Shown here in pieces: positions 1-64,000 of a stretch of DNA of 64,000 nt. Position numbers and translations under genes: made by a program. The stretch lies in contig NZ_BAABIS010000001.1 of assembly GCF_039542905.1 (NCBI RefSeq), positions 558,001 through 622,000 of the forward strand, read 5' to 3'. Source of the stretch: Kitasatospora terrestris (GTDB lineage: Bacteria; Actinomycetota; Actinomycetes; Streptomycetales; Streptomycetaceae). Positions within the stretch are counted from its first letter, which is position 1; each line of letters begins with the position of its first letter. The notes under the pieces are model-generated. The model saw nothing but the letters and a program-made list of their open reading frames with translations, had not been told where the DNA came from and did not search any database.

Positions 1-1
1 C

Positions 2-232
2 GCCGGCGTGTCGGCGTTCAACGCCGAGCGGCTGCGCGACCTGCAGGCACCGTTCACGTGGGGGGACTACGTGTCCTCCGCGGACTTCTGGAACCGCACC
101 CTGCAGAACTGGCAGTCCGAACTCCTCGCCGTCGCCTCCATGGCGATCCTCTCCGTCTACCTGCGCCAGCGCGGCTCCCCCGAGTCCAAACCCGTCGGCG
201 CGGCCCACACCTCCACCGGCGTCGAAGGCTGA
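2..232 (+). CDS. DUF6766 family membrane protein, 3' fragment
   Basis: The reading frame is open to the left edge of the window, so this is the C-terminal part of a gene that starts upstream. The visible 76 or so residues contain a short polar stretch, the motif ENWQSE-like QNWQSELLA leading into one hydrophobic segment, and a closing RGSPESKPV. That segment and the closing motif are characteristic, from memory, of the actinobacterial DUF6766 family, small proteins of unknown function with several membrane spans. The first GTG in frame (position 8) lies inside the conserved part and is unlikely to be the true start. No function is assigned. Confidence 0.7.
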   Translation, partial: AGVSAFNAERLRDLQAPFTWGDYVSSADFWNRTLQNWQSELLAVASMAILSVYLRQRGSPESKPVGAAHTSTGVEG

Positions 233-270
233 CGCCACCGGGGACCTGGGGGCACGGGAGGACGGAGGGG

Positions 271-558
271 GTGAACATCACCGAGCCGGCTCTGTTGGTC
301 GGCATCCTCGCACCTCCCGGGCGTCCGGAGCGGCTGCTGGTCCGGCTCGCCGACGGCCGTCAGGAGGTCACGGCCCGCCTCGACGAGGCCGACGCCCGCG
401 CGGTCGCCGCGAAGGTGAACCTGCGAGCGGAACACTCCCCGGCCTCCGTCACCCATGACATCCATGGCATCCAGGACGGTCTGCCCATCCGGGTCACCCG
501 CACCCGCCACTTGGCCACCGACACCGGACACCTCACCTTCACCGGCCTCGCCACCTGA
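271..558 (+). CDS. Small conserved-looking hypothetical protein
   Basis: A 95-residue ORF starts at a GTG preceded almost directly by a GGAGGGG stretch, 38 bases after the DUF6766 gene on the same strand, so the two may be co-transcribed. The protein looks soluble, with a strand-rich N-terminal half (ALLVGILAPPGRPERLLVRL) and no membrane segment or recognisable catalytic motif. Third-position GC is as high as in neighbouring genes, which supports coding. An upstream start at 58 in the same frame would overlap the previous gene and was rejected. I do not recognise the family. Confidence 0.55.
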   Translation: MNITEPALLVGILAPPGRPERLLVRLADGRQEVTARLDEADARAVAAKVNLRAEHSPASVTHDIHGIQDGLPIRVTRTRHLATDTGHLTFTGLAT

Positions 559-1035
559 CCCCGTGTGGGCAGCCGGCGCCGGCCCCACGGCGCTGCGGCA
601 CGTGGCAGAACAGGAGGGCGCGGCGGGCTCGGACGGGCGGCCGCCGTCAGCCTGACCGTGATGCCCGCCGGGTAACGCAGAGCACCCCCCGTCGAGGCCG
701 GAGTCCGCCCCGCGTCTTCCCGCCCGAGAACGGGCCACTCCCCGTGCCCGTACCGTGCCGGCTCGTCTTCGCGCAGCCCGTGCCCCAGGGCGGGGACGGA
801 GGCAGGACAGCGTCGACCTGGGTGACGGTCAGGATGTGGCGCGCGGGCGGCCGTGCCGGATTTGCGGCGGAGCGCCCGTCCGTCCCTGCTCGGAGCCGGG
901 CTCTCGGTAACCCCTCCGCCCGTGGCGGAGCGCGAATTCGGCCTGTCCCGGGATCCGCGGACATGACCTCGCGCAAGCGGGGCAGTCGAGGCTGCGTCGG
1001 AAGAACGCAAGCCGAATTCACGCGAGGAGGCAGTT
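559..1035. other. Intergenic stretch, no gene recognised
   Basis: No convincing coding frame was seen. Near the right end, two EcoRI-like sites sit in a loose inverted arrangement (around 931-946 and 1008-1023), and a short GC-rich hairpin (ctccgc / gcggag) lies near 915-931. A GAGGAGG ribosome-binding site at about 1023-1030 belongs to the next gene. No SigB-type -10 box (GGGTA) could be placed. Confidence 0.4.
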
Positions 1036-1386
1036 GTGAGCAGCGGGCTGTGGGGTTACGGAGGCGCCGAGGGCTATGCGGCGGGTACGGACCTGACGGG
1101 GTTCCGGGTCGAGGCCACGGACGGGCACATCGGCAAGGTCGACAAGCACACCGAGGACGTCGACACCGCTCATATCGTGGTGGACACCGGCCCGTGGATC
1201 TTCGGCCGCGAGGTGCTGCTCCCGGCCGGCACCATCACTCGCGTCGATGTCGCGGAGAAGACGGTGTGGGTCGACCGCACCCAGGACGAGGTGAAGAACT
1301 CTCCGGAGTTCGACAGGAACGAGCACACCGGCGACCGCGAGTACTACGAGCGCCTGGACGGCTACTACAGCGGCAGCGTTCTCTGA
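1036..1386 (+). CDS. PRC-barrel domain protein
   Basis: A 116-residue protein starts at GTG 1036 with a GAGGAGG ribosome-binding site just upstream. Residues 20-85 match the pattern of the PRC-barrel fold as found in small actinobacterial stress proteins: G..V...DG.IGKVD, then a surface described by HIVVDTGPWIFG and a VWVDRTQDEVKNSPEF tail. PRC-barrel proteins are known as protein- or RNA-binding modules (RimM, photosynthetic reaction centre H subunit), and the stand-alone bacterial versions have no firm function. It is monocistronic and followed by a strong hairpin terminator. Its position beside a SigB-type sigma gene fits a general-stress role, which is inference. Confidence 0.85.
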   Translation: MSSGLWGYGGAEGYAAGTDLTGFRVEATDGHIGKVDKHTEDVDTAHIVVDTGPWIFGREVLLPAGTITRVDVAEKTVWVDRTQDEVKNSPEFDRNEHTGDREYYERLDGYYSGSVL

Positions 1387-1402
1387 CCCGGGCGGCCACC
1401 GG

Positions 1403-1438
1403 GCGGGCCCCGCACCACGGGCGTGGTGCGGGGCCCGC
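1403..1438 (+). terminator. Hairpin terminator after the PRC-barrel gene
   Basis: A perfect 16-bp inverted repeat (left arm 1403-1418, right arm 1423-1438) with a 4-base loop lies 16 bases after the stop codon. There is no T-tract, which is usual for Streptomyces terminators. Confidence 0.85.
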
Positions 1439-1899
1439 TGGCGTGAGCACCGACCGGTCCGGGCGGTGGCGGGCTCGGGCCGGTGTGGGCCGGATGGGGG
1501 GCATCGTTCGCGGGCCACGGGAGTAGGTGGCAGCGTCGTAGGCGGTACCCGCTGCCAGGACCTTCCCCGCTCGGCGGAGGGGCTCCCGGCGAAGACGCGG
1601 TGCCGCCCGGCACGGTGCCCCGCCCTCTGGAAGTCGACACGGCTCGGTTCCCCGCTCGTCGTTTTGGTGAGTTCCTTCTGGACTGCCGCGTCTTCCGGAG
1701 CGCAACTCACCTGACCGCCGGTCGGGGCGCCTTGCTGGGGCCCGTTTGCTCGGCACTCGGTGGTTGTCCCATTTCGGCGAGTCCAGTGCGCGCCCTTGCC
1801 CCGGGGAGGCCTGCACCGAACCTCCACACCATCGGGAGGAGCACGAACTACATGCGGGGTAGCCGGGTACGGACCGCACTGCGGAGGGAAAGGATCGAC
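1439..1899. other. Intergenic stretch upstream of the sigma-factor gene
   Basis: No gene was recognised. GGGTAC at 1865-1870 resembles the -10 of SigB-type promoters, but no matching -35 was found at the right distance. The ribosome-binding site of the next gene (GGAGGGAAAGGA) occupies about 1882-1894. Confidence 0.4.
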
Positions 1900-2790
1900 A
1901 TGGCCGTGACCAGTGACGAACTCCTCGTGGACGACCGCGCGCACAACGATGTGGAGGTGACGACGCCGCACAGGTCCTTCGAGGCGGTTGCGGAGCTGGA
2001 CGGGGCGGGACAGCTGCGGAAGGTCGCCCCCGCCGACGCACGGGAGCTGAGCCGGGTGTTGCTGGTCCGGCTCGCTTCGCTGGAGGAGGGCACCCACGAG
2101 TACTCCTACGTTCGCGGCACGCTGGTGGAGCTGAACCTGTCACTGGTCCGCTTCGTGCTGCGCCGGTTCAGCGCGCACCGCGAGAGCATGGAGGACCTGG
2201 TGCAGGTCGGCGCGATCGGCCTGATCAAGGCGATCGACCGGTTCGACCCCGGGCGGGGGGTGGAGTTCACTACTTTCGCCATCCCCACCATCGTGGGTGA
2301 GATCCGCCGCCACTTCCGCGACACCACCTGGGCCGTCCACGTCCCGCGCCGCCTGCAGGAGCTCCGGCTGACCCTGGCCAGGGCTCGGGACACGCTCTCC
2401 CACGAACTGGACCGGGCGCCGACGGTGGCCGAACTCGCCGAGCACGTGGGAATGGAGCAGGAAGAGGTCGTCGAGGGCCTGGCCGCGGCGAACGCGCGCA
2501 GCGCCGACTCCCTGGACCTGCCGGCCGGTGATGACGACGAAGGGCCGGGTGATCTCGCCGGCCGGGCCGGGGGGACGGACGAGCGGTTCGCCCTGGTCGA
2601 AGACCTGGTCTCGCTCCAGCCGCTGGTCGCCGCCCTCGCGGAGCGCGACCGGTTGATCCTGTCGATGCGCTTCACCCAGGAGATGACGCAGTCGCAGATC
2701 GGCGAGCGCCTGGGGGTGTCTCAGATGCAGGTCTCCCGCCTGCTGTCCCGCATCCTCACGCAGCTTCGGCAGGGCCTGGAAGCAGCCTGA
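1900..2790 (+). CDS. SigB/SigF/SigG-family RNA polymerase sigma factor
   Basis: A 296-residue group 3 sigma factor. The region-2 signature reads LVQVGAIGLIKAIDRFDPGRG, followed by EFTTFAIPTIVGEIRRHFRD, which is diagnostic of the SigB/SigF/SigG family. Region 3 (PRRLQELRL...APTVAELAEHVG) follows. Region 4 ends with a helix-turn-helix (QSQIGERLGVSQMQVSRLLSRIL). ATG 1900 was chosen because GGAGGGAAAGGA lies 5-10 bases upstream; an in-frame ATG at 1852 lacks a good site. In Streptomyces such factors direct stress and development genes and are held by RsbW-like anti-sigma kinases under STAS antagonist control. No such pair is adjacent, but candidates occur elsewhere in the window (12595, 36956, 37562). 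Confidence 0.95.
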   Translation: MAVTSDELLVDDRAHNDVEVTTPHRSFEAVAELDGAGQLRKVAPADARELSRVLLVRLASLEEGTHEYSYVRGTLVELNLSLVRFVLRRFSAHRESMEDLVQVGAIGLIKAIDRFDPGRGVEFTTFAIPTIVGEIRRHFRDTTWAVHVPRRLQELRLTLARARDTLSHELDRAPTVAELAEHVGMEQEEVVEGLAAANARSADSLDLPAGDDDEGPGDLAGRAGGTDERFALVEDLVSLQPLVAALAERDRLILSMRFTQEMTQSQIGERLGVSQMQVSRLLSRILTQLRQGLEAA

Positions 2791-3221
2791 CCTTCGCCCG
2801 GGTGGGGCGGCCACCGCCCGATGCCCGCCCCACCCGGGGTCTGTCCCACGACTCCGTCGGGTCCAGTCGACGACGGCCGGCGCGGGTCGGCCTGCGGCGG
2901 GAGCCCCGTGCGGTGGGGGATCCCGCCGCTGCTGGGTGTCGTCGCCCCGGCCATAGCCGCCTCTCTGGCGCTGCTCCGGAACCGCTCATCCGGATAGGCC
3001 GGTTGAACGATGCCGTCGGTGTCGAACGCGAAGTCGTCGGCGGAGAATCCACCGTAGGGGCCGCCGTTGAAGCAGTCCGCGAGGGCCTGGCCGACAACCT
3101 GCCGTACCTTGTCCTCGTCCTCGGCAACGGCGACGGCCAGGGCGGCGGCCTGCTCGCCCGTCAGGTTCAGGTGGATACCGCGGGCCCGCACCCGCGACCG
3201 ACCCCGGATCCCGAAGCTCAC
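2721..3221 (-). CDS. Possible minus-strand hypothetical gene or relic
   Basis: The minus strand reads a protein-like segment from about 3221 down to about 2960. It contains IHLNLTGEQAAALAVAVAED and CFNGGPYGGFSADDFAFD, with the codon bias of a real gene and internal consistency. A GTG at 3221 is a possible start but lacks a clear ribosome-binding site. Beyond about 2940 the frame turns Pro/Arg-rich and runs 70 bases into the end of the sigma-factor gene on the other strand, so the real C-terminus has probably been lost or shifted. I do not recognise the family. It is either a small hypothetical gene or a decaying one. Confidence 0.35.
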   Translation of the reverse strand: MSFGIRGRSRVRARGIHLNLTGEQAAALAVAVAEDEDKVRQVVGQALADCFNGGPYGGFSADDFAFDTDGIVQPAYPDERFRSSAREAAMAGATTPSSGGIPHRTGLPPQADPRRPSSTGPDGVVGQTPGGAGIGRWPPHPGEGQAASRPCRSCVRMRDSRRETCI

Positions 3222-3351
3222 GGCGCGGCCGACCCGGGCCGCCTCGCGCTGCAGCCACCGGGCGTCGTCCCCGCCGCCCCGCCCCGACCACCGACCCAAC
3301 CCGGAATGCCGAGATGCCGCTATGAGCTGACAGGCCGAGCAACACCTCAGT

Positions 3352-3384
3352 GGTGGCCCACAGACCACTCGTCTGTGGGCCACC
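3352..3384 (-). terminator. Hairpin terminator after the ECF sigma gene
   Basis: A perfect 14-bp inverted repeat (3352-3365 and 3371-3384, 5-base loop) lies 61 bases beyond the stop codon of the minus-strand ECF sigma gene. Confidence 0.85.
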
Positions 3385-3444
3385 TCCAGCAATCCCGGCG
3401 TCCGTGCCAGTCGGCTGCGGGTGCGGCTGTCCGTATCGGGCGCA

Positions 3445-4749
3445 TCAGTCCAGGTCGGCCAGCTTGCGCAGCAGCACGGCCCTCTCGGGAGCGTTGTTGC
3501 ACAGGCGGGCGGCCAGTTCCAGCTCGGTGCGGGCCTCGGCACCGCGGCCGAGGCGGAGCAGCAGTTCGCCGCGCACGCTCGGGAGCAGGTGCGAGCCCGA
3601 CAGGCGGCCCGAGGCGAGCAGGTCGTCGACCAGGGTCAGTGCCTCGTGCGGTCCGCTCGCCATCGCGACGGCCACGGCCCGGTTGAGCTCGACGACGGGT
3701 GAGGGGGCCACCCGGCCGAGTGCCTCGTAGAGGAGCACGATGCGCTCCCAGTCGGTCTCGGCCACGGAGGGCGCCGCCGCGTGGCACGCGGCGATCGCGG
3801 CTTGCAGACCGTACGGGCCCAGGCCCCGCCCGAGGGCCGCGGCCCGGCCGAGCGCGGCCAGGCCGCGGCGGATCGCCGAGCGGTCCCACAGCCGGCGGTC
3901 CTGGTCCTCCAGCAGCACCGCCTCGCCGTCCGGCCCGGTGCGCGCCGGGAAGCGTGCGGCGGTGAGCTCGAACAGGGCGAGCAGGCCGTGGGGCTCCGGT
4001 TCGGCGGGCAGCAGCGCGACCACGGTCCGGGCGAGTCGTACGGCCTCGTAGGCGACGTCGGGGCGCAGCAGGTCGTCGCCGGTGGTCGCGGTCGAACCCT
4101 CGGTGAAGATGACGTACAGGACGCTCAGGACAGCGCCGAGCCGTGCCGGCCGCTCCTCGGCCGGCGGCAGTTCGAAGGGGACGCGGGCGGCGGTGATGGT
4201 CTTCTTGGCCCGGGTGATCCGCGCCTGCACGGTCGGTGTGGGCACGAGGAAGGCCCGGGCGATCTCCTCGCTGGACAGGCCGGCCACCACGCGCAGGGTG
4301 AGGGCGACCCTGGCCTCGGGCGAGAGGACCGGGTGGCAGGCGGTGAACATCAGGGCGAGGACGTCGTCGTCGACCCGGTCGGGGTCCCACGGCAGCTCCT
4401 GCGGAGCCGTCGGCACGGCCGACGCCCCGGCGGTGAAACCGCCGTCGGACAGCTCCGCCCCGAGCACCGCGTAGCGCTCCCCGAGTGCCGAGGCACGGCG
4501 GAAGGCGTCGATGGCCCGCCGCCGCCCGGTCGCCAGGAGCCAGCCCACCGGGTCGTTCGGTGTGCCGTCCCGCGTCCAGGCGACGAGTGCCTCCGCGACC
4601 GCTTCCTGGGCGACGTCCTCGGCGAGTGCGAAGTCCCCGGTGTAGCGGGTCAGGGCGGCGACGATCCGCGCGGACTCGATCCGCCAGACGGCCTCGACGG
4701 CCCGCCGCGCCGCCTCGGCGACCGGCGGGCCGTCGACTGCTTCCGGCAT
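3445..4749 (-). CDS. ECF42-type RNA polymerase sigma factor with C-terminal helical extension
   Basis: A 434-residue protein, about twice the length of an ordinary ECF sigma factor. The N-terminal half has sigma region 2 (DVAQEAVAEALVAW, GWLLATGRRRAIDAFRR) and region 4 (LSSEEIARAFLVPTPTVQARITRAKK). The C-terminal half (from about residue 220) is the TPR-like helical domain typical of ECF42 (for example LYEALGRVAPSPVVELNRAVAVAM). Start ATG 4749 shares one base with the stop codon of the upstream YCII gene (TGATG), so the two are translationally coupled. ECF42 factors are known to be encoded with DGPF/YCII-domain proteins and to use their C-terminal extension for control instead of a classical anti-sigma factor. 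Targets often include YCII genes, so autoregulation is plausible. Confidence 0.93.
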   Translation of the reverse strand: MPEAVDGPPVAEAARRAVEAVWRIESARIVAALTRYTGDFALAEDVAQEAVAEALVAWTRDGTPNDPVGWLLATGRRRAIDAFRRASALGERYAVLGAELSDGGFTAGASAVPTAPQELPWDPDRVDDDVLALMFTACHPVLSPEARVALTLRVVAGLSSEEIARAFLVPTPTVQARITRAKKTITAARVPFELPPAEERPARLGAVLSVLYVIFTEGSTATTGDDLLRPDVAYEAVRLARTVVALLPAEPEPHGLLALFELTAARFPARTGPDGEAVLLEDQDRRLWDRSAIRRGLAALGRAAALGRGLGPYGLQAAIAACHAAAPSVAETDWERIVLLYEALGRVAPSPVVELNRAVAVAMASGPHEALTLVDDLLASGRLSGSHLLPSVRGELLLRLGRGAEARTELELAARLCNNAPERAVLLRKLADLD

Positions 4750-5168
4750 CAGAGCTGGCCGGTCCGCTCGCGCCACGCCCGCTCCTTGACGATCCACTCG
4801 TTGTCCTGCGGGAACTCCTCGATGCCGGGCACCCGGCGGACCTCGCACTTCGAGCCGGGGAACGCCGGCAGGCGCTTCGCCCACTCGACGGCCTCCTCCT
4901 TGGAGGCGACGTCGATCAGGTAGAAGCCACCGAACAGCTCCTTCGTCTCACCGTAGGGCCCGTCGGTGACCACCGGCGTCTCGCCGGCGAAGTCGACCAC
5001 CACGCCCTGCGACGGGTCGTCCAGGCCCTCCGCGGCCACGAGCACCCCCGCCCGGATCAGCTCCTCGTTGAAGCGGCCCACCGTCTCCAGCATCTCCTCG
5101 AACGGCGTGGACATCATCTTCGCCATCGACTCGTCCGTGCCACGCATGATCAGCATGTACTTCGCCAT
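4749..5168 (-). CDS. YCII-related (DGPF) protein, partner of the ECF42 sigma factor
   Basis: A 139-residue protein of the YCII/DGPF family: MAKYMLIMRG start, central VVTDGPYGETKELFGGFYLI (the DGPF-type motif, here DGPYGETKE) and a C-terminal EVRRVPGIEEFP tail. The fold is a ferredoxin-like alpha+beta barrel related to YciI, with suspected but unproven enzymatic activity. A clean GGAGGCAG ribosome-binding site precedes ATG 5168. It is the first gene of a two-gene operon whose second gene starts inside its stop codon. Conserved pairing with ECF42 in actinobacteria suggests it senses or acts on the signal, but that is not established. Confidence 0.92.
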   Translation of the reverse strand: MAKYMLIMRGTDESMAKMMSTPFEEMLETVGRFNEELIRAGVLVAAEGLDDPSQGVVVDFAGETPVVTDGPYGETKELFGGFYLIDVASKEEAVEWAKRLPAFPGSKCEVRRVPGIEEFPQDNEWIVKERAWRERTGQL

Positions 5169-5456
5169 GGTCTGCCTCCTTCATCAGGGATCGTCTCTCG
5201 ACCCTCTCAGCCCAAGGTCGAACGGCGCAGCCATGGATCGACACGGCGGAAGAAAAACTTTTCGGGCCCTCGCGCCGTTCGGTGTCGGCAGGAGGCCGGG
5301 ACACGGCACCGGCCCTTGGCGAGGGACGGCTCCGGCAGCGTGATCGATCCCCGGCGAACGGCGTGACCGGGCGGGCTGAAGCAGTCGGCCCCGGTCGGCA
5401 GGCCAAGGCCGACCCGCCCGGCCGGGGCGTCCATCCGTTCGGGTACGGTTCGGCGG

Positions 5457-5741
5457 ATGAAGATGCTGAGATGGGTGTCGTTGGCGACGGTGTCGATGAT
5501 CGCGACCCTCGTCGTGCTGCGATTCGGGTTCGACCTCGACCCGCACATGACGGCGTACATCTCGACCGGTGTCGGAATGGCCCTGATCTTCGGCCGTCAG
5601 GCGGTTGTGACGAGGCGGCAGCTCCGGGAGCAGGCCGGGCAGCTCGCGCGGCTCGAGCCGGTGGAGTGGACGGCTGACGGGCACCAGGCAGTCACCGAGC
5701 CGGTGCCCGGTCCCACCGCCGCACCCGGTGACACCCGGTGA
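5457..5741 (+). CDS. Small two-span membrane protein
   Basis: A 94-residue ORF with a hydrophobic segment near residues 6-23 (VSLATVSMIATLVVLRF), a second weaker one near 33-46 (ISTGVGMALIFG), then a positively charged hinge (RQAVVTRRQLREQAGQLARLEP) and a soluble tail. This layout is typical of small actinobacterial inner-membrane proteins with a short coiled-coil segment. The ribosome-binding site is weak. No family is recognised. Opposite orientation to the ECF42 operon suggests a divergent promoter region between 5169 and 5456, where I see no clear boxes. Confidence 0.6.
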   Translation: MKMLRWVSLATVSMIATLVVLRFGFDLDPHMTAYISTGVGMALIFGRQAVVTRRQLREQAGQLARLEPVEWTADGHQAVTEPVPGPTAAPGDTR

Positions 5742-6254
5742 GGACTGCACGCCCGAGTACGCGAGAGAGGGTGGCAGCAGGGGGCGAGGACTGCGCGTAG
5801 GCGGCCGGACATCGCTCCGCCGCCGTCCCCGAGCCCGCACTGACGGCCTTCGACGCCCCTGCCCACGGGAACCGCCGCACCTCGCAGCGCATCCTTCTCC
5901 GCAAGGTCGTACGTCAACCAGTCAGGGGTGGATGTGTCAGGAACACTACGGCGGGCTGACGAAGGAGCTGGTGGCCGAACTGCACGGCCTGGCCGCCCGG
6001 CTGCTGGCCGGTCCGCTGGCCTGACGGCTCCCTCGCCCGGCCGGCGACGCGGAAGCTCCGGGGCGCGACAGAGCCCGGTCGTCCGGACAGCGGACCCGCT
6101 CCCATGAGCATCCAGTAGGTCCTGTCCGCTTGACCGAACCGGGCCTCGGCGGCCGCCCCGCCGGGCCGCGCGCCAGCACTTCCTCGGGCCTCTGGCCTGC
6201 ACGAACGTCCACCCCGGCACCCGGCCGTCGGCACCGGCCTGCCATCATCTCCGC
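5742..6254. other. Gene-poor stretch with a possible 3' gene relic
   Basis: Most of this segment shows no coding pattern. At 5932-6024 (+) a short frame reads MCQEHYGGLTKELVAELHGL and ends AARLLAGPLA. It looks like the amphipathic C-terminus of a longer protein whose 5' part has been lost. It could also be a free-standing 30-residue ORF. Confidence 0.35.
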
Positions 6255-8174
6255 ATGCTTCCCGCACCACCGCTCCCTGCCGCCCCGCCGTTCACCCCCG
6301 CCGCCGCGGAGCAGTGGCGGGCGACGCGCGTGTGGCGCCGCTGGGAGACCCGCTGGCTCGCCCTGCTCCCGGTGGCCGTCGCGCTGCTGGCGATGGTGTC
6401 GGACACCTCCTGTCCCGCCCCGACCGCCTGCGCCGACGTCCCCCGGTGGCCGGGCGTCCTCGCAGCCTCCCTGCTGGTCGCCGAGTTCTTCGTCCTGCTC
6501 GCCAGGCCGCGGAACCTCTGGGCCGTACCCGCCGTCACCGGCGCCCTGGTCTGGCTGGTCCCGGACGGCCTGCCCAACCAGCTCACCTCCGCGGTCTCTC
6601 TGCTGGCCCACGGCCTGCTGGCGGCAGTCCTCGGACGGGTGGAGCTCGGCCGCCGCCGAGCCCGGGCCCGGGCGGAGGCCCTGATGGGACCGCCGCTCCC
6701 GTACCCGTGGACGGCCGCAGGTGCCGCCGCGTCGCCGATCACCGTGCGGACGCCATGGATCCGACGGGCGCTGGGCGCCCTGCTGCTGACCGCCACCGCC
6801 GTCCTCGCGGTGCTCGGCGCCGTCGACCGGAACGACACCGAGGCCCGCATCGCCGCCGCGACCCGGGTCCAGGCCACGGTGGTCGCCGCGGGCCCGGACG
6901 ACCTGACGGTCCGCTTCCCGTTGCCCGGGAGCAGGCGACCGACCTCCGTCCAGCTCGACAACCAGTGGGACGACACCCCGAAGCCCGGCGACCCGCTGGT
7001 CGTCCTGGCCGACGAGCACGGCTTCGTCCGGATCGCCGGCGACACCTTCGATCCGAGCGGCTGGGCCGCCGGCGCCACCGCCTCGGGCACGCTCGGCATC
7101 CTGCTGCTCGCCTCCGCCGCGCGCTCGGTCCGCCGCCGACGGGCCCTCACCGAGGCCGGGGCACCCGCACTCGCCGTCCAGGTCACGCTGGACGGCCACG
7201 GCTCCCCCTCGGTCCACCCGGTCGGCGAGCACTCCGGCGCGCCCGCCCTGTGGCGGCTGCAGGTCCGCGAGAGCTGCAGCTGGACAGCGACCGACGACAA
7301 CGGCCCGGCCTGGCTGCACGAGGACACCCGGAGCGAGAAGTCCGGCTACGCGGACGAGTTCGAGCCGTACGGCGTCGACGAGGCCGCCCGCATCCTGGAG
7401 CAGGCCGCCCAGCCCGTCCCGGGGCTGCTCTACCAGGGCCCGGACGGCACCTCGGCCCAGGTCCTGGTCTACCGCCCGCCGACCCCCGGCGCCGACTGGG
7501 TCGCGGACATCGCCGACGAACGCCCCCTGCCCCACCGGCGCCTGCGCCGCAAGCCCGGACGCCTGGAGCAGGAACTGGCCGTCCCCGCCCTCGCGGCCAA
7601 GACCCTCGCCGCCGTCCCGGACCTCCCCGACGCGCCACGCGATCCGGCCCGCGTGTTCGGAATGCCCGCCGCCTTCCGCATGGCCGCCGGCCCGCTCACC
7701 GCGGCGCTTCTGGCCGGGCTCGTCGTCCTGTCGAGCCCCGACACCTTCACCGGTGGCGTGCTCCGCCCGCTCTTCTTCGGCACCGCAGCGTTCATCTGGA
7801 CCGTCTCCGCCCTCGGCTGGCAGATCGCCGTCGACCACGACGGCGTGTCCACCACCGGGGCGCTGCGACACCAGCGGATCCCCTGGGCCCGGGTCAAGGC
7901 CGCCGCCGTGCACCGCGGCAGCCTGGTCATCAAGCTCGCCGACAGCCAGGAGATCAGGTGCGGCAGCCTGCCCGGCCGTCTGCTCCACCGCCACCTCGGC
8001 GGCCCCTCCTCCCCCACCGAAGCCGCCGAGACCATCACCCTCCTCGCCCACCGCCCTGCCCGCCGCCCACTCGCAACCCCCGCCCTCCCCCCGATCGACC
8101 GCACCCACCTGCTCGTCAACCGGCTCTCACTCGCGGCGTTCCTGACCTTCAGCCTCGCCCACTACCTCCTCTGA
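6255..8174 (+). CDS. Multi-span membrane protein with C-terminal PH-like domain
   Basis: A 639-residue protein. N-terminal hydrophobic segments lie at about 35-52, 70-86, 92-105 and 110-124. Another membrane segment near 172-190 is followed by a soluble domain (about 200-260, VQATVVAAGPDDLTVRFPL), then another span near 275-290. A large soluble region (300-470) precedes two more spans near 480-525. The last portion (DHDGVSTTGALRHQRIPWARVKAA) has the strand pattern of a bacterial PH domain. Such proteins are common and uncharacterised in Streptomyces. No enzymatic motif is visible. The start ATG is only 9 codons before the first conserved-looking stretch. It is transcribed alone. Confidence 0.8.
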   Translation: MLPAPPLPAAPPFTPAAAEQWRATRVWRRWETRWLALLPVAVALLAMVSDTSCPAPTACADVPRWPGVLAASLLVAEFFVLLARPRNLWAVPAVTGALVWLVPDGLPNQLTSAVSLLAHGLLAAVLGRVELGRRRARARAEALMGPPLPYPWTAAGAAASPITVRTPWIRRALGALLLTATAVLAVLGAVDRNDTEARIAAATRVQATVVAAGPDDLTVRFPLPGSRRPTSVQLDNQWDDTPKPGDPLVVLADEHGFVRIAGDTFDPSGWAAGATASGTLGILLLASAARSVRRRRALTEAGAPALAVQVTLDGHGSPSVHPVGEHSGAPALWRLQVRESCSWTATDDNGPAWLHEDTRSEKSGYADEFEPYGVDEAARILEQAAQPVPGLLYQGPDGTSAQVLVYRPPTPGADWVADIADERPLPHRRLRRKPGRLEQELAVPALAAKTLAAVPDLPDAPRDPARVFGMPAAFRMAAGPLTAALLAGLVVLSSPDTFTGGVLRPLFFGTAAFIWTVSALGWQIAVDHDGVSTTGALRHQRIPWARVKAAAVHRGSLVIKLADSQEIRCGSLPGRLLHRHLGGPSSPTEAAETITLLAHRPARRPLATPALPPIDRTHLLVNRLSLAAFLTFSLAHYLL

Positions 8175-8593
8175 GCACCCAGCCGTGCCCGGGGTGTCTT
8201 CGGACGGGCAGACCCTTGGATCACGGCCGGCCGGCCAGCCCCGGCCTCCCACCCAGAGCGGGGAGAAGATCATGGGGCGTCCCAGCTGCGATGGCGCCGG
8301 ATCAGCGCGGCGTTGGGCGCCCGGCACGATCGACCGGACAGGGCCCGGCTCGCACCGGGCTGAAACGCCTGGTCCAGCCGCGAACCGGTGCTCTGGCCTG
8401 ACGCGGTAGCCCCAGGTAACGGCCGCTCACCCCGCCAGGACCGTATCCGTTCGTCATGAAGCCTGGCGACAACCACCACGATGACGATCCGGCCCAGGGC
8501 AGGTGCTGGCCGACCCGTCGGAAAGGCCGTCAACGAGCGGCCAGCAGCGAGAAAACGGGTGGTGAGCCTCACCTCGGAACTCCGTCGGCCTGA
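8175..8593. other. Intergenic stretch, no gene recognised
   Basis: Both strands were read. Only short frames of random-looking composition occur. Confidence 0.4.
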
Positions 8594-8893
8594 CTCCCCC
8601 TTTCGAAGTTCCTCGCGCAGGAGCTGCCGGAGGTCACCGAACTCGCAGCCCGGTAGGGCCGCTGGGCCGAGCAGCTGTGCAAGCCGGTCCGGCCCTGCAC
8701 CTGCGGTGAGGTCGACTGGCCCATGCGGGGCCACACCATCGACCACCGGATCGGCGTCAGCCTGGGCAACCCCTACGGTCCGCCGATCAACCCCGGCGTC
8801 GACCTCGCCGGCCTCGCCGTCCTCCCCGACGGTTCGGGCCTGCCGCCTGCTACAGGCGGGAGAACGGTTCACCGCTCCGGGGTGAACAGGTGA
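8594..8893 (+). pseudogene. Relic of a small hypothetical gene with an in-frame amber codon
   Basis: One reading frame encodes KFLAQELPEVTELAAR, then TAG (8654-8656), then continues without a shift as WAEQLCKPVRPCTCGEVDWP and IDHRIGVSLGNPYGPP, ending at TGA 8891. Both halves have natural protein composition and codon bias. The Cys-x-Cys near HTIDH looks like a metal or fold signature. Upstream the frame is closed by TGA 8591, so the original start is gone. I do not recognise the family. The simplest reading is a dead gene with a nonsense mutation and a lost 5' end. Confidence 0.55.
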
Positions 8894-9516
8894 GCCCGTT
8901 GGAGTCCGGCTTTGCGCAGCTCGTCCGCGACGACGAGCAGCGCGGTGCGGGCCATGTACGGGTAGACCATGCCTTTGCAGTCCATCCAGATTCTCGGCAC
9001 TTCGTGGTCGACGCCTACGTAGTTGGGGCTGTAGAGGTCGGTGTCGTCGATGATCTCCTCGGCCTCTTCGGGTGGGAGTTCGCGTCCGTCTTCGAGGATC
9101 GCCCACAGGCGGGTTCCGGCGGCCGTGGTGAGCGCGGCGACGGCCAGGTCGTGGTTGTCCGATCGGACGGCGATCGAGAAGTCCTGGGTGAGGGTGTCGC
9201 CGTTCCGGCCTCCGACGATGCGCAGGAGGTTCTGGTCCGTCGTGATGCCGCCGGGCCGGCTTTCGGCCAGGACCGCTCGGCTCATCCAGTAGGCGGCTTG
9301 GGTCGGCACCCACCGGCACGCGTGGGCGATGCGCCAGAGCATGAGGGGGTCCGGGTGTCGGGCGGCTTCCTCGAACAGGGCGCGGGCCTTGTCCCAGGCG
9401 TCCGTTCCGCCTTCGCCGTCCAGGATCTGGCAGCCGCGCTGGAAGATCCTCTCGGCGTCGCTGGGGGTCGCCGGCGGTGGCGTGGTCTCATCGTCCATGG
9501 TGACCATCGGTAGCAC
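8869..9516 (-). CDS. Hypothetical protein with helical-repeat character
   Basis: A 215-residue soluble protein. The first half looks helical and TPR/Sel1-like (ARALFEEAARHPDPLMLWRI, QAAYWMSRAVLAE). The second half is acidic and strand-rich (PPEEAEEIIDDTDLYSPNYV, RIWMDCKGMVYPYMARTALL). Two starts are possible, at 9516 and at 9498 (MDDETTPP); neither has a strong ribosome-binding site. No catalytic motif is seen. It lies beside a frameshifted SMI1/KNR4 gene on the same strand. Such neighbours often belong to toxin-immunity loci, so an immunity-like role is possible but not shown. Confidence 0.6.
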   Translation of the reverse strand: MLPMVTMDDETTPPPATPSDAERIFQRGCQILDGEGGTDAWDKARALFEEAARHPDPLMLWRIAHACRWVPTQAAYWMSRAVLAESRPGGITTDQNLLRIVGGRNGDTLTQDFSIAVRSDNHDLAVAALTTAAGTRLWAILEDGRELPPEEAEEIIDDTDLYSPNYVGVDHEVPRIWMDCKGMVYPYMARTALLVVADELRKAGLQRAHLFTPER

Positions 9517-9647
9517 GGGGCGCAGACGTCCGGGGCTCTCGCTGCTCGTTCTGCCTCAAAAGGCCGGGAGCTGGCCGATCGGGCTCGGGCCTGCCTGCTC
9601 CCAGTCGACCGGCTACGTACTACTACTGGGCTCTGCCCGTAGGGCCC

Positions 9648-10204
9648 TTACACGAAGTCAGCGGACGGCCGGAAGTCGTGGGAGGCGGCGGGGAAGGAGT
9701 CGGAGAGGATCTCGGAGCGGACGTCACCGGTGAGGGCTGCGGCGAGGAACCGGGTGAAGCCCATGTCCAGGTGCTCCCACCAGGGACCGCGCGCCTCGTT
9801 GATCATGACGGTCCATTCGTCGGGATCCTGGCCGGGTCGGACGAGCCAGAAGAGGAACTCGCCGTTGTCGGTGGACGCCCACGGGATGAGCCGGGCACCG
9901 GTCCCGTCGAGCTCGGCGGGCTTCTCCTCGCCCCCGGCCCACAGCTCCTCGTAGGCCCCCGCCCGCTCCCGTCCGCGTCGATCAGGTCGTAGAACTCATT
10001 CGCGCACCCGGGTTCAAGGATCCACAAGTAGGTGTCGACGCAGCCACCACCGTAGGAGTCGATGAACGCCTTGTAATCGGTGGGCAGGTCAGTGCCGAGC
10101 CGGCGTCGGATCGGCTCCCAGTCCTTGGGCGCGACGCCGACCGGGTGTGGAAGGAGGCGGCTGACGTGCTCCAGGGCGTCCGCACCGGGCCGCTCGACCG
10201 CCAT
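9648..10204 (-). pseudogene. SMI1/KNR4 family protein, frameshifted
   Basis: The 5' part (10204 to about 9980) encodes an SMI1/KNR4 domain start: WEPIRRRLGTDLPTDYKAFI and GGCVDTYLWILEPG. After NEFYDLIDAD the frame goes out of register near 9975-9985, in a GC-rich run. The natural continuation lies in another frame (RERAGAYEELW, then ARLIPWASTDNGEFLFWLVR, then WWEHLDMGFTRFLAAALTG) and stops at TAA 9650-9648. The combined length of 557 bases is not a multiple of three, as expected for one single-base deletion or two-base insertion. SMI1/KNR4 proteins commonly serve as immunity proteins in polymorphic-toxin systems. A sequencing error cannot be excluded. Confidence 0.8.
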
Positions 10205-11280
10205 GTGCTACTCCCCCGGGGCTGTACGGCATGCGCGCATCCGACCGTAGCCCACGGCGACGAGTAGGAGAACAGGCTCCCGGAACCCTGTCTGGAACCG
10301 CGGTACCAGCCCGTCACACCAGCCCCACTCGGGCAGACGAAGGTCACCACACGCCACGCCCGACCGGCCGCCGAACTCGTTCCCAATCACTGTCGCGAAA
10401 GGGCCCGGCAGCCCGGGCGACCAGCCGGGGGGCGAGTCCGGCAAGTCCTGCTGGCTGTTGGACGGAAGGTTGCCCACCCTTTGTAGCGGCTCAGGATCTT
10501 CCCTCCGCGCCGGCGACAGGGTTGATCATGAGGCTGACACGGCCGCCGGTCCGAGTCGCGGGCAGGAGGTCGACTCAAGCCGCGCACTTGGAACCGCGAT
10601 TGCCGCCGCCTGCCCGCTCACTCGGACGTGCGGGTCCGTCGTGGAGACCTGGACCTGGAGCAGGCTGAACCCTCCGAGATCCTCGCCGTGGTGGATGGTG
10701 AAGGCGTCGGAGGGCGGAGGGCACGCAGATAGCCGCCGAGGGCCCCGCGGCACCGATGGCCGGATGCTCGACGACACCGCCGGGCCGGGAGCCAGCACGT
10801 GGCAATCGACCGCAGGCAGGGATGCCCGGCGGTGGCACGCGGGGTCCCAATCGCGCGATCAGAGACCAGGCGCCGCGGGTCCGGGCGGGTCGGCGGAGCG
10901 ACTCCTGCGCGCCACTCTGGGTCCGGGAGACCCACGGGCCGACCAGTGCGGTTGGCCCGCCTGTCGCGCAGCCAGCCGATTCGGTCAGCCAGTCAGTGGC
11001 TGTCGTCACGTGGCGACCGACGCTACCGCAGGACCCGACTGCTCCCGGCCGAGGTCAGTACCCCTGCTCACCGATAGCCCGCCGAGGGGGTGCATCGGCA
11101 ACTGCTGTTCCGACGCCTCCTCGGCCATCGCCGAGCGACGTCAGGCCGCTCAAGACACCGAGGTCGAACGCCTCCTCCGCCTCCGCGATGTCCCCGTCGA
11201 TGGGGCTGCTCCGACCACCGCCGCGTCCTGCACGCCGACCCACCTGCGCAACGCCCTCGGCCGCCTGCTACAGATGGCTC
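10205..11280. other. Long stretch without a recognisable gene
   Basis: Both strands were read in all frames. Short frames with protein-like runs occur (plus strand near 10640-10710, DLDLEQAEPSEILAVVDGEG; plus strand near 11110-11200, SAIAERRQAAQDTEVERLLR) but none extends into a gene or shows a known motif. These may be remains of decayed genes. Confidence 0.4.
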
Positions 11281-11733
11281 ATGACCAGTCAGACCGACAC
11301 CGAGCTGAGGCTCGCCGCCGCGGCAGCGCTCCGAGCGCTGGGCCGGAGCGCTTCCTACCAGGACCGGGCGGACGCCGGTCGCGGCCTCGCGGCACTCGCC
11401 GAACTGCCCGAAGCTCAACAGCCGTTGCTGGACCTCGTGCTCGACCCGGACGACACCTACGTCACCCGGGTGACCGTGCGGGCGCTGCTGCGGCGGAACG
11501 ACCGGGCCGGCCTGACGATCGTCGCGTCCGCGCTCGCCGTTGCCGACGACAACCACGCCGACTGGATCCACACCGCGGTCCACGACGTGCTCAGCATCTT
11601 CGCCACCGACCGGGACGACGCCCTCCGCCTGTGCGAGCGGATCGCGCAGGGCGACGACGACCGCGTCGCCCGCGGCGCCGGGGCGCTGCGGGCGATCCTG
11701 GCGGACATCGACCCCGTACTCCGGCCCGCCTGA
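11281..11733 (+). CDS. HEAT-repeat-like helical protein
   Basis: A 150-residue protein made of antiparallel helices, with a HEAT-like rhythm: RLAAAAALRALGRSASYQDR, RGLAALAELPEAQQPLLDLV, DDTYVTRVTVRALLRRNDRA, GAGALRAILADIDPVL. HEAT-like repeats are protein-binding scaffolds. No catalytic residues or membrane segments are seen. ATG 11281 is chosen because the protein-like character begins there; upstream in frame the composition is random. It lies in a zone of decayed genes but seems intact, with good codon bias to its stop. Confidence 0.7.
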   Translation: MTSQTDTELRLAAAAALRALGRSASYQDRADAGRGLAALAELPEAQQPLLDLVLDPDDTYVTRVTVRALLRRNDRAGLTIVASALAVADDNHADWIHTAVHDVLSIFATDRDDALRLCERIAQGDDDRVARGAGALRAILADIDPVLRPA

Positions 11734-11745
11734 GATCCGCGAGGG

Positions 11746-11806
11746 TCAGCCGCCGTACGGGCTGCGGCGTTCGACGGGGACGACGTCGCGCCAGCGGCCG
11801 CCACCC
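11746..11806 (-). pseudogene. 3' remnant of a GNAT (ArsN-like) acetyltransferase gene
   Basis: Read on the minus strand, the last 20 codons give GRWRDVVPVERRSPYGG and stop. This closely matches the end of the intact acetyltransferase at 27356-27859 (GRWRDVVLVERRSP). Upstream of it (above about 11806) the similarity ends abruptly. Only the C-terminal tip of a homologous gene has survived here. Confidence 0.6.
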
Positions 11807-11859
11807 CGGCGGGCATCGCTTCTAGCGTCTCTGCCCCCCTCCCACCGTGTCCCGCCTCC

Positions 11860-12330
11860 TGCTGGCCCGCACTGTGTCCGCCCTGGCTGAGAGCCGGTTC
11901 GAGGAGACCAAGCTGCACGCCTACGTGCGCGAGCTCGGGGGCCGGGACGGCCTGTGGTTCTTCTCCCTCCACGCGACCGACCCCTTCGTAGTCCTCGCCG
12001 CGGACGCCCTCGGCTCCGGGTCGACGAACCGCCGGCCCACGTCGAGTACACCGGCGGCGCGGCCGCCTACCGGCTGTGCCTGGAGAAGGGTGAGCGCCCG
12101 GTGCCGTCCGACCTGACGTCTGGCTCACCCTCCCGGTGGCGCGCCTTCACCCACCACGCCGGTCGCCTGTGGGAGATCGCGGTCGAACACCCGCCGTGGT
12201 CCCCGCACGTGACCCGCCGGGCGGACACCGAGCAGGACCTGGCCGACCCGGCAGGCCTTCCCCGGCCCCTCCGGGCGGCGAGGAGGGCAGCGTGCCGCCG
12301 AGTGGAGTCCGCACGGCGATGCACCGGGTG
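11860..12330 (+). pseudogene. DUF2071 (YqjF-like) gene remnant with frameshifts
   Basis: Segments of the DUF2071 family appear in successive frames. First comes ESRFEETKLHAYVRELGGRD followed by GLWFFSLHATDPFVVLAADA. After a frame change, AAAYRLCLEKGERPVPSDLT and RWRAFTHHAGRLWEIAVEHP appear. After another change, GEEGSVPPSGVRTAMHRV appears, resembling the usual end (SPGV-R-G). The N-terminal third is missing. The family is of unknown biochemical function. At least two frameshifts make it non-functional. Confidence 0.7.
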
Positions 12331-12356
12331 CGGACGGTGAGCGCGGCGACGCCGCC

Positions 12357-12392
12357 GATGCGGTCGATGCGGTGGATGCGGTGGATGCGGTC
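12357..12392. repeat. Four tandem 9-bp repeats (gatgcggtS)
   Basis: Four perfect 9-base units alternating gatgcggtc and gatgcggtg. They fall just after the DUF2071 relic and look like a simple replication-slippage tract. Confidence 0.8.
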
Positions 12393-12594
12393 GGGGTGAG
12401 GACGATGTCGGCAGCCTCGGTGCAGGCGCCGGAGCCGCGGGCTCCCGTGGCCGCGCCCGCAGCGGCGGCCGCCCGGGCGGGCGCATCGCCACCGCCGTCG
12501 CCGCCCCTGACCGTGACGGCGCGGTCGCGTTCGTGTTCGCGTTCGGCGCGAACGGCGGCCACGGTCGGGGGCGCAGCCGGCGGTGGCGAGGGCG

Positions 12595-15222
12595 TCAGCT
12601 CCCGTCGGGCAGGTCCTGCTCGGTCCAGATGGTCTTGCCGGTGGTGGTGTAGCGGGTTCCCCAGCCGCGGGTCATCTGGGCGATGATGAACAGCCCGCGC
12701 CCGCCCTCTTCGTCGGTGGCGGCGTGGCGCAGGTGGGGCGAGGTGTGCCCGGTGTCCGACACCTCGCAGATCAGGCCGCGGTCCCGGATGAGGCGGATGC
12801 GGACTTGCCCGCGGGCGTACCGGACGGCGTTGGTGACCAGCTCGCTGACGATGAGCTCGGTGGTGAACGACAGTTCGTCCAGGCCCCAGTCGCGCAGCTG
12901 TCCCGAGGTCAGCCGGCGCGCGGTGGAGACGGCGGTGGGCTCGGCGGACAGTTCCCATTCGGCGACCCGTTCGCGGTCCAGGAGTCGGGTGCGGACCAGG
13001 AGCAGCACCGCGTCGTCGTCCACCGGGCCGGGCAGCAGGGTCTCCAGGGCCCGGTCGCACAGCTCTTCCAGCGAGTGCCGGTGGGACGCGAGGACGCCCG
13101 CCAGCAGCTCGCGGCCCTCGTCGGCGGCGTGGTCGGGGGTGTGGATCAGGCCGTCGGTGAGCAGTGCGAGCAGACTGCCCGGCGGGAGGGCGAGCTCGGT
13201 GCTCCGGTACGGCGGCCCGTCGACTCCGAGCGCGGGCCCGACCGGGAGCTCCGGGTGGATGGCGAGACCACTTGCCGGGTCGACGATCGTGGGTGGCGGG
13301 TGCCCGGCGAGGGCGAGGCAGCACCGGCCGGTGACCGGGTCGTACACCGCGTACAGGCAGGTCACTCCCACGGCCCCGGTGGCGCGGTCCGCGGTCCGGT
13401 CCCCCGTGGGGTCCTCGGTGTCCTGCCGGACGGCGTCGTCGAGACGGGAGAGCAGGTCGTCCGGGTCGAGGTCGAGGCGGGAGAGCACGCGCACGCTGGT
13501 CCGCAGGCGTCCCATGGTGGCCGCGGCGGCCAGCCCGGACCCGAGGACGTCGCCGACGACCAGGCCGACCCGGCTGCTGGAGAGCGGGATGACGTCGAAC
13601 CAGTCCCCGCCCACGCCGGAGCGGCCGTCGGCGGGGACGTAACGGTTGGCGTGCTCGACGGCCGTGTGCGGCGGCAGCAGGCGCGGCAGCAGCCGCCGCT
13701 GCAGGCGGAGGGTCGCCGTGTGCTCGCGGGTGACGAACGGCATGAGCAGGGCGCCGATCAGCAGCGCTCCGAGCCCCAGCACGGTGACCCCGCCGGTCCG
13801 GCCGATGACCGGCAGGTCCACCGCGGTCGCGCCGTAACCGGGGTCGGCGTACACGTCGAAGGCCGCGTAGCAGAAGAGGCCGAGCATGATGATCCCGCCG
13901 ACGCCCGGCAGTACGCCCTTGAACAGGAGGTCCCGTCGGCTGCGGGTGAGCACCCGGCGGTAGAACCAGACGCATGCGAAGCCGGTGAGGCCGTAGTAGA
14001 AGGCGATGGCCAGGCCGACCGAGGCGATGGAGTCCGCCAGGACGTTGTGGCTCACCGCGGTGAGCAGCACCAGCAGGCCGACCGACGCCAGGCCCATGCC
14101 GACCGTGGACCAGGTCGGGGTGAGGTACCGGCGGTGCAGGCGGGCGAAGCGCGAGGGCACCGCCTTGTGCGCGGCCATCGAGAAGACCGTGCGGGCCACC
14201 GGCAGGATCGTGGTCTGTGTGGAGGCGGCCGCCGAGGTCAGGACCATGAAGATCAGCAGCTTGGTGAGGAACTCGCCCGCACCCTCCCCGCCGAAGACCG
14301 CCCGGCCGAGGCCGGAGAGCACGTCGTCGGAGTTGGCGGCGTTGCCGAGTCCGATGCCCTCGCTGCCGACTCCGGCGAACGCCTGCGCGGAGGTGGACAC
14401 CAGGGTGTAGACGATCAGGAGGAGCACCGTCGACATCACGGCGGCGCGGCCCGGGATGTGCTTGCTGTCGGCGGTCTCCTCGTTGACCGTGACCGCGGTG
14501 TCCCAGCCCCAGTAGATGAAGACGGCGGCCAGGAAACCGGTGGTGAACGCCTGCGGCGAGGCGATCCGGGTCGGATCGAACCAGGACGCGGAGACGTGGA
14601 CGGCCGTCGCCGGGCCGTCGGCGCTGTAAACCTTCACCAGCGCCACGACGGCGAACAGGAGCAGCACGGCCACCTCGATGCACAGCAGCCAGCGCTGCAC
14701 GGCGGCCGAGATCTCGATGCCGATGTAGCAGATCGCGGTCATCACGGTGATCCAGACGGCCCCGGCCACCGTCGTCCACAGCCGGTCGTCGGCGAGGGAG
14801 TCCGCGCCCACCAGGCGGAAGCCGTAGATTCCGGCGATCTCCGCGAGGTTCGCCATCACGAGGACGTCGGCGACGATGATGCCCCAGCCGCCCATCCACC
14901 CGGTGCGGGGCCCGAACGCGCGGGTCGCCCAGGTGAACGTCGTACCGCAGTCGGCGTCGGTGGCGTTGAGCTCCCGGTAGGCGTGCGCGATCAGCAGCAT
15001 CGGCACGAAGGCCAGCATGATGACCACCGGGGTCTGCAGGCCCACGCCGGCGACGATCAGGCCGAGCGTCGCGGCGAGGCTGTACGCCGGGGCGGTCGAC
15101 GAGATCCCCATGACCACGGACGAGAAGAGGCCCAGGGCACCGGCCCTCAGCCCCTTCTCGCCGGCGCCCGCACCGGGCGCCAGTGCCCCGGGGGACGCGG
15201 CGAGACCACCGAAGAGCTTCAC
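12595..15222 (-). CDS. Amino-acid permease fused to PP2C phosphatase and RsbW-like kinase domain
   Basis: A single 875-residue ORF with three parts. Residues about 25-490 form an APC-superfamily amino-acid permease (start LRAGALGLFSSVVMGISSTA, then YWGWDTAVTVNEETADSKHI, about 12 spans). Without a break, TATLRLQRRLLPRLLPPH (about 494-511) leads into a SpoIIE-type PP2C domain (GVGGDWFDVIPL, VVGDVLGSGLAAA, LTDGLIHTPD, DDDAVLLL carrying the metal-binding Asp). The final 120 residues are a HATPase of the RsbW/SpoIIAB type (N box ELVTNAVRYA, G1 EVSDTG, G2 EGGRGLF). Start GTG 15222 has a weak ribosome-binding site. The output modules are those that set the phosphorylation of STAS anti-sigma antagonists. 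Fusion to a permease suggests that amino-acid transport or occupancy controls partner switching, which is inference. The junction is in frame with uniform codon use, so it does not look like a recent accident. Confidence 0.9.
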   Translation of the reverse strand: MKLFGGLAASPGALAPGAGAGEKGLRAGALGLFSSVVMGISSTAPAYSLAATLGLIVAGVGLQTPVVIMLAFVPMLLIAHAYRELNATDADCGTTFTWATRAFGPRTGWMGGWGIIVADVLVMANLAEIAGIYGFRLVGADSLADDRLWTTVAGAVWITVMTAICYIGIEISAAVQRWLLCIEVAVLLLFAVVALVKVYSADGPATAVHVSASWFDPTRIASPQAFTTGFLAAVFIYWGWDTAVTVNEETADSKHIPGRAAVMSTVLLLIVYTLVSTSAQAFAGVGSEGIGLGNAANSDDVLSGLGRAVFGGEGAGEFLTKLLIFMVLTSAAASTQTTILPVARTVFSMAAHKAVPSRFARLHRRYLTPTWSTVGMGLASVGLLVLLTAVSHNVLADSIASVGLAIAFYYGLTGFACVWFYRRVLTRSRRDLLFKGVLPGVGGIIMLGLFCYAAFDVYADPGYGATAVDLPVIGRTGGVTVLGLGALLIGALLMPFVTREHTATLRLQRRLLPRLLPPHTAVEHANRYVPADGRSGVGGDWFDVIPLSSSRVGLVVGDVLGSGLAAAATMGRLRTSVRVLSRLDLDPDDLLSRLDDAVRQDTEDPTGDRTADRATGAVGVTCLYAVYDPVTGRCCLALAGHPPPTIVDPASGLAIHPELPVGPALGVDGPPYRSTELALPPGSLLALLTDGLIHTPDHAADEGRELLAGVLASHRHSLEELCDRALETLLPGPVDDDAVLLLVRTRLLDRERVAEWELSAEPTAVSTARRLTSGQLRDWGLDELSFTTELIVSELVTNAVRYARGQVRIRLIRDRGLICEVSDTGHTSPHLRHAATDEEGGRGLFIIAQMTRGWGTRYTTTGKTIWTEQDLPDGS

Positions 15223-15369
15223 ATCCGCAATCCAGACGCCGGCTGCTCGTGATCACCATTCTCCGCGCCCCTGCCAGGGCCCGCCACGGCACGGTCGCCC
15301 GCCACGGCCGTACGTCCCGGCCGACCCCCGGCACGTCGAGCAGCGCGGACGGCGCGGGCTCGGCGCGGC

Positions 15370-15590
15370 CCGGCCGGGGAACCCGGCCCCTCGGGCCCGG
15401 GCTGGAAGGGCGGGCCACCCGGACCGAACGAGCCCGGGCCGGAAGGACGGGCCGCCCGGACCGAACGAGCCCGGGCCGGGCGGTGCCGGCGGGGCCGGCG
15501 AGCCTGGCGGGGCGGTGCTGGCGGGGCCGGCGAGCCTGGCGGGGCGGTGCTGGCGGGGCCGGCGAGCCTGGCGGGGCGGTGCCGGCGGTG
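15370..15590. repeat. GC-rich tandem repeats upstream of the permease fusion
   Basis: Three 32-bp units in tandem occupy 15481-15512, 15513-15544 and 15545-15576, differing by one base, followed by a partial fourth. Just before them (about 15395-15480), units containing cggaccgaacgagcccgggc recur. The whole intergenic stretch 15223-15707 has no recognised gene; on either strand the repeats would encode low-complexity Pro/Gly/Ala/Arg only. Confidence 0.85.
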
Positions 15591-15707
15591 CTCGCACGTC
15601 GAGCTACGGGTCGATCACCTGCGGGTGGCCACGGCCCTCCCCGAGGGGCGCCTCCGCTGTCAGCGAATCCGGCCGGTGCCCGGGGGTCGTCGTGATGGGG
15701 TGGCGGC

Positions 15708-16697
15708 ATGGAGATACTGATCCTGGGCGGAACGGCATGGGTGGGCCGGGAGGTCTCCCGGCAGGCGGTCGAGCGGGGGCACCGGGTGACCTGCCTCGCG
15801 CGCGGCGAGAGCGGCGGCGTCGCGGCCGGTGCGACCCTGGTGCCCGCCGACCGCCGCGACCCCTCGGCGTACGGTCCGCTGCTCGGCCGCGACTGGGACG
15901 CCGTCGTCGAGGTGTCGTGGCAGCCGGGCTTCGTCCGCGACGCCCTCGCCCGGCTCGCCGACCGGGCCGGCCACTGGACGTACGTCTCCTCCGTCAGCGC
16001 CTACGCCTCCCACGGCGCTCCCGGCGCGGACGAGTCCACGCCGCTCCTCCCGCCGACCGCCCGGACGGAGGTCGACCGCGAGCTGTACGGCGAGGCGAAG
16101 GTCGCCTGCGAACGGGCGTCGACGGCCGCCGCGGGAGACCGCCTGCTCATCGCCCGGGCCGGACTCATCGGCGGCCCCGGCGACCACAGCGGACGCTCCG
16201 GGTACTGGGTGGCCCGCGCCGCCCGCGATCCGCAGGGGCCGATGCTGGTGCCCGATGCCGCCGCAGCCCCGACCCAGACGGTCGACGTCCGCGATCTCGC
16301 CGCCTGGCTGCTCGACTCCGCGGAGCGGGGGACGGTCGGTACCTTCGACGCCGTCGGCCCGGTGGTGCCGCTCGGCGAGTGGATCGAGCTGTGCCGGGCG
16401 GTCGGCGGGCACACCGGGCCGACGGTCGCCGCCGACTCCGCGTGGCTGCTGGAGAACGGCGTCGCCCAGTACATGGGACCGCAGTCGCTGCCGATGTGGC
16501 TGGTCGAGCCGGGCTGGGAAGGCTGGTCCGCCCGCACCGGTGCCGCGGCCCGCGCCGCAGGTCTGCGGCACCGGTCCCGGTCGGAACTGCTTGCCGACAT
16601 CCTGCGCTGGGAGCGTGAGCAGGGCCTGCACCGCGACCGCCGCGCCGGCCTGGACGCCGAGCGTGAGCGGGAACTGCTCGCCGCCCTGCCGCGGTAG
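15708..16697 (+). CDS. NAD(P)-dependent epimerase/reductase family protein
   Basis: A 329-residue extended SDR-fold protein. The N-terminus has the dinucleotide-binding pattern GGTAWVG (residues 7-13) after the first strand MEILIL. The middle has [12 protein letters not shown], and a Tyr-x-x-x-Lys motif is represented by YGEAKVACE (about 128-136). The domain then continues with [15 protein letters not shown] and a C-terminal substrate-binding part. The closest group from memory is the atypical SDR reductases annotated as NAD-dependent epimerase/dehydratase or isoflavone-reductase-like in Streptomyces. The substrate is unknown. It stands alone on the plus strand, convergent with the YkvA gene. 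Confidence 0.85.
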
Positions 16698-16772
16698 CAG
16701 GGAGCCTTCAGGGGCGGATCCGCAGGGCAGCGACTACGCCGGGTTCTCCGGTGGGCGGGGTGCCTGAGGCGA

Positions 16773-17069
16773 TCAGGCAGGGTCGCTGTCGCGGCCGGTC
16801 CGCAGACGGGAGCCGGCCTTGGTGAGGGCGCGCAGGGCTACCAGCAGGAAGCCGATGTCGTCGAGCAGGACGGGGTCGGGCAGCAGGTCCACCGGGCTGA
16901 CCAGGTAGACCAGGGACGCCCAGAACAGCACCTTGTTCGACATCGGGATCCCCGATGCCCCGAGCAGCTTCCTGGCCCGGACGAGTCTCACCACCAGGAC
17001 GCCCGCGATCACCACGGTGACCACGACCGCCGCGCCGGCCAACCACCAGAGCGCACCGTCGCTGTTCAT
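16773..17069 (-). CDS. YkvA family (DUF1232) membrane protein
   Basis: A 98-residue protein with one N-terminal membrane span (LAGAAVVVTVVIAGVLVV, residues 10-27). The DUF1232 core follows: LFWASLVYLVSPVDLLPDPV and LLDDIGFLLVALRALTKA. The SPVDLLPD motif is diagnostic of the YkvA family. The family is widespread and of unknown function, associated with the membrane. ATG 17069 is preceded by GGGACGC, a moderate site. It ends 76 bases from the convergent reductase gene. Confidence 0.88.
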   Translation of the reverse strand: MNSDGALWWLAGAAVVVTVVIAGVLVVRLVRARKLLGASGIPMSNKVLFWASLVYLVSPVDLLPDPVLLDDIGFLLVALRALTKAGSRLRTGRDSDPA

Positions 17070-17167
17070 CAGCGTCCCTTCGTGGATGGAGGCGGATTCG
17101 TCGGAGCGGGGCCTGCACGTCCGCCTGCCGCTTTCGCTGCACGGTTCGTGCGCTGCAGGCGGGGGCG

Positions 17168-17482
17168 TCAGCCGACGTCGATGCCGGTGACGGCCGGGGT
17201 GCCCACGCCGATCGCGTCGTCCGGGTACCCGGCCGCGGCGAAGGCGCGCCGGGTCAGGTCCAGTGCCTCCTCGCCCGCGGTGTCGTGGTCGGGCGCCTCG
17301 ACCTCCAGGCGCAGGACGAATGTTCCTTCCGGCTCGTCCAGCGTGAGGACGTCGAGGTCGGGGACGCGGGTGCCGACCTCGTCGGGGTCCGCCGGGCGGA
17401 CCACGGCCAGCAGTGTGCGGCGCTGCGACTCTTCGAGCGGGTGTCGGAGGGTGCCCGGAACAGTGATCACGTAATTTCCCAT
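17168..17482 (-). CDS. Small hypothetical protein
   Basis: A 104-residue soluble protein beginning MGNYVITVPGTLRHPLEESQ. The rest alternates strands and helices (LLAVVRPADPDEVG, GTFVLRLEVEAPDHD, ALDLTRRAFAAAGYPDDAIG), suggesting a compact alpha/beta fold. ATG 17482 was chosen where the protein-like sequence begins; upstream in frame it is Arg/Pro-rich. I do not recognise the family. It lies in the same direction as the YkvA gene and the next upstream small gene, so an operon is possible. Confidence 0.7.
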   Translation of the reverse strand: MGNYVITVPGTLRHPLEESQRRTLLAVVRPADPDEVGTRVPDLDVLTLDEPEGTFVLRLEVEAPDHDTAGEEALDLTRRAFAAAGYPDDAIGVGTPAVTGIDVG

Positions 17483-17562
17483 GGAGTGGGTCTCACCCGT
17501 CGGCGCGGTCGAAAACCCCGCTGCGGGGGTGATCACCCCCGCGGGGGGCATGGCCCGGTGGT

Positions 17563-17844
17563 TCATGCTCCTTCGACGGCGGGTGCCGGGACGGTCCGGA
17601 GCGCGGGCCCCGGCAGGTGCCGGCCTTGCGGGCTCTCGACGACGAGGGGAGGACAGCTGGGGCAGGAGGTGCGGTTGCCGACCCAGCGCCAGCCCTTCGC
17701 CCACATCGAGCGCCGCCAGGCACGGGTCTCCTCGTACCGGTCCCCCTCATCGTCGTGGACCACGAGGTCGGGTGTTGAGACCTCGGTGGCGAGGCAGTCG
17801 CCGATCGAGCAGGACACGGTGTCGTGGCGGTACGCGGTGAGCAT
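17563..17844 (-). CDS. Small Cys-containing hypothetical protein
   Basis: About 93 residues. The N-terminal half contains a CSIGDC pair and an acidic strand ([20 protein letters not shown]); the second half has [15 protein letters not shown]. The two Cys pairs (CxxxxC and CxxC) could form a zinc site. Starts at 17871, 17853 and 17844 are all possible with weak ribosome-binding sites. No family is recognised. Confidence 0.5.
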
Positions 17845-17989
17845 GCCCCGCATCCTGTCAGGCCGCGGCACGGCGAGCCGTCAACCGAACCGCGGACCGA
17901 CGGCGTTTCCTGACCGGGGATCAGGACGGGATCCCGCGCCAGCGGGCGCGGGCGGCGCGGAGTCGGCGGGACCCGGCGGTGGGGCCGGG

Positions 17990-18320
17990 CAACCGCCGGC
18001 CTCCCGATCACCGACAGCCGGCCCGGGTGCAGCAGTCGTCGCCGCTCCCACGCCAGGGTGGCCACCCCCGCCTCGTCAGCCCGCTGGGGCAACAGCGCGA
18101 GCGCCGGGTTCACCCGGTCCCGGGCCGCCGCCACGTCGAACCCGCCGAGCGCCGCGCGCAGCAGCTCGCCGGTGCCGAGCAGGACCCGGCGTGCGACGGG
18201 GTGCAGCTGGCGCAGCACGGCCAGCCCCGCCCGGCCGCCGCGGCGACGGCGATGGCGGTGGCGTACTCGATCTGGTGGGCAAGTGCTTCGGCGCGCGGGC
18301 GGGTGTCCTCGGCGGAGGGC
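17990..18320 (-). pseudogene. Relic of an unrecognised gene
   Basis: The minus strand reads [20 protein letters not shown], a frame change, then [40 protein letters not shown] and [20 protein letters not shown]. The runs have natural helical protein character and strong codon bias, but the frame shifts and no plausible start or end is preserved. It merges at its 5' side into the broken L28 gene. I cannot name the original family. Confidence 0.45.
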
Positions 18321-18482
18321 CCTTGGCGCTGAGCGTGAGGCGCACGTACCGGCCCTCGCCGGGAGCCAGTAGCGCTTGCGCTGGATGTTGGGGTCGAAGC
18401 GGCGGCGGGTGCTCCGGTGCGAGCGGGAGATGGCGTTGCCGAACGACGGCTTCCGGTCGGCCAGTCGGCAGTGGGCGGACAT
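18310..18482 (-). pseudogene. Broken ribosomal protein L28 paralogue (rpmB-like)
   Basis: From ATG 18482 the minus strand encodes [20 protein letters not shown], then [18 protein letters not shown]. These are the hallmark motifs of bacterial L28 (FGN-IS-SHR, RRF-PN-Q). The frame then shifts, and [15 protein letters not shown] continues L28 in another frame before similarity is lost. Streptomyces carries paralogous L28 genes, one set being repressed by Zur and used under zinc starvation. This copy resembles that actinobacterial type, but no Zur box was seen. Frameshift and missing C-terminus make it non-functional. Confidence 0.8.
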
Positions 18483-18830
18483 GCGGACGACTCCGTCGCC
18501 CAGCGGCACGTCGACTTCCGCGAAGAGCGCTGACCACCCGGATCACCACCCTCCCCAGCCCCCGGCCGGGGGCGCCCCCAGCACCCTCACCAGCACCGCC
18601 ACCATCGAGCGGGAGGACGGCCGGCGCACCGGCCCGCCGACGTGCCGCACCCCGCCGATGGCCTCGCAGCCGGCCCTCATGGCGCACTTGCCCTGCCAGG
18701 CACGGTCTTCCGCCCGCCCGCGGGTCTCGGCGTCGACGGCGCGGAAATCCCGGATGCGCGGGTGCGTCCCGGCCGGACGGGCTAGCCTCTACTCCCGTAC
18801 CGACAACGCTTCGGTGTGGAGTGGAAACAC

Positions 18831-20006
18831 GTGACCAGCGATCTGACGGACCTTCGGCTGATGGCGCGTCACCTGGAGGGCGACCCCGAACAGGCCGACT
18901 TCCTACTGGACTTGTCGAACATCGTGCGGGAGCGGTCGCTCGGCGGCGCCGACCGCAGCTCGCTGCACCGCCTGCGGCTGGTCCTGGACGCCCTGCGCGA
19001 CCTCACCGGCGACCGCGAGGTGACCGTCCACGCGATCGCCGACGACAACCTGCTCAACCCGGCCCACGACGCCGACTTCCCCGACCCCGCGGAGCCCGCG
19101 CTGCTGCGCGAGTGGCACGACCGCTCCCTGATCACCGCCCACGCCACCGCCGACCCGGACCTGCTCGACCATGCCAAGGCCCTCGGCACCCCCGTGATCA
19201 GCAGCGACAACTTCAAGGGCCACCGCGGCCGCCACGAGTGGATCCAGGGCAACCAGGACCGGTTCCTCAAGCCGGAGCGGGTCGGCCCCTCGGTGCGGCT
19301 GGTCCCCCGGGACATGCGGTTCTTCGCCGATCGCGAGGTGTCCAGCGCCGACGAGCACGACCGGCTGCGCGCCGCCCGCCTGCTCGACCAGCGCGGCAGG
19401 CCCCGCTCCGACGTGCTGGAGCACGCCTGGCAGTGCCCGGTCGTCGGCTGCACGCCGAAGCCCGCGCTGGCACGCGGCAAGGTGGTCTGCCAGGTCCACC
19501 GGACGCTGTTGCACGACTGCGGCCCGCGCCGGCCCCGGGTGCAACTCAAGATCACGGTCGACGGGGTCTGCCGGGCCTGGGACAACCTGACCCATGACGA
19601 CACCCGGGAGTTCGTCCTCGGCCGCGGCCACCTGGACCGGATCGAGGATCGCCACCTCGACGAGGACCGCCGCCGGCGGATCAGCCGACGGCACCTGGTC
19701 CTGGTCTCCCGGCACGGCACGCTGCGCGTGCTCGACCTGAGCACGGCGCTCAGCTCCGTCCGCACGCGCAGGCCCGGTGGCGAACCGACCCCGTGGGAGC
19801 CCCTGCCGCACCTGAACCAGCTGTCGGCGGGGCAGTCACGCGAGGAACTGCTGCGCGCCTTCGGCCCGGACGACGAGATCGAGATCGTGCCGGGCGTGCT
19901 GCTCTCCCGCAGCGGGCAGCGCTGGCCCGGCGAACGGCACGAGGGGGTGCGGGCCAAGCCGCCCAGGCGCCCGCGCGACGGGGACGACCTGACCCGCGTC
20001 GGCTGA
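18831..20006 (+). CDS. PIN-like ribonuclease domain, zinc-binding linker and FHA domain
   Basis: A 391-residue protein. Residues about 15-155 resemble the NYN/Zc3h12a-type PIN RNase fold: acidic DLSNIVRE (27-34), HAIADDNLL (about 66-74), a helix, then KALGTPVISSDNFKGHR with the terminal acidic SSDNF. A middle segment (about 200-235) has CPVVGCTP, then CQVHRTLLHDC, a likely zinc knuckle. The rest is an FHA domain (FVLGRGHLDRIE, RRRISRRHLVLVSRHG, LRVLDLS), which in this family binds phosphothreonine. GTG 18831 is preceded by GGAG at 9 bases. A Ser/Thr kinase gene follows on the same strand 72 bases later. The natural inference is that the FHA domain reads phosphorylation by that kinase and controls RNA cleavage. 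Confidence 0.8.
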   Translation: MTSDLTDLRLMARHLEGDPEQADFLLDLSNIVRERSLGGADRSSLHRLRLVLDALRDLTGDREVTVHAIADDNLLNPAHDADFPDPAEPALLREWHDRSLITAHATADPDLLDHAKALGTPVISSDNFKGHRGRHEWIQGNQDRFLKPERVGPSVRLVPRDMRFFADREVSSADEHDRLRAARLLDQRGRPRSDVLEHAWQCPVVGCTPKPALARGKVVCQVHRTLLHDCGPRRPRVQLKITVDGVCRAWDNLTHDDTREFVLGRGHLDRIEDRHLDEDRRRRISRRHLVLVSRHGTLRVLDLSTALSSVRTRRPGGEPTPWEPLPHLNQLSAGQSREELLRAFGPDDEIEIVPGVLLSRSGQRWPGERHEGVRAKPPRRPRDGDDLTRVG

Positions 20007-20078
20007 CGCCTCGACGGACGGGCCGAACGGCGACACCAGGGCGGGTCCCCGAGCCGGCCGAACGGAGAAGAGGGCGAG

Positions 20079-23000
20079 TTGGAGCACCTGCGGCCGGACG
20101 ATCCGGAGACGATCGGCCCGTACCGGCTGTTCGCCCGGCTGGGCCAGGGCGGGTGGGGAACGGTCTACTTCGCGCGCAGCCCGTACGGCGCCGGGGTGGC
20201 GCTCAAGACCATCCACCCGCATCTCCTGGCCGGGAACCCCGAGCTGCTTCGCCGCCGGTTCGCCCGGGAGGTGCGGGCGGCCCGGACGGTGGTCAGCGAG
20301 TACACCGCCACCCTGGTGGAGGCCGACCCGCACGCCACCGAGCCCTGGTTCGCCACCACGTTCATCCGCGGTGTCGATCTGCCGACCGCGCTGGAGCAGT
20401 GCGAGGGGCCCCTGCCGGAGCGGACCTGGCGGGTGGCGGCCACCGGGCTGGTCGACGCCCTCGGGGCCGTCCACGCCGCCGGGCTGGTCCACCGCGACCT
20501 CAAGCCGGGCAACATCCTGCTGGCCGGCACCCGGCCGTACGTGGTCGACTTCGGCATCGCCCGGCACCTCACCCTCGAGGACGGCACCACCCTCACGGGG
20601 AACGCCGACCTCGGCACGCTCAACTTCGCCGCCCCCGAACTGCTCCGCAAAGAACCGGTCGACAGCTCCTGCGACGTCTTCTCGCTGGGCCTGGTGCTGG
20701 CTTACGCGGCGCTCGGCCGCCATCCGTTCGGTCCCGGATCCGAGCTGGAGATCAGCTGGAACATCGTCCGCGGGCGGCCGGACCTGCGCGGGCTGGCGCC
20801 GACCGTGGAGCGGGTCGTCCGCCCCTGCCTGGAGCCGGACCCGGCCGACCGACCCGGCCTGGCCGAGCTGGCCGGGCTGCTGCCGGCCGCCGTTTCCCCC
20901 GACGAGCAGGAGTGGCTGCCGCGCCCGCTCTGGCGGGTTCTGGAGGACCGCTCGGCCCTCGCCATCAACCTGCGGGCTCCGCTGCGGCTGCCGGGACGGG
21001 AACGAGGGCCCGACGAGCCGTGGGGCGCTGACAGCTCGCCGGAAGCCGGGGCCTGGACACCGGTGCCGGCCCCGCCCAGGTCCGACCCGGGAGCCGGCGG
21101 GCCGGACCCGGAGGGCCCGACCGTGCCACCCGGCGACCGCAGACCCGGCCGGCACGAGCCGAGCGCCGCACCGCCCGGTCGACCGGACGGGGACGACATC
21201 ACACTGCCCCCGCACGCGCCCGGCCCGGCCGCCGCACGCGGCGCGACTGCGGCGGCGGCGACCATGGTCAAGGCAGCCGTCACGGCACCTGCCGCAGCGC
21301 CGGCCGCCGCAGCGACCGCACCGACTGCCACCGCACCGACCGAAACGACCGCCGCACGGCCGGCAGCGGCGAAGGCACCCTCGACCTCGGCAGGCGCGAG
21401 GAACGATGCCGCGGCCGTGCCGCCTGCCCCCGCGAACCCGCCTGCCACCGCGAACCCGCCCGGCACCAAGCACCTGGCCGCTGCCAGGGCCGGCGACAGC
21501 GAGGCCATGCGGCTGGTCGCCCGAGCCCAGCAGGCGACCGGGGACCAGGAGTCCGCCCTGCAGTGGCTCCTGCGGTCGGCTGCGGCCGGCAACCCCACCG
21601 GGGCGTACCAGGCCGCGGAATTGATCCAGCAGAGCTTCCCGAAGCAACGGCACCGGCTGGTCGACCTCTACCGGAGCGCGGCCGAGGGCGGAGTCCGCGA
21701 AGCTCCCGCACGGCTCGGCGAGTTGCTGGAGCAGGACCGGAAGCAGTCGGCCGAAGCACCCCACTGGTACGCCAAGGCCGCCGCGCTCGGCGATGACACG
21801 GCCGCGAAGGCGGTGGCCCGGTTGCGCGGCGGCGCACCGCACGTTCCACCGTCCGTCGCTGAGCTCGCACTGCTGGGTGAGCACCAACTGCCCGCCGTGC
21901 AGGGCAGCCTGCACTCCATGCTGATCCTCGGCAGCTGGTACCAGAACGCCGCTCTGAACGAACCCGCGCTGCACTGGTACGCGCGGGCCGCCGACACCGG
22001 CAACGCCCACGCGATGCTGCTGGCAGCGCAGTTGCTGGCCCAGGACCCGGCACAGGAGGCGACGGCGCTGGAGTGGTACCGCCGCGCCGCCCGTGCGGGC
22101 AACACCGCGGCCATGCACGTACTCGGCCGTCGGTGGCGCGAGAAGGGCGACATCAAGGCGGCCCTCAACCGCTTCCAAGCGGCGGCCGAGAAGGGCCACC
22201 GCCCCTCCATGGTCGAGGCCGCGGAGCTGCTGGAGCAGGAGCAGCAGCCGGACCGGGCGCTGGAGTGGTACCGCCGCGCCGCCGCGAAGGGGGACCAGAA
22301 GGCCGTCCGGGAGGCGGAGCGCCTCGGCTCGGCGCAGGCCCGGACCGCCGCACCGGCGGCCGGGAAGACCGCACCGGCACCCGCCGCGAAGAGAGCCGCC
22401 TCCGCGCCCGCACCCGTACCCACACCCGCGCCCGCGCCCGCGCCCGCGCCCGCCGCCAAGAAAGCCGCGCCGAAGAAGAGCAGCACGCAGCAGGCTGGGG
22501 CGGCCACCGTCCTCAGCGCCGCCAAGCGGCGCCAGATCGCCCACCTGTGCGAGAGCGCACTCGCCCGCGAGGAGCAAGGGCGGTTGGAAGGCGCTCTGCA
22601 GCAGTACCTCAGGGCCGAGGCGATGGGTGACCGGACAGCCAAGCGGGAGGCGGCCAGACTGTCCGTCAAGCTCGCGGGCAAGGGGAAGAGCGCCGGACGC
22701 CAGAAGCTGCGCCAGCGGGGACTCAGCCGCTACCGCGAGCTCGCCGCGGACGGTGACCGGCAGTCCCTCCGCGCTCTGGAAGAGCTCGCCCGGGCCGGGG
22801 ATGTGGGCGTGGCCCTCGATCTGGCCCGGCTGGATCCGCAGAACGCCCGGCGCTGGCTCCTCGTCGCGGTGGATGCGGGCAATGCCCCGGCCATGCGAGC
22901 GCTGGGCCAGAACTTCATCGCAACGGGCACCGAGGAGGACTTCCTCACCGGCCTGGACTGGCTGCGACGCGCCGGGGAGAGGCAGATCACCTCGGCCATC

Positions 23001-23183
23001 CTGGACGGCGCCCGCGCCCTCGAACAGCGCGGCGACTTCCGGGCTGCCCTGGACTGGTACCGCCGGGCGGCGGACCGCGGCAACGCCACGGCTGCCAAGC
23101 GGCTGTCCCGTCTGGAAGCGAAGCACCCCGGAACCGCCTTCTGGATCCGGCTCTCGGACCGCTGGCGGCGCCCGCGGGGGTGA
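20079..23183 (+). CDS. Ser/Thr protein kinase with C-terminal Sel1-like repeats
   Basis: A 1034-residue protein. The N-terminal kinase domain (about 12-265) has all key motifs: glycine loop LGQGGWGTVYFA, lysine in VALKTI, catalytic loop HRDLKPGN, DFG in VVDFGIARHL, and APE as AAPELLRK. A long Pro/Ala-rich linker (about 290-460) follows. Then come many Sel1-like helical repeats with the ALEWYRRAA-GN consensus (about 465-750), a second Ala/Pro/Lys linker (about 750-808), and further repeats to the end. TTG 20079 is the start, supported by GGAGAAGAGGG upstream. There is no membrane segment, unlike PknB-type kinases. It probably forms a two-gene unit with the PIN-FHA gene. Sel1-like repeats are protein-protein scaffolds. 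Confidence 0.9.
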   Translation: MEHLRPDDPETIGPYRLFARLGQGGWGTVYFARSPYGAGVALKTIHPHLLAGNPELLRRRFAREVRAARTVVSEYTATLVEADPHATEPWFATTFIRGVDLPTALEQCEGPLPERTWRVAATGLVDALGAVHAAGLVHRDLKPGNILLAGTRPYVVDFGIARHLTLEDGTTLTGNADLGTLNFAAPELLRKEPVDSSCDVFSLGLVLAYAALGRHPFGPGSELEISWNIVRGRPDLRGLAPTVERVVRPCLEPDPADRPGLAELAGLLPAAVSPDEQEWLPRPLWRVLEDRSALAINLRAPLRLPGRERGPDEPWGADSSPEAGAWTPVPAPPRSDPGAGGPDPEGPTVPPGDRRPGRHEPSAAPPGRPDGDDITLPPHAPGPAAARGATAAAATMVKAAVTAPAAAPAAAATAPTATAPTETTAARPAAAKAPSTSAGARNDAAAVPPAPANPPATANPPGTKHLAAARAGDSEAMRLVARAQQATGDQESALQWLLRSAAAGNPTGAYQAAELIQQSFPKQRHRLVDLYRSAAEGGVREAPARLGELLEQDRKQSAEAPHWYAKAAALGDDTAAKAVARLRGGAPHVPPSVAELALLGEHQLPAVQGSLHSMLILGSWYQNAALNEPALHWYARAADTGNAHAMLLAAQLLAQDPAQEATALEWYRRAARAGNTAAMHVLGRRWREKGDIKAALNRFQAAAEKGHRPSMVEAAELLEQEQQPDRALEWYRRAAAKGDQKAVREAERLGSAQARTAAPAAGKTAPAPAAKRAASAPAPVPTPAPAPAPAPAAKKAAPKKSSTQQAGAATVLSAAKRRQIAHLCESALAREEQGRLEGALQQYLRAEAMGDRTAKREAARLSVKLAGKGKSAGRQKLRQRGLSRYRELAADGDRQSLRALEELARAGDVGVALDLARLDPQNARRWLLVAVDAGNAPAMRALGQNFIATGTEEDFLTGLDWLRRAGERQITSAILDGARALEQRGDFRAALDWYRRAADRGNATAAKRLSRLEAKHPGTAFWIRLSDRWRRPRG

Positions 23184-23656
23184 CGCACCGCGCGACGGGC
23201 CGGGCCGGGTACCAGCATGCGGAGAGCAAGCAGCGCCTTCCCTGCCCCGGTCGCGGCGGCGGGTCGGTGATCCGCCGCCGGGCGTCCTGCGCCGGCGGCG
23301 GCAAGTACGGCACGCATCAGGGGGATTGAGCGCGCCGTCCTGCACCGCGGCGAGCTGGGCTTCGAGGCATGGCGGCGAGCACCCCGGCCCGTACTGCCTG
23401 CTCTTCAGGTCCTGGGTGGACACGCAACCGGCTTGAAGGACGCGCGGGATCCTGGCGTACGCGGCGGGGCGAGACTTCGTGCGGGTCGGCGACGGGATCG
23501 GCGGCGCCGATCGGGCGTGGGCGGCGGCGCACCACCCGGGGGACGCGATGCTCCGCCAGGTGGACGCCCGGGTCGGGCCAGCGGCGGACGACTGCCTGGC
23601 GGTGGCGGCGTGGTTGTGGGACCGGACGGGTGGGTAGCGGGGGAAGGGGGTGCGAG
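23184..23656. other. Intergenic stretch with a short gene-like frame
   Basis: From 23437 to the TAG at 23635-23637 (+) a frame reads ILAYAAGRDFVRVGDGIGGA and AWAAAHHPGDAMLRQVDARV, ending AVAAWLWDRTGG. It has natural protein character. No start codon with a ribosome-binding site is present, and a stop lies at 23434. It looks like the C-terminal remnant of a longer gene. The rest of the stretch is empty. Confidence 0.45.
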
Positions 23657-24328
23657 GTGGCGCAGAAGGTGGGCGGGTACGTCGCGGTCGGCGGGTCGGT
23701 GGCCGCGGTCGTCGGCGCGGGCGTGCTGCTGTGGAACTGGGCGGACGGGACGCCGTGGACGGCCTGGCCGCTCGTGCTGCTCGTGGCCGGCCTGGTGACG
23801 GCGCTGGTCGGGCTCAGGCTCCGGCCGGGCCTGGACCGGTGGGCCGACGCGCTGGCCGCCGGCGGGCTGACGGCATTGGTGCTGGCCGGGTTCGTGACCA
23901 CGGGCGGCACGGTGGAGCAGGTCCGGCTGCGGGGGCGGACGACGGAACCGGTCACGGTCGAGCTCAGCGGTTGCCGGGTGACCGGCCAGCGCTGGGACGA
24001 GGGCGCGGGGCCGCAGGACGAGGTCGAGTGCCGGTACGTCTGGTCGGTCGGCGGACGCACCTTCGACGAGGTGCGCCCGGCGGACGAGGTGCACCCGGAC
24101 GGGCACCGGATCCGGCTGTGGGCGTCGCCGGAGGGCCGGGAGCTGGACGACCACTCGTGGCAGGCGGTCGCGGCGATGGGGCTGTCCACGGCGGTGGTGG
24201 ACGGGCTGGCGCTCCTGGCCGGCGCGGGGGCGTGGCGCCGGGTGTCGAGGCGGCGGGCCGAGCGAACGGACGCGGTAGCCGAGCCGGTGCTCACCGCAGG
24301 CCGGGCGGGCCCTGGCCGCGATCGCTGA
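23657..24328 (+). CDS. Membrane protein with DUF3592-like extracytoplasmic domain
   Basis: A 223-residue protein. Three hydrophobic segments lie near residues 7-25 (YVAVGGSVAAVVGAGVLL), 35-52 (WPLVLLVAGLVTALVGL) and 66-84. A soluble domain follows with VTGQRWDEGAGPQDEVECRY and GRTFDEVRPADEVHPDGHRI, the pattern of DUF3592. A final hydrophobic segment lies near 175-192. GTG 23657 has a GGAAGGGGG site just upstream. The Arg-rich C-terminus is cytoplasmic by the positive-inside rule. Function unknown. Confidence 0.7.
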   Translation: MAQKVGGYVAVGGSVAAVVGAGVLLWNWADGTPWTAWPLVLLVAGLVTALVGLRLRPGLDRWADALAAGGLTALVLAGFVTTGGTVEQVRLRGRTTEPVTVELSGCRVTGQRWDEGAGPQDEVECRYVWSVGGRTFDEVRPADEVHPDGHRIRLWASPEGRELDDHSWQAVAAMGLSTAVVDGLALLAGAGAWRRVSRRRAERTDAVAEPVLTAGRAGPGRDR

Positions 24329-24497
24329 GGCGCGCGGCCGGTTCGGGCCGCGAGCACGGCGGTCAGGGTGCAACGGCCCATCGCCGCCGAGCGGTGCACC
24401 CCCGCCACCGCTCGTGCCCGCGCACGACCACCGCCGAGGCGACCCGGAGAAGTCAGGGGCAGCCGCACGGCGGTGCAGCGGCCACCGGTCGGCAGGC

Positions 24498-24716
24498 TCA
24501 GCGGACGAAGTCGCAGACTTTGCTGGGTGGGCACGGTTCGGGAGTGCTGTCGCCGAACTGCCCCACCAGTAGGAACACTGCCGTCAGCAGTAGCAGGAAT
24601 CCCCCTATGACGACCGTTCCGGGACTGCGGTAGTACCAAGCAGTGAACCACGCCGCGACCTTCTGGCGCCGGGTGCGGCGAGCCGTGCCGGCTGCATCGT
24701 GACGGTCACCCGTCAT
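24498..24716 (-). CDS. Small single-span membrane protein
   Basis: From ATG 24716 a 72-residue protein begins MTGDRHDAAGTARRTRRQK and continues with an aromatic stretch (VAAWFTAWYYRSPGTVVI). A hydrophobic span (GGFLLLLTAVFLLVGQF) and a short Cys-containing tail (PEPCPPSKVCDFVR) follow. The ribosome-binding site is GGGGGAG, 6 bases upstream. The first about 20 codons and about 70 bases upstream are repeated, slightly diverged, at 42276-42402. Function unknown. Confidence 0.7.
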   Translation of the reverse strand: MTGDRHDAAGTARRTRRQKVAAWFTAWYYRSPGTVVIGGFLLLLTAVFLLVGQFGDSTPEPCPPSKVCDFVR

Positions 24717-24782
24717 GGCTCCCCCAAGATTCCCCACTCTGCGGACATGAGTACCTGCGCTATTCCCGTCCCAGCTCTTCTC
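24665..24782 (-). repeat. Segment duplicated at 42276-42402
   Basis: On the minus strand this stretch (promoter-proximal region plus first codons of the small membrane protein) matches the plus strand at about 42276-42402 with around 10 percent differences. Matching landmarks include atagcgcaggtact, gtccgcagagtgggga and agccatgacgggtgaccgtc. Confidence 0.85.
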
Positions 24783-24846
24783 CTACCCCTGCGCAGATGA
24801 GGAGTTGGCCTTCGGGGAGGATCGGTCCGGGTTTCGGCGGTAGCGG

Positions 24847-25060
24847 TCAGGTGCCGGTGATCTGCTTCGGGAGCCGCCCGGAGGCGCGGGGTTCCTGCAG
24901 GTCGGGGATGTGGTCGTAGAGGGTGCCGGGGCTGACGCCGATGACCTTGGCGATCGAGGTGATCGAGGTCTCGGGGTTGGGGGGCATGTCGCGGGCGGCC
25001 CGGATGATCTCGGGTCCGGCGACGGTGGGGCGTCCGCCGGCCCGGCCGCGGTGAGGGAGG
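24847..25060 (-). pseudogene. C-terminal remnant of a serine-recombinase-type HTH
   Basis: The minus strand encodes GRPTVAGPEIIRAARDMPPN, then TSITSIAKVIGVSPGTLYDH and IPDLQEP, stopping at 24847. This is the helix-turn-helix tail of Hin/resolvase-type serine recombinases (GRP-V..E.I..AR-L-...S...IA-.LGVS-TL-.H). The catalytic domain is missing; the frame upstream of about 25060 shows no homology. It is a fragment left by a mobile element. Confidence 0.65.
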
Positions 25061-25187
25061 GCCGGCGGTCTCGAAGGGGTTGCTCACGGCCGGGGGTTCT
25101 GTCAGAAAACGGTGTTCCGAAGTTCTTCAACAGCCGTGGTTTTTAGGGTGTTGCTGAAGACTCCGAGGGGCCGCCGGCAGGTCGGCG

Positions 25188-25694
25188 TCAGCTTCCGCAC
25201 CCGCAGCCGGCGGCGGCCTTCGCCTCGGCCGGCGTCTGCGCGGGGTCGAGCGCCTGCTCGTCGGGGGTGCAGCAGGCGGTGGTGCCGCAGCAGGCGTCCG
25301 GGGCGGTGGCGGCCTTGTCGAGGGTGTCGGCGTCGGCCTTCACGACGTAGACCTCCCAGGGCTCCTTGCCGGGGCCGTGGACCCAGACCTTGTCCTGGAG
25401 GGCGTAGCAGCAGGAGGTGTCGCTCTCCTCGAAGGTGGCCAGGCCGGCGTCCTTGAGCCGGGTGGTGGCGGCGGTGACCTGCTCGGTGCTCTCGACCTCG
25501 ACGCCGAGGTGGTCGAGGCGGGTGTCCTCGCCCGGCTCGCCCTCGATGAGGACGAGCTTGAGCGGGGGCTCCGCGACGGCGAAGTTCGCGTAGCCGGGGC
25601 GGCGCTTGGCGGGCTCGGTGCCGAAGAGCTTGGAGTAGAAGGCGATCGAGCCTTCGAGGTCGGCAACGCGCAGGGCGAGCTGAACGCGGGACAT
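25188..25694 (-). CDS. arsI: ArsI/CadI-type metalloenzyme (organoarsenical C-As lyase family)
   Basis: A 168-residue VOC-fold protein. The N-terminal half has RVQLALRVADLEGSIAFYSK and FAVAEPPLKLVLIEG. A conserved His in LDHLGVEVES and the vicinal cysteines in ESDTSCCYALQDKVWVHGP follow, the pair known in ArsI to bind trivalent organoarsenicals. The C-terminus is Cys-rich (ACCGTTACCTP, GCGCGS), a probable extra metalloid-binding tail. ArsI enzymes are Fe(II)-dependent dioxygenases that break the carbon-arsenic bond of methylarsenite. The gene is divergent from arsR with an 88-bp shared control region containing a 16-bp palindrome. Confidence 0.9.
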   Translation of the reverse strand: MSRVQLALRVADLEGSIAFYSKLFGTEPAKRRPGYANFAVAEPPLKLVLIEGEPGEDTRLDHLGVEVESTEQVTAATTRLKDAGLATFEESDTSCCYALQDKVWVHGPGKEPWEVYVVKADADTLDKAATAPDACCGTTACCTPDEQALDPAQTPAEAKAAAGCGCGS

Positions 25695-25721
25695 GGCGGT
25701 CTCCCCGATCCGAGGTCTTGT

Positions 25722-25737
25722 ATCGACAGCTGTCGAT
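25722..25737. promoter_or_regulatory. 16-bp palindrome, candidate ArsR operator
   Basis: The perfect palindrome atcgacagctgtcgat lies between the divergent arsI and arsR starts. A related partial sequence with tgtcaac/acatgtcga lies just before the arsR start (about 25766-25790). ArsR-family repressors bind such inverted repeats and are released by arsenite; assignment is by position. Confidence 0.7.
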
Positions 25738-25782
25738 GCCGCGAGCTTGCCTCTTCGAATAGATGACTGTCAACATAGACAC

Positions 25783-26160
25783 ATGTCGAATCTGGAACTT
25801 GAGGTGCTCGACCAGGACGAAGCGGCCGCGTGCTGCTCGCCGATGGTCCGCGAGCCGCTCGGCGAAGAGGCCGCCGTCGACCTGGCGAAGATGTTCAAGG
25901 CCCTCGGGGACCCGGTCCGCCTGCGGCTGCTGTCACTGATCGCCTCGTACGACGGCGGCGAAGCCTGTGTCTGCGACCTGACCGGCCCGTTCGACGTCTC
26001 GCAGCCGACGATCTCCCACCACCTCAAGGTGCTGCGCGAGGCCGGCCTGGTCGCCTCCGAGCGTCGCGGGACGTGGGTCTACTACTGGGTCCTGCCGACC
26101 GCGCTCGCGAAGCTGTCCGCACTGCTCCAGGCCCCGGCCGCCACCGGGGGCGCGAGATGA
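25783..26160 (+). CDS. arsR: ArsR family transcriptional repressor
   Basis: A 125-residue winged-helix protein. The N-terminus has a CC pair (EAAACCSPM). The core has LAKMFKALGDPVRLRLLSLI, then the metalloid-binding region GGEACVCDLTGPF (Cys-x-Cys within the DNA-recognition helix region, as in ELCVCDL of ArsR) and the recognition helix SQPTISHHLKVLREAGLV. ATG 25783 lies only 45 bases after the palindrome. Its stop codon overlaps the ATG of the aquaporin gene (ATGA), so the arsR-aqpS-arsC-arsN genes form an operon. Expected to repress both arms of the cassette until arsenite binds. Confidence 0.95.
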   Translation: MSNLELEVLDQDEAAACCSPMVREPLGEEAAVDLAKMFKALGDPVRLRLLSLIASYDGGEACVCDLTGPFDVSQPTISHHLKVLREAGLVASERRGTWVYYWVLPTALAKLSALLQAPAATGGAR

Positions 26161-26900
26161 TCGCGACAGCGCCGCTCGGCCGCCGGGCGGCCGTGGAGTT
26201 CGTCGGGACGGGCGCCCTGGTCGCCGTCGTGGTCGGCTCCGGCATCCAGGCCACGAAGCTCTCCCAGGACGTCGGCCTGCAGCTGCTGGCCAACTCGCTG
26301 GCGACCGTGTTCGGCCTCGGCGTGCTGATCCTGCTGCTCGGCCCGGTCTCCGGCGCCCACTTCAACCCGGTCGTGACCCTGGCCGCCTGGTGGACCGGCC
26401 GCGACGGCGGCGGGCCCGGCCCGCGGGAGGTCGCGGCCTACGTCCCGGCGCAGATCGGCGGCGCGGTCGGCGGCGCGGTGCTCGCGGACGCGATGTTCGC
26501 CGAGCCGCTGGTCGCCTGGTCCACCCACGACCGCTCGGCCCCGCACCTGTGGCTGGGCGAGGTCGTGGCGACCGCCGGCCTGGTCCTGCTGATCTTCGGT
26601 CTGGCCCGCGCCGGCCGCGCGCACTTCGCCCCCATCGCGGTCGCCTCCTACATCGGCGCCGCCTACTGGTTCACCTCCAGCACGTCCTTCGCCAACCCCG
26701 CGGTGACCGTCGGCCGGGCGTTCACCGACACCTTCGCCGGTATCGCCCCCGCCTCCGTGCTGCCGTTCATCGCCGCCCAGCTCGTCGGCCTGGCCGTCGG
26801 CATCGCCCTGGTCGTGGTCCTGTTCGGCCGCCCGGCCCTGGCCGCCGAGGACGCCGTGGTCCCCCACGGCGAGCGCCACCCGGCCGCCGCCGGCCGCTGA
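26157..26900 (+). CDS. aqpS: MIP-family aquaglyceroporin of AqpS type
   Basis: A 247-residue six-span channel. The two pore half-helices carry NPV (GAHFNPVVTLAAWW, about residue 63) and NPA (SFANPAVTVGRAF, about 180). In ars operons, AqpS is known to serve as a channel letting arsenite or methylarsenite leave the cell down its gradient, complementing arsenate reduction by ArsC. The start overlaps arsR by 4 bases. No ArsB or Acr3 pump is present in this cluster, so the channel is the only exit route encoded here. Confidence 0.92.
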   Translation: MIATAPLGRRAAVEFVGTGALVAVVVGSGIQATKLSQDVGLQLLANSLATVFGLGVLILLLGPVSGAHFNPVVTLAAWWTGRDGGGPGPREVAAYVPAQIGGAVGGAVLADAMFAEPLVAWSTHDRSAPHLWLGEVVATAGLVLLIFGLARAGRAHFAPIAVASYIGAAYWFTSSTSFANPAVTVGRAFTDTFAGIAPASVLPFIAAQLVGLAVGIALVVVLFGRPALAAEDAVVPHGERHPAAAGR

Positions 26901-26939
26901 ACCCCTCCCTGCCGTTCCTGTCCGAAGGATGAACCGCTC

Positions 26940-27359
26940 GTGAGTACTCCCGCCGTCCCGTCCGTGCTGTTCGTCTGCGTGCACAACGCCGGCCGCTCCC
27001 AGATGGCCGCCGCCTTCCTGACCCGCCTCGGTGGTGACCGCGTCGAGGTCCGATCCGCCGGCTCCGCGCCGGCCGACGCGGTGAACCCGGCGGTGGCCGA
27101 GGCCATGGTCGAGGTCGGCATCGACATCTCCGCCGAGGTCCCGAAGGTGCTGACCGTCGAGGCGGTGCAGGCGTCCGACGTGGTGATCACCATGGGCTGC
27201 GGCGACGCCTGCCCGTACTTCCCCGGCAAGCGCTACCTGGACTGGAAACTGGAGGACCCGGCCGGTCAGGGCGTCGACGCCGTCCGGCCGATCCGCGACC
27301 AGATCGAGGCCCGGATCCGCCACCTGCTCGTCGAACTCGGCGTCGAGGCCGCCGCATGA
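26940..27359 (+). CDS. arsC: Arsenate reductase ArsC, low-molecular-weight phosphatase type
   Basis: A 139-residue protein. The signature loop VCVHNAGRSQMA (C-x5-R-S) lies near residues 13-24, followed by the family's SAGSAPADAVNPAVAEAM and VVITMGCGDACPYFPGKRYL with the redox Cys pair (GCGDAC). These are the features of thioredoxin- or mycothiol-linked arsenate reductases. GTG 26940 is used, with GAAGGA 13 bases upstream. Converts arsenate to arsenite. The stop codon overlaps the start of the acetyltransferase gene (ATGA). Confidence 0.93.
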   Translation: MSTPAVPSVLFVCVHNAGRSQMAAAFLTRLGGDRVEVRSAGSAPADAVNPAVAEAMVEVGIDISAEVPKVLTVEAVQASDVVITMGCGDACPYFPGKRYLDWKLEDPAGQGVDAVRPIRDQIEARIRHLLVELGVEAAA

Positions 27360-27859
27360 CCGCCACCGCGGTGACCGCCACCGGGATGCTCCTGGGGCAC
27401 GCCGAGCAGGTCCTGACGATCTACCAGGCCGGTATCGACGGCGGCGACGCCACCTTCGAGACCACCGCCCCCACCTGGGAGGTGTTCAACGCCACCCGAC
27501 TCCCGGAGCACCGCCTGGTCGCCCTCGACGGCGGCGGCCGGGTGCTGGGCTGGGCCGCGGTGGTGCCGGTCTCGGACCGGTGCGCGTACGCCGGCGTGGT
27601 CGAGCACTCCGTCTACGTCCACCCCGACGCCCAGGGCCAAGGTGTCGGCCTGGCCCTGCTCCGGGCGCTGCTCGCCTCCACCGACGCCGCCGGGATCTGG
27701 ACCGTGCAGTCCGGCATCTTCCCGGAGAACACCGCCAGCCTCGCCCTCCACGCGAAGGCCGGATTCCGGGTCGTCGGCACCCGCGAGCGCCTGGGCCGCC
27801 ACCTCGGCCGGTGGCGCGACGTCGTCCTGGTCGAGCGCCGCAGCCCGGTCATCACCTGA
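27356..27859 (+). CDS. arsN: ArsN-type GNAT acetyltransferase (PPT/arsinothricin N-acetyltransferase-like)
   Basis: A 167-residue GNAT protein: IYQAGIDGGDATFETTAPTW, then the acetyl-CoA loop VHPDAQGQGVGLALL, and NTASLALHAKAGFRVVGTRER with GRWRDVVLVERR at the end. These are the hallmarks of the phosphinothricin acetyltransferase group. Family members in ars operons (ArsN1) acetylate the arsenic antibiotic arsinothricin and phosphinothricin; the substrate here is inferred from context. It starts 4 bases inside arsC. A remnant of a similar gene's 3' end lies at 11746-11806. Confidence 0.9.
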   Translation: MTATAVTATGMLLGHAEQVLTIYQAGIDGGDATFETTAPTWEVFNATRLPEHRLVALDGGGRVLGWAAVVPVSDRCAYAGVVEHSVYVHPDAQGQGVGLALLRALLASTDAAGIWTVQSGIFPENTASLALHAKAGFRVVGTRERLGRHLGRWRDVVLVERRSPVIT

Positions 27860-28191
27860 CGCCGCCCTCCAGCAGCACAGGCGGGCCGGGCGGGGTGGGC
27901 GACGACGCCGATGACGGCGGACAGGGGCGGGCAGACCAGGGCGGTGCCGGCGAGAACAGGGCACGCACCCGCGCCGGGGTCGGCGGGGGAAGGCCCGGTG
28001 CGGCGGTGCGGCGGTGCAGGGGGCACGTGGCTGTACGCCCCGAGGAGTAGGGCGTGGTGGACCTCGGACGCACACGTGGCGGGCGGCGCTCATCCCCGGA
28101 ACTGATGATCTTCGCAGTCGGTGGGTGGTGTCATCGAAAGGCCCGGCGCACCCGGGACCTCATGTCCACACGACCGCAGGAGAGATCCTTC
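27860..28191. other. Intergenic stretch, no gene recognised
   Basis: Follows the ars operon. Reads only low-complexity frames. An AGGAG at about 28178-28182 is the ribosome-binding site of the next gene. Confidence 0.4.
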
Positions 28192-29337
28192 GTGGAACCC
28201 CGGCCCCGCCGCTGGAGGTCACTGACCTCCGCCGCCGTCACCGCCGCCATGGGCGTCACCGCCCTTGCCGCGGCCCCTTCCTCCGTTGCGGCTCCCCGCC
28301 CCGACGCCGTCCAGCGACAGCTTGACGCGCTGGTGCGCCAGGACGGCGCCCCCGGAGCGCTGGCCGCCGTGAAGGGACGGAACGGGCGGACCCGCACCTA
28401 CACCGCCGGCGTCGGGGACGTGGCCACGGGCGCCGCCGTGCCCAGGGACGGGCAGGTGCGGATCGGCAGCAACACCAAGACGTTCACCGCCGTCGTCGTG
28501 CTCCAGCTCGTCGGCGAAGGGCGCGTGAAGCTCGACGAACCGGTGGAGACGTACCTGCCGGGCGTCGTGCGCGGAACGGGGATCGACGGCAACGCCATCA
28601 CCGTGCGCCAGCTCCTCCAGCACACCAGCGGACTGCCCAACTACACCGACTACCTCGACGACGACATCCGCCACTACCAGCCCCGCGAACTGGTCGACAT
28701 CGCACTCCGGCACCCGGCCGCCTTCCAGCCCGGCAAGGGGTGGACGTACAGCAACACCAACTACGTGCTGGCCGGCCTGATCACCGAGGAGGTCACCCAC
28801 CACCCGCTCGCCGCCGAGATCGACCGGCGCATCGTCCGCCGCCTCGGGCTGCGGCACACCTACTTCCCCGCACCGGGCGACGCGACCATCCGCGGGGCCC
28901 ACCCGCACGGCTACTACCGGGAATCGGCCACCGGCCCGCTGATCGACATCACCGACATGGACCCGTCCTGGGCCTGGGCAGCGGGCCAGATGGTGTCCAC
29001 CCCCTCGGACCTCGACCGGTTCTTCGGCGCCCTCGCCGGCGGGGACCTGCTGCGCCCCGCCGAACTCACCGAGATGCAGCGCACCGTGGACGCCGGAAAG
29101 CCCTTCGCCCCGGGCTCCCAGTACGGGCTCGGGCTGGTGAGCACGCCGTTGTCCTGCGGCGGGGTGTACTGGGGCCACGGCGGCAGCATCCCCGGCTACG
29201 AGACCCGCGGCGGCGCGACGGCGGACGGCCTCACCGCCACTGTCGCGATCACCGTCCAGCCCGGCGACGACGCCACCGCAAGGCACCTGGAAGCCGCGGT
29301 CGACACAGCCCTGTGTGCCGCCGAGCGTGTCCACTGA
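28192..29337 (+). CDS. Secreted serine hydrolase (class C beta-lactamase / D-Ala-D-Ala carboxypeptidase family)
   Basis: A 381-residue protein. Start GTG 28192 is set by AGGAG nine bases upstream and gives a good signal peptide: MEPRPRRWRSLTSAAVTAAM, then a hydrophobic stretch to AAAPSSVAA. The active-site Ser-x-x-Lys is SNTK (about residue 90). The YSN motif is in WTYSNTNYVLAG, and the third motif is HGGSIPG. These define the serine hydrolase (beta-lactamase class C, DD-peptidase, esterase) family. Actinobacterial secreted members are usually DD-carboxypeptidases or esterases. Upstream in-frame starts (28054, 28162) lack such sites. Confidence 0.9.
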   Translation: MEPRPRRWRSLTSAAVTAAMGVTALAAAPSSVAAPRPDAVQRQLDALVRQDGAPGALAAVKGRNGRTRTYTAGVGDVATGAAVPRDGQVRIGSNTKTFTAVVVLQLVGEGRVKLDEPVETYLPGVVRGTGIDGNAITVRQLLQHTSGLPNYTDYLDDDIRHYQPRELVDIALRHPAAFQPGKGWTYSNTNYVLAGLITEEVTHHPLAAEIDRRIVRRLGLRHTYFPAPGDATIRGAHPHGYYRESATGPLIDITDMDPSWAWAAGQMVSTPSDLDRFFGALAGGDLLRPAELTEMQRTVDAGKPFAPGSQYGLGLVSTPLSCGGVYWGHGGSIPGYETRGGATADGLTATVAITVQPGDDATARHLEAAVDTALCAAERVH

Positions 29338-29684
29338 CCGGCGTGCCGCCGCGCCGAAGCCCTCCTGCCCTGTCTTCCGGCTCTGGTCCGGGTGCCGTTG
29401 TCCACCCAGCCGCCCTCGCTGGTGAGGCACTTGCCGCCGTGCACGGTGAAGATGTGGTCGCGCGGCTGGCCCTCGCCGTGGTCCATCCGCTGCGAGCTGT
29501 AGAGCTCGTTGAACTCGCAGGTCCACAGCGTGAGAACGGTTCCGTTGGTGCCCGAGGCGCCGCCCTTGGGCACCATGCACTTGCCGCTGAGGTCATTGAC
29601 GAGGAACAGGTCGTCCCAGTGCCACTTCTGCGCAGCACTGACGTTCCAGGTCCACAGGGTGATCACAGCACCGAAGACGATCAC
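29338..29684 (-). pseudogene. Ricin-type beta-trefoil lectin fragment
   Basis: On the minus strand: AVITLWTWNVSAAQKWHWDD, LVNDLSGKCMVPKGGASGTN, GTVLTLWTCEFNELYSSQRM and IFTVHGGKCLTSEGGWVDNG. These are the repeated sub-domains (QxW-type) of a RICIN lectin. The frame begins at GTG 29684 inside the domain and loses homology near 29380, so neither an N-terminus nor the end of the trefoil remains. It is a fragment of a secreted carbohydrate-binding protein, truncated on both sides, between two intact hydrolase genes. The rest of 29685-29825 contains nothing recognised. Confidence 0.75.
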
Positions 29685-29825
29685 CTCGTCGGAACAAGGG
29701 AACCGCTCCCCCGCCCGGAGGGGGACACGACCCCGCGGTGCGTCAGATGCCGGGCGCTAGACGGTTTTGCGGACTCGCCCGTCAGCCAGTCGCATTGCGG
29801 GGCGGGACGGCCTGCGCGGGTCGGA

Positions 29826-30632
29826 TCAGAGGGTGGCGAGGAAGTTCCGGACGGTGGTGGCGAAGGCGTCCGGGGCGGTGGTGTACAGGAGGTGGTCGGC
29901 GTCCAGTTCGGCGAACGCGGTGCCGGGGCGGCGCTCGACCATGGCGGCGGCCTGGTCGGCCGGCAGGGTGCCCTTGGTCGCGCGGATCAGCAGGGCGGGG
30001 CAGTTCGTGGCCGTCCACTGGGCCCAGTGGTCGCCGTGGACCTGGTCCTCGGAGCTGTACATGTCCTGCGGGTGGAAGGGCAGCCGCCAGGTGCCGTCGG
30101 CGTTCTCCCGCAGGCGGTCGGAGAAGTACGGCGCGGCCGGGCCGAGCCCTTCGACCAATGCCTCGCGGGTGGGCGCGTCGTAGGGCAGGTTCAGCAGGAA
30201 GCCGAACGGGTTGGTGCCGTCGAGGCCGAGCGCGACCGGGCCCTCGGCGTTGACGAGCGCGGCGACGCGCTCGGGGTGGCGGGCCGCGAACTGGTAGGCG
30301 TTGATGGCGCCGAGGGAGTGGCCGAGCAGGACGACCTCGCCCAGGTCCAGGTGATCCAGGAGGGTCTCCAGGTCCGCGAGGTAGCCGTCGCGCGAGTAGT
30401 CGGCGGCGCGGTCGGACTCGCCCTGGCCGCGCTGGTCCGGGGCGATCAGCCGCCACTGGGGGCCGAGCGCCGCGGCCAGGTCGGCGAAGGTGGCGCCCTC
30501 GGACAGGTGCCCGTGCAGGGCGACCAGCGGCCGGCCCGTGCCGCCGAAGTCCAGGTACGAGAGCCGGCGACCGTCGATGGACAGTTCGGCCCGGGAAGCG
30601 GTGGCGGGCGTGGTCGCGGTCGGGTTGGTCAT
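29826..30632 (-). CDS. Alpha/beta hydrolase
   Basis: A 268-residue alpha/beta-hydrolase-fold protein: oxyanion-hole HGHLSEGATFADL, PDQRGQGESDR, nucleophile elbow GHSLGAINAYQFAARHPE, and late residues GTAFAELDADHLLYTTAPD carrying the catalytic His. The N-terminus is STRRS-free and cytosolic. ATG 30632 is preceded by CCGGGGGGA. IS-A copy 1 inserted 58 bases upstream of the start, so its native promoter may be lost or replaced. The substrate is unknown. Confidence 0.9.
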   Translation of the reverse strand: MTNPTATTPATASRAELSIDGRRLSYLDFGGTGRPLVALHGHLSEGATFADLAAALGPQWRLIAPDQRGQGESDRAADYSRDGYLADLETLLDHLDLGEVVLLGHSLGAINAYQFAARHPERVAALVNAEGPVALGLDGTNPFGFLLNLPYDAPTREALVEGLGPAAPYFSDRLRENADGTWRLPFHPQDMYSSEDQVHGDHWAQWTATNCPALLIRATKGTLPADQAAAMVERRPGTAFAELDADHLLYTTAPDAFATTVRNFLATL

Positions 30633-30690
30633 GTCTGGTCCCCCCGGAGAGTCGGATGCGGTCGACGGCTTGATCGACGGGAAGAGCTTA

Positions 30691-31536
30691 GAAGTCATCT
30701 CATTTGGGCTTGTAGGCTGCTCGCGTGACGATCGTGGAGCGTCTGGTGCCGGACGAGTTGTGGGAGCTGTTCCAGCGGGTGGTGCCGGCGGCGCCGACCC
30801 GGCCGCAGGGTGGTGGCCGCCGGCGCCACGGGGACCGGGAGGTGCTGGCCGCGATCGTGTTCGTGGCCACGTCCGGGTGCACATGGGCCCAGCTGCCGCC
30901 GTGTTTCGGACCGTCCGGGCCGACCGCGCACCGCCGGTTCACGGAGTGGACCGCGGCCCGGGTGTGGGCCAAGCTCTACCGCCTGGTCCTGGACGAACTC
31001 GGCGCTCGCGGCGAGCTGGACTGGTCCAGGTGCGCGGTCGACTCGGTGAACATGCGCGCCACGAAAAGGGGGAGCTGACGGGTCCGAATCCTGTCGATCG
31101 GGGCAAGTTCGGGTCGAAGATCCACTTGCTCACCGAACGCACCGGTCTGCCCATCTCGCTCGCGATCTCCGGCGCCAACCTGCACGACAGCCAGGCCCTG
31201 ATCCCGCTCGTCGAGGCGATCCCGCCGATCCGCTCCCGCCGCGGCCCGAGACGGCGCCGGCCCGGCAAGCTCCACGGCGACAAAGCCTACGACCACCGCT
31301 TCATCCGCTCCTACCTGCGTCGACGGCAGATCACCCACCGCATTGCCCGCCGCGGCATCGAGTCCTCGACCCGCCTCGGCCGGCACCGCTGGGTCATCGA
31401 GCGGACGGTGGCATGGCTCGGCGGTTTCCGCCGGCTCCACCGCCGCTACGAACGCAAAGGCACCCACTTCGCCGCTTTCGCCACCATTGCCGCCGCCCTC
31501 ATCTGCCACCGCAGACTGGCCAAATGAGATGACTTC
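30691..31536 (+). mobile_element. IS-A copy 1 (IS5 family, 846 bp)
   Basis: Terminal inverted repeats: GAAGTCATCTCATTTGG at 30691-30707 and its reverse complement ending at 31536 (17 bp, with one further pair differing). The flanking bases are TTA on each side (30688-30690 and 31537-31539), a 3-bp target duplication of the TNA type. The element encodes one transposase in two overlapping frames. It is identical, as far as can be read, to 35170-36015. Confidence 0.95.
30725..31527 (+). CDS. IS-A transposase, two frames joined by probable -1 frameshift (copy 1)
   Basis: Frame A (30725-31078, 117 residues) starts with MTIVERLVPDELWELFQRVV and holds the DUF4096-type N-terminal domain and the first catalytic Asp (RCAVDSVNMRA). 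Frame B lies one base back and runs to 31527 with the second Asp (LHGDKAYDHRF) and the Glu (HRWVIERTVAWLGGF). The frames overlap at the A4G5 run 31064-31072, a typical slippery site; a -1 shift gives one DDE transposase. The stop TGA lies inside the right inverted repeat. Programmed frameshifting is known in the IS427 group of IS5; here it is inferred from frame geometry and motifs. Confidence 0.9.
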
Positions 31537-31828
31537 TTAACCCAGAATGGGACGGTTGTGTAAGACAATTGTTCAACCGATGCCGCAGGATGATCTTGGC
31601 TGTGGGGTGCCGCTGCCCGGTGATGACGGGGATGGGCGTGATTCCTGCGGGTGCGCCCGCGGCGGTGCCAGCAGTCGAGACCGGCGACGACGGCATTGCC
31701 ACCGACCTGCTGCGCAACTGCCCGCACAGCCGGCCCGGCACCCGCCGACCCGCATCCGAGGCCGCAGCACTGCGGCGGAACACGGCCGGGCCCGGTGCGC
31801 AGCAGCGCACCGGGCCCGGACCATCGAG
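31537..31828. other. Stretch between IS-A copy 1 and the tRNA gene
   Basis: No gene was recognised. The minus strand reads a short protein-like run (TPIPVITGQRHPTAKIILRH) with no start, which may be a relic. Confidence 0.35.
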
Positions 31829-31902
31829 TAGCGGGGACAGGATTTGAACCTGCGACCTCTGGGTTATGAGCCCAGCGAGCTACCGAGCTGCTCCACCCCG
31901 CG
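31829..31902 (-). tRNA. tRNA-Met (CAT), initiator type
   Basis: On the minus strand the 74-base sequence folds as a tRNA with anticodon CAT. The acceptor stem begins CGCGGGG and ends CCCCGCT-A, leaving position 1 (C) unpaired with position 72 (T). The anticodon stem has three consecutive G-C pairs (GGG-CTCATAA-CCC). Both are initiator hallmarks. The T-arm is CAGGTTCAAATCCTG. CCA is not encoded. Confidence 0.95.
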
Positions 31903-32044
31903 TCGGTGGACACGACCTTACGGCACGTCAGCTGCCCAGTGCGAACCGGTTTCACCCGGCGCGTCGCGATCACGGGATCGGCGAGTGTCGGCGAGCGGGC
32001 AGGATCCCGCCCGGACGGGGAATGTCGGTGGTTGAGAGGGGCGG

Positions 32045-32356
32045 GTGGCGATCACGGCGGTGCACACCGAGCGGGGCCGGCTGGAGACCAGCCGGGACGG
32101 CCTCGGGTGCGACTGGACCTGGACGGCCGTCCACCGGGCACGTCCTCGTGGCGTCGGCCTGCCCGGAGTGCGGGTGCACGCCAAGCCCTCCCCCACCCGC
32201 CTGCGGTTCTTCACCCCCGACGGCCACCCCGTCTACGCCGACCCCGCCACCGGCCTGCGCGTGGAGATCCACGGCGGCGCCGCCAAGGTCCTCGGCACCC
32301 CCGAGCCGCGCGGTCGGGGTGCAGGCCCGGCATGGTGCTCGGTGACGTCCACGTAG
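32045..32356 (+). CDS. Small hypothetical protein
   Basis: A 103-residue ORF from GTG 32045 with GAGAGGGG about 8-14 bases upstream. The first part (TAVHTERGRLETSRDGLGCD, WTWTAV) and the latter part (RLRFFTPDGHPVYADPATGL, RVEIHGGAAKVLGTPEP) look like a small strand-rich domain; the middle is Arg/Pro-rich, so a compensated frameshift is possible. No family is recognised. Confidence 0.45.
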   Translation: MAITAVHTERGRLETSRDGLGCDWTWTAVHRARPRGVGLPGVRVHAKPSPTRLRFFTPDGHPVYADPATGLRVEIHGGAAKVLGTPEPRGRGAGPAWCSVTST

Positions 32357-32484
32357 GCGTGGCGGTAGTGGGCGGCGAAGTGCCTGGTGGGGGCTGCCCC
32401 CGGCGTCGACCGGCCCCGCGGACGGGGCTTCACCGGACAACAGGGGCCGGGGGCGGGTCCGAAGGCCCCCGGCCGATGGACCGG

Positions 32485-32658
32485 TCAGCGCCCGAAGGCG
32501 TCCTTGACCTTCTCGCCCGCCTGCTTGAGGTCGCCCTTCGCCCGGTCGGTACGGCCCTCGGCCTCCAGGCGCTCGTTGCCGACGGCCTTGCCCGCGGCCT
32601 CCTTCGCCTTCCCCTTGATCTTCTCGCCGGTGTTCTCGACCTTGTCGCCCGTGCTCAC
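32485..32658 (-). CDS. CsbD family stress protein
   Basis: A 57-residue hydrophilic protein: VENTGEKIKGKAKEAAGKAV, then GNERLEAEGRTDRAKGDLKQ and AGEKVKDAFGR. This is the CsbD signature (kiKGK-KE..GK..GN..LE.eG..d...G). CsbD of Bacillus subtilis is a SigB-controlled general-stress protein. GTG 32658 is preceded by GGAGG. It is divergent from the small hydrophobic-protein gene, with the 53-bp palindrome between. Function at the molecular level is unknown. Confidence 0.92.
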   Translation of the reverse strand: MSTGDKVENTGEKIKGKAKEAAGKAVGNERLEAEGRTDRAKGDLKQAGEKVKDAFGR

Positions 32659-32703
32659 GGCGGCCTCCCAGTTCGTCGGTTGCTCGATCGGCCAAGCGGT
32701 CGG

Positions 32704-32756
32704 CTGCCCCGGACTGTGCGGAACATTCGGCGAATGTTCCGCACAGTCCGGGGCAG
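32704..32756. promoter_or_regulatory. 53-bp near-continuous palindrome between divergent genes
   Basis: Two perfect 26-base arms (32704-32729 and 32731-32756) surround one central base. The core contains GGAACATTCG-G-CGAATGTTCC. It sits 46 bases upstream of csbD and 36 bases upstream of the small membrane-protein gene. A divergent-promoter location makes an operator or cruciform more likely than a terminator. Confidence 0.85.
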
Positions 32757-32791
32757 CAGGCGCCACGACAATCGACTCTCGGAGGTTCACC

Positions 32792-32962
32792 GTGGTGCCG
32801 CTTCTGCTCGTCCTGCTCCTCGCCCTGCTGCTGTTCGGGGCCGGCTTCGCCCTGAAGGTCCTCTGGTGGGCCGCGATCATCGTCTTCATCGTCTGGCTGG
32901 TCGGGTTCGTCGCCCGCGGCGCCCATCCGTCCGGCGGCCGCCACCGCTGGTACCGCTGGTAG
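32792..32962 (+). CDS. Small hydrophobic membrane protein
   Basis: A 56-residue protein with two membrane segments (LLLVLLLALLLFGAGFALKV and WWAAIIVFIVWLVGFVA) and a basic aromatic tail (GRHRWYRW). It resembles the Lmo0937/DUF5670-type small stress-linked hydrophobic proteins. A GGAGG site 6 bases before GTG 32792 sets the start; the next GTG codon (32795) is also possible. Divergent from csbD across the palindrome, so the two are probably co-regulated. Confidence 0.75.
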   Translation: MVPLLLVLLLALLLFGAGFALKVLWWAAIIVFIVWLVGFVARGAHPSGGRHRWYRW

Positions 32963-33108
32963 GCACCGTCCCCACGAATCTCCCGCCCCGACCGGCGAGG
33001 CCTCCTCCCGGCCGGGGCGGGAGAGCACTTTCTCGACCCGGTGGGCGGCCCCCGGGCCGTACGCAGGGGCGCCCCGGTTCGGCGGGTTCGCCGGTGGGCG
33101 CGGCCTTG

Positions 33109-33819
33109 ATGTCGAGGACTGCCGAGCGGCACGTCGCGGCACCGGCCCTGCCGGGTGGGCGTCCTGACAGGTGGCCCCGGGGACGGCGCTCGACGAAACT
33201 GCTGGCCCTCCTGCCCGTGCACGGCCTGGCGCTCAGCCTGGTGGCGGACGGCACCTACGCCGCCGCCCTGTCCGCCACCGACCCTGTGGCGCGCCAGGTG
33301 GCCGAGACCCAGTTCACCCTGGGCGACGGCCCCGGTCTGCTGGCCGCGAAGGTCGCCGCCCCCGTCCTCGCCTCGGACCTCGCCTCCATGACCGACGCCC
33401 GCCGCTGGCCGCTCTTCGCCCCGCAGGCCGTCGAGGCCGGGGCCCGCGCGGTCTACTCCCTGCCGCTGGGCACCTCCACCGTCGTGATCGGCACCCTCGA
33501 CCTCTACCGCGCCGCCGCCGGCCTGCCCAGGCCCGACGAACTCGCGGACGCCGTCCTCGCCTCGGACGTCGCCACCAGCGTGCTCACCGCCCTGGACCAC
33601 CGGCCCTCGCCGGACGACGGCGTCGCGGCCTGGCTCCACGAAACCGGCACCGGCGAGGACGAGGTCTACCACGCCACCGGGATGATCATGGCCGCCACCG
33701 GAACCGGCGCCGCCGAGGCCCTGGCGCTGCTGCGGGCCCGAGCGTTCCGCGAGGGCCGCACCGCCGCCGACGTGGCCCGCGACATGATCCACCGCAGGAT
33801 CGAGCCGGGGTCAGAATGA
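33109..33819 (+). CDS. GAF and ANTAR domain protein
   Basis: A 236-residue protein. A GAF-like domain spans about 30-160 (LLALLPVHGLALSLVADGTY, VAETQFTLGDGPGLLAAKVA, GARAVYSLPLGTSTVVIGTL). The C-terminus is an ANTAR RNA-binding domain (VYHATGMIMAATGTGAAEAL, ALLRARAFREGRTAADVARD). ANTAR proteins act by binding paired hexaloop hairpins in leader RNAs to prevent termination. ATG 33109 is the nearest in-frame start but its first 25 residues look poorly conserved. Its stop TGA is the target-site duplication of IS-B. Before insertion it overlapped the second GAF-ANTAR gene as TGATG. Confidence 0.85.
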   Translation: MSRTAERHVAAPALPGGRPDRWPRGRRSTKLLALLPVHGLALSLVADGTYAAALSATDPVARQVAETQFTLGDGPGLLAAKVAAPVLASDLASMTDARRWPLFAPQAVEAGARAVYSLPLGTSTVVIGTLDLYRAAAGLPRPDELADAVLASDVATSVLTALDHRPSPDDGVAAWLHETGTGEDEVYHATGMIMAATGTGAAEALALLRARAFREGRTAADVARDMIHRRIEPGSE

Positions 33820-33920
33820 GAGGGCGTTAAGTCCGTTTCTGGATGATCTGGTGTCGCCCGTTCGTGTGTACGGAGCCGTCCAGGCTGAGTCGCCTGTCGT
33901 GAGCATGGTGGGGTCGGGGT

Positions 33921-34775
33921 ATGGAACGGATGTCGTACTCAACGGACTTGTCCGACGGGCAGTGGGCCTTGATCGAGCCACTGGTCACCGCCTGGAAGCA
34001 GGAGCGGGTGTCGCGGTCGGCGACCGGGGACCCGGGCTCCTGCGACCTGCGCGAGGTCGTGAACGCACTGCTTTACCAGAACCGGACGGGCTGCCAGTGG
34101 CGGCTCCTGCCACACGACTTACCGACCTGGTCGGCGGTGTTCTACTACTTCACCCTGTGGCGCCAGGACGGCCTTGACCAGCGGATCCAGGAGATCCTGC
34201 GCTGCCAGGTCCGGGAGCGGGCCCGTCGATTAGAGGACCCGTCCCTGGTGATCATCGACACCCAGTCCGTCCGCGCGGCGGCCGGGGTACCGAAGGCGAC
34301 CACGGGACTGGACGCGAACAAGAAGACGTCCGGCAGGAAGCGGGGACTGGCCGTCGACGTACTGGGCCTGGTCATCGGTGTAGTGGTCCTCGCCGCGAGC
34401 GCGCACGACAACGAGGCCGGCATCGCCCTGCTGGACCAGGCAGCCGAACGGTGCGGGATGCGACTGGAGAAGGCCTTGGTCGACCAGGGCTTCAAGGACG
34501 CCGTGATCATCCACGGGGCGGTGAAGGACATCACCGTCGAGGTGGTCCGGCGCAACCCCGACGACGTGGGCAAGGGGTTCGTTCCGCAACCGAAGCGGTG
34601 GGTGGTCGAGCAGGTCAACGGCACCCTCATGCTCCACCGACGCCTCGCCCGCGACTACGACCACCGGCCCGACAACGCCGCCTCCCGCGTCTACTGGGCC
34701 TCCACCGCGGGCATGCTCCGCCGCCTCACCACCCCCAGCCCCACCTGGCGCGACGACGTCGAGCTGGCCGCGTGA
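33921..34775 (+). CDS. IS-B transposase (IS5 family, DDE)
   Basis: A 284-residue transposase: MSYSTDLSDGQWALIEPLVT (DUF4096-like N-terminus), NRTGCQWRLLPHDLPTWSAV, first Asp in LVIIDTQSVRAAAG, then DANKKTSGRKRGLAVDVLGL, second Asp in LEKALVDQGFKDAV, and Glu in KRWVVEQVNGTLMLHRRLAR. The catalytic triad and length are complete. The stop TGA overlaps the GTG of the next ORF (GTGA). It may still be active. Confidence 0.93.
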   Translation: MERMSYSTDLSDGQWALIEPLVTAWKQERVSRSATGDPGSCDLREVVNALLYQNRTGCQWRLLPHDLPTWSAVFYYFTLWRQDGLDQRIQEILRCQVRERARRLEDPSLVIIDTQSVRAAAGVPKATTGLDANKKTSGRKRGLAVDVLGLVIGVVVLAASAHDNEAGIALLDQAAERCGMRLEKALVDQGFKDAVIIHGAVKDITVEVVRRNPDDVGKGFVPQPKRWVVEQVNGTLMLHRRLARDYDHRPDNAASRVYWASTAGMLRRLTTPSPTWRDDVELAA

Positions 34776-35170
34776 GCATCACCGAACTCCTGCGGCTGCT
34801 GCAGGCCGAACACGACGAGACCGCCGCACGAGCCCACAGCCTGCGCGAACAGATCGAGCGACTGACCGCCGAGCTCGCAGACGCCGAAGCCCGCCTGGCC
34901 GAGCTCACCGTGACCCGCAAGGTCATCGACGGCCTCACCTCGCCCGACCATAAACCGGCCCCCTCGGACACGGACACCGTCTACCAGCGCATCGTGACCG
35001 CCTTCAACGAGCACCCCGAGCGGGTCTTCCGCGTTCGCGAGCTACACGAACTCCTCGGGCTGTCCACCGACGAGCCCTCGATCAACGTCACCCGCTCCCG
35101 CCTGGGACGACTCGTTCGTCAGGGACTCCTCGAACAACCCGGACGAGGCCACTACCAGAAACGGACTTAG
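34772..35170 (+). CDS. IS-B accessory ORF: coiled coil plus winged-helix-like domain
   Basis: A 132-residue protein coupled to the transposase by a GTGA overlap. Residues 1-55 form a long heptad-like helix (LLRLLQAEHDETAARAHSLR, EQIERLTAELADAEARLAEL). Residues about 75-130 look like a winged helix (VYQRIVTAFNEHPERVFRVR, ELHELLGLSTDEPSINVTRS, RLGRLVRQGLLEQPG). The stop is TAG, whose G is the first base of IS-A copy 2, so the insertion left the protein intact. Probably a DNA-binding partner or regulator of the transposase; this is inference. Confidence 0.75.
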   Translation: MSITELLRLLQAEHDETAARAHSLREQIERLTAELADAEARLAELTVTRKVIDGLTSPDHKPAPSDTDTVYQRIVTAFNEHPERVFRVRELHELLGLSTDEPSINVTRSRLGRLVRQGLLEQPGRGHYQKRT

Positions 35171-36015
35171 AAGTCATCTCATTTGGGCTTGTAGGCTGCT
35201 CGCGTGACGATCGTGGAGCGTCTGGTGCCGGACGAGTTGTGGGAGCTGTTCCAGCGGGTGGTGCCGGCGGCGCCGACCCGGCCGCAGGGTGGTGGCCGCC
35301 GGCGCCACGGGGACCGGGAGGTGCTGGCCGCGATCGTGTTCGTGGCCACGTCCGGGTGCACATGGGCCCAGCTGCCGCCGTGTTTCGGACCGTCCGGGCC
35401 GACCGCGCACCGCCGGTTCACGGAGTGGACCGCGGCCCGGGTGTGGGCCAAGCTCTACCGCCTGGTCCTGGACGAACTCGGCGCTCGCGGCGAGCTGGAC
35501 TGGTCCAGGTGCGCGGTCGACTCGGTGAACATGCGCGCCACGAAAAGGGGGAGCTGACGGGTCCGAATCCTGTCGATCGGGGCAAGTTCGGGTCGAAGAT
35601 CCACTTGCTCACCGAACGCACCGGTCTGCCCATCTCGCTCGCGATCTCCGGCGCCAACCTGCACGACAGCCAGGCCCTGATCCCGCTCGTCGAGGCGATC
35701 CCGCCGATCCGCTCCCGCCGCGGCCCGAGACGGCGCCGGCCCGGCAAGCTCCACGGCGACAAAGCCTACGACCACCGCTTCATCCGCTCCTACCTGCGTC
35801 GACGGCAGATCACCCACCGCATTGCCCGCCGCGGCATCGAGTCCTCGACCCGCCTCGGCCGGCACCGCTGGGTCATCGAGCGGACGGTGGCATGGCTCGG
35901 CGGTTTCCGCCGGCTCCACCGCCGCTACGAACGCAAAGGCACCCACTTCGCCGCTTTCGCCACCATTGCCGCCGCCCTCATCTGCCACCGCAGACTGGCC
36001 AAATGAGATGACTTC
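35170..36015 (+). mobile_element. IS-A copy 2, inserted in the right end of IS-B
   Basis: Offset of exactly 4479 bases from copy 1 with the same sequence and the same terminal inverted repeats. TA is present on both sides (35168-35169 and 36016-36017), a 2-bp duplication. The insertion lies within the right inverted repeat of IS-B, so IS-B can no longer use that end normally. Confidence 0.95.
35204..36006 (+). CDS. IS-A transposase, two frames joined by probable -1 frameshift (copy 2)
   Basis: Same protein as copy 1: frame A 35204-35557, slippery A4G5 run at 35543-35551, frame B to 36006, with the same three catalytic residues. No difference from copy 1 was seen in any reading frame, pointing to very recent transposition. 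Confidence 0.9.
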
Positions 36016-36027
36016 TAACGTCCTCTG

Positions 36028-36270
36028 ATGAGTACAGCACCGACCACACCGAGCCGGGACGGGAAGCAGGCGAAGGACATGATCCGCGAGCAGCAGCTGG
36101 CCCGGGCCTTCGTCGGCATGGCCGACACCCTCGCACCGGCTTCGACCCCCTCACCCTCTTCGACGCCCACGTCGCCCACTGCGTGGACCTCCTCGACGCC
36201 GACGCGGGCGGCGCCCTGATGGCCGACGCCCGGCACATGAACTCGTACGCGACCTCGGAATCTGCGGTGT
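36028..36270 (+). pseudogene. Second GAF(-ANTAR) gene, frameshifted and truncated
   Basis: From ATG 36028, MSTAPTTPSRDGKQAKDMIR and EQQLARAFVGMADTLA match the N-terminus of GAF-ANTAR proteins. After a frame change near 36130, FDPLTLFDAHVAHCVDLLDA and DAGGALMADARHMNSYATSE continue the GAF domain. The gene then ends, cut off by the oppositely oriented gene ending at 36345. It once followed the GAF-ANTAR gene at 33109 with a TGATG overlap, now separated by the insertions. Confidence 0.75.
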
Positions 36271-36344
36271 CGAACGCGGATCGCGTCACCGGAACGTGCT
36301 GGAGCACTGTCGGTCGCCACCTTCGTGCTCGCACCCGGCCTCGC

Positions 36345-36959
36345 TCAGGTGTTCTGGGACGGTGCCGATTCCGACGCTACGCCCCTGTTGTCCTCCTGGC
36401 GAAAGCCGCGCACCACCGCCCTCGCGCCGGGGGCAGCCGCGCCGGCCGGAGCACGGGTCCGACCCGCACGCCAGGAGCGCAGGTGCGCGGGCGCGGGCGC
36501 GGGTTCGGCGTCGAGGTCCTCGGCGAGGGCGGCGTGAAGGCGTCGGACGGCGTTCTCGGCGTCGGTGAGCTCGTCGGCCCCGGGGACGCGGGTGCCGAAG
36601 GTCAGCGCGTCCTCCGCGGTCAGCGCCCTCCAGCGCAGGACCGGGGTCAGGGCGTCCGCGGCCCGGGCGAGGAACCAGGCCAGGCGCCCGTGGGTGCGGG
36701 CCACCGCGATCGCGATCGCGGCGACGGCTTCGCGCAGGTGCTCCAGGCGTTCGATACCCGCCAGCGCCTCCTGCGCCGGGGCGGGGCCGACCGCGTCCGC
36801 CAGGCGCGCAGCGGTCGCGCGGGCCAGGTCCGCGTCGTGCGCGGGCAGCTCCCACAGCCCCTGCCCCACCTGCCGCGCCATCTCGTGGGCCAGCGCCTCG
36901 ACCTGCGCGCACATCCCTGCGTCGCCCGTGACCGGATCCATGGGAGCCTCCCCCGTCAT
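36345..36959 (-). CDS. Hypothetical helical protein in operon with a STAS gene
   Basis: A 204-residue mostly helical protein: CAQVEALAHEMARQVGQGLW, ARATAARLADAVGPAPAQEA, LREAVAAIAIAVARTHGRLA, AENAVRRLHAALAEDLDAEP, then a Pro/Ala/Arg-rich tail. Its ATG (36959) overlaps the STAS gene stop (ATGA), so the two are co-translated. A start at 36941 (MDPVTGD) is also possible. Family unknown; the context suggests a role in partner-switching control. Confidence 0.7.
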   Translation of the reverse strand: MTGEAPMDPVTGDAGMCAQVEALAHEMARQVGQGLWELPAHDADLARATAARLADAVGPAPAQEALAGIERLEHLREAVAAIAIAVARTHGRLAWFLARAADALTPVLRWRALTAEDALTFGTRVPGADELTDAENAVRRLHAALAEDLDAEPAPAPAHLRSWRAGRTRAPAGAAAPGARAVVRGFRQEDNRGVASESAPSQNT

Positions 36960-37336
36960 ACGCCCCCGTCCACGCCCACACCGAGCGCCGACACCGCGGA
37001 AGCGGCGGGCAGGACCTCGAGAACCGTACCTGTTCCAGTGATCTCCAGCAGGCGGGCCAACTGTTCGCCCGGGGCGGCGAGCCGGAACGCGACCCCCAGC
37101 TCGGCGGCCTCGCGGCGGGCCCGCAGCAGTTCGTTCAGACCGTCGCAGGCGCAGAACGTCACTCCCGAGCAGTCGACCACGAGCACCCCGGGCAGCGGAC
37201 GTCCGGCCAGCGCCCGGCGCAGCACACGGGCCGGCACCGGCGCGGTGTCCATGTAGGCCTCCCCCTCCAGCGCGACCACCAGCGTTCCCGGCGGCGCCGG
37301 ACGCCGCCTCGCTCCCAGTTCCGCGTGCACAGCCAT
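36956..37336 (-). CDS. STAS domain protein (anti-sigma factor antagonist type)
   Basis: A 126-residue protein: PGTLVVALEGEAYMDTAPVP at the first strands, then LPGVLVVDCSGVTFCACDGL and NELLRARREAAELGVAFRLA. The STAS pattern D-S-v-F-D-s-G-l is present as DCSGVTFCACDGL, where a Cys and an Ala replace the usual Ser or Asp before the glycine-like turn. The serine normally phosphorylated is therefore uncertain: CSG or none. Predicted to be cytosolic. It is the first gene of a two-gene operon, divergent from the RsbW-like gene at 37562. Confidence 0.85.
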   Translation of the reverse strand: MAVHAELGARRRPAPPGTLVVALEGEAYMDTAPVPARVLRRALAGRPLPGVLVVDCSGVTFCACDGLNELLRARREAAELGVAFRLAAPGEQLARLLEITGTGTVLEVLPAASAVSALGVGVDGGV

Positions 37337-37561
37337 GGGATCGGCCTCCCTCCCGACGGGCTGCTGTCCTTCCTCCACGGTTTCCCGGCGAGCCGACCGC
37401 GTACTGCCACGTAAGCGAACACCTGCGCCACCGACCGTTCCGAAAACGAAGCCCGGCCGGTCGGCCCGCGCTGCGCCCCGGCCACCGCGCTTACGGGCGC
37501 GGGTAGCGGCAAGACGCCCAGGTGGCCCGGCTACCGGGTCTCCACGAGGAAGGTGAGGACC

Positions 37562-37960
37562 ATGCGGACCGCGGGCCACTGGCACATCGGCCTGGCCGCC
37601 GACAGCGCCTCGTCGGCGGCACCCGGTATGGCATACGTCCGGCGGACGCTCGACGCCATGCCGCACGAGGGCGCCGACGCCGCCCGGCAGAAGGGCGACG
37701 TCCTGCTGGTGGCGTGCGAGCTCCTGGCGAATGCCTGCCGGCACACGCCCGGGCCCACCGACCTCGACATCGACCTCGACGGCGACCGGCTGACCGTCGC
37801 CGTCACCGACTCGAGCGCCACCTTGCCCGAGCCCCGACCCTGGTGCCCGGCCGCCCCGAACGGCCACGGCCTGCACATCGTCGAGCGCCTCACGACCGGC
37901 TGGGGCACCGTTCCGGCCGGGTCGGGCAAGACGGTCTGGGCGTGCCTGCCCTGGACCTGA
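37562..37960 (+). CDS. RsbW-like ATP-binding protein (anti-sigma regulatory factor type)
   Basis: A 132-residue HATPase_c protein: N box VACELLANACRHTPGPTDL, G1 box LTVAVTDSSATLPEPRP, and G2 box NGHGLHIVERLTTGWGTVPA. The usual D-x-G-x-G of G1 is weakened to DSSAT. ATG 37562 was chosen over GTG 37553 because GAGGAAGGTGAGG fits it better. Such proteins bind sigma factors and phosphorylate STAS antagonists in Bacillus; in Streptomyces many exist with unknown targets. The divergent STAS gene (37336) is the obvious candidate partner. Confidence 0.85.
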   Translation: MRTAGHWHIGLAADSASSAAPGMAYVRRTLDAMPHEGADAARQKGDVLLVACELLANACRHTPGPTDLDIDLDGDRLTVAVTDSSATLPEPRPWCPAAPNGHGLHIVERLTTGWGTVPAGSGKTVWACLPWT

Positions 37961-38170
37961 ACGACCGGTGGGCGGCCGTCCGCACCGTCGGTGGGCCTGG
38001 GCCCCTGCCGTGCAGGCGAAAGCGGTCCGGCCCGGAGCCACCATCCGTGGTTCCCGGCCGGACCGCTGTCCGGGTGCAACGCGCAGGAGGGCCGCCGGAC
38101 GAGGGCCAGGCCGTCGTCCGACCCGGTGCCCCGTCCGGGGCTCCGCCGTGCTGGTCGGCAGCCCTGTGTG

Positions 38171-38722
38171 TCAGCGGGACAGGCGGCCGTAGATCAGGCT
38201 GCCCGGGGCCTCCAGGTCCTGGGAGTAGAAGAACTCCCTGACCGCGCGGATGAACTCCTGCCGGCTGATGACCCCGTCACCGTCGGTGTCCAGCTTGGCG
38301 AAGGTGTCCATGGCACCGGGGTCGGTGATGTTCCAGACATCCAGGTACTGCTTGAACTCGGCCTTGCTGATGGTGTTGTCGCCGTCGGTGTCCATGATGT
38401 CGAAGATGGCGTGCGGAACGCCCTCGACCATGTTGAAGCGGCTGGTGTCCACGCTCGCCGCGCGGCTGGCGAAGTGGTACTGCTCCTTGGAGAGGCGGTT
38501 GGCGCCGTCCGCGTGGCGCAGCAGCTCGGCCCACTGCATCTGGTACGAGATCAGCAGTGCCTGCGCCCGACGGTCGCTCTTGTCGATCTTGTAGCCGGTC
38601 AGGTAGCGGTCGACGAGGCGCTGGTAGTCGCTCCAGTCGACGTAGCCGTCGCCGTCGGTGTCGGTGGCGGCGAACAGCTGGTCCAGCTTGATGGTGATCG
38701 GGTCAGTGGTGGCGGTAGCCAT
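38171..38722 (-). CDS. EF-hand calcium-binding protein (calerythrin-like)
   Basis: A 183-residue protein with three canonical 12-residue EF loops: DTDGDGYVDWSD (about 20-31), DTDGDNTISKAE (about 111-122) and DTDGDGVISRQE (about 145-156). A fourth, degenerate site lies in between (near DGANRLSKEQYH). Overall length and the start MATATTDPITIKLDQLFAAT match the calerythrin/sarcoplasmic calcium-binding group known in Streptomyces and Saccharopolyspora. Probably a calcium buffer or sensor in the cytosol. Monocistronic. Confidence 0.93.
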   Translation of the reverse strand: MATATTDPITIKLDQLFAATDTDGDGYVDWSDYQRLVDRYLTGYKIDKSDRRAQALLISYQMQWAELLRHADGANRLSKEQYHFASRAASVDTSRFNMVEGVPHAIFDIMDTDGDNTISKAEFKQYLDVWNITDPGAMDTFAKLDTDGDGVISRQEFIRAVREFFYSQDLEAPGSLIYGRLSR

Positions 38723-39526
38723 GATCGGCCTCTCTCGCAGGTGATGGTGCGGGTACGCATCAGCGCGCCCGCACCGAAGCTAGGGCCGGGACCGTCACCG
38801 AAGGCCGTCGAAATCCCATGTCGCAGGCAAGTTCGCACAATGATGTGAACCCTCTTCATCACCGGTGTAGCTCCGGATGGATCGGGTATCGAATCGTGTT
38901 CTCACGGTGACTGCGCCTGGCGGCGCCAGACCACGTGCGCCGGAACCCCCGCCACGCGGCAAGACGACGAAACGGCAGCGCAACAGCCCCACACCGCAGA
39001 GGAGTTCTTCCCGACCCGGCTACGGGACCGGGCCGCAGGGCGACCGTCCCGCACAGTCTCCGGGCAACCGGAGGGTCCCGTTACGGCAATCGGCGAACAT
39101 GGCGCGTTCACGACCGGCGCATCCGGCGCACGGATCCCGCACACGGGCGAGGCGCCCACGGTTCCATCCCGCACGCGTCCCGGCCGCCTGCTGTTTTCCG
39201 AACCACCGTCCTGCTGTTGTTTCCGATCGCCGGACCGGGGCGGTGTTCGATCATGGCGCGGAGTGGATCAAGGGTTGCCTGTGCCCCCTCCGCGCGCAAG
39301 GCGCGGCTCCCGCACCACGAACCAGACCCGCGTCGGGCGTCGGTCACCGCACCGCCACAGCTCGCCGGCGCGCCCGACCGCCGGGGCCTCTCCGGGGCCG
39401 GTTCCACGGAATGGCGCGGACCGGTGGTTCACCCGTTCGGCCGGTCGCAGTTGCCGGTGGCGTCCGGCCCCGGAAGCGTCCTGAAGGGGCGGCGATGCCC
39501 CGGTGCCGGACCGAGGAGAAGCGCGC
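38723..39526. other. 800-bp intergenic stretch, no gene recognised
   Basis: All frames were read; none shows a known motif or sustained protein-like composition. A GAGGAGAA at about 39512-39519 is the ribosome-binding site of the next gene. Confidence 0.4.
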
Positions 39527-40828
39527 ATGATGTCGGACGACCTCACGACGCTCGCCCACGAGGCGTACGTATACCTGTACCCGCTGGTCACGATGGACGT
39601 CACCCGCCGGCAGGCGGTGTCCGCCCCCACGGGGACCAAACCGCTCTTCGGACCGCCGAACGAGTTCCACCACCTGCGCGAGTTCCCATCGGCGGAGTTC
39701 CGCTCGGTGGTGCGACCGAACTTCGACACCCTCTACTCGTCCGCGTGGCTCGACCTGACGGCCGGCCCGGTCGAGTTGCACGTCTCGGACACCGCGGGCC
39801 GCTACTTCATGGTCCCGCTGCTGGACATGTGGACCGACGTGTTCGCCACCCTCGGCCCCCGCACCACCGGCTCCGGCGACCAGGACTACCTGGTGGTCGG
39901 CCCCGACCACCAGGGCGAACTGCCCGCCGGGGCGGCCGTGCTGCGCTCGCCGACGCCGTACGCATGGGTCATCGGACGGATCCAGACCAACGGGACGTCC
40001 GACTACGAGAAGGTCCGGCGGATCCAGGACGGCCTGACACTGACCGCCCGCGAGCCGGTCGAGCACCGGGTCGACCCGACCGTGGACGCCGTCAGCGACC
40101 CACTGGCCACCGTCAACGGCTTCACCGCGGTCGAGTTCTTCACCCACGCGTGCCGGGCCCTGGCCGCCAACCCGCCGCACGCCACCGACTTCGCCGTACT
40201 GGCGCGCATCGCGCACCTGGGCATCGTCCCCGGCCGCGACTTCGACCCGGCGGGGTTCTCCGACACGGACCTGGCCGCGCTGGAGGCCGGGGCCCGCAAC
40301 GCCAGAGAGGCGATCCTGGCCTCCCCCGCCACCATCGGCACGGGCGTCAACGGCTGGCGCGTCACCGCCGAAACCATGGGCGTGTACGGCAACGCCTACT
40401 TCAAGCGGGCCGCCGTCACCGCGATCGGGCTCGGCGCCAACCCTCCGGAGGACGCCATCTACCCCGTCCTCACCACCGACGCGGACGGCAACCCCGTCAC
40501 CGGCGAGCACGACTACCTGCTGCACTTCCCGGCCGACGACCTGCCGCCGGTCGCCGCGTTCTGGTCGGTCACGATGTACGACGCCGAGGGCTTCCAGGTC
40601 GCCAACCCCATCAACCGCTTCGCGCTGGGCGACCGGGACGCGTTGGCCTACAACCCCGACGGCTCCCTCGACATCCACATCTCCCACAGCGACCCGGGAC
40701 CCGAGCGGCGCGCGAACTGGCTACCGGCACCGACCGGCCCGCTCGGCCTCACCCTGCGCCTGTACGCACCCCGCCCCGAAGCCCTCGACGGACGCTGGAC
40801 CCCGCCCCCCGTCCGCCGACTCACCTGA
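39527..40828 (+). CDS. DUF1254/DUF1214 domain protein
   Basis: A 433-residue protein. The N-terminal DUF1254 domain has EAYVYLYPLVTMDVTRRQAV, NEFHHLREFPSAEFRSVVRP and NFDTLYSSAWLDLTAGPVEL. The C-terminal DUF1214 domain has GVYGNAYFKRAAVTAIGLGA, FWSVTMYDAEGFQVANPINR and FALGDRDALAYNPDGSLDIH. These two-domain proteins are common in bacteria and have no established activity. No signal peptide is seen. ATG 39527 follows GAGGAGAA by 7 bases. Its last 108 bases overlap the end of the convergent ZapE-like gene. Confidence 0.93.
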   Translation: MMSDDLTTLAHEAYVYLYPLVTMDVTRRQAVSAPTGTKPLFGPPNEFHHLREFPSAEFRSVVRPNFDTLYSSAWLDLTAGPVELHVSDTAGRYFMVPLLDMWTDVFATLGPRTTGSGDQDYLVVGPDHQGELPAGAAVLRSPTPYAWVIGRIQTNGTSDYEKVRRIQDGLTLTAREPVEHRVDPTVDAVSDPLATVNGFTAVEFFTHACRALAANPPHATDFAVLARIAHLGIVPGRDFDPAGFSDTDLAALEAGARNAREAILASPATIGTGVNGWRVTAETMGVYGNAYFKRAAVTAIGLGANPPEDAIYPVLTTDADGNPVTGEHDYLLHFPADDLPPVAAFWSVTMYDAEGFQVANPINRFALGDRDALAYNPDGSLDIHISHSDPGPERRANWLPAPTGPLGLTLRLYAPRPEALDGRWTPPPVRRLT

Positions 40829-41932
40829 GCCGCACCGGTCTGCGGATTCGTGCGCGGTCGGCGGAACGGCGCCCGCGGGTGCGTGCTGCTCCAGCAGGGA
40901 CAGGCGGCTGGCGGTCCGGTTGATGTCGGCGGGCAGGCCGTCGCCGCGGAGCACTTCGGCCAGGGGCGCCCGGCTCACCAGGGTGAGCGGTGTTCCCCGG
41001 TCGCACAGGACGTCGATCAGGTTGGCGAAGCGCTGGGCCGCGTCCCGGTTGGTCTCGGCCAGCCGGGGCAGGCCCGTGAGCACCCAGTCCTGCGCGGTGT
41101 CGGCGAGTTCCAGGTAGTCGCCGGTCGAGACGGGACGGTCGCACAGCTCGTGGAAGTCGAACCAGACCTGCCCGTCGCGCACGGCCAGGGCCTCCACCTT
41201 CCCGGTCCCGGCGCGCAGCGGGCGCCGTTCGTCCGCTGTCGGCACGGTCAACCCCGCGTCGGTGAGCTGATGTTCGGTGCCGGGCCACAGGTGGCGTCCG
41301 GCGGCGAACCCGGAGCGGGGCCGGCCCGCGCCGCGGGAGGTCCGGTAGTCCTGGCCGTCCGGCAGCTCGACGACGTCCAGCGAGGCTTCCAGCAGGGCGA
41401 TGACCGGTTCGAAGAGCTGGTGGAAGACGGGGTTGGGCAGCAGGCCGGCGGGCGGGTAGTTGGAGGTGGCGAGCAGGGTGGTCCCGCGGGCGAGGAGCGA
41501 GCGCACGACCCGTCCGATCAGCATCGCGTCGCCCGCGTCGTGGACGTGGAACTCGTCGAAGTACAGGAACCGGCAGTCGCCGAGCAATTCCTCGACCGCC
41601 CGGTCGCTTGCGGCCCGTTCGTCCCGGTACCGGCCGTAGGCGGTGTGGAAGCGGCGGAAGAACTCGTGGAAGTGCAGGCGCCGCTTCTCCGTCTCCTCGG
41701 TCAGCGGGACGGCGTCGAACAGCGTGTCCGCCAGCCAGCTCTTGCCCCGGCCGACCGATCCCCACAGGTAGACCCCGCGAACCGGCGCCGTCGCCCGGCC
41801 GAACAGCCGCCGTCTGCCGCCCAACGCCGATCCGAGTCCGGCGAGCCGGGCCGCCACCGCCCACTGCCCCTCGTCCAGCACCAGGCCGTCCCGCTCCGCG
41901 GCCCGCGTGAACTCCGCCGTCCCGACCACCAT
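40721..41932 (-). CDS. zapE: AFG1/ZapE-like P-loop ATPase
   Basis: A 403-residue AFG1-type ATPase. Walker A is WGSVGRGKSWLAD (about 57-69). HFHEFFRRFHTAYGRYR is the family motif. Walker B is FLYFDEFHVHDAGDAM. The sensor region is LLATSNYPPAGLLPNPVFHQ, and VWFDFHELCDRPVSTGDYLE is the conserved C-terminal motif. The E. coli member ZapE affects division and FtsZ stability. The last 50 residues are Gly/Ala/Glu-rich and run 108 bases into the convergent DUF1254 gene, so the original stop may have been lost. Confidence 0.92.
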   Translation of the reverse strand: MVVGTAEFTRAAERDGLVLDEGQWAVAARLAGLGSALGGRRRLFGRATAPVRGVYLWGSVGRGKSWLADTLFDAVPLTEETEKRRLHFHEFFRRFHTAYGRYRDERAASDRAVEELLGDCRFLYFDEFHVHDAGDAMLIGRVVRSLLARGTTLLATSNYPPAGLLPNPVFHQLFEPVIALLEASLDVVELPDGQDYRTSRGAGRPRSGFAAGRHLWPGTEHQLTDAGLTVPTADERRPLRAGTGKVEALAVRDGQVWFDFHELCDRPVSTGDYLELADTAQDWVLTGLPRLAETNRDAAQRFANLIDVLCDRGTPLTLVSRAPLAEVLRGDGLPADINRTASRLSLLEQHAPAGAVPPTAHESADRCGSGESADGGRGPASVEGFGAGCVQAQGEAERAGRCR

Positions 41933-42467
41933 GCCCCCTCCCCTGATCGATGATCTTCAAGGCTCCCGACCATACGTCACGGGGCGTTCTCGTTCGCGCC
42001 GCTCAGCCCATCAGTCCGGCGGATCCCGGTGATGACGCCGACCCGGCCTCGCGCTCGAAGGAGCACTCGAAGAGCAGGCACTCGCCCTCCTTCCACCGCC
42101 CCTGACGCCGGAGGACTGCGGGCCACGCGGCTGAGCGCCGACACCGCCCGGGTGGAGAGCATCCCAGGCCCCGGCTTGACGGACCTTGCCGCGCAGGACG
42201 GCCCACGGGGCATCGACCAACGTCACACCAGGTCCTGCCGAACGTTCCGACGGAGGACCAACTCCCGCTCGGCACAGGAGAAGAGCCGGAACGGAGATAG
42301 CGCAGGTACTCGTGTCCGCAGAGTGGGGAAACCTGGGGGGAGCCATGACGGGTGACCGTCACGATGCAGCCGGCACGCCTCGCCGCACCCGGCGCCAGAA
42401 GCTTTCCAACTGACCCAGCGCCGACGGCTCGGACCGCGTTCGAGATCTGACATGGGACGACCGGTCG
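41933..42467. other. Relic-bearing intergenic stretch
   Basis: 42276-42402 repeats the region at 24665-24782 (see separate entry) and ends in a 22-codon ORF (42345-42413) that is a truncated copy of the small membrane protein. The rest shows only short frames without known motifs. Confidence 0.5.
42276..42413 (+). pseudogene. Truncated duplicate of the 24.7-kb small membrane protein gene
   Basis: Contains the same upstream region and the first codons (MTGDRHDAAGTPRRTRRQK) as the gene at 24498-24716, then diverges within four bases and stops at TGA 42413, before the membrane segment. One substitution (Ala to Pro) is visible in the shared part. Confidence 0.8.
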
Positions 42468-42772
42468 GTGACGCGGCTCGTGAACCGTGACCGCTCTCTT
42501 GAGGAGCTTGTGCGCGACTGCTGGTCGGCCCCGTCAGGCGGCGAAGCCCGGCTGAAGGCGACCGTGCGCGAGCTGCGGCGCAGGCCGCTCGGTGGCCTGA
42601 CGGTCGAGGACATGCGGCTGCTGACCAGGCAGGACGTGGGCCTCGCCTAGCCCATGTCCTGCCCCTGGCGGTGGAGGTCCTCCGGGACCGCCTGATCGTT
42701 TCGGAGTTGGCCGAGGTGCCGCACGGGCGGTCGTGGGCCGGGGCGCATCGCAGCACGGCCCTGGGCGGGTAG
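42468..42772 (+). pseudogene. CdiI-type immunity protein relic, frameshifted
   Basis: The first 60 codons read RSLEELVRDCWSAPSGGEAR, LKATVRELRRRPLGGLTVED and MRLLTRQDVGLA. They match the pattern of immunity proteins of contact-dependent growth inhibition systems (L-E...W........LV......LR.KPL--L-.EDLR.L..Q..GL). TAG 42648 interrupts the frame. The continuation LAHVLPLAVEVLRDRLIVSE and LAEVP lies in another frame and ends at 42772. A small duplication (ctcgc/ctagc) at the junction could have caused it. Confidence 0.7.
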
Positions 42773-42782
42773 ACTCCGCCCA
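42762..42782 (-). terminator. Weak hairpin downstream of the Ku gene
   Basis: A 7-bp stem (tgggcgg / ccgccca) with a 7-base loop lies 48 bases after the Ku stop on the minus strand. Confidence 0.4.
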
Positions 42783-42829
42783 GGTGCTCGCGAACCGCCC
42801 TCTCGGAGAAACCACCGGTGGGTTGTCGG

Positions 42830-43891
42830 TCAGGAGGCGGCGCGCAGGTGGCTGCGGGCCGCTTTGGCGACGGCTTTTTGGAGTTCGTCGCGGGTCATGG
42901 TGGAGCGGTGGGCGATCTCGTACTGGGTGGCCTTCTCGTAGAGCTGCGCCTTGGTCAGCTGGGACAGGTCTTCCTTCGCGGTGACGCGCTTCTTCGCGGC
43001 CGGCTTCTTCGCGTCGGCGGACCGGGCACTGCTGGTGCTCTTCTTCCCGTCGGTGGCCTTCGGCGTTGTGCGCGACGAGCGGGCGGCGGGCTCTGCTGTG
43101 CCGCCCTTGACGCCTTCGAGGCTGCGTTTGAGGACGTCCATGAGGTCGACGATGTTGGTGGCCTCGGCGGGCGGCCCTTCGGAGACGGCGATCTCGCGGC
43201 CGGCGAGCTTGTCCTCGATCAGCTTTCTGACCTGCTCCTCGAAGGTGTCGTGGTACTCGCTGGGGTCCCAGTCCACGCTGAGCACGTCGATGAGCTGCTG
43301 GGCGGTCGCCAGCTCCTGCCGGCTGTACTTCGCCGGGCCGTCCGGCAGGTCGCCGATCTCCTGGTGCGGGTCGCGGACCTCGTCGGCCCAGTGCATGGTG
43401 TGCAGCTCCAGCAGGCCGCCCTCGGCACGCACCGCGGTCAGGTACTCCTTGCCGCGCATGGAGAACAGGGCGATACCGGCCCGGTTGGAGCGGGTCAGCG
43501 CCTCGGTGAGGAGCTGGAAGATCTTCGCGTACTCCTTGCCCTTCGGCCCGAGGTAGTACGTCTTGTCGAAGAAGATCGGGTCGACCTGGTCCAGGTCGAC
43601 GAAGCCGGAGATGTCGATGGTGCGCGAGCGCCCGGGGGAGATCTGTTCCAGCTCGTCCGGCTCGACGACCACGTACTCGCCGTCGGTGACCTCGAAGCCC
43701 TTGACGATCTCCGAGTACGGGACCTCGTCGCCGGTGCGCTCGTTCACGCGCTTGTTGCGCACCCGGTCGCCGGTGCCGCGCTGCAGCTGGTGGAAGGCCA
43801 CGCTGTGGCTGTCGGTCGCGGTGTACAGCGACACGGGCACGGTCACCAGGCCGAAGGTGAGCACGCCGGTCCATACGGGTCTGGCCATCAC
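42830..43891 (-). CDS. ku: Ku protein (non-homologous end joining)
   Basis: A 353-residue bacterial Ku: MARPVWTGVLTFGLVTVPVS start, FHQLQRGTGDRVRNKRVNER, GKEYLTAVRAEGGLLELHTM, HDTFEEQVRKLIEDKLAGRE. A Lys/Ser/Ala-rich linker (about 255-310) and a SAP-like C-terminal helix pair (DLSQLTKAQLYEKATQYEIA, TMTRDELQKAVAKAA) follow. Ku forms a homodimeric ring that loads on DNA ends and recruits LigD. No ligD is adjacent; Streptomyces often has several ku genes apart from ligD. The extended C-terminus is typical of actinobacterial Ku. Confidence 0.96.
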   Translation of the reverse strand: MMARPVWTGVLTFGLVTVPVSLYTATDSHSVAFHQLQRGTGDRVRNKRVNERTGDEVPYSEIVKGFEVTDGEYVVVEPDELEQISPGRSRTIDISGFVDLDQVDPIFFDKTYYLGPKGKEYAKIFQLLTEALTRSNRAGIALFSMRGKEYLTAVRAEGGLLELHTMHWADEVRDPHQEIGDLPDGPAKYSRQELATAQQLIDVLSVDWDPSEYHDTFEEQVRKLIEDKLAGREIAVSEGPPAEATNIVDLMDVLKRSLEGVKGGTAEPAARSSRTTPKATDGKKSTSSARSADAKKPAAKKRVTAKEDLSQLTKAQLYEKATQYEIAHRSTMTRDELQKAVAKAARSHLRAAS

Positions 43892-44379
43892 GACCCCTTT
43901 CCTCCTCGCCGGCGCGGCGGCCCGGGTGGTGCCGCTCGGCGGACTGCCCAGGCCACCGGGCCGGCCCTCGCCCCGGGCCGGGTGGCCTGGGGCTCCTGCC
44001 GGGCGGCTGCCCGGCCGGCTTCCTTCTTAGACCCCGACCCGCGCCGCCACCAGCGGCGGGCGGGCCGGGTTGGGCCAGTCGGGCGATCCCCGCGGGGCGC
44101 TGACGCGTGCCGCTGTGGTTTCCGGGACGGGGGCTACCCGGTCACAGGAGCAGGAGAGGCATCGGAGTCGGCCACCCGTTCAAGGACAAGGCGAGGGACC
44201 CGGCGGACCAGGTCAGGAGCGCACTCGGCGACCACGGCGCGACGGCCGAGCAGTGGGAGTGACCGCAGCTCCCGCCGCGGCGCCCCCGGTGGTCCTCGGA
44301 CCGCTGGGGGCGCCGCGGTTCCCGGTCGCCTCTGCGGCCCCGGGCGGGGCCGACGGGCGGCCTTGCGCAGGGCGGTCGG
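43892..44379. other. Intergenic stretch with a possible short ORF
   Basis: At 44161-44262 (+) a 33-codon frame reads GVGHPFKDKARDPADQVRSA, then LGDHGATAEQWE. AGGAG lies 6 bases upstream of its first codon, which is ATC, not ATG. This fits a small stress-type protein whose start codon has mutated, or a rare non-standard start. Nothing else is seen. Confidence 0.4.
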
Positions 44380-44769
44380 TCACCGGGGCTCCGGGGCCGG
44401 CCGTGCCCGCAGCCAGGCGAAGATCCAGCCGGCTTCCAGGGCGGCGTCGAGGAGGTAGGTGGGACGGATCCGCCCGGTGGGGACGTTGGCGAGGTCGACG
44501 GCCAGCAGGGTCAGTGCGGTACCGAGGCCGATGAGCCGGGCGTGCGCCGGCCCGTCGGGGTCGCGGGCGGCGGCGAGCTGGGTGGCGCCGACGGAGACCA
44601 GCAGGCCCCCCGTCGTGGTCTGCAGCCACGCGTCGGTCTTCCGTCCGAAGACCCACTCGAAGCTGCGGCGGTGCAGCAGCGGCCACAGCCCGCCGACCGC
44701 GTTGAAGGCGCCCTGCGCCACGGCCACCGAAACGGCCGGGGCAGGCCCGGCGTCGTTCCGCGTATCCAT
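44380..44769 (-). CDS. Small multi-span membrane protein
   Basis: A 129-residue protein with hydrophobic segments near 11-28 (SVAVAQGAFNAVGGLWPLL), 48-62 (TTGGLLVSVGATQLA), 75-92 (LIGLGTALTLLAVDLAN) and 103-118 (LLDAALEAGWIFAWLR). HRRSFEWVFGRKTDAWL lies between the first two. Four-span proteins of this kind are common in Streptomyces and unnamed. ATG 44769 is preceded by GGAGGGAGG. In line with the SPW and small membrane genes that follow, which are in the same direction. Confidence 0.75.
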   Translation of the reverse strand: MDTRNDAGPAPAVSVAVAQGAFNAVGGLWPLLHRRSFEWVFGRKTDAWLQTTTGGLLVSVGATQLAAARDPDGPAHARLIGLGTALTLLAVDLANVPTGRIRPTYLLDAALEAGWIFAWLRARPAPEPR

Positions 44770-44857
44770 CGCGTTCCTCCCTCCTGCGCGCGGCCGGCCC
44801 GCAGACCCGTCCGGCACGCGGGCCGACGGTGCGCGGGCCGACGGTGCGCGGCCGGTG

Positions 44858-45346
44858 TCAGAGTCCGTCGTGCGGGTTGGCGCGGGTGCCCTGCCGGGCC
44901 GCTGTGGCGTTCTGGACGCGCTGGGGCCTGCCGCGGGCGCCTGCGGCGGCCGCGCAGGCGAGCAGGAGGGCGACGGCGCCGGTGATGAGGTTGCTGGTGA
45001 TGGAGCGGGTGTGGGCGACGTCGCCGGCGACGACCCAGGGGGCGATCATGGTCCACACGCCGATGGCGGCGGCGGCCCAGGCCATGGAGTGGGTGCGCTC
45101 GTAGGAGGTGCCGAGGCCGCCGAGCAGCAGCATGAAGGCGATGCCGGAGAGCAGGTTGTTCACCGCCAGGGTGGTGAATCCGTTGAAGCCGCAGATCCAG
45201 GGTGAGGCGGCGAGGTAGAGGCCGGTGAGCAGCGCGAGGGCTTCGATCATCTGGCCGCGCGAGCTGACGGCGACGCGGTCGTGGCGGTCGCGGAGTTCGG
45301 CGAGGTCGGGGTGTTCTTCGATGGGTGGACGTTGGACGGATGTCAT
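44858..45346 (-). CDS. SPW repeat membrane protein
   Basis: A 162-residue protein with two SPW-type repeats: LLTGLYLAASPWICGFNGFT and AAIGVWTMIAPWVVAGDVAH, each with the helix-SPW/APW-helix pattern, inside four hydrophobic segments. The N-terminus is hydrophilic (EEHPDLAELRDRHDRVAVSS). The C-terminus is basic (ARGRPQRVQNATAARQGTRA). The family is membrane-bound and of unknown function. ATG 45346 is preceded by GGAGAACGCC. The next gene starts 65 bases upstream on the same strand. Confidence 0.85.
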   Translation of the reverse strand: MTSVQRPPIEEHPDLAELRDRHDRVAVSSRGQMIEALALLTGLYLAASPWICGFNGFTTLAVNNLLSGIAFMLLLGGLGTSYERTHSMAWAAAAIGVWTMIAPWVVAGDVAHTRSITSNLITGAVALLLACAAAAGARGRPQRVQNATAARQGTRANPHDGL

Positions 45347-45411
45347 GGCGTTCTCCGGCGGGTGTGCGAAGAGAGGATGCGGCTGGACGGTGGGTCGGTC
45401 GCGGTCGGCCG

Positions 45412-45675
45412 TCAGGCGTTGGCGGCGATGCGGGGGTCTTCGACGTAGACGGGGTTGCTGTCCTCGCGCTCGTACTGGGAGAGCGCGAGCCCCATGCAGA
45501 AAAAGGTGGGTGCCCACTCGCCGACGAAGATGCCCCAGCGGTCGGCGCGGTCCAGGCCCGCGGGCTCGGCGGTGAGGGAGACCATCCAGGAGGCGAAGGA
45601 CAGCCCGATGGAGGCGATGCCGGCCATGTAGGCGTGCTCGGACTTCACTCCGGCCTTGTGCAGCAGCTTGATCAT
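45412..45675 (-). CDS. Small membrane protein
   Basis: An 87-residue protein: MIKLLHKAGVKSEHAYMAGI, two hydrophobic segments (MAGIASIGLSFASWMVSL and WGIFVGEWAPTFFCMGLAL) and a tail with YEREDSNPVYVEDP. It probably forms an operon with the SPW-repeat gene. Family not recognised, though similar small proteins accompany SPW genes in Streptomyces. GGAGAACC ribosome-binding site. Confidence 0.75.
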   Translation of the reverse strand: MIKLLHKAGVKSEHAYMAGIASIGLSFASWMVSLTAEPAGLDRADRWGIFVGEWAPTFFCMGLALSQYEREDSNPVYVEDPRIAANA

Positions 45676-45769
45676 GAGGGTTCTCCGCCCTGATGTGATG
45701 TGTGTGAGGTGTACGAATCCACGCGGCTGCCCGAACCGGGGCGTCCTACACGGGCGCCGGACCACCAGG

Positions 45770-45880
45770 ATCCGAGTCATCGGCCGCACGCTGTTCCAGC
45801 AGATCTGCGAGCGCGGATTCCGCGGCGGCTACTGGACATTCACCTCCTGCCTCCGAACCCTGAAAGCCGGCACGGCCAGT
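45770..45880 (+). pseudogene. Transposase remnant (IS21/ISL3-like)
   Basis: The plus strand reads RVIGRTLFQQICERGFRGGY, then WTFTSCLRTLKAG. This recalls the L..EI..RGY-GSYS-v..YL-PLR motif of IS21/ISL3-type transposases. No other part of a transposase remains. The remaining stretch between 45676 and 46000 shows nothing. Confidence 0.45.
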
Positions 45881-46000
45881 ACCCAGGAGATCGAGCACCT
45901 CGACCAGGCCGCCTCGCATGCCGGACATCGCGCAGGTGGCGGCATGCTCGAGGGAGCCGTGTACGGCCGGGGCTCGTTCCGGCTGCTGAGGATCCGGTCC

Positions 46001-46576
46001 TCACCCGTCCCCGAGCCGAGCCGACTGCAGTCGCGAGGCCGCGTCCGCCCAGCGGAGCCGGGGGAAGCCCCCGTTGACGGCGTCTTCTTCGTACCGGCCT
46101 CGGCCGTCCAGCCACGTCCCGAGCCACTCGGCGAGGCTGCCTCCGTCGACGAACCACGCCCTGGACACGTCCTGGCCGCTGATCGCGTTGGGATCGAAGA
46201 GCAGGACGGTTCCCTCGTCGCTGCGGCAGTCCACGCACGCGAACATCGCGCAGCCCCAGTCCAGCACCGGCACAACCCCTTCGGGCCATGACCACCAAGT
46301 GTCCGATCCTCGCGGAGGGATCCTGTCCGAGTACCCCTGCACCACCGAGGTCTCCCAGTCCGCGCTCGGCCCGCCGGAGAGCGGCAGAACGGAGTCCGAG
46401 GGACCGAAACCGCCGTTGCCGACCCTTCGGTAGAGCGCGGCGCGCAGGGGGTGCAGGCGAAAGCCGAGCTTCCGCTCGGCCTCGGCCGGCCCTGCGGCGG
46501 AAACCGGGGACCGGAGCAGGTCACTCGCGGCCGACGCAGCCACGACTCGGCTGATCAACTCCTCGAAGTCGTTCAC
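46001..46576 (-). CDS. SMI1/KNR4 family protein
   Basis: A 191-residue protein: EAERKLGFRLHPLRAALYRR, VGNGGFGPSDSVLPLSGG and DTWWSWPEGVVPVLDWGCAM, followed by DEGTVLLFDPNAISGQDVSR and SLAEWLGTWLDGRGRYEEDA. The NGGFGP and late SLAEWL motifs fit the SMI1/KNR4 (SUKH) fold. In bacteria such proteins are often immunity factors against nuclease or other toxins. No toxin gene is adjacent. It is intact, unlike its distant relative at 9648. Confidence 0.88.
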   Translation of the reverse strand: MNDFEELISRVVAASAASDLLRSPVSAAGPAEAERKLGFRLHPLRAALYRRVGNGGFGPSDSVLPLSGGPSADWETSVVQGYSDRIPPRGSDTWWSWPEGVVPVLDWGCAMFACVDCRSDEGTVLLFDPNAISGQDVSRAWFVDGGSLAEWLGTWLDGRGRYEEDAVNGGFPRLRWADAASRLQSARLGDG

Positions 46577-46708
46577 GGCCGCATCGTCTCCGATGCGGCC
46601 GACAGGTCAAGCCATTCCGGGGGGCCGGTCCGGCTCCCCGCGCCCGGCGCGAGTCGGCTCCCGATAGCGTCAGCGGACACTCGTACCGAGGAAGAAGGAC
46701 ACCAACTC

Positions 46709-47296
46709 GTGGACCTGGGCATCATCGGGCAGGCCGTCGCCCTGTTCGCCGTCACCAACATCGACGACATCCTGATCCTGTCCCTGTTCTTCGCCCAGGG
46801 GGCCGGGCGCCCCGGCTCCGCGCGTCGGATCGTCATCGGCCAGTACCTCGGCTTCGCCGCCATCCTCGCCGTCGCCGTCGCCGCCGCGTTCGGCGCCACC
46901 TTCCTGCCCGAGTCGGCGATCCCCTACCTCGGCCTGCTGCCCCTCGGCCTCGGCCTCAAGGCGGCCTGGCAGGCGTGGAAGCACCGCGGCGACGAGGGCG
47001 ACGAGCAGGAGACGGCCGAGGTCGGACCGAGGGCCCTGGAGGTGGCCGCCGTCACCTTCGCCAACGGCGGCGACAACATCGGCGTCTACGTCCCTGTCTT
47101 CGCCACCGCCGGCGTCGGCGGCATGAGCGTGTACGTGATCGTCTTCCTCGCCCTGGTCGCCGTCTGGTGCCTCGCGGGCCGCTTCTTCGCCACCCGCCCC
47201 CTGATCGCCAAGGCCCTCAGCCGCTGGGGCCACCTCCTGCTCCCCGTCGTCCTGATCACCATCGGCCTGCTCATCCTCGTCGAAGCCGGGGCCTGA
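46709..47296 (+). CDS. CadD-family cadmium/metal resistance transporter
   Basis: A 195-residue membrane protein: FAVTNIDDILILSLFFAQGA (the TNIDD motif of CadD), GQYLGFAAILAVAVAAAFGA, LLPLGLGLKAAWQAWKHRGD, then a charged loop, VTFANGGDNIGVYVPVFATA with the repeat FANGGDNIGVY motif, and LPVVLITIGLLILVEAG. About five or six spans. CadD proteins are linked to cadmium resistance in Staphylococcus. GTG 46709 follows GAGGAAGAAGGA by 9 bases. No metal regulator gene is adjacent. Confidence 0.88.
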   Translation: MDLGIIGQAVALFAVTNIDDILILSLFFAQGAGRPGSARRIVIGQYLGFAAILAVAVAAAFGATFLPESAIPYLGLLPLGLGLKAAWQAWKHRGDEGDEQETAEVGPRALEVAAVTFANGGDNIGVYVPVFATAGVGGMSVYVIVFLALVAVWCLAGRFFATRPLIAKALSRWGHLLLPVVLITIGLLILVEAGA

Positions 47297-47380
47297 GACA
47301 CTCCGGTCCGTGCTGATCAAGGGATACGGCTACGGGCCGCTGGTCGCGGGTGAGCGGCCGCCCGAGCGCGCCGGATCGGC

Positions 47381-47520
47381 GAGCTGACCGGTCGGCAGGC
47401 CGAGCACGACCGTGAGCACCGACAGGTCCGCGCCCGGGTCGAGCACGTCTTCGCCCGGATGAAGACCTGGAAGATCCTCCGCGGCTGTCGCCGCAAGGGC
47501 GACGGACGGGTGCAACGGAC
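47381..47520 (+). pseudogene. IS5/IS4-type transposase C-terminal remnant
   Basis: The plus strand reads ELTGRQAEHDREHRQVRARV, EHVFARMKTWKILRGCRRKG and DG. RVEHVFARMKTWKILRDCR is a hallmark of the C-terminus of DDE_Tnp_4 transposases (with the catalytic Glu). Everything else of the element is gone. The remainder of 47297-47644 shows nothing else except the ctaD leader. Confidence 0.75.
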
Positions 47521-47644
47521 GGGGGGCGCGTCAACACGGCGGCGGGTGTTCAACCCCGGCGGTCACCCACGCACCCGAGTGTCACCGTGCGTATCGCCCA
47601 GGTGACTGTTAGGTATGGCGTGTCTTCAGGAACGGAGCCTGCCC

Positions 47645-49375
47645 ATGACCATCCTCACCGAGTCCGGCACCCCGCCCACTCCCCCCGGCCCCACTCGAAC
47701 ATCGCAGTGGGCCCGCCGGGGCAGGGCCATCGTCGTCTGGCTGACGACCACCGACCACAAAAAGATCGGCAGCCTCTACCTGGTCACTTCGTTCGTCTTC
47801 TTCCTGCTGGCCGGGATCATGGCGCTGATCATGCGTGCCGAGCTCGCCCGCCCCGGCATCCAGCTGGTCTCGAACGAGCAGTACAACCAGCTGTTCACCA
47901 TGCACGGCACCGCCATGCTGCTGATGTTCGCGACCCCGCTGTTCGCCGGTTTCACCAACTGGATCATGCCGCTGCAGATCGGCGCCCCCGACGTCGCCTT
48001 CCCGCGGCTGAACATGTTCGCCTACTGGCTGTACCTGTTCGGCTCGACCATCGCCATCTCCGGCTTCCTCACCCCCAACGGGGCGGCGGACTTCGGCTGG
48101 TTCGCCTACACGCCGCTGTCCGACGGCACCCACAGCCCGTGGGTGAGCGGCGACATGTGGATCATGGGCCTGGCCTTCTCCGGCTTCGGCACGATCCTCG
48201 GCGCGGTCAACTTCATCACCACGATCATCTGCATGCGCGCCCCCGGCATGACGATGTTCCGGATGTCGATCTTCGTCTGGAACGTCCTGCTGACCTCCGT
48301 CCTGGTCCTGCTGGCCTTCCCCATCCTCGCCGCCGCGCTCTTCGCGCTGGAGGCCGACCGCAAGTTCGGCGCGCACGTCTTCGACCCGGCCAACGGCGGC
48401 CCGCTCCTCTGGCAGCACCTCTTCTGGTTCTTCGGTCACCCTGAGGTCTACATCATCGCGCTGCCGTTCTTCGGCATCGTCTCCGAAGTCATCCCGGTCT
48501 TCAGCCGCAAGCCGATGTTCGGCTACTCCGGCCTGATCGCCGCGACCATCGCCATCGCCGGACTCTCGGTCACCGTCTGGGCGCACCACATGTTCGTCAC
48601 CGGCCAGGTGCTGCTGCCGTTCTTCTCCTTCATGACCTTCCTGATCGCCGTCCCGACCGGCGTGAAGTTCTTCAACTGGATCGGCACCATGTGGAAGGGC
48701 TCGCTCAGCTTCGAGACCCCGATGCTCTGGTCGATCGGCTTCCTGATCACCTTCCTCTTCGGCGGCCTGACCGGCGTGCTGCTGGCCTCCCCGCCGATCG
48801 ACTTCCACGTCTCGGACTCGTACTTCGTCGTCGCGCACTTCCACTACGTGGTCTTCGGCACCGTCGTCTTCGCGATGTTCGCCGGCTTCCACTTCTGGTG
48901 GCCGAAGATGACCGGCAAGCTGCTCGACGAGCGCCTCGGCAAGATCTGCTTCTGGACGCTGTTCATCGGCTTCCACACCACCTTCCTGGTCCAGCACTGG
49001 CTCGGAGCCGAGGGCATGCCGCGTCGCTACGCGGACTACCTCGCCTCCGACGGCTTCACCACGCTGAACACCCTCTCCACCATCGGCTCCTTCCTGCTCG
49101 GCCTGTCCTTCCTGCCGTTCCTCTACAACGTCTGGAAGACCGCCAAGTACGGGGAGAAGATCGAGGTCGACGACCCGTGGGGCTACGGCCGCTCCCTGGA
49201 ATGGGCGACCTCCTGCCCGCCGCCGCGGCACAACTTCCTCACCCTGCCCCGGATCCGCTCCGAATCCCCGGCGTTCAACCTCCACCACCCCGAGATCCCC
49301 GACGAGCTCCAGGACGCCGTCCACCAGGGCGGCGTCGCCCGCACCGCGGACGAGCGCGGCCGGGACGGCACGTGA
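47645..49375 (+). CDS. ctaD: Cytochrome c oxidase subunit I (aa3-type)
   Basis: A 576-residue heme-copper oxidase subunit I with 12 spans. The first heme-a ligand is in [20 protein letters not shown]. The CuB His and Tyr are in [20 protein letters not shown]. The HH pair is in [10 protein letters not shown], and the late heme ligands are in [20 protein letters not shown]. The conserved K-channel residues lie in the HPEVYI region. The main Streptomyces ctaD is clustered with ctaC, ctaE and ctaF; here none is present, so this is an orphan or secondary copy. GTGA overlap with the next gene. ATG 47645 follows GGAACGGAGCC. Confidence 0.96.
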
Positions 49376-49764
49376 CCCTCCCCCACCCGGGCAAGCCTCG
49401 GCGCCGACCGCAGTCGCACCCTGCGGCGGCCGGCTCCGAGGCCGACCGGGGGCTGCGCAAGCTCGAGGGCTACCTGCACTGGCAGGCCGAGAACCAGCGG
49501 GCCCGGCAGGCCGCCCGCGACCTCGCCGACCTGCTGCCCTGGCTCACCACCGCCCAACGCCGCGACCTCGAGCACCACTACATCCGCACCCACCTGCACA
49601 CCGCCCGCGAAAACCTGGTCCGGCTGCGCACTCGCCACGAGCAATTGCGCACCGAGTACGAGGCCCGGTACCGCGAGCTGAGGGCCCGCTGGACCGCATC
49701 GGTACTGGTGATCGCCGTTGCCGTGCTGTTCGTCATCGCCTGCGTCATCGCCGGTCTTCGCTGA
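49372..49764 (+). CDS. Coiled-coil protein with C-terminal membrane anchor, coupled to ctaD
   Basis: A 130-residue protein beginning at GTG 49372 inside the ctaD stop (GTGA). Residues 25-100 are highly charged and helical ([70 protein letters not shown]). A single C-terminal membrane segment ([20 protein letters not shown]) ends the protein. Tight coupling suggests a role in assembling or anchoring the oxidase, but the family is unknown to me. Confidence 0.8.
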
Positions 49765-49887
49765 CCTGTCCTGCCGGAGGCCGTCCGCGGCGGGCGGCCC
49801 CGCGCATGGAACGACCCCGTCCGGACAAGAAGCATCCCGAAACCTCCTGCACGCCTGCAGGAGCCGCCGTTCGAAAGGCCGATCACC

Positions 49888-50991
49888 ATGGACGGGCTCA
49901 CCCTGGGCGTGGAGGAGGAGTACTTCCTCCTCCACCCGCTGACCGGCCGTCCGCTCCCCTGGACGGACCGCGTCCGGAAGGCCGCCGGACTTCAGCCCGC
50001 CATCAGCCCCGGCGAAGTCCAGCAGGAGATGCTCCGCTGCCAGGTGGAGATCGCCACCCCCGTCTGCCACGAACTGGCGGAGGTGGGCGGCCACCTCCTG
50101 CGGCTTCGGCACTCGCTCGCCCACGCGGCCGAGAGCGTCGGCTGCCGCCTCGCGGCCTGCGGCACCGCCCCCTTCGCCCCGGTCGCACCGGTCCCCGTGA
50201 GCGCCGACGCACGCTACCGGGCCCTCCACGCCGACGCCCCGCAACTCGTCGGTGAGCAGTTGATCTGCGGCATGCACGTCCATGTCGGCGTGCCCGGCCG
50301 CGAGGCACAGGTGGCGGTGCTGAACGAGCTCCGGCCGTGGCTTCCGGTGCTGACCGCTCTGAGCGCCGACTCACCGCTGTGGCACGGCGGCGACACCGGA
50401 TTCGCCAGCTGGCGCACGATCGTCTTCAGCCGCTGGCCCGTGGCCGGCATCCCGCCCGAATTCGCGGACGCCGCCGACTACGACCGGCGCATCCACGCGC
50501 TGGTGGAACACGGCATGATCCGCGACCTGGGGCAGCTGTACTGGCAGGCCCGCCTGTCCGACCGCTATCCGACGATCGAGGTCCGGGCGATGGACGTCCA
50601 GTTGCGGGCCGACGAAGCCGTCCTGATGGCCGGCCTGGTCCGCGCCCTGGTCGCCACCGCCCTCAACGGCCGGACCGGCCGAACCCCGACGGTCCCCCGA
50701 CCGCCCGAGAGCCTGGCAGCAGCCGCCTGGCACGCCGCCCGCCACGGCACGGACGACCAGCTGCACCACCCCCGCACCGCCCGACTGCACAAGGTCGGCG
50801 ACATCGTCGCCGACCTCGTCCGGCACATCCGGCCGGCCCTGCAGGACAGCGGGGACGAGCGACAGGTCACCTCCCTGCTGCACCGGCTGCTCCAGGAGGG
50901 CAACGGCGCCCACCGCCAACGCCGAGCACTGGCCACCGGCGGCCCGCGCGAACTCCTGCGCATGATCACCGAAGCCGGCACAGCAGCCTAG
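49888..50991 (+). CDS. YbdK-type carboxylate-amine ligase (glutamate-cysteine ligase 2 family)
   Basis: A 367-residue protein: MDGLTLGVEEEYFLLHPLTG (GCS2 start with GVEEE), VQQEMLRCQVEIATPVCHEL, QLICGMHVHVGVPGREAQVA with the H-V-H motif, and SDRYPTIEVRAMDVQLRADE. YbdK has weak glutamate-cysteine ligase activity; Streptomyces has several paralogues of unknown substrate, some in ergothioneine or gamma-glutamyl pathways. ATG 49888 follows CGAAAGGCC, a moderate site. Monocistronic. Confidence 0.92.
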   Translation: MDGLTLGVEEEYFLLHPLTGRPLPWTDRVRKAAGLQPAISPGEVQQEMLRCQVEIATPVCHELAEVGGHLLRLRHSLAHAAESVGCRLAACGTAPFAPVAPVPVSADARYRALHADAPQLVGEQLICGMHVHVGVPGREAQVAVLNELRPWLPVLTALSADSPLWHGGDTGFASWRTIVFSRWPVAGIPPEFADAADYDRRIHALVEHGMIRDLGQLYWQARLSDRYPTIEVRAMDVQLRADEAVLMAGLVRALVATALNGRTGRTPTVPRPPESLAAAAWHAARHGTDDQLHHPRTARLHKVGDIVADLVRHIRPALQDSGDERQVTSLLHRLLQEGNGAHRQRRALATGGPRELLRMITEAGTAA

Positions 50992-51020
50992 GAACCCGAC
51001 GCCGCACGCACGAAGCAGCC

Positions 51021-51519
51021 ATGTCGGTGCCGGAGGAAACCGGGGGCGCCGACGCCGCGGTCTGGGCCGCCGCGATCGACGTGATCCGCCGGCCGGCGCC
51101 GAACTGCAACGGGCGGTTCCTGCACCGGGACTTCCAGCCCGGCAACGTGCTGTTCGCCCTGCCGACCGAGGACCCGGCCGGTGCCGCCGGTGCCCGGATC
51201 ACCGGCGTCGTCGACTGGGCGGTGGCCTCCTGGGGCCCGGCGGACCTCGACGTGGCGCACTGCTCCACCAGTCTCGCGCTGCTGCACGGCCCGGCGTGGG
51301 GCTTGCGCTTCACCGAGGCGTACCAGGAGGCCGGCGGGGTGCTGGCCGCGACCGCGGACGAGCGGCTGTACTGGCAGGTGCGGGAGCCACTGGCGTTCTC
51401 GGAGGAAGTGCAGTGGGGCACGGCCGTGGTGGGACGCAGGACGGACCGAGCTGACGACACGAACCGTCGAAGAGCGGCTGGATGCCTGCGTCACCTCCCT
51501 GATCGACGCCTCGGGCTGA
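51021..51519 (+). pseudogene. Aminoglycoside phosphotransferase-family gene, truncated and frameshifted
   Basis: The C-terminal half of an APH-fold kinase: GRFLHRDFQPGNVLFALPTE (catalytic HRD-F-PGN), GARITGVVDWAVASWGPADL (metal-binding VDW) and DVAHCSTSLALLHG. The frame changes near 51430 and the end continues as GRTELTTRTVEERLDACVTS. The N-terminal lobe with the ATP-binding Lys is missing. It follows the YbdK gene by 30 bases. Confidence 0.8.
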
Positions 51520-51636
51520 GCCAGGACGCTCCGGGACGGGGCCCCCGACCTCACGAGACGGCCCTCCTGCGGCACCTCGAAGAAATGATCGGTTAATCGA
51601 GTGCGAGGGGCCCGGTCCGGGTGGTAGAAGGTCCGC

Positions 51637-52401
51637 GTGACTGATCATCTCCACTTCCCCACCCTGCTGCGGATGATTGACGAGCGTTCCGCCGCGTTCC
51701 GCGCCGCCGTCGCCGCGGCCCCCAGCCTCGACGCCGACGTCCCGTCCTGTCCGGGCTGGACGCTGTACGACCTGGCGAACCACCTCAGTGAGGGGGACCG
51801 CTTCTGGGCCTACATCGTGCTGAACACCGCGCCGGGCGACGAGCGGCCGAGCAAGGACGGGCTGGCGGCGCCCAGGGAGCGCGAGGCCCTCATGACCTGG
51901 CTGGCCGACTCGACGGAGCAGCTGCTCACCGCTCTGCGCGAGGCCGGACCGGACCGGGGCTGCTGGGCCTGGTGGGAACCGCTGGCCTCGCCGCACACGG
52001 TGGCCGCCGTGGCCCGCCGCCGCGTCCCGGAGTCGCTGATCCACACCTATGACGCCCAGCTGGCCTCCGGTGCTCCGCAGGAGCTGCCGACGACCGAGGC
52101 GCTCGACGCCATCGAGGAGTTCCTCGCCACCGTCTGCACCGGCACGGTGCCGTGGCCGGGCGAGCCCGCCACCATCGACTACCACGCGGCCGAGGGCGGC
52201 TCCTGGCGCCAGACGGTGGACGCCGCCGGTTCCCGCTTCACCCGCCTCACCGCGGCGGAGGCCGCCGGGAGCAAGCCCACCACCGCCGTCCACGGCACGG
52301 CGAGCGAGACGGCCCTGCTGATGTACATGCGCATTCCGGCCGGCTCGCTGCGGATCGAGGGCGACGCCGACCTGATCCAGCAGTTGCAGGACTGGGGCTG
52401 A
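51637..52401 (+). CDS. Maleylpyruvate isomerase-like mycothiol-dependent enzyme (DinB-like fold)
   Basis: A 254-residue protein of the actinobacterial maleylpyruvate isomerase/mycothiol-dependent family: MIDERSAAFRAAVAAAPSLD, VPSCPGWTLYDLANHLSEGD (the PSCPGW-hxxH motif), VARRRVPESLIHTYDAQLAS (the second metal-ligand motif H-x-D), and DALDAIEEFLATVC. A C-terminal SCP2-like region follows. GTG 51637 is the start. Members couple mycothiol to substrates; the substrate here is unknown. Confidence 0.9.
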   Translation: MTDHLHFPTLLRMIDERSAAFRAAVAAAPSLDADVPSCPGWTLYDLANHLSEGDRFWAYIVLNTAPGDERPSKDGLAAPREREALMTWLADSTEQLLTALREAGPDRGCWAWWEPLASPHTVAAVARRRVPESLIHTYDAQLASGAPQELPTTEALDAIEEFLATVCTGTVPWPGEPATIDYHAAEGGSWRQTVDAAGSRFTRLTAAEAAGSKPTTAVHGTASETALLMYMRIPAGSLRIEGDADLIQQLQDWG

Positions 52402-52605
52402 GGCCGACCGGCAGCCGGATCGCTCGAGGCGTCGGGGGGGTGCGGCGGCCGTCCCGGCGGTAGCGGCTCGTCGAGCGCCGGATGAGCACGCGGCGCCCGA
52501 GGAGGGTCTCACCTCGAAGAACGCCCGCTGCGGCTGCGACCGCGACGCTCGCGGGGGGCGGCTTCCAGGCGCGGCTGCTCGGCCGCGGCCGAGCGGCCTG
52601 CCCGC

Positions 52606-53805
52606 TCACGCCCGCAGCGCGGCGGTGAAGCGGCCGAGGCGCTCGATGCCCTCGGCCAGTTCCGCGCTCGAAGCCGCGTAGGACAGCCGGACGTGGGTGC
52701 CGGCCGACACCCGGCCGAAGTCCAGCCCCGGCGTCAGCGCCACGTGCGCCTCCCGCAGGGCCCGCTCGCAGAACTCCCAGGAGGACAGCCCCGTCCCGCT
52801 GACGTCGAAGTAGACGTAGAACGCGCCGTCCGGCGGCACCGGCACCGGCAGGCCGATCCCGGCCAGCCCGTCCAGCACCAGCGCCCGCCTCCGGGCGAAC
52901 TCCGCCCGGCGCTCCTCGCACTCCGCCAGCGCCGCGGGCGTGAAGCAGGCCAGCGCGGCCAGCTGCGCCGGGGCGGAGGCGCACAGGAAGTAGTTCTGCG
53001 CCAGCCGGTCCACCGCCGGCACCAGCTCCTCGGGCAGCACGCACCAGCCGAGCCGCCAGCCGGTCATGCCGAAGTACTTCGAGAAGCTGTTCACCACCAC
53101 CGCTCCCGGGTCCAGCGCCAGCGCGCTGCGCGGCGGGCGCCCGTCCGCGTCCCGGTCCGCCAGGTCGAGGTAGATCTCGTCCACCAGGCGCCAGCCGCCC
53201 CGCTCGGCGGCCAGCGCGCACAGCGCCGCCAGCTCCTCCGTCGGCACCGAGGTGCCGGTCGGGTTGGCGGGGGTCGCGACCATCACCCCGCGGGTGTCCG
53301 CCGACCAGTGCGCGCGCACGGTCGCCGCGTCCAGCTGGAAGCGGGTCTCCGGCGAGGTCGGCACCAGCCGCACCCGCGCCCCGAAACTCTCCATGATCTG
53401 CCGGTTGCAGGGGTACGAGGGGTCCGCGATCAGCACCTCGTCGCCCGGATCCACCAGGGCCGCGGCCGCCAGCACCAGCGCCGCCGACGCCCCGGCCGTC
53501 ACCGCCACCCGGGCCGGGTCCACCTCCACCCCGTGCCGCTCGGCGTAGAACCCGGCGATCGCCTCCCGCAGCTCCGGCAGTCCGAGTGCCGCCGTGTACG
53601 GCAGCGGCCGGCCGTCCATCGCCTCGCGCATCGCCTCCCGCACCGCGGCCGGCGCACCGAAGTCCGGCTCCCCGATGCTCAGCTTGACCACCTTGTGGCC
53701 CTGCGCCTCCAGCGCGGCGGCCTGCCGGCCGAACTCCAGCGCGTAGAACGGCGCGGTGCCGCGGGCCCGCGCGGAGAGCCGCGGGCCGGCCGTGCTGCTG
53801 GTCAT
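52606..53805 (-). CDS. PLP-dependent class I/II aminotransferase
   Basis: A 399-residue fold-type I enzyme: LSIGEPDFGAPAAVREAMRE, VAVTAGASAALVLAAAALVD, MVATPANPTGTSVPTEELAA (the NPTG motif), DEIYLDLADRD, and the PLP-Lys in VVNSFSKYFGMTGWRLGWCV. AAQ-binding Arg in RLSYAASSAELAEGIERLGR. Length fits aspartate/alanine-type aminotransferases. Substrate unknown. Divergent from the class V enzyme at 54082, with a 276-bp space between. Confidence 0.92.
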   Translation of the reverse strand: MTSSTAGPRLSARARGTAPFYALEFGRQAAALEAQGHKVVKLSIGEPDFGAPAAVREAMREAMDGRPLPYTAALGLPELREAIAGFYAERHGVEVDPARVAVTAGASAALVLAAAALVDPGDEVLIADPSYPCNRQIMESFGARVRLVPTSPETRFQLDAATVRAHWSADTRGVMVATPANPTGTSVPTEELAALCALAAERGGWRLVDEIYLDLADRDADGRPPRSALALDPGAVVVNSFSKYFGMTGWRLGWCVLPEELVPAVDRLAQNYFLCASAPAQLAALACFTPAALAECEERRAEFARRRALVLDGLAGIGLPVPVPPDGAFYVYFDVSGTGLSSWEFCERALREAHVALTPGLDFGRVSAGTHVRLSYAASSAELAEGIERLGRFTAALRA

Positions 53806-54081
53806 CCGGTTCTCCCTCGTCCTGCGTCCGCGCCGCCCGGCCCGCCGCACCCGCGGGCGGCGGGCCGGGCGGGCGCGGTGATCGCGGTGATCGTCCCACA
53901 ACCACGGGCCGGTCCGCGGAGCTGCCACAACGGGACGGGTGTACGGCTGAAGGACGATCACGACTCCGACCCGGGCCCACCGGCACTGGCCCGGCGCAGG
54001 CGGGTGGGGGATGCTGGCAGTCACCCGGGGGATCTCCGGGACCGCAGCCACCGGTCCCGGCCGCCCCGAAAGGAGGCCGAC

Positions 54082-55803
54082 GTGAGCACCACCACCGCGT
54101 CCGGCGAGCAGTCCACCTCCTCCGCTCCCACCTCACCGCTCCTGGAGCGCATCCGGGCCGGCATCATCGGTGAGGGCGCGGTCCTCGACGGCCCCTACGG
54201 CCCGCGCAGGGTCACCTACGCCGACTACACGGCGTCCGGCCGATCGCTCGACTTCATCGAGGACTTCATCCGCGAGGCCGTACTCCCCCGGTACGCCAAC
54301 ACCCACACCGAGAGCTCCGGCACCGGTCTGCAGACGACCCGGCTCCGGGAGGACGCCCGCCGGACGATCCGGGAGAGCGTCGGCGGCACCGACGACCATC
54401 TGGTGATCTTCTGCGGCTCCGGTTCCACGGCCGCCGTCAACAAGCTCGTCGGCATCCTCGGACTGCGCACGCCCGCCGGCCCCGTCGCCCGGCCCGGGCC
54501 CGACCTGCCGCCCGGGGAGCGGCCGGTGGTCTTCGTCGGGCCGTACGAGCACCACTCCAACGAACTGCCCTGGCGCGAGACGGTCGCCGACGTGGTGGCC
54601 ATCGGCGAGGACGCCGACGGCCACCTCGACCTCGCCGACCTCGGGGCCCGACTCCTGCGCTTCGCCGACCGGCCGCTGAAGATCGGCAGCTTCTCCGCCG
54701 CCTCGAACGTGACCGGCATCCTCACCGACGCCGACCGCACCGCCCGACTCCTGCACGCCCACGGCGCGCTCTCGTTCTGGGACTACGCCGCCGCCGCACC
54801 GTACGTCCCCGTGCGCGCGGCCGAGAGCTCCCCGGGCCGCGGCGACGGCAAGGACGCGCTCTTCCTGTCACCGCACAAGTTCCCCGGCGGCCCGCAGACA
54901 CCCGGCGTGCTGGTCGTCCGCCGGGACCTGGTCCGCAACCCGGTCCCGACCGCACCGGGGGGCGGCACGGTCGTGTTCGTGGACCCCAGCAGCCACCGGT
55001 ACCTGGACGACCCGGTCGCACGGGAGGAGGGGGGCACGCCGGCCATCGTCGAGTCCATCCGCGCCGGGCTGGTCTTCGGGCTCAAGGACGCCGTCGGCAC
55101 CGACCTGATCCAGGCCCGCGAGGAACGGATGTGGCAGGCCGCCCTGGACCGGTGGGAACGCAACCCGCGGATCGACGTCCTCGGCAGCCACCGGGCCCGT
55201 CGGCTGTCCATCGTCTCCTTCCGGATCCGGCACGAAGAGCGCTTCCTGCACCACAACTTCGTTGTCGCCGTCCTGAACGACCTCTTCGGCATCCAGTCCC
55301 GCGGCGGCTGCTCCTGCGCCGGCCCCTACGGCCACCGGCTGCTCGCCATCGACACGCCGCACTCCCATGCCTTCCGGGACGAGATCGTCGGACACCACTG
55401 CGAGGGCATCAAACCGGGCTGGACCCGGATCAACTTCCACTACTTCGTCTCCGACACCGTCCGGGACTACCTCATCGACGCCGTCGACCTGCTCGCCGAC
55501 CACGGCCACCGGCTGCTGCCCGACTACCGCTTCGACCCGCACACCGGCCTCTGGCGCCACCGGAACGCCGCGGCCGAACCGCCGCTGCGGCTCACCGACG
55601 CCCGCTACGACAGGCACGGAAACCTGCGGTGGCCGCACTCCCGGACCCGGATGGGAGAGGAGGCCCTGCCCGGGCAACTCGCCCAGGCCGCTGCCCTGCT
55701 CGACAGCCGGCCCGACCTGATCGACTCCGGCCCCTGCACCCTCCCCGCAGAGTTCGAGGCCCTGCGCTGGTTCCCGCTGCCGCCGCAGTGCCTGGTCCCC
55801 TGA
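54082..55803 (+). CDS. Class V aminotransferase / cysteine-desulfurase-like enzyme
   Basis: A 573-residue class V PLP enzyme, longer than typical NifS/SufS (about 400). Motifs: RVTYADYTASGRSLDFIEDF, PRYANTHTESSGTGLQTTRL, FCGSGSTAAVNKLVGILGLR, SHEHHSNELPWRE-like PYEHHSNELPWRETV, the PLP-Lys in LFLSPHKFPGGPQTPGVLVV, and late Cys-rich FGIQSRGGCSCAGPYGHRLL, where a desulfurase Cys would lie. The C-terminal 110 residues are extra. A perfect AAAGGAGG precedes GTG 54082. Substrate unknown; cysteine, or another amino acid, is possible. Confidence 0.92.
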   Translation: MSTTTASGEQSTSSAPTSPLLERIRAGIIGEGAVLDGPYGPRRVTYADYTASGRSLDFIEDFIREAVLPRYANTHTESSGTGLQTTRLREDARRTIRESVGGTDDHLVIFCGSGSTAAVNKLVGILGLRTPAGPVARPGPDLPPGERPVVFVGPYEHHSNELPWRETVADVVAIGEDADGHLDLADLGARLLRFADRPLKIGSFSAASNVTGILTDADRTARLLHAHGALSFWDYAAAAPYVPVRAAESSPGRGDGKDALFLSPHKFPGGPQTPGVLVVRRDLVRNPVPTAPGGGTVVFVDPSSHRYLDDPVAREEGGTPAIVESIRAGLVFGLKDAVGTDLIQAREERMWQAALDRWERNPRIDVLGSHRARRLSIVSFRIRHEERFLHHNFVVAVLNDLFGIQSRGGCSCAGPYGHRLLAIDTPHSHAFRDEIVGHHCEGIKPGWTRINFHYFVSDTVRDYLIDAVDLLADHGHRLLPDYRFDPHTGLWRHRNAAAEPPLRLTDARYDRHGNLRWPHSRTRMGEEALPGQLAQAAALLDSRPDLIDSGPCTLPAEFEALRWFPLPPQCLVP

Positions 55804-56070
55804 CAGCGGCCGCGCCGCCGTCGTCGCCATGAGCGCCCCTGCCTCGTTCGGGTGGAGGGAGCCGGCCGCAGCCGTGCCGCAGCCCCGCGTGGCGGGCCGG
55901 CGCGGGGCCGGAACCGGGACTCCTCGAAGCTGTGGGGCCGACGGACTGTCAGTGCCGGGCGAGAGAATATCTCTGCAGGCCACGCCAGGTGCGGCGCCTG
56001 ATCCCACTGCTTCCCACACCCCACTTCCGCGTCACTCCCGCGTCACTTCTGCTCGCCTTGGAGGCTTGCT

Positions 56071-56442
56071 GTGAGGTCCAACATCGGCACGGCCCGCTTC
56101 TTCCACCCCGCCGGAACCGACGGGGAGATCTGCCGCGCGCACTCGCGGGCGGCGCTGGCGACCGGCGCCGCCGCGATCGCCCTGCGCCGCGGCCTGGACG
56201 CGGACATGACCGACACCCAGCTACTGGAGTGCATAGCCGAGGCCAGGGACGACGCCTCGGCGCCGGCCCCGTCCCCCGAGACCCGGCTGGCGGTACGGAA
56301 CGCCCTGCGGGAGCCGCTGACCCGCGCCACGGACCCGCAGGAGGTGGCCGACGCCGTCTTCGAGGCCCTGCCCGACACGCCGCTGCGCCTCGAGGGGCCC
56401 GACGGCCAGGTGTTCTTCCTGGTCCCCATCGCGGCCTCGTGA
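56071..56442 (+). CDS. Hypothetical protein
   Basis: A 123-residue soluble protein: MRSNIGTARFFHPAGTDGEI, CRAHSRAALATGAAAIALRR, then LDADMTDTQLLECIAEARDD and an LRLEGPDGQVFFLVPIAAS end. Alternating helix and strand, no known motif. GTG 56071 has TTGGAGG at 9-15 bases upstream. It converges with the DUF4345 gene and shares a bidirectional terminator. Confidence 0.7.
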   Translation: MRSNIGTARFFHPAGTDGEICRAHSRAALATGAAAIALRRGLDADMTDTQLLECIAEARDDASAPAPSPETRLAVRNALREPLTRATDPQEVADAVFEALPDTPLRLEGPDGQVFFLVPIAAS

Positions 56443-56496
56443 GACCTGCACGGTGAATGGGCCGGTGCCGCCGACGGCGTGACGATCCGTCGCCAC

Positions 56497-56540
56497 AAGG
56501 CCCCTGGCAGGCCGTTTCACGGCGGCTTGCCAGGGGCCTT
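56497..56540. terminator. Bidirectional hairpin terminator
   Basis: A perfect 13-bp inverted repeat (aaggcccctggca at 56497-56509 and its complement at 56528-56540). It lies between convergent genes ending at 56442 and 56553 and can serve both. Confidence 0.85.
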
Positions 56541-56552
56541 CGCTCCCCTGGT

Positions 56553-56966
56553 CTACAGGCCCGCGGGAGCGTCCGCCGGCCGGGGCGCCTGCCCCCGCGC
56601 GCCGGCCAGCCGGAAGAACACCGGCGGAAGCACGAGTTCGACCACGGCCAGGACGACCTGGAACCAGTGCGGCCACCCGTCCACGGCCAGGGACACCAGC
56701 CGCCCGAACCCGCCCAGCAGCAGGACTCCCGCCAGCCAGCGCACCGCGGCTGCCGGGATCGGAGACTGCCGAGCGGCCCAGAGCCAACCGAGGCCGTAGC
56801 CGGCGAAGACCGCCCCGAAGAACCGCCCGAGGCTGTCGACGGTCGCACCGGCCGAACCCGCGCCCGGGATCGCGGCGTTCCCGAGCAGGACGTGGAAGAG
56901 CCCGATCGCCACGCACGCGTACCCCATGACTGTCATGAGAATCCGCAGCGCCCTGGCCTCGGCCAT
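56553..56966 (-). CDS. DUF4345 family membrane protein
   Basis: A 137-residue four-span protein: MTVMGYACVAIGLFHVLLGN, VDSLGRFFGAVFAGYGLGWL (the DUF4345 signature R-F-gaif-g-Gl), AVRWLAGVLLLGGFGRLVSL, FQVVLAVVELVLPPVFFRLA. Function unknown. ATG 56966 lies only 13 bases downstream of operator-like site 1, and it is divergent from the TetR gene. Regulation by that TetR is likely. Confidence 0.9.
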   Translation of the reverse strand: MAEARALRILMTVMGYACVAIGLFHVLLGNAAIPGAGSAGATVDSLGRFFGAVFAGYGLGWLWAARQSPIPAAAVRWLAGVLLLGGFGRLVSLAVDGWPHWFQVVLAVVELVLPPVFFRLAGARGQAPRPADAPAGL

Positions 56967-56978
56967 GGCATCCCCCTT

Positions 56979-56995
56979 TAGTAGACACATGTCAA
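56979..56995. promoter_or_regulatory. Candidate TetR operator, site 1
   Basis: TAGTAGACACATGTCAA, almost identical to site 2 42 bases away (one base differs). It sits just before the DUF4345 start. The reverse strand gives TTGACA, usable as a -35. Confidence 0.75.
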
Positions 56996-57020
56996 CCAGC
57001 GGCACCAGGCTACGGCCGAC

Positions 57021-57037
57021 TAGTAGACACGTGTCAA
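57021..57037. promoter_or_regulatory. Candidate TetR operator, site 2
   Basis: TAGTAGACACGTGTCAA containing the perfect palindrome GACACGTGTC. It lies 14 bases before the TetR start. Together with site 1 it lies between the divergent genes. Confidence 0.75.
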
Positions 57038-57050
57038 GTAGCATGGCGGT

Positions 57051-57656
57051 GTGCCTCCCCGCCAGAGACTCAGCCCCGCCGACCGCCGCGCCCAACTCCT
57101 CGCGGTCGCCGCGCAGCTCTTCGCCGCGCAGCCGTACGACGACGTGCTCATGGAGGACGTCGCCGAGCGCGCCGGGGTCTCCCGGGCTCTGCTCTACCGT
57201 CACTTCCCGAGCAAGCGGGACCTGTTCGCCGCCCTCTATCAGCAGGTCGCCGACCAGCTGCTCGCCCGGACCCGCCTCGACCCCGCGGACACCCTGGTCG
57301 AACAGCTCACCGAGGGCCTGGACGCCCACATCGAGTACTTCGCGGCCAACCGCAACACCGTCCTGGCGGCGAACCGGGTCCTGGCCGGCGACCGCCTGGT
57401 CCAGACGATCATCACCAACGAACTCGACGCCCTGCGCGAGCGGCTCCTCGGCGTGCTCCCGCTCACCGACGCCGGCACCCGGGAAGCCGTGTCCGGCGTC
57501 CTGAAGAGCTGGCTGGTGTTCGTCCAGGTGCTGTGCGTGGACTGGCTCACCCACGAGACCTGCACCCGAACCGAACTGCGCGACGTCTGCATCGGCGCCG
57601 TCCTCGGCGCCATCAGACCCCTCCTCGACGAAGACCCCGCCCCCGACTGGCCATGA
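57051..57656 (+). CDS. TetR/AcrR family transcriptional regulator
   Basis: A 201-residue regulator. The N-terminal HTH reads RRAQLLAVAAQLFAAQPYDD, VLMEDVAERAGVSRALLYRH and FPSKRDLFAALYQQV. The C-terminal helical domain is the ligand pocket (HIEYFAANRNTVLAANRVLA, FVQVLCVDWLTHETCTRTEL). It is divergent from the DUF4345 gene across twin 17-bp sites and probably represses both. The ligand is unknown. Confidence 0.93.
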   Translation: MPPRQRLSPADRRAQLLAVAAQLFAAQPYDDVLMEDVAERAGVSRALLYRHFPSKRDLFAALYQQVADQLLARTRLDPADTLVEQLTEGLDAHIEYFAANRNTVLAANRVLAGDRLVQTIITNELDALRERLLGVLPLTDAGTREAVSGVLKSWLVFVQVLCVDWLTHETCTRTELRDVCIGAVLGAIRPLLDEDPAPDWP

Positions 57657-57704
57657 GCAGGCGCTGCACGAGCAACCGACCGGGCCGGCGTGGGGCTGTC
57701 CGGC

Positions 57705-58139
57705 TCAGCGACCCTCGCGCACTTCGAAGACGCCGCTGTCCCAGTACACGGACGGCTCGTCGGCCTCGCTCGGCCAGTCGCTCTGCAGATGGCGGCGGCC
57801 GTGCCCCAGGGCCCCGACCCGGTGCGGGCTCAACCGCCCCGCCGCCAGGTCGTCCGCCTCGGCGTCCGTGATCGGCAGCACGGTCCGGTACTGCGCGTCC
57901 TGCGAGGCGACCCAGTCGACGTACTCGGTGAAGACACTCACGAAGGCCTGCGAACAGAGGACGCAGCGCTGCACGGAGACGATGAAGTGCGAGTCGTCCC
58001 GGATCATCGTCTCGAGCCGGACCCCGTCGCGGCTCCGATGGTGCGCCCGCGCCACCGCGGCGTCCTCGGCGCAGCACGCCGCGCACCCGAAACCCGCGCG
58101 GTCACTTCCCGCCTGCGAACCCACCGGTCGATCCCCCAC
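57705..58139 (-). CDS. Cys-rich hypothetical protein
   Basis: A 144-residue protein with two Cys clusters: FGCAACCAEDAA near the N-terminus and VQRCVLCSQAFVSVFTEYVD in the middle, which could form a zinc-ribbon-like site. Then VDWVASQDAQYRTVLPITDA, EADDLAAG and a C-terminal strand region (EPSVYWDSGVFEVREG). GTG 58139 is the likely start. Family not recognised. Confidence 0.7.
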   Translation of the reverse strand: MGDRPVGSQAGSDRAGFGCAACCAEDAAVARAHHRSRDGVRLETMIRDDSHFIVSVQRCVLCSQAFVSVFTEYVDWVASQDAQYRTVLPITDAEADDLAAGRLSPHRVGALGHGRRHLQSDWPSEADEPSVYWDSGVFEVREGR

Positions 58140-58497
58140 GCCCGAGCCCTCCCTGACCAGCCGTCATCCTAGCAACCACGGCCGGGTCCGGTCCGTCGCA
58201 CGAGTCCTGCGGAGAGGCCGGACCGGACCGTTCCGGCCTCTCCGGCCGGAATCTGCGAAGTGCGGTGGGACGGCTGCGCGGCACCGGAAGTGGGGGCCGC
58301 GGTGCCGCACTGCCCGGAGATCAACGGTCTGCACGGCGGATCGCGGCCGCCCGCCCCACCGACCGGCCGCCCGTGGGAAATCGGGCCCGGCCGCCGACAT
58401 CGTGCCCCGTCCGGCGGGCTCAGCGCACTCGCCGGTTCCTGCGACCCGTCCGGGTGGGGCGCGACGTCCGTCCCCGCACGGCCGCGCGCCGTGGTTC
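58140..58497. other. Intergenic stretch containing a terminator
   Basis: No gene was recognised. It contains the hairpin listed at 58211-58243. Confidence 0.4.
58211..58243 (-). terminator. Hairpin terminator
   Basis: A perfect 12-bp stem (58211-58222 and 58232-58243) with a 9-base loop, downstream of the minus-strand EEP-family gene. Confidence 0.65.
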
Positions 58498-59520
58498 CTA
58501 CGGGGTCAGCGTGGCCGCTGCGGGCCGGTGGTCGCTGGTGGTGGCGGGCAGGGTCCATGCGGCGGTGGCGACCACGTCCCGGGTCATGATGTGGTCGGCC
58601 CGCACCAGCGGGAAGGTCGTCGGCCAGGTGAATCCGAGGCCGCTGCCCGCGGCGTCCTGCGCGGAGCTCAGGCGGTGGGTGAGCGGGTCGAGCGCGCGGT
58701 CCCCGGCCGCGGTGTTGAGGTCGCCCAGCAGCACGACCCTGCGCAGGGGTTCCTCGTCCAGCGCCCGCCCGAGCGCTGCGATGTTCCGGTCGCGGTGGCC
58801 GGTGGTGAAGCCGGACGCGCCCACCCGGACGGAGGCCAGGTGCACGACGTACACGGCCCAGGTCCCGCCGGGTGTCCGGACCTCGGCCCGCAGGCTGCGG
58901 CTCCACCCGGGGTCGATCACCAGTCGCCGCTCGCCGGTCAGCGGGTGGCGGCTCCAGAGTGCGACGGTCCCGATCCGGACGTGGTGCGGCAGCTCGGGGC
59001 CCAGCGCCCTCTGGTAGTCGGGGAGGGAGGCGTCGGTGACCTCCTGCAGGGCGATCAGGTCGGGGTGCGCGGCGAGGAGCGTACGGGCGGTCGCGCCGGG
59101 GTCCGGGTTGGCGGCGCCGACGTTGTGGGTGACCACGGTGAGTCCGGTGCCGGTGCCGGCTGCCCCGGCGCCGCGGGTGAGCGGCGCCGCGAACAGGGCC
59201 GCCCACACCGCGGCGAGCACGAGCGCGGCGCAGGCCGGCGCCGGTGCCCGGCGCACCGCGGCGGCGAGCAGCACGGCGGGCACGAGGAGGGCGGTCCAGG
59301 GCAGGACGCTCTCCCACAGGCTGCCCAGGTGCACCCCCAGGTCCGGTACCCGGCGGTGGCCTGCGAGGGCGAGGGCGGCGAGCAGGACGGTCGGGGTGAG
59401 CACGCGGCCGCGCCTCCAGGCGCCGGCCGTCGGACGTCGGCGGGGCAGGAGCGCGGGCCCGGCCCCCGTGACGAGCCGGCTCCTACCGGCCGGGCGCGTC
59501 CTCGTCGCCGTGCTGCCCAC
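58498..59520 (-). CDS. Membrane-anchored endonuclease/exonuclease/phosphatase family protein, VanJ-like
   Basis: A 340-residue protein. Three N-terminal hydrophobic segments lie at about 33-42, 58-73 and 80-100 (VLLAALALAG, ALLVPAVLLAAAV, CAALVLAAVWAALFAAPL). An EEP catalytic domain follows: THNVGAANPDPG, LIALQEVTDAS, YVVHLASVRVGA, VVLLGDLNTAAGD, and SDHRPAAATLTP with the terminal catalytic His. Three spans plus an outside EEP domain is the architecture of VanJ of Streptomyces coelicolor, which confers teicoplanin resistance and acts on undecaprenyl pyrophosphate. Start GTG 59520 has GGGAGGC 5 bases upstream. No other glycopeptide-resistance gene is near. Confidence 0.85.
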   Translation of the reverse strand: MGSTATRTRPAGRSRLVTGAGPALLPRRRPTAGAWRRGRVLTPTVLLAALALAGHRRVPDLGVHLGSLWESVLPWTALLVPAVLLAAAVRRAPAPACAALVLAAVWAALFAAPLTRGAGAAGTGTGLTVVTHNVGAANPDPGATARTLLAAHPDLIALQEVTDASLPDYQRALGPELPHHVRIGTVALWSRHPLTGERRLVIDPGWSRSLRAEVRTPGGTWAVYVVHLASVRVGASGFTTGHRDRNIAALGRALDEEPLRRVVLLGDLNTAAGDRALDPLTHRLSSAQDAAGSGLGFTWPTTFPLVRADHIMTRDVVATAAWTLPATTSDHRPAAATLTP

Positions 59521-59874
59521 CGCTGCCTCCCGGCGTCCGTGTCGTGCCGCCGGGCCGGATGCCCGGGCGGTACGACCAGGAGACGAGGTGCGGTGTTGCG
59601 GGAGCGTCTGCGCCGGCCGATACGTTTTCCATAGGCCCGGTCGCGCCCCATGGGGGCAGGAGCGGACACCGGAGCAGGGGAACGGCACCCGCGGGCCAGG
59701 AACGCCGCAGAAGGCACCGCGGCGAGCCAGGTACGCGAACGCTTGCCGGCGTACCCCTTCTTGACCCGTACGTACCCGGCCCCCTCCAGGGCGGCGGCGC
59801 GAACCGCGCGCCGCCGGGCAGGTCGGGCCCGGTGCCCGGGTTCCCGACCTGCCCGGCGGGCTTGTCCGCCGTTC
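59521..59874. other. Intergenic stretch with a winged-helix remnant
   Basis: At about 59700-59810 the minus strand reads ALEGAGYVRVKKGYAGKRSR, then TWLAAVPSAA. This is the wing and recognition end of a MarR/HTH_27-type regulator (LE-AGYV-VeKGY-GkRPRTW). No other part survives. Confidence 0.5.
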
Positions 59875-60348
59875 TCACCGACGCCTTCTGCGCACGACCC
59901 GGACCACGGAGGCGGCGAGAACCGCCGCGCCGAGGAGCGCGAGCAGCTGGGTACGGTTGGCGCGTGCCGTGGTCGCCGCACGGCCGGCCTGCTCGCGCAG
60001 CTGCGGCGGGGTGTGGTCCGTGGCGAGGTGCCCGAGGTGGGCCACCGCCTCGTGGGCCTGCGCCATCACCTGTCCGGCCCGGTCGCGCACCTCCGCCGGG
60101 GTGTGCTCCCGTGCGGCGCGAACGGCGCGTGCGGCCGTGTCGCGTACCGCCTCGGCGGCCTGCACGGCCTGTTCCTGGACTTCGTCCTTCACGGCTGCCG
60201 CCTTTCGCACGGCGCTCTCGGGGAGCGCGATTCCACCGGTCGGGGCGTCCTCGGTGTGGTCGAGCCGTCTGCGGGTCCGGTCGGCCTGGTCGCTCAGCTC
60301 GTCGAGTGACGGTGCGGATGCGTCGTTGCCCGGTATGCCCGTCGTCAC
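59875..60348 (-). CDS. DUF3618-type membrane-anchored helical protein
   Basis: A 157-residue protein: SLDELSDQADRTRRRLDHTE (the DUF3618-like start with paired helices), then long amphipathic helices (VRKAAAVKDEVQEQAVQAAE, EHTPAEVRDRAGQVMAQAHE) and a C-terminal span (LLALLGAAVLAASVVRVVRR) ending in a run of arginines. The family is common in actinobacteria and of unknown role; it is thought to be membrane-associated. GTG 60348 start with GGAGCC nearby. Confidence 0.8.
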   Translation of the reverse strand: MTTGIPGNDASAPSLDELSDQADRTRRRLDHTEDAPTGGIALPESAVRKAAAVKDEVQEQAVQAAEAVRDTAARAVRAAREHTPAEVRDRAGQVMAQAHEAVAHLGHLATDHTPPQLREQAGRAATTARANRTQLLALLGAAVLAASVVRVVRRRRR

Positions 60349-60562
60349 CTTGGCTCCTTCCCTTCAACTCGCCTCCGCGGGAATCGAGTTCGTCCGCCTC
60401 GGAGGTACCTGGTCGTGCGTGGCGGTTACCCCCGCTCGTGCGGTGCATGCGTGACGGCGAGTCCGACCAGAAGTTCACCCGCACCGCCCGCTCGGCCGGG
60501 ACGCGGGTGACGGCCCGTCCGCGCCGTCCCGCCGCGCCCGGCCGGCACGGCAAGTGGCGCGT

Positions 60563-61060
60563 CTACTCGGCAGCGGCCTCCAACGTGGTGCGCCACAGCG
60601 GGCTGTCGACGTAGTGGTTGTCGTACAGCTCGGAGGAGTCCTTGATCTCCTGCACGTCCGCTTCCCCGCGCATCACCCGACCCAGCAGGCGGAGGTAGTC
60701 GAAGCGCGGCATGCCGGGCGTGAAGGTGAACAGCACGTCGGCCTCGCTGCCCGGTGCCGCGGCGAAGGCGTGCGGGGTGTGCGGGGGGACGAGGAGGAAG
60801 TCGCCCTCGTTCAGGGTCTTCACCTCGTCGCCCACCAGCACCTGGAGCGCGCCGGAGATGACGAAGAACTGTTCCGAGGCCCGGGTGTGGAAGTGGGCCG
60901 GGGCGCCGACCGCGCCCTTGGCGAAGGTGGATCGATAGGTGGTGATCGGGCTGCCGTCGGTGCCGCAGTCGGCGAGCAGCGTCATGGTGCTGCTCGGGTC
61001 GCTGGTCGTCTCGGCCTCGGTGGCGCGGGTGAGGACGGGCTTCGACGCGGTGCTGCTCAT
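60563..61060 (-). CDS. Cupin domain protein
   Basis: A 165-residue cupin. Motif 1 is AHFHTRASEQFFVISG (H-x-H-x-E-like metal ligands), motif 2 is DFLLVPPHTPHAFAA. The helical end reads FDYLRLLGRVMRGEADVQEI and ELYDNHYVDSPLWRTTLE. Substrate unknown; similar proteins are annotated as quercetin 2,3-dioxygenase-like cupins. ATG 61060 is preceded by GGGGAGACC. Confidence 0.9.
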   Translation of the reverse strand: MSSTASKPVLTRATEAETTSDPSSTMTLLADCGTDGSPITTYRSTFAKGAVGAPAHFHTRASEQFFVISGALQVLVGDEVKTLNEGDFLLVPPHTPHAFAAAPGSEADVLFTFTPGMPRFDYLRLLGRVMRGEADVQEIKDSSELYDNHYVDSPLWRTTLEAAAE

Positions 61061-61275
61061 GATGGTCTCCCCTGGTCATGGGCCGTTCCGTCGTTCGTTC
61101 GCGGCCCTGCGATCACAACTCTAGGTCGCGAAAAGACCCATGGCGTGGTTCATTTGGCTGGGACATTCGCAGGTCAATTCCGACCCGCGGCACCGTCGCG
61201 GAGCGGACAGCCCGCAGCCGGCGCTGCGCCGCGACGATCCTCATCGCGCGGCGGGATTCTGCTCGGTGGGGCCAG

Positions 61276-61968
61276 TCAGTCGCGGCCCCGCCAGGTGGTG
61301 ACGCAGGCCTCGTTGCCCTCCGCGTCGGCGAGCACCCAGAAGGCGGGGGCGCGGGTCGCCGACACGAGGCGGCCCCCGGCCGCCAGCGCGGCCTCGATCC
61401 GCCGGGGCGCCTCGTCGTGCGGGACGCAGATGTCGACGTGGATGCGGTTGCGCTGCGGGCGCGCCCGGTCCAGTTGCTGGAACCAGATCGCCGGGCCCTG
61501 CCCGACCGGGTCGACGAGCGGGTCCTCCGGTCCTCCGGCACCCGCCTCGTCGGCGTAGCCCAGCACCGCCTTCCAGAACGGCCGGATCTCGGCGATGCGC
61601 AGCGCGTCGATGGCGATCTCCAGGCTCTGGACCGAACGCGGTGCGCCTGTTCCGGTCTCGGGGCCGGTCGTCGACGGGCCGGTCTGCCGTACGGCGGCGG
61701 AGACCAGGCGGGCGAGTTCGACGTCCCGGGTGGTGACGGCGGCGCGGTCCACCGACTGCGGGGTGAGGACGACCCGGTGGGGGCGGGCGTCGACCGTCAG
61801 GCGCCGGTCGGCGTCGCTGCCGCACACGGTGGAGGCCGTGGCCGCGACGTCGATCGCCTCGGCCGGCGAACCGACCGGAACGGACGTCCGCAGGCTGCCC
61901 AGCAGGAAGCGCCAGCCGTGGTCGTGGACGGCCTCCGACGCTTCCGGGCCCGTCAATCCCCTTTCCAC
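61276..61968 (-). CDS. Two-domain protein: pterin carbinolamine dehydratase-like plus VOC
   Basis: A 230-residue protein. Residues 1-100 resemble the 4a-hydroxytetrahydrobiopterin dehydratase-like domain (LTGPEASEAVHDHGWRFLLG, DVAATASTVCGSDADRRLTV, RHRVVLTP-like HRVVLTPQSVDRAAVTTRDV). Residues 112-228 form a VOC/glyoxalase_6 domain (LEIAIDALRIAEIRPFWKAV, AIWFQQLDRARPQRNRIHVD, ACVTTWRGRD). This fusion is common in Streptomyces and is annotated as VOC family. Substrate unknown. Confidence 0.85.
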   Translation of the reverse strand: MERGLTGPEASEAVHDHGWRFLLGSLRTSVPVGSPAEAIDVAATASTVCGSDADRRLTVDARPHRVVLTPQSVDRAAVTTRDVELARLVSAAVRQTGPSTTGPETGTGAPRSVQSLEIAIDALRIAEIRPFWKAVLGYADEAGAGGPEDPLVDPVGQGPAIWFQQLDRARPQRNRIHVDICVPHDEAPRRIEAALAAGGRLVSATRAPAFWVLADAEGNEACVTTWRGRD

Positions 61969-62031
61969 GCAAGCATCTTCGCTGCCCCGCCGGGCGGTCC
62001 GTCCGAGTGCCGCCCCGGTGGGTGGTGGCGG

Positions 62032-62619
62032 CTACTCGTCCGCCACCCGGACCTCCTGGAGCAGGCCCCAGGTGAAGTCGGCCGTGCAGGAGTGCAGTCG
62101 CCCGTCCGTGTCCGGCGCCTGAAGGTCCAGCTGGAAGCGGGTGGGCGCGGTCCCTTCCCGCGGTACGGCGGACGGGAACGCGGCACCAACGTCGTCCGGC
62201 ACGCAGGTCCAGGGCGCCAGGTCGACGAGCGTGCGCAGCGCAGGCACCGGGGAGCCGGGCGGGCGGACCAGCCATTCGTTGAGCAGGGGTGCGCCGAGCT
62301 CCGCCGGTCCGAGCAGCACTTCGAAGCGGAGCTCGGGCCAGAGCGAAAGGGCCCACTGGTGGGCGGTGCAGTCGAGGTCGCCGATGCGCCGCGCCGCGGT
62401 GGCGCCCGGCGGTCCGAGCACTGCGGTGTACCGAGCACCACCGCGCGGGAAGCGGGGCGCGCGGATCATCGCCTGCCAGCGCTTGTTCGCCTCCCGCAGC
62501 TCGGCCCGGGTGGCGCCCAGCCGGAGCACCGCGTCCTCCACCAGGGCCGGTTGGAAGTCGGCCATCCGGCGGAGCAGGACGAGTTGGAGCTCGGTGGCCC
62601 CGAAGCCGTTGATCGCCAT
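62032..62619 (-). CDS. Hypothetical protein
   Basis: A 195-residue protein from ATG 62619 (GTG 62625 also possible): MAINGFGATELQLVLLRRMA, DFQPALVEDAVLRLGATRAE, then RGGARYTAVLGPPGATAARR, WPELRFEVLLGPAELGAPLL and a strand-rich end. Resembles the actinobacterial proteins of unknown function that begin MAInGFG. No motif of known activity. Convergent neighbours are absent. Confidence 0.75.
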   Translation of the reverse strand: MAINGFGATELQLVLLRRMADFQPALVEDAVLRLGATRAELREANKRWQAMIRAPRFPRGGARYTAVLGPPGATAARRIGDLDCTAHQWALSLWPELRFEVLLGPAELGAPLLNEWLVRPPGSPVPALRTLVDLAPWTCVPDDVGAAFPSAVPREGTAPTRFQLDLQAPDTDGRLHSCTADFTWGLLQEVRVADE

Positions 62620-62831
62620 GACCACAGGTTACGGGCGCGTCAGCAACGGATGCCGAGCGTGCGGTGGATGCGGCTGAGTACGGCCTCCATGACCCGGAGC
62701 GGTCCCGACTCGCGGCGGTCCGAGTACCGAATGCCGGACGCTCCGTCAGCGCGGCGGCCCGAAGACGTACGCTGACCGTTCGCGTCCGTCCGGACGCGTA
62801 GCCGACAGCCGTCGCACCCAGGGAGCCTGCC

Positions 62832-64000
62832 ATGGCCGCACTCGTCCCCCCTGCCCAGCAACTGCGCGCGGACGCGCTGCGCGAGGCGCTCGCCACCCGT
62901 GTCGTCGTCGCCGACGGCGCGATGGGCACGATGCTCCAGGCGCAGGACCCGACGCTGGAGGACTTCCAGCAGCTCGAGGGCTGCAACGAGATCCTGAACG
63001 TCACCCGCCCGGACATCGTGCGCTCGGTGCACGAGGCGTACTTCGCGGTCGGCGTGGACTGCGTGGAGACCAACACCTTCGGTGCGAATCGCACGGCGCT
63101 GGGGGAGTACGACATCCCCGAGCGGATCTTCGAGCTGTCCGAGGCGGGCGCGCGGATCGCCCGCGAGACGGCGGACGCCTTCGGCGCCGAGGACGGCCGG
63201 CAGCGCTGGGTGCTGGGCTCGATGGGCCCGGGCACCAAGCTCCCCACCCTCGGCCACACCACCTTCGAGGTGCTGCGCGAGGGCTTCAGGCTGAACGCGG
63301 CGGGCCTGATCGCCGGCGGCGCGGACGCGCTGCTGGTGGAGACCAGCCAGGACCTGCTGCAGGTCAAGGCCGCGGTGTCCGGGGCGCAGCAGGCGATGCG
63401 CGAGTACGGACTGCGGTTGCCGCTCACCGTCCAGGTGATGATGGAGACGACCGGGACCATGCTGCTGGGCTCGGAGATCGGTGCGGCGCTGACCGCGCTG
63501 GAGCCGCTGGGCATCGACTTCATCGGTCTGAACTGCGCCACCGGCCCGGCCGAGATGAGCGAGCACCTGCGCTACCTGGCGAAGAACGCCCGGATCGGCC
63601 TGTCCTGCATGCCGAACGCGGGCCTGCCGGTGCTGACCAAGAACGGCGCGCACTACCCGCTGAGCCCCGAGGAGCTGGCGGACGCGCACGACGCCTTCAC
63701 CCGGGAGTACGGCCTGTCGCTGGTCGGCGGCTGTTGCGGCACCACCCCCGAGCACCTGCGCCGGGTGGTCGAGCGGGTCCAGGGCCGGCCGATCGCCGTC
63801 CGCGACCCGCAGCCCGAGCCGGCCGCCGCCTCGCTGTACCAGCCGGTGCCGTTCCGCCAGGACACCTCGTACCTGGCGATCGGCGAGCGGACCAACGCCA
63901 ACGGCTCGAAGAAGTTCCGCGAGTCGATGCTGGCGGGTGACTGGCAGGCCTGCGTGGAGATCGCCCGCGAGCAGATCCGCGAGGGCGCCCACCTGCTGGA
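62832..64000 (+). CDS. metH: Methionine synthase (cobalamin-dependent), 5' part
   Basis: The first 390 codons of MetH; the gene runs off the window. The homocysteine-binding (S-methyl-transferase) domain is present: VVVADGAMGTMLQAQDPTLE, CVETNTFGANRTALGEYDIP and FIGLNCATGPAEMSEHLRYL, and GLSLVGGCCGTTPEHLRRVV with the zinc-binding Cys pair. SYLAIGERTNANGSKKFRES begins the folate-binding domain. Converts homocysteine to methionine using methyl-cobalamin. ATG 62832 has CAGGGAGCC upstream. No cobalamin or SAM riboswitch sequence was recognised in the 200 bases before it. Confidence 0.97.
   Translation, partial: MAALVPPAQQLRADALREALATRVVVADGAMGTMLQAQDPTLEDFQQLEGCNEILNVTRPDIVRSVHEAYFAVGVDCVETNTFGANRTALGEYDIPERIFELSEAGARIARETADAFGAEDGRQRWVLGSMGPGTKLPTLGHTTFEVLREGFRLNAAGLIAGGADALLVETSQDLLQVKAAVSGAQQAMREYGLRLPLTVQVMMETTGTMLLGSEIGAALTALEPLGIDFIGLNCATGPAEMSEHLRYLAKNARIGLSCMPNAGLPVLTKNGAHYPLSPEELADAHDAFTREYGLSLVGGCCGTTPEHLRRVVERVQGRPIAVRDPQPEPAAASLYQPVPFRQDTSYLAIGERTNANGSKKFRESMLAGDWQACVEIAREQIREGAHLL

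Follow-up and report, generated by a model that had tools for sequence, protein, structure and literature searches.

A stand-alone PIN-zinc-FHA nuclease gene paired with a Sel1-repeat Ser/Thr kinase gene in Kitasatospora terrestris: a candidate phospho-signaling module

Actinobacteria encode dozens of Ser/Thr kinases, most of which have no known targets. Several described systems share features with the gene pair considered here. In the PknG-GarA/OdhI system, autophosphorylated threonines outside the catalytic core of PknG recruit the FHA domain of GarA, the complex is stabilized by the TPR domain, and the FHA partner is phosphorylated at a terminal ETT motif (PMC8546545). The vWA-MoxR (VMAP) ternary conflict systems include combinations of PIN with zinc and of PIN with FHA domains as effector parts, and most of the kinase domains found in these systems are inactivated (Kaur et al. 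2020, PMC7159879). For the individual proteins, the closest points of comparison are the nucleases ZC3H12A/Regnase-1 (MCPIP1), KHNYN and PRORP and the kinase AfsK.

The window, by which we mean the whole 64,000-nucleotide stretch of DNA that was analyzed, belongs to the soil bacterium Kitasatospora terrestris and occupies the 558-622 kb interval of an 8.57-Mb contig (NZ_BAABIS010000001.1). It contains a nuclease gene followed, after 72 bases and on the same (+) strand, by a kinase gene. The first (18831-20006; GTG start at 18831, stop at 20006) encodes a PIN/NYN-zinc-FHA protein of 391 amino acids, and the second (20079-23183; TTG start at 20079, stop at 23183) encodes a Ser/Thr kinase of 1034 amino acids with Sel1 arrays. 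Both are real genes, as orthologs with matching starts are present in eight genomes; gene calls in the relatives were made with a simple codon-usage caller written for the analysis, and Kitasatospora xanthocidica is among the close relatives. The neighbors of the pair in the window are an epimerase gene, a DUF1232 gene and unmatched genes. A preliminary description had reported this arrangement, with a PIN/NYN-like nuclease, a Cys/His zinc segment and an FHA domain in the first protein, and had proposed that the kinase binds the FHA domain and thereby targets or gates RNA cleavage. The observation is confirmed by the present analysis and the interpretation is partly supported. Two outcomes that would have counted against the earlier reading, a pair that other genomes do not keep and a first domain for which no PIN fold with acidic site is predicted, were checked and neither arose.

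The window nuclease matched no model in the Pfam, NCBIfam, PADLOC and PHROG collections, the Pfam NYN model (PF11977) among them, and its domains were confirmed through relatives and structure. Searched against the relatives, PF11977 gave subthreshold matches at loci L031 and L033 and passed only in a distant paralog (L055, positions 3884-4891), with 27.6 bits versus a cut-off of 23. AlphaFold and Foldseek assign residues 1-165 (18831-19325) to a PIN (NYN) RNase domain of the Regnase/ZC3H12 type. The model of this segment, for which the alignment comprised four sequences taken from the window and the genome contigs, reached a pLDDT of 79.9 and a pTM of 0.78; the full-length model was of low confidence (pLDDT 57), with the PIN domain alone modeled well. 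The top PDB match was the PIN domain of Regnase-1, an RNase known from human immunity (5h9v, E 3.4e-6, probability 1.00), and every one of the 29 PDB matches at E<=0.001 was to ZC3H12A-C (Regnase), KHNYN or plant PRORP. The acidic site comprises D27, D71, D108 and D126, with N30 beside D27 (18909-19208). Across a 40-member alignment of stand-alone family members, D71, D108 and D126 are invariant (40/40) and D27 is Asp in 33 and Glu in 6, a pattern expected for a PIN-type metal site. Sequence and model together indicate that the protein is probably a metal-dependent, Regnase/NYN-type enzyme that would act as an RNase. A VapBC-like toxin-antitoxin reading was set aside, as the partner is a kinase and the PIN domain is of the NYN type.

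Downstream of the PIN domain lies a zinc segment, C202-x4-C207-x12-C220-x2-H223 (19428-19511), recognized by conservation: the three cysteines are found in 40/40 members, and H223 is His in 34 and Cys in 6. The extended PIN (NYN) fold, the acidic site and a zinc segment after the PIN domain are features in common with ZC3H12A/Regnase-1, KHNYN and PRORP. Unlike these proteins, the window nuclease is bacterial and below Pfam detection, has a C-C-C-H/C spacing that differs from CCCH fingers, and carries an FHA domain.

Conserved residues, the family profile and Foldseek place this FHA domain at about residues 235-362 (19533-19916). Its phosphothreonine-binding residues, G264-R265 (GR) and S285-R286-x-H288 (SxxH), are present in all 40 members. 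The Pfam FHA model did not match the window nuclease; among family members it was above cut-off in L031, L033 and L062 and reached E<=0.1 in 12 of 21. Compared with structures, the nuclease family profile retrieved the FHA domain of M. tuberculosis FhaA (TB39.8) at E 3e-5 and GarA/OdhI at about 4e-4, and a Foldseek search found the APLF FHA domain (E 0.009, on a low-confidence model). In the close clade, positions 306-307 do not carry the Asn-Gly pair through which FHA domains contact the ligand backbone.

In the second protein, the kinase domain (20124-20870) was identified by a Pfam Pkinase match above cut-off (E 2.5e-32), a motif check and a tree, and its catalytic motifs (VALK, HRDLKPGN, DFG and APE) are intact. 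The domain is most similar to AfsK, at 205.7 bits, far below the equivalog cut-off of 1300; unlike AfsK, the protein has Sel1 arrays where AfsK has its own C-terminal region, and it shows no obvious transmembrane segment. Sel1 repeats (PF08238) were detected with 43.7 bits against a cut-off of 30.7. The C-terminus had been portrayed as Sel1-like repeats enclosed by two Pro/Ala linkers; repeats and linkers are both there, but the second linker divides the repeats rather than bounding them. Pro/Ala linker 1 (residues 301-460, 20979-21458), in which 3.8% of positions are invariant among orthologs, is followed by Sel1-like array 1 (residues 461-760, 21459-22358; Sel1 match and ortholog alignment), and the ortholog alignment then delimits Pro/Ala linker 2 (about residues 761-830, 22359-22568) and Sel1-like array 2 (residues 831-1034, 22569-23180). 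PHROG models match the pair only in its kinase and Sel1 segments. Sel1-like repeats related to those of the kinase were also seen at L097, L098 and L099, in proteins of 908-939 amino acids with a helix-turn-helix-like N-terminus.

The pairing of the two genes is conserved. In the close clade, composed of the window and seven relatives with 61-68% identity, a Sel1 kinase gene lies directly downstream of the nuclease gene in 8/8 cases, at distances of 24-163 bases and in about five different gene neighborhoods. Of 70 genomes in the genus, 6 contain the close nuclease, and these are also the ones that contain the kinase Sel1 array, surveyed by a single-protein search, with both found at matching places; the other genomes have neither, and weaker Sel1 matches in G070, G027 and G031 are in other, non-kinase proteins. 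In the wider family, a kinase gene adjoins the nuclease gene at 28 of 42 loci, which were chosen by nuclease similarity and not by kinase presence and which are related by descent, so that the counts are not independent events. The kinase gene may be downstream, upstream, divergent or convergent. In clade A, a Sel1 kinase gene is downstream on the same strand; in clade B, the kinase is mostly divergent, AfsK-like and provided with a likely membrane segment; and in clade C (L056-L062), a PknB-like kinase of 397-406 amino acids is encoded 5-66 bases downstream. In one genus, the clade C pair keeps a constant chromosomal place beside genes that by eye resemble those for LexA, NrdR and a DinG-type helicase. 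A kinase tree places the family-paired kinases in three separate lineages, each clustered, and this indicates that the kinase link was formed or re-formed repeatedly.

The same counts bear on whether the two genes might be neighbors by chance or through shared ancestry, with no functional link, a reading that the 14 of 42 loci lacking an adjacent kinase would favor. The window genome has 35 kinase-domain matches, and, taking it to have about 7,500 genes, we estimate a roughly 1% chance that a random gene has a kinase neighbor, against the 28 of 42 loci and three kinase lineages found; moreover, none of the surveyed genomes of the genus has the close Sel1 array but lacks the nuclease. We regard an accidental pairing as very improbable. 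The loci with no adjacent kinase imply that the RNase can work with other kinases or independently of any. Nuclease and kinase divergence are correlated in a mirror-tree comparison (r 0.93), a correlation that shared species history can also produce.

The literature provides a partial precedent for this architecture. The preliminary description had named no system with exactly this pair. The architecture is not without precedent, as PIN-zinc and PIN-FHA combinations are both among the vWA-MoxR effectors; the stand-alone, kinase-paired PIN-zinc-FHA form appears to be undescribed in the open-licence papers searched. As in those effectors, the window protein has a PIN domain with a C-terminal zinc segment and a PIN domain combined with FHA. 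It differs from them in standing alone, in keeping all acidic residues and in being paired with a kinase whose motifs are intact. The C-terminal stretch of SAV_2336-type proteins (L034 and L035) is homologous to the window PIN-zinc region at 25-27% identity, and VMAP-C and AAA genes were found only at these two loci. There, the degenerate PIN-zinc end of the SAV_2336-type proteins (L034, 9194-13258; L035, 6473-10198) lies in VMAP ternary loci and apparently lacks the last active-site Asp. A separate cassette (L055, 2764-7895) consists of genes for a kinase-like protein, a Zc3h12a-type NYN nuclease (PF11977 above cut-off), a vWA protein and a SpoIIE phosphatase, and is located near an oppositely oriented PIN-FHA gene.

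These relationships raise the question of an immune function, in which the pair would be a simplified relative of the vWA-MoxR ternary systems and act in abortive infection, with the kinase sensing invasion through its Sel1 array and unleashing the RNase against translation. The listing of such effectors by Kaur et al., the position of the degenerate relative beside VMAP-C/trypsin and MoxR genes, and the scattered occurrence of the close clade in differing gene surroundings would all fit such a role. However, no vWA, MoxR or VMAP gene was found adjoining the pair at the window locus, and the clade C pair occupies a constant chromosomal position. Kinase matches in PADLOC are generic (those to PD-T4-6 cover the kinase domain, and the model has no stated cut-off), and the equivalog test for MAD6, a methylation-associated defense kinase, gave 76.2 bits, far below its cut-off of 460. 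Flanking genes that were tested matched no defense model, with the exception of one HEAT-ARM_XIII match in L023, and a search of viral contigs, phages and plasmids returned no copies of the nuclease. The phage-defense role suggested earlier is not supported, nor is the stress-induced translation shut-off proposed as its alternative, and we consider an immune effector unlikely.

Two conserved threonines, predicted to be phosphorylated on the basis of their conservation, would connect the kinase with the FHA domain. The first is T388 (codon 19992-19994), in the C-terminal tail of the nuclease (DDLTRVG), which was absent from the earlier reading of the locus. A threonine is kept at this position in 39 of 40 relatives, in every branch of the nuclease family and inside a short variable tail, with contexts that include DDLTRVG, AEPTRFV, AEPTMMQ and GGLTVLG. 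When the 39 tails bearing the threonine were realigned with the FHA end as anchor, it fell in one column in 39/39, whereas 60 shuffles averaged 7.7 and never exceeded 17. This anchored test was used because short tails align freely, as seen in a tail-only alignment that gave 8 observed against up to 9 in shuffles. The same tail threonine occurs in a second, distant PIN-zinc-FHA gene of the K. terrestris genome (L032, 9227-10351, at about 7.868 Mb), which has no adjacent kinase.

The second is T375 of the kinase (codon 21201-21203), in the sequence GDDITLPP of linker 1, a putative autophosphorylation and FHA docking site. All 8 orthologs keep both T375 and P377 of this (T/I)T(L/R)P motif, within a linker that is otherwise highly variable. 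Of 29 further kinases encoded in the genome, only 2 have a looser form of the motif and none has TTLPP. The two contexts are unlike, with T375 followed by L-P-P and T388 by R-V-G, and neither resembles a classical FHA ligand. By conservation, the strongest candidate phosphosite would be that in the nuclease's own tail. Together with the three paired kinase lineages, these candidate threonines in linker and tail support the proposed functional link between kinase and FHA domain.

The fold, the FHA domain and the adjoining kinase suggest that phosphorylation switches this bacterial RNase. With the conserved acidic, zinc and FHA residues, the intact kinase motifs, the pairing across several lineages and the two conserved threonines also in hand, we interpret the pair as a two-gene phospho-signaling module in which a switch similar to PknG-GarA/OdhI would control a Regnase/NYN-type RNase, and assign this interpretation a probability of about one half (roughly 0.52). 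Speaking against it are the 14 loci with no adjacent kinase, the missing FHA Asn-Gly pair of the close clade, and the unlike, atypical contexts of the two threonines. The kinase would autophosphorylate T375 in the TTLPP motif of its linker, among other sites, and the nuclease FHA domain would dock on the phosphorylated residue, guided by the Sel1 arrays acting as scaffold and signal input. The docked kinase may then phosphorylate T388; binding of the modified tail by an FHA domain, either its own or that of a second copy, would switch or relocate the RNase. In this scheme, the RNase activity, the phosphorylation and docking steps, the direction of switching, the RNA target and the signal are inferred. 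The logic of PknG-GarA/OdhI would in effect be copied, with an RNase replacing the inhibitor of metabolic enzymes. Both systems have a Ser/Thr kinase with repeats (of the TPR type in PknG), a flexible threonine-bearing segment and an FHA partner with a terminal tail that is, in the present case, predicted to be phosphorylatable. Unlike PknG, the window kinase is AfsK-like, its repeats are Sel1 rather than TPR, and its linker comes after the kinase domain rather than as an N-terminal extension; unlike GarA/OdhI, the FHA domain is fused to an RNase and the tail is C-terminal, reads DDLTRVG and lacks the ETTSVF motif.

An ordinary endoribonuclease of RNA processing or decay under phospho-control, tuned by growth or nutrient kinases and not a killing effector, would account for the constant setting of the clade C pair and its closely spaced kinase gene, and PknG-GarA is itself a metabolic switch. 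The rarity of the close clade (6 of 70 genomes) is nevertheless ill-suited to core housekeeping, and we judge this role to be rather improbable. The phospho-signaling module would give the eukaryotic-like kinases found in relatives of Streptomyces a direct connection to RNA decay. Somewhat more tentatively, and at slightly less than even odds, we propose that the Streptomycetaceae hold a family of phosphothreonine-switched Regnase-type RNases that were wired repeatedly and independently to different Ser/Thr kinases and whose near-universal tail phosphothreonine binds their own FHA domain. Such a family, if real, would constitute a direct kinase-to-RNA-decay pathway in bacteria. It offers candidate kinases matched to defined substrates, with RNA cleavage as the enzymatic output, along with predictions for two phosphosites and for the catalytic residues, and it presents in stand-alone form an effector described to date from the vWA-MoxR systems.

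Other parts of the window contain several additional features. An unusual fusion of 875 amino acids, encoded on the minus strand at 12595-15222, joins an amino acid permease, a SpoIIE-type phosphatase and a HATPase domain, all above Pfam cut-offs. The region at 25188-27359 has an ArsR-type regulator (HTH_5 above cut-off), a glyoxalase-family gene and channel-like and phosphatase-like reading frames, and looks like an arsenic-resistance cluster, partly judged by eye. Two reading frames of 165 amino acids at 31030-31527 and 35509-36006, with the same start and orientation, are apparently copies of one insertion sequence.
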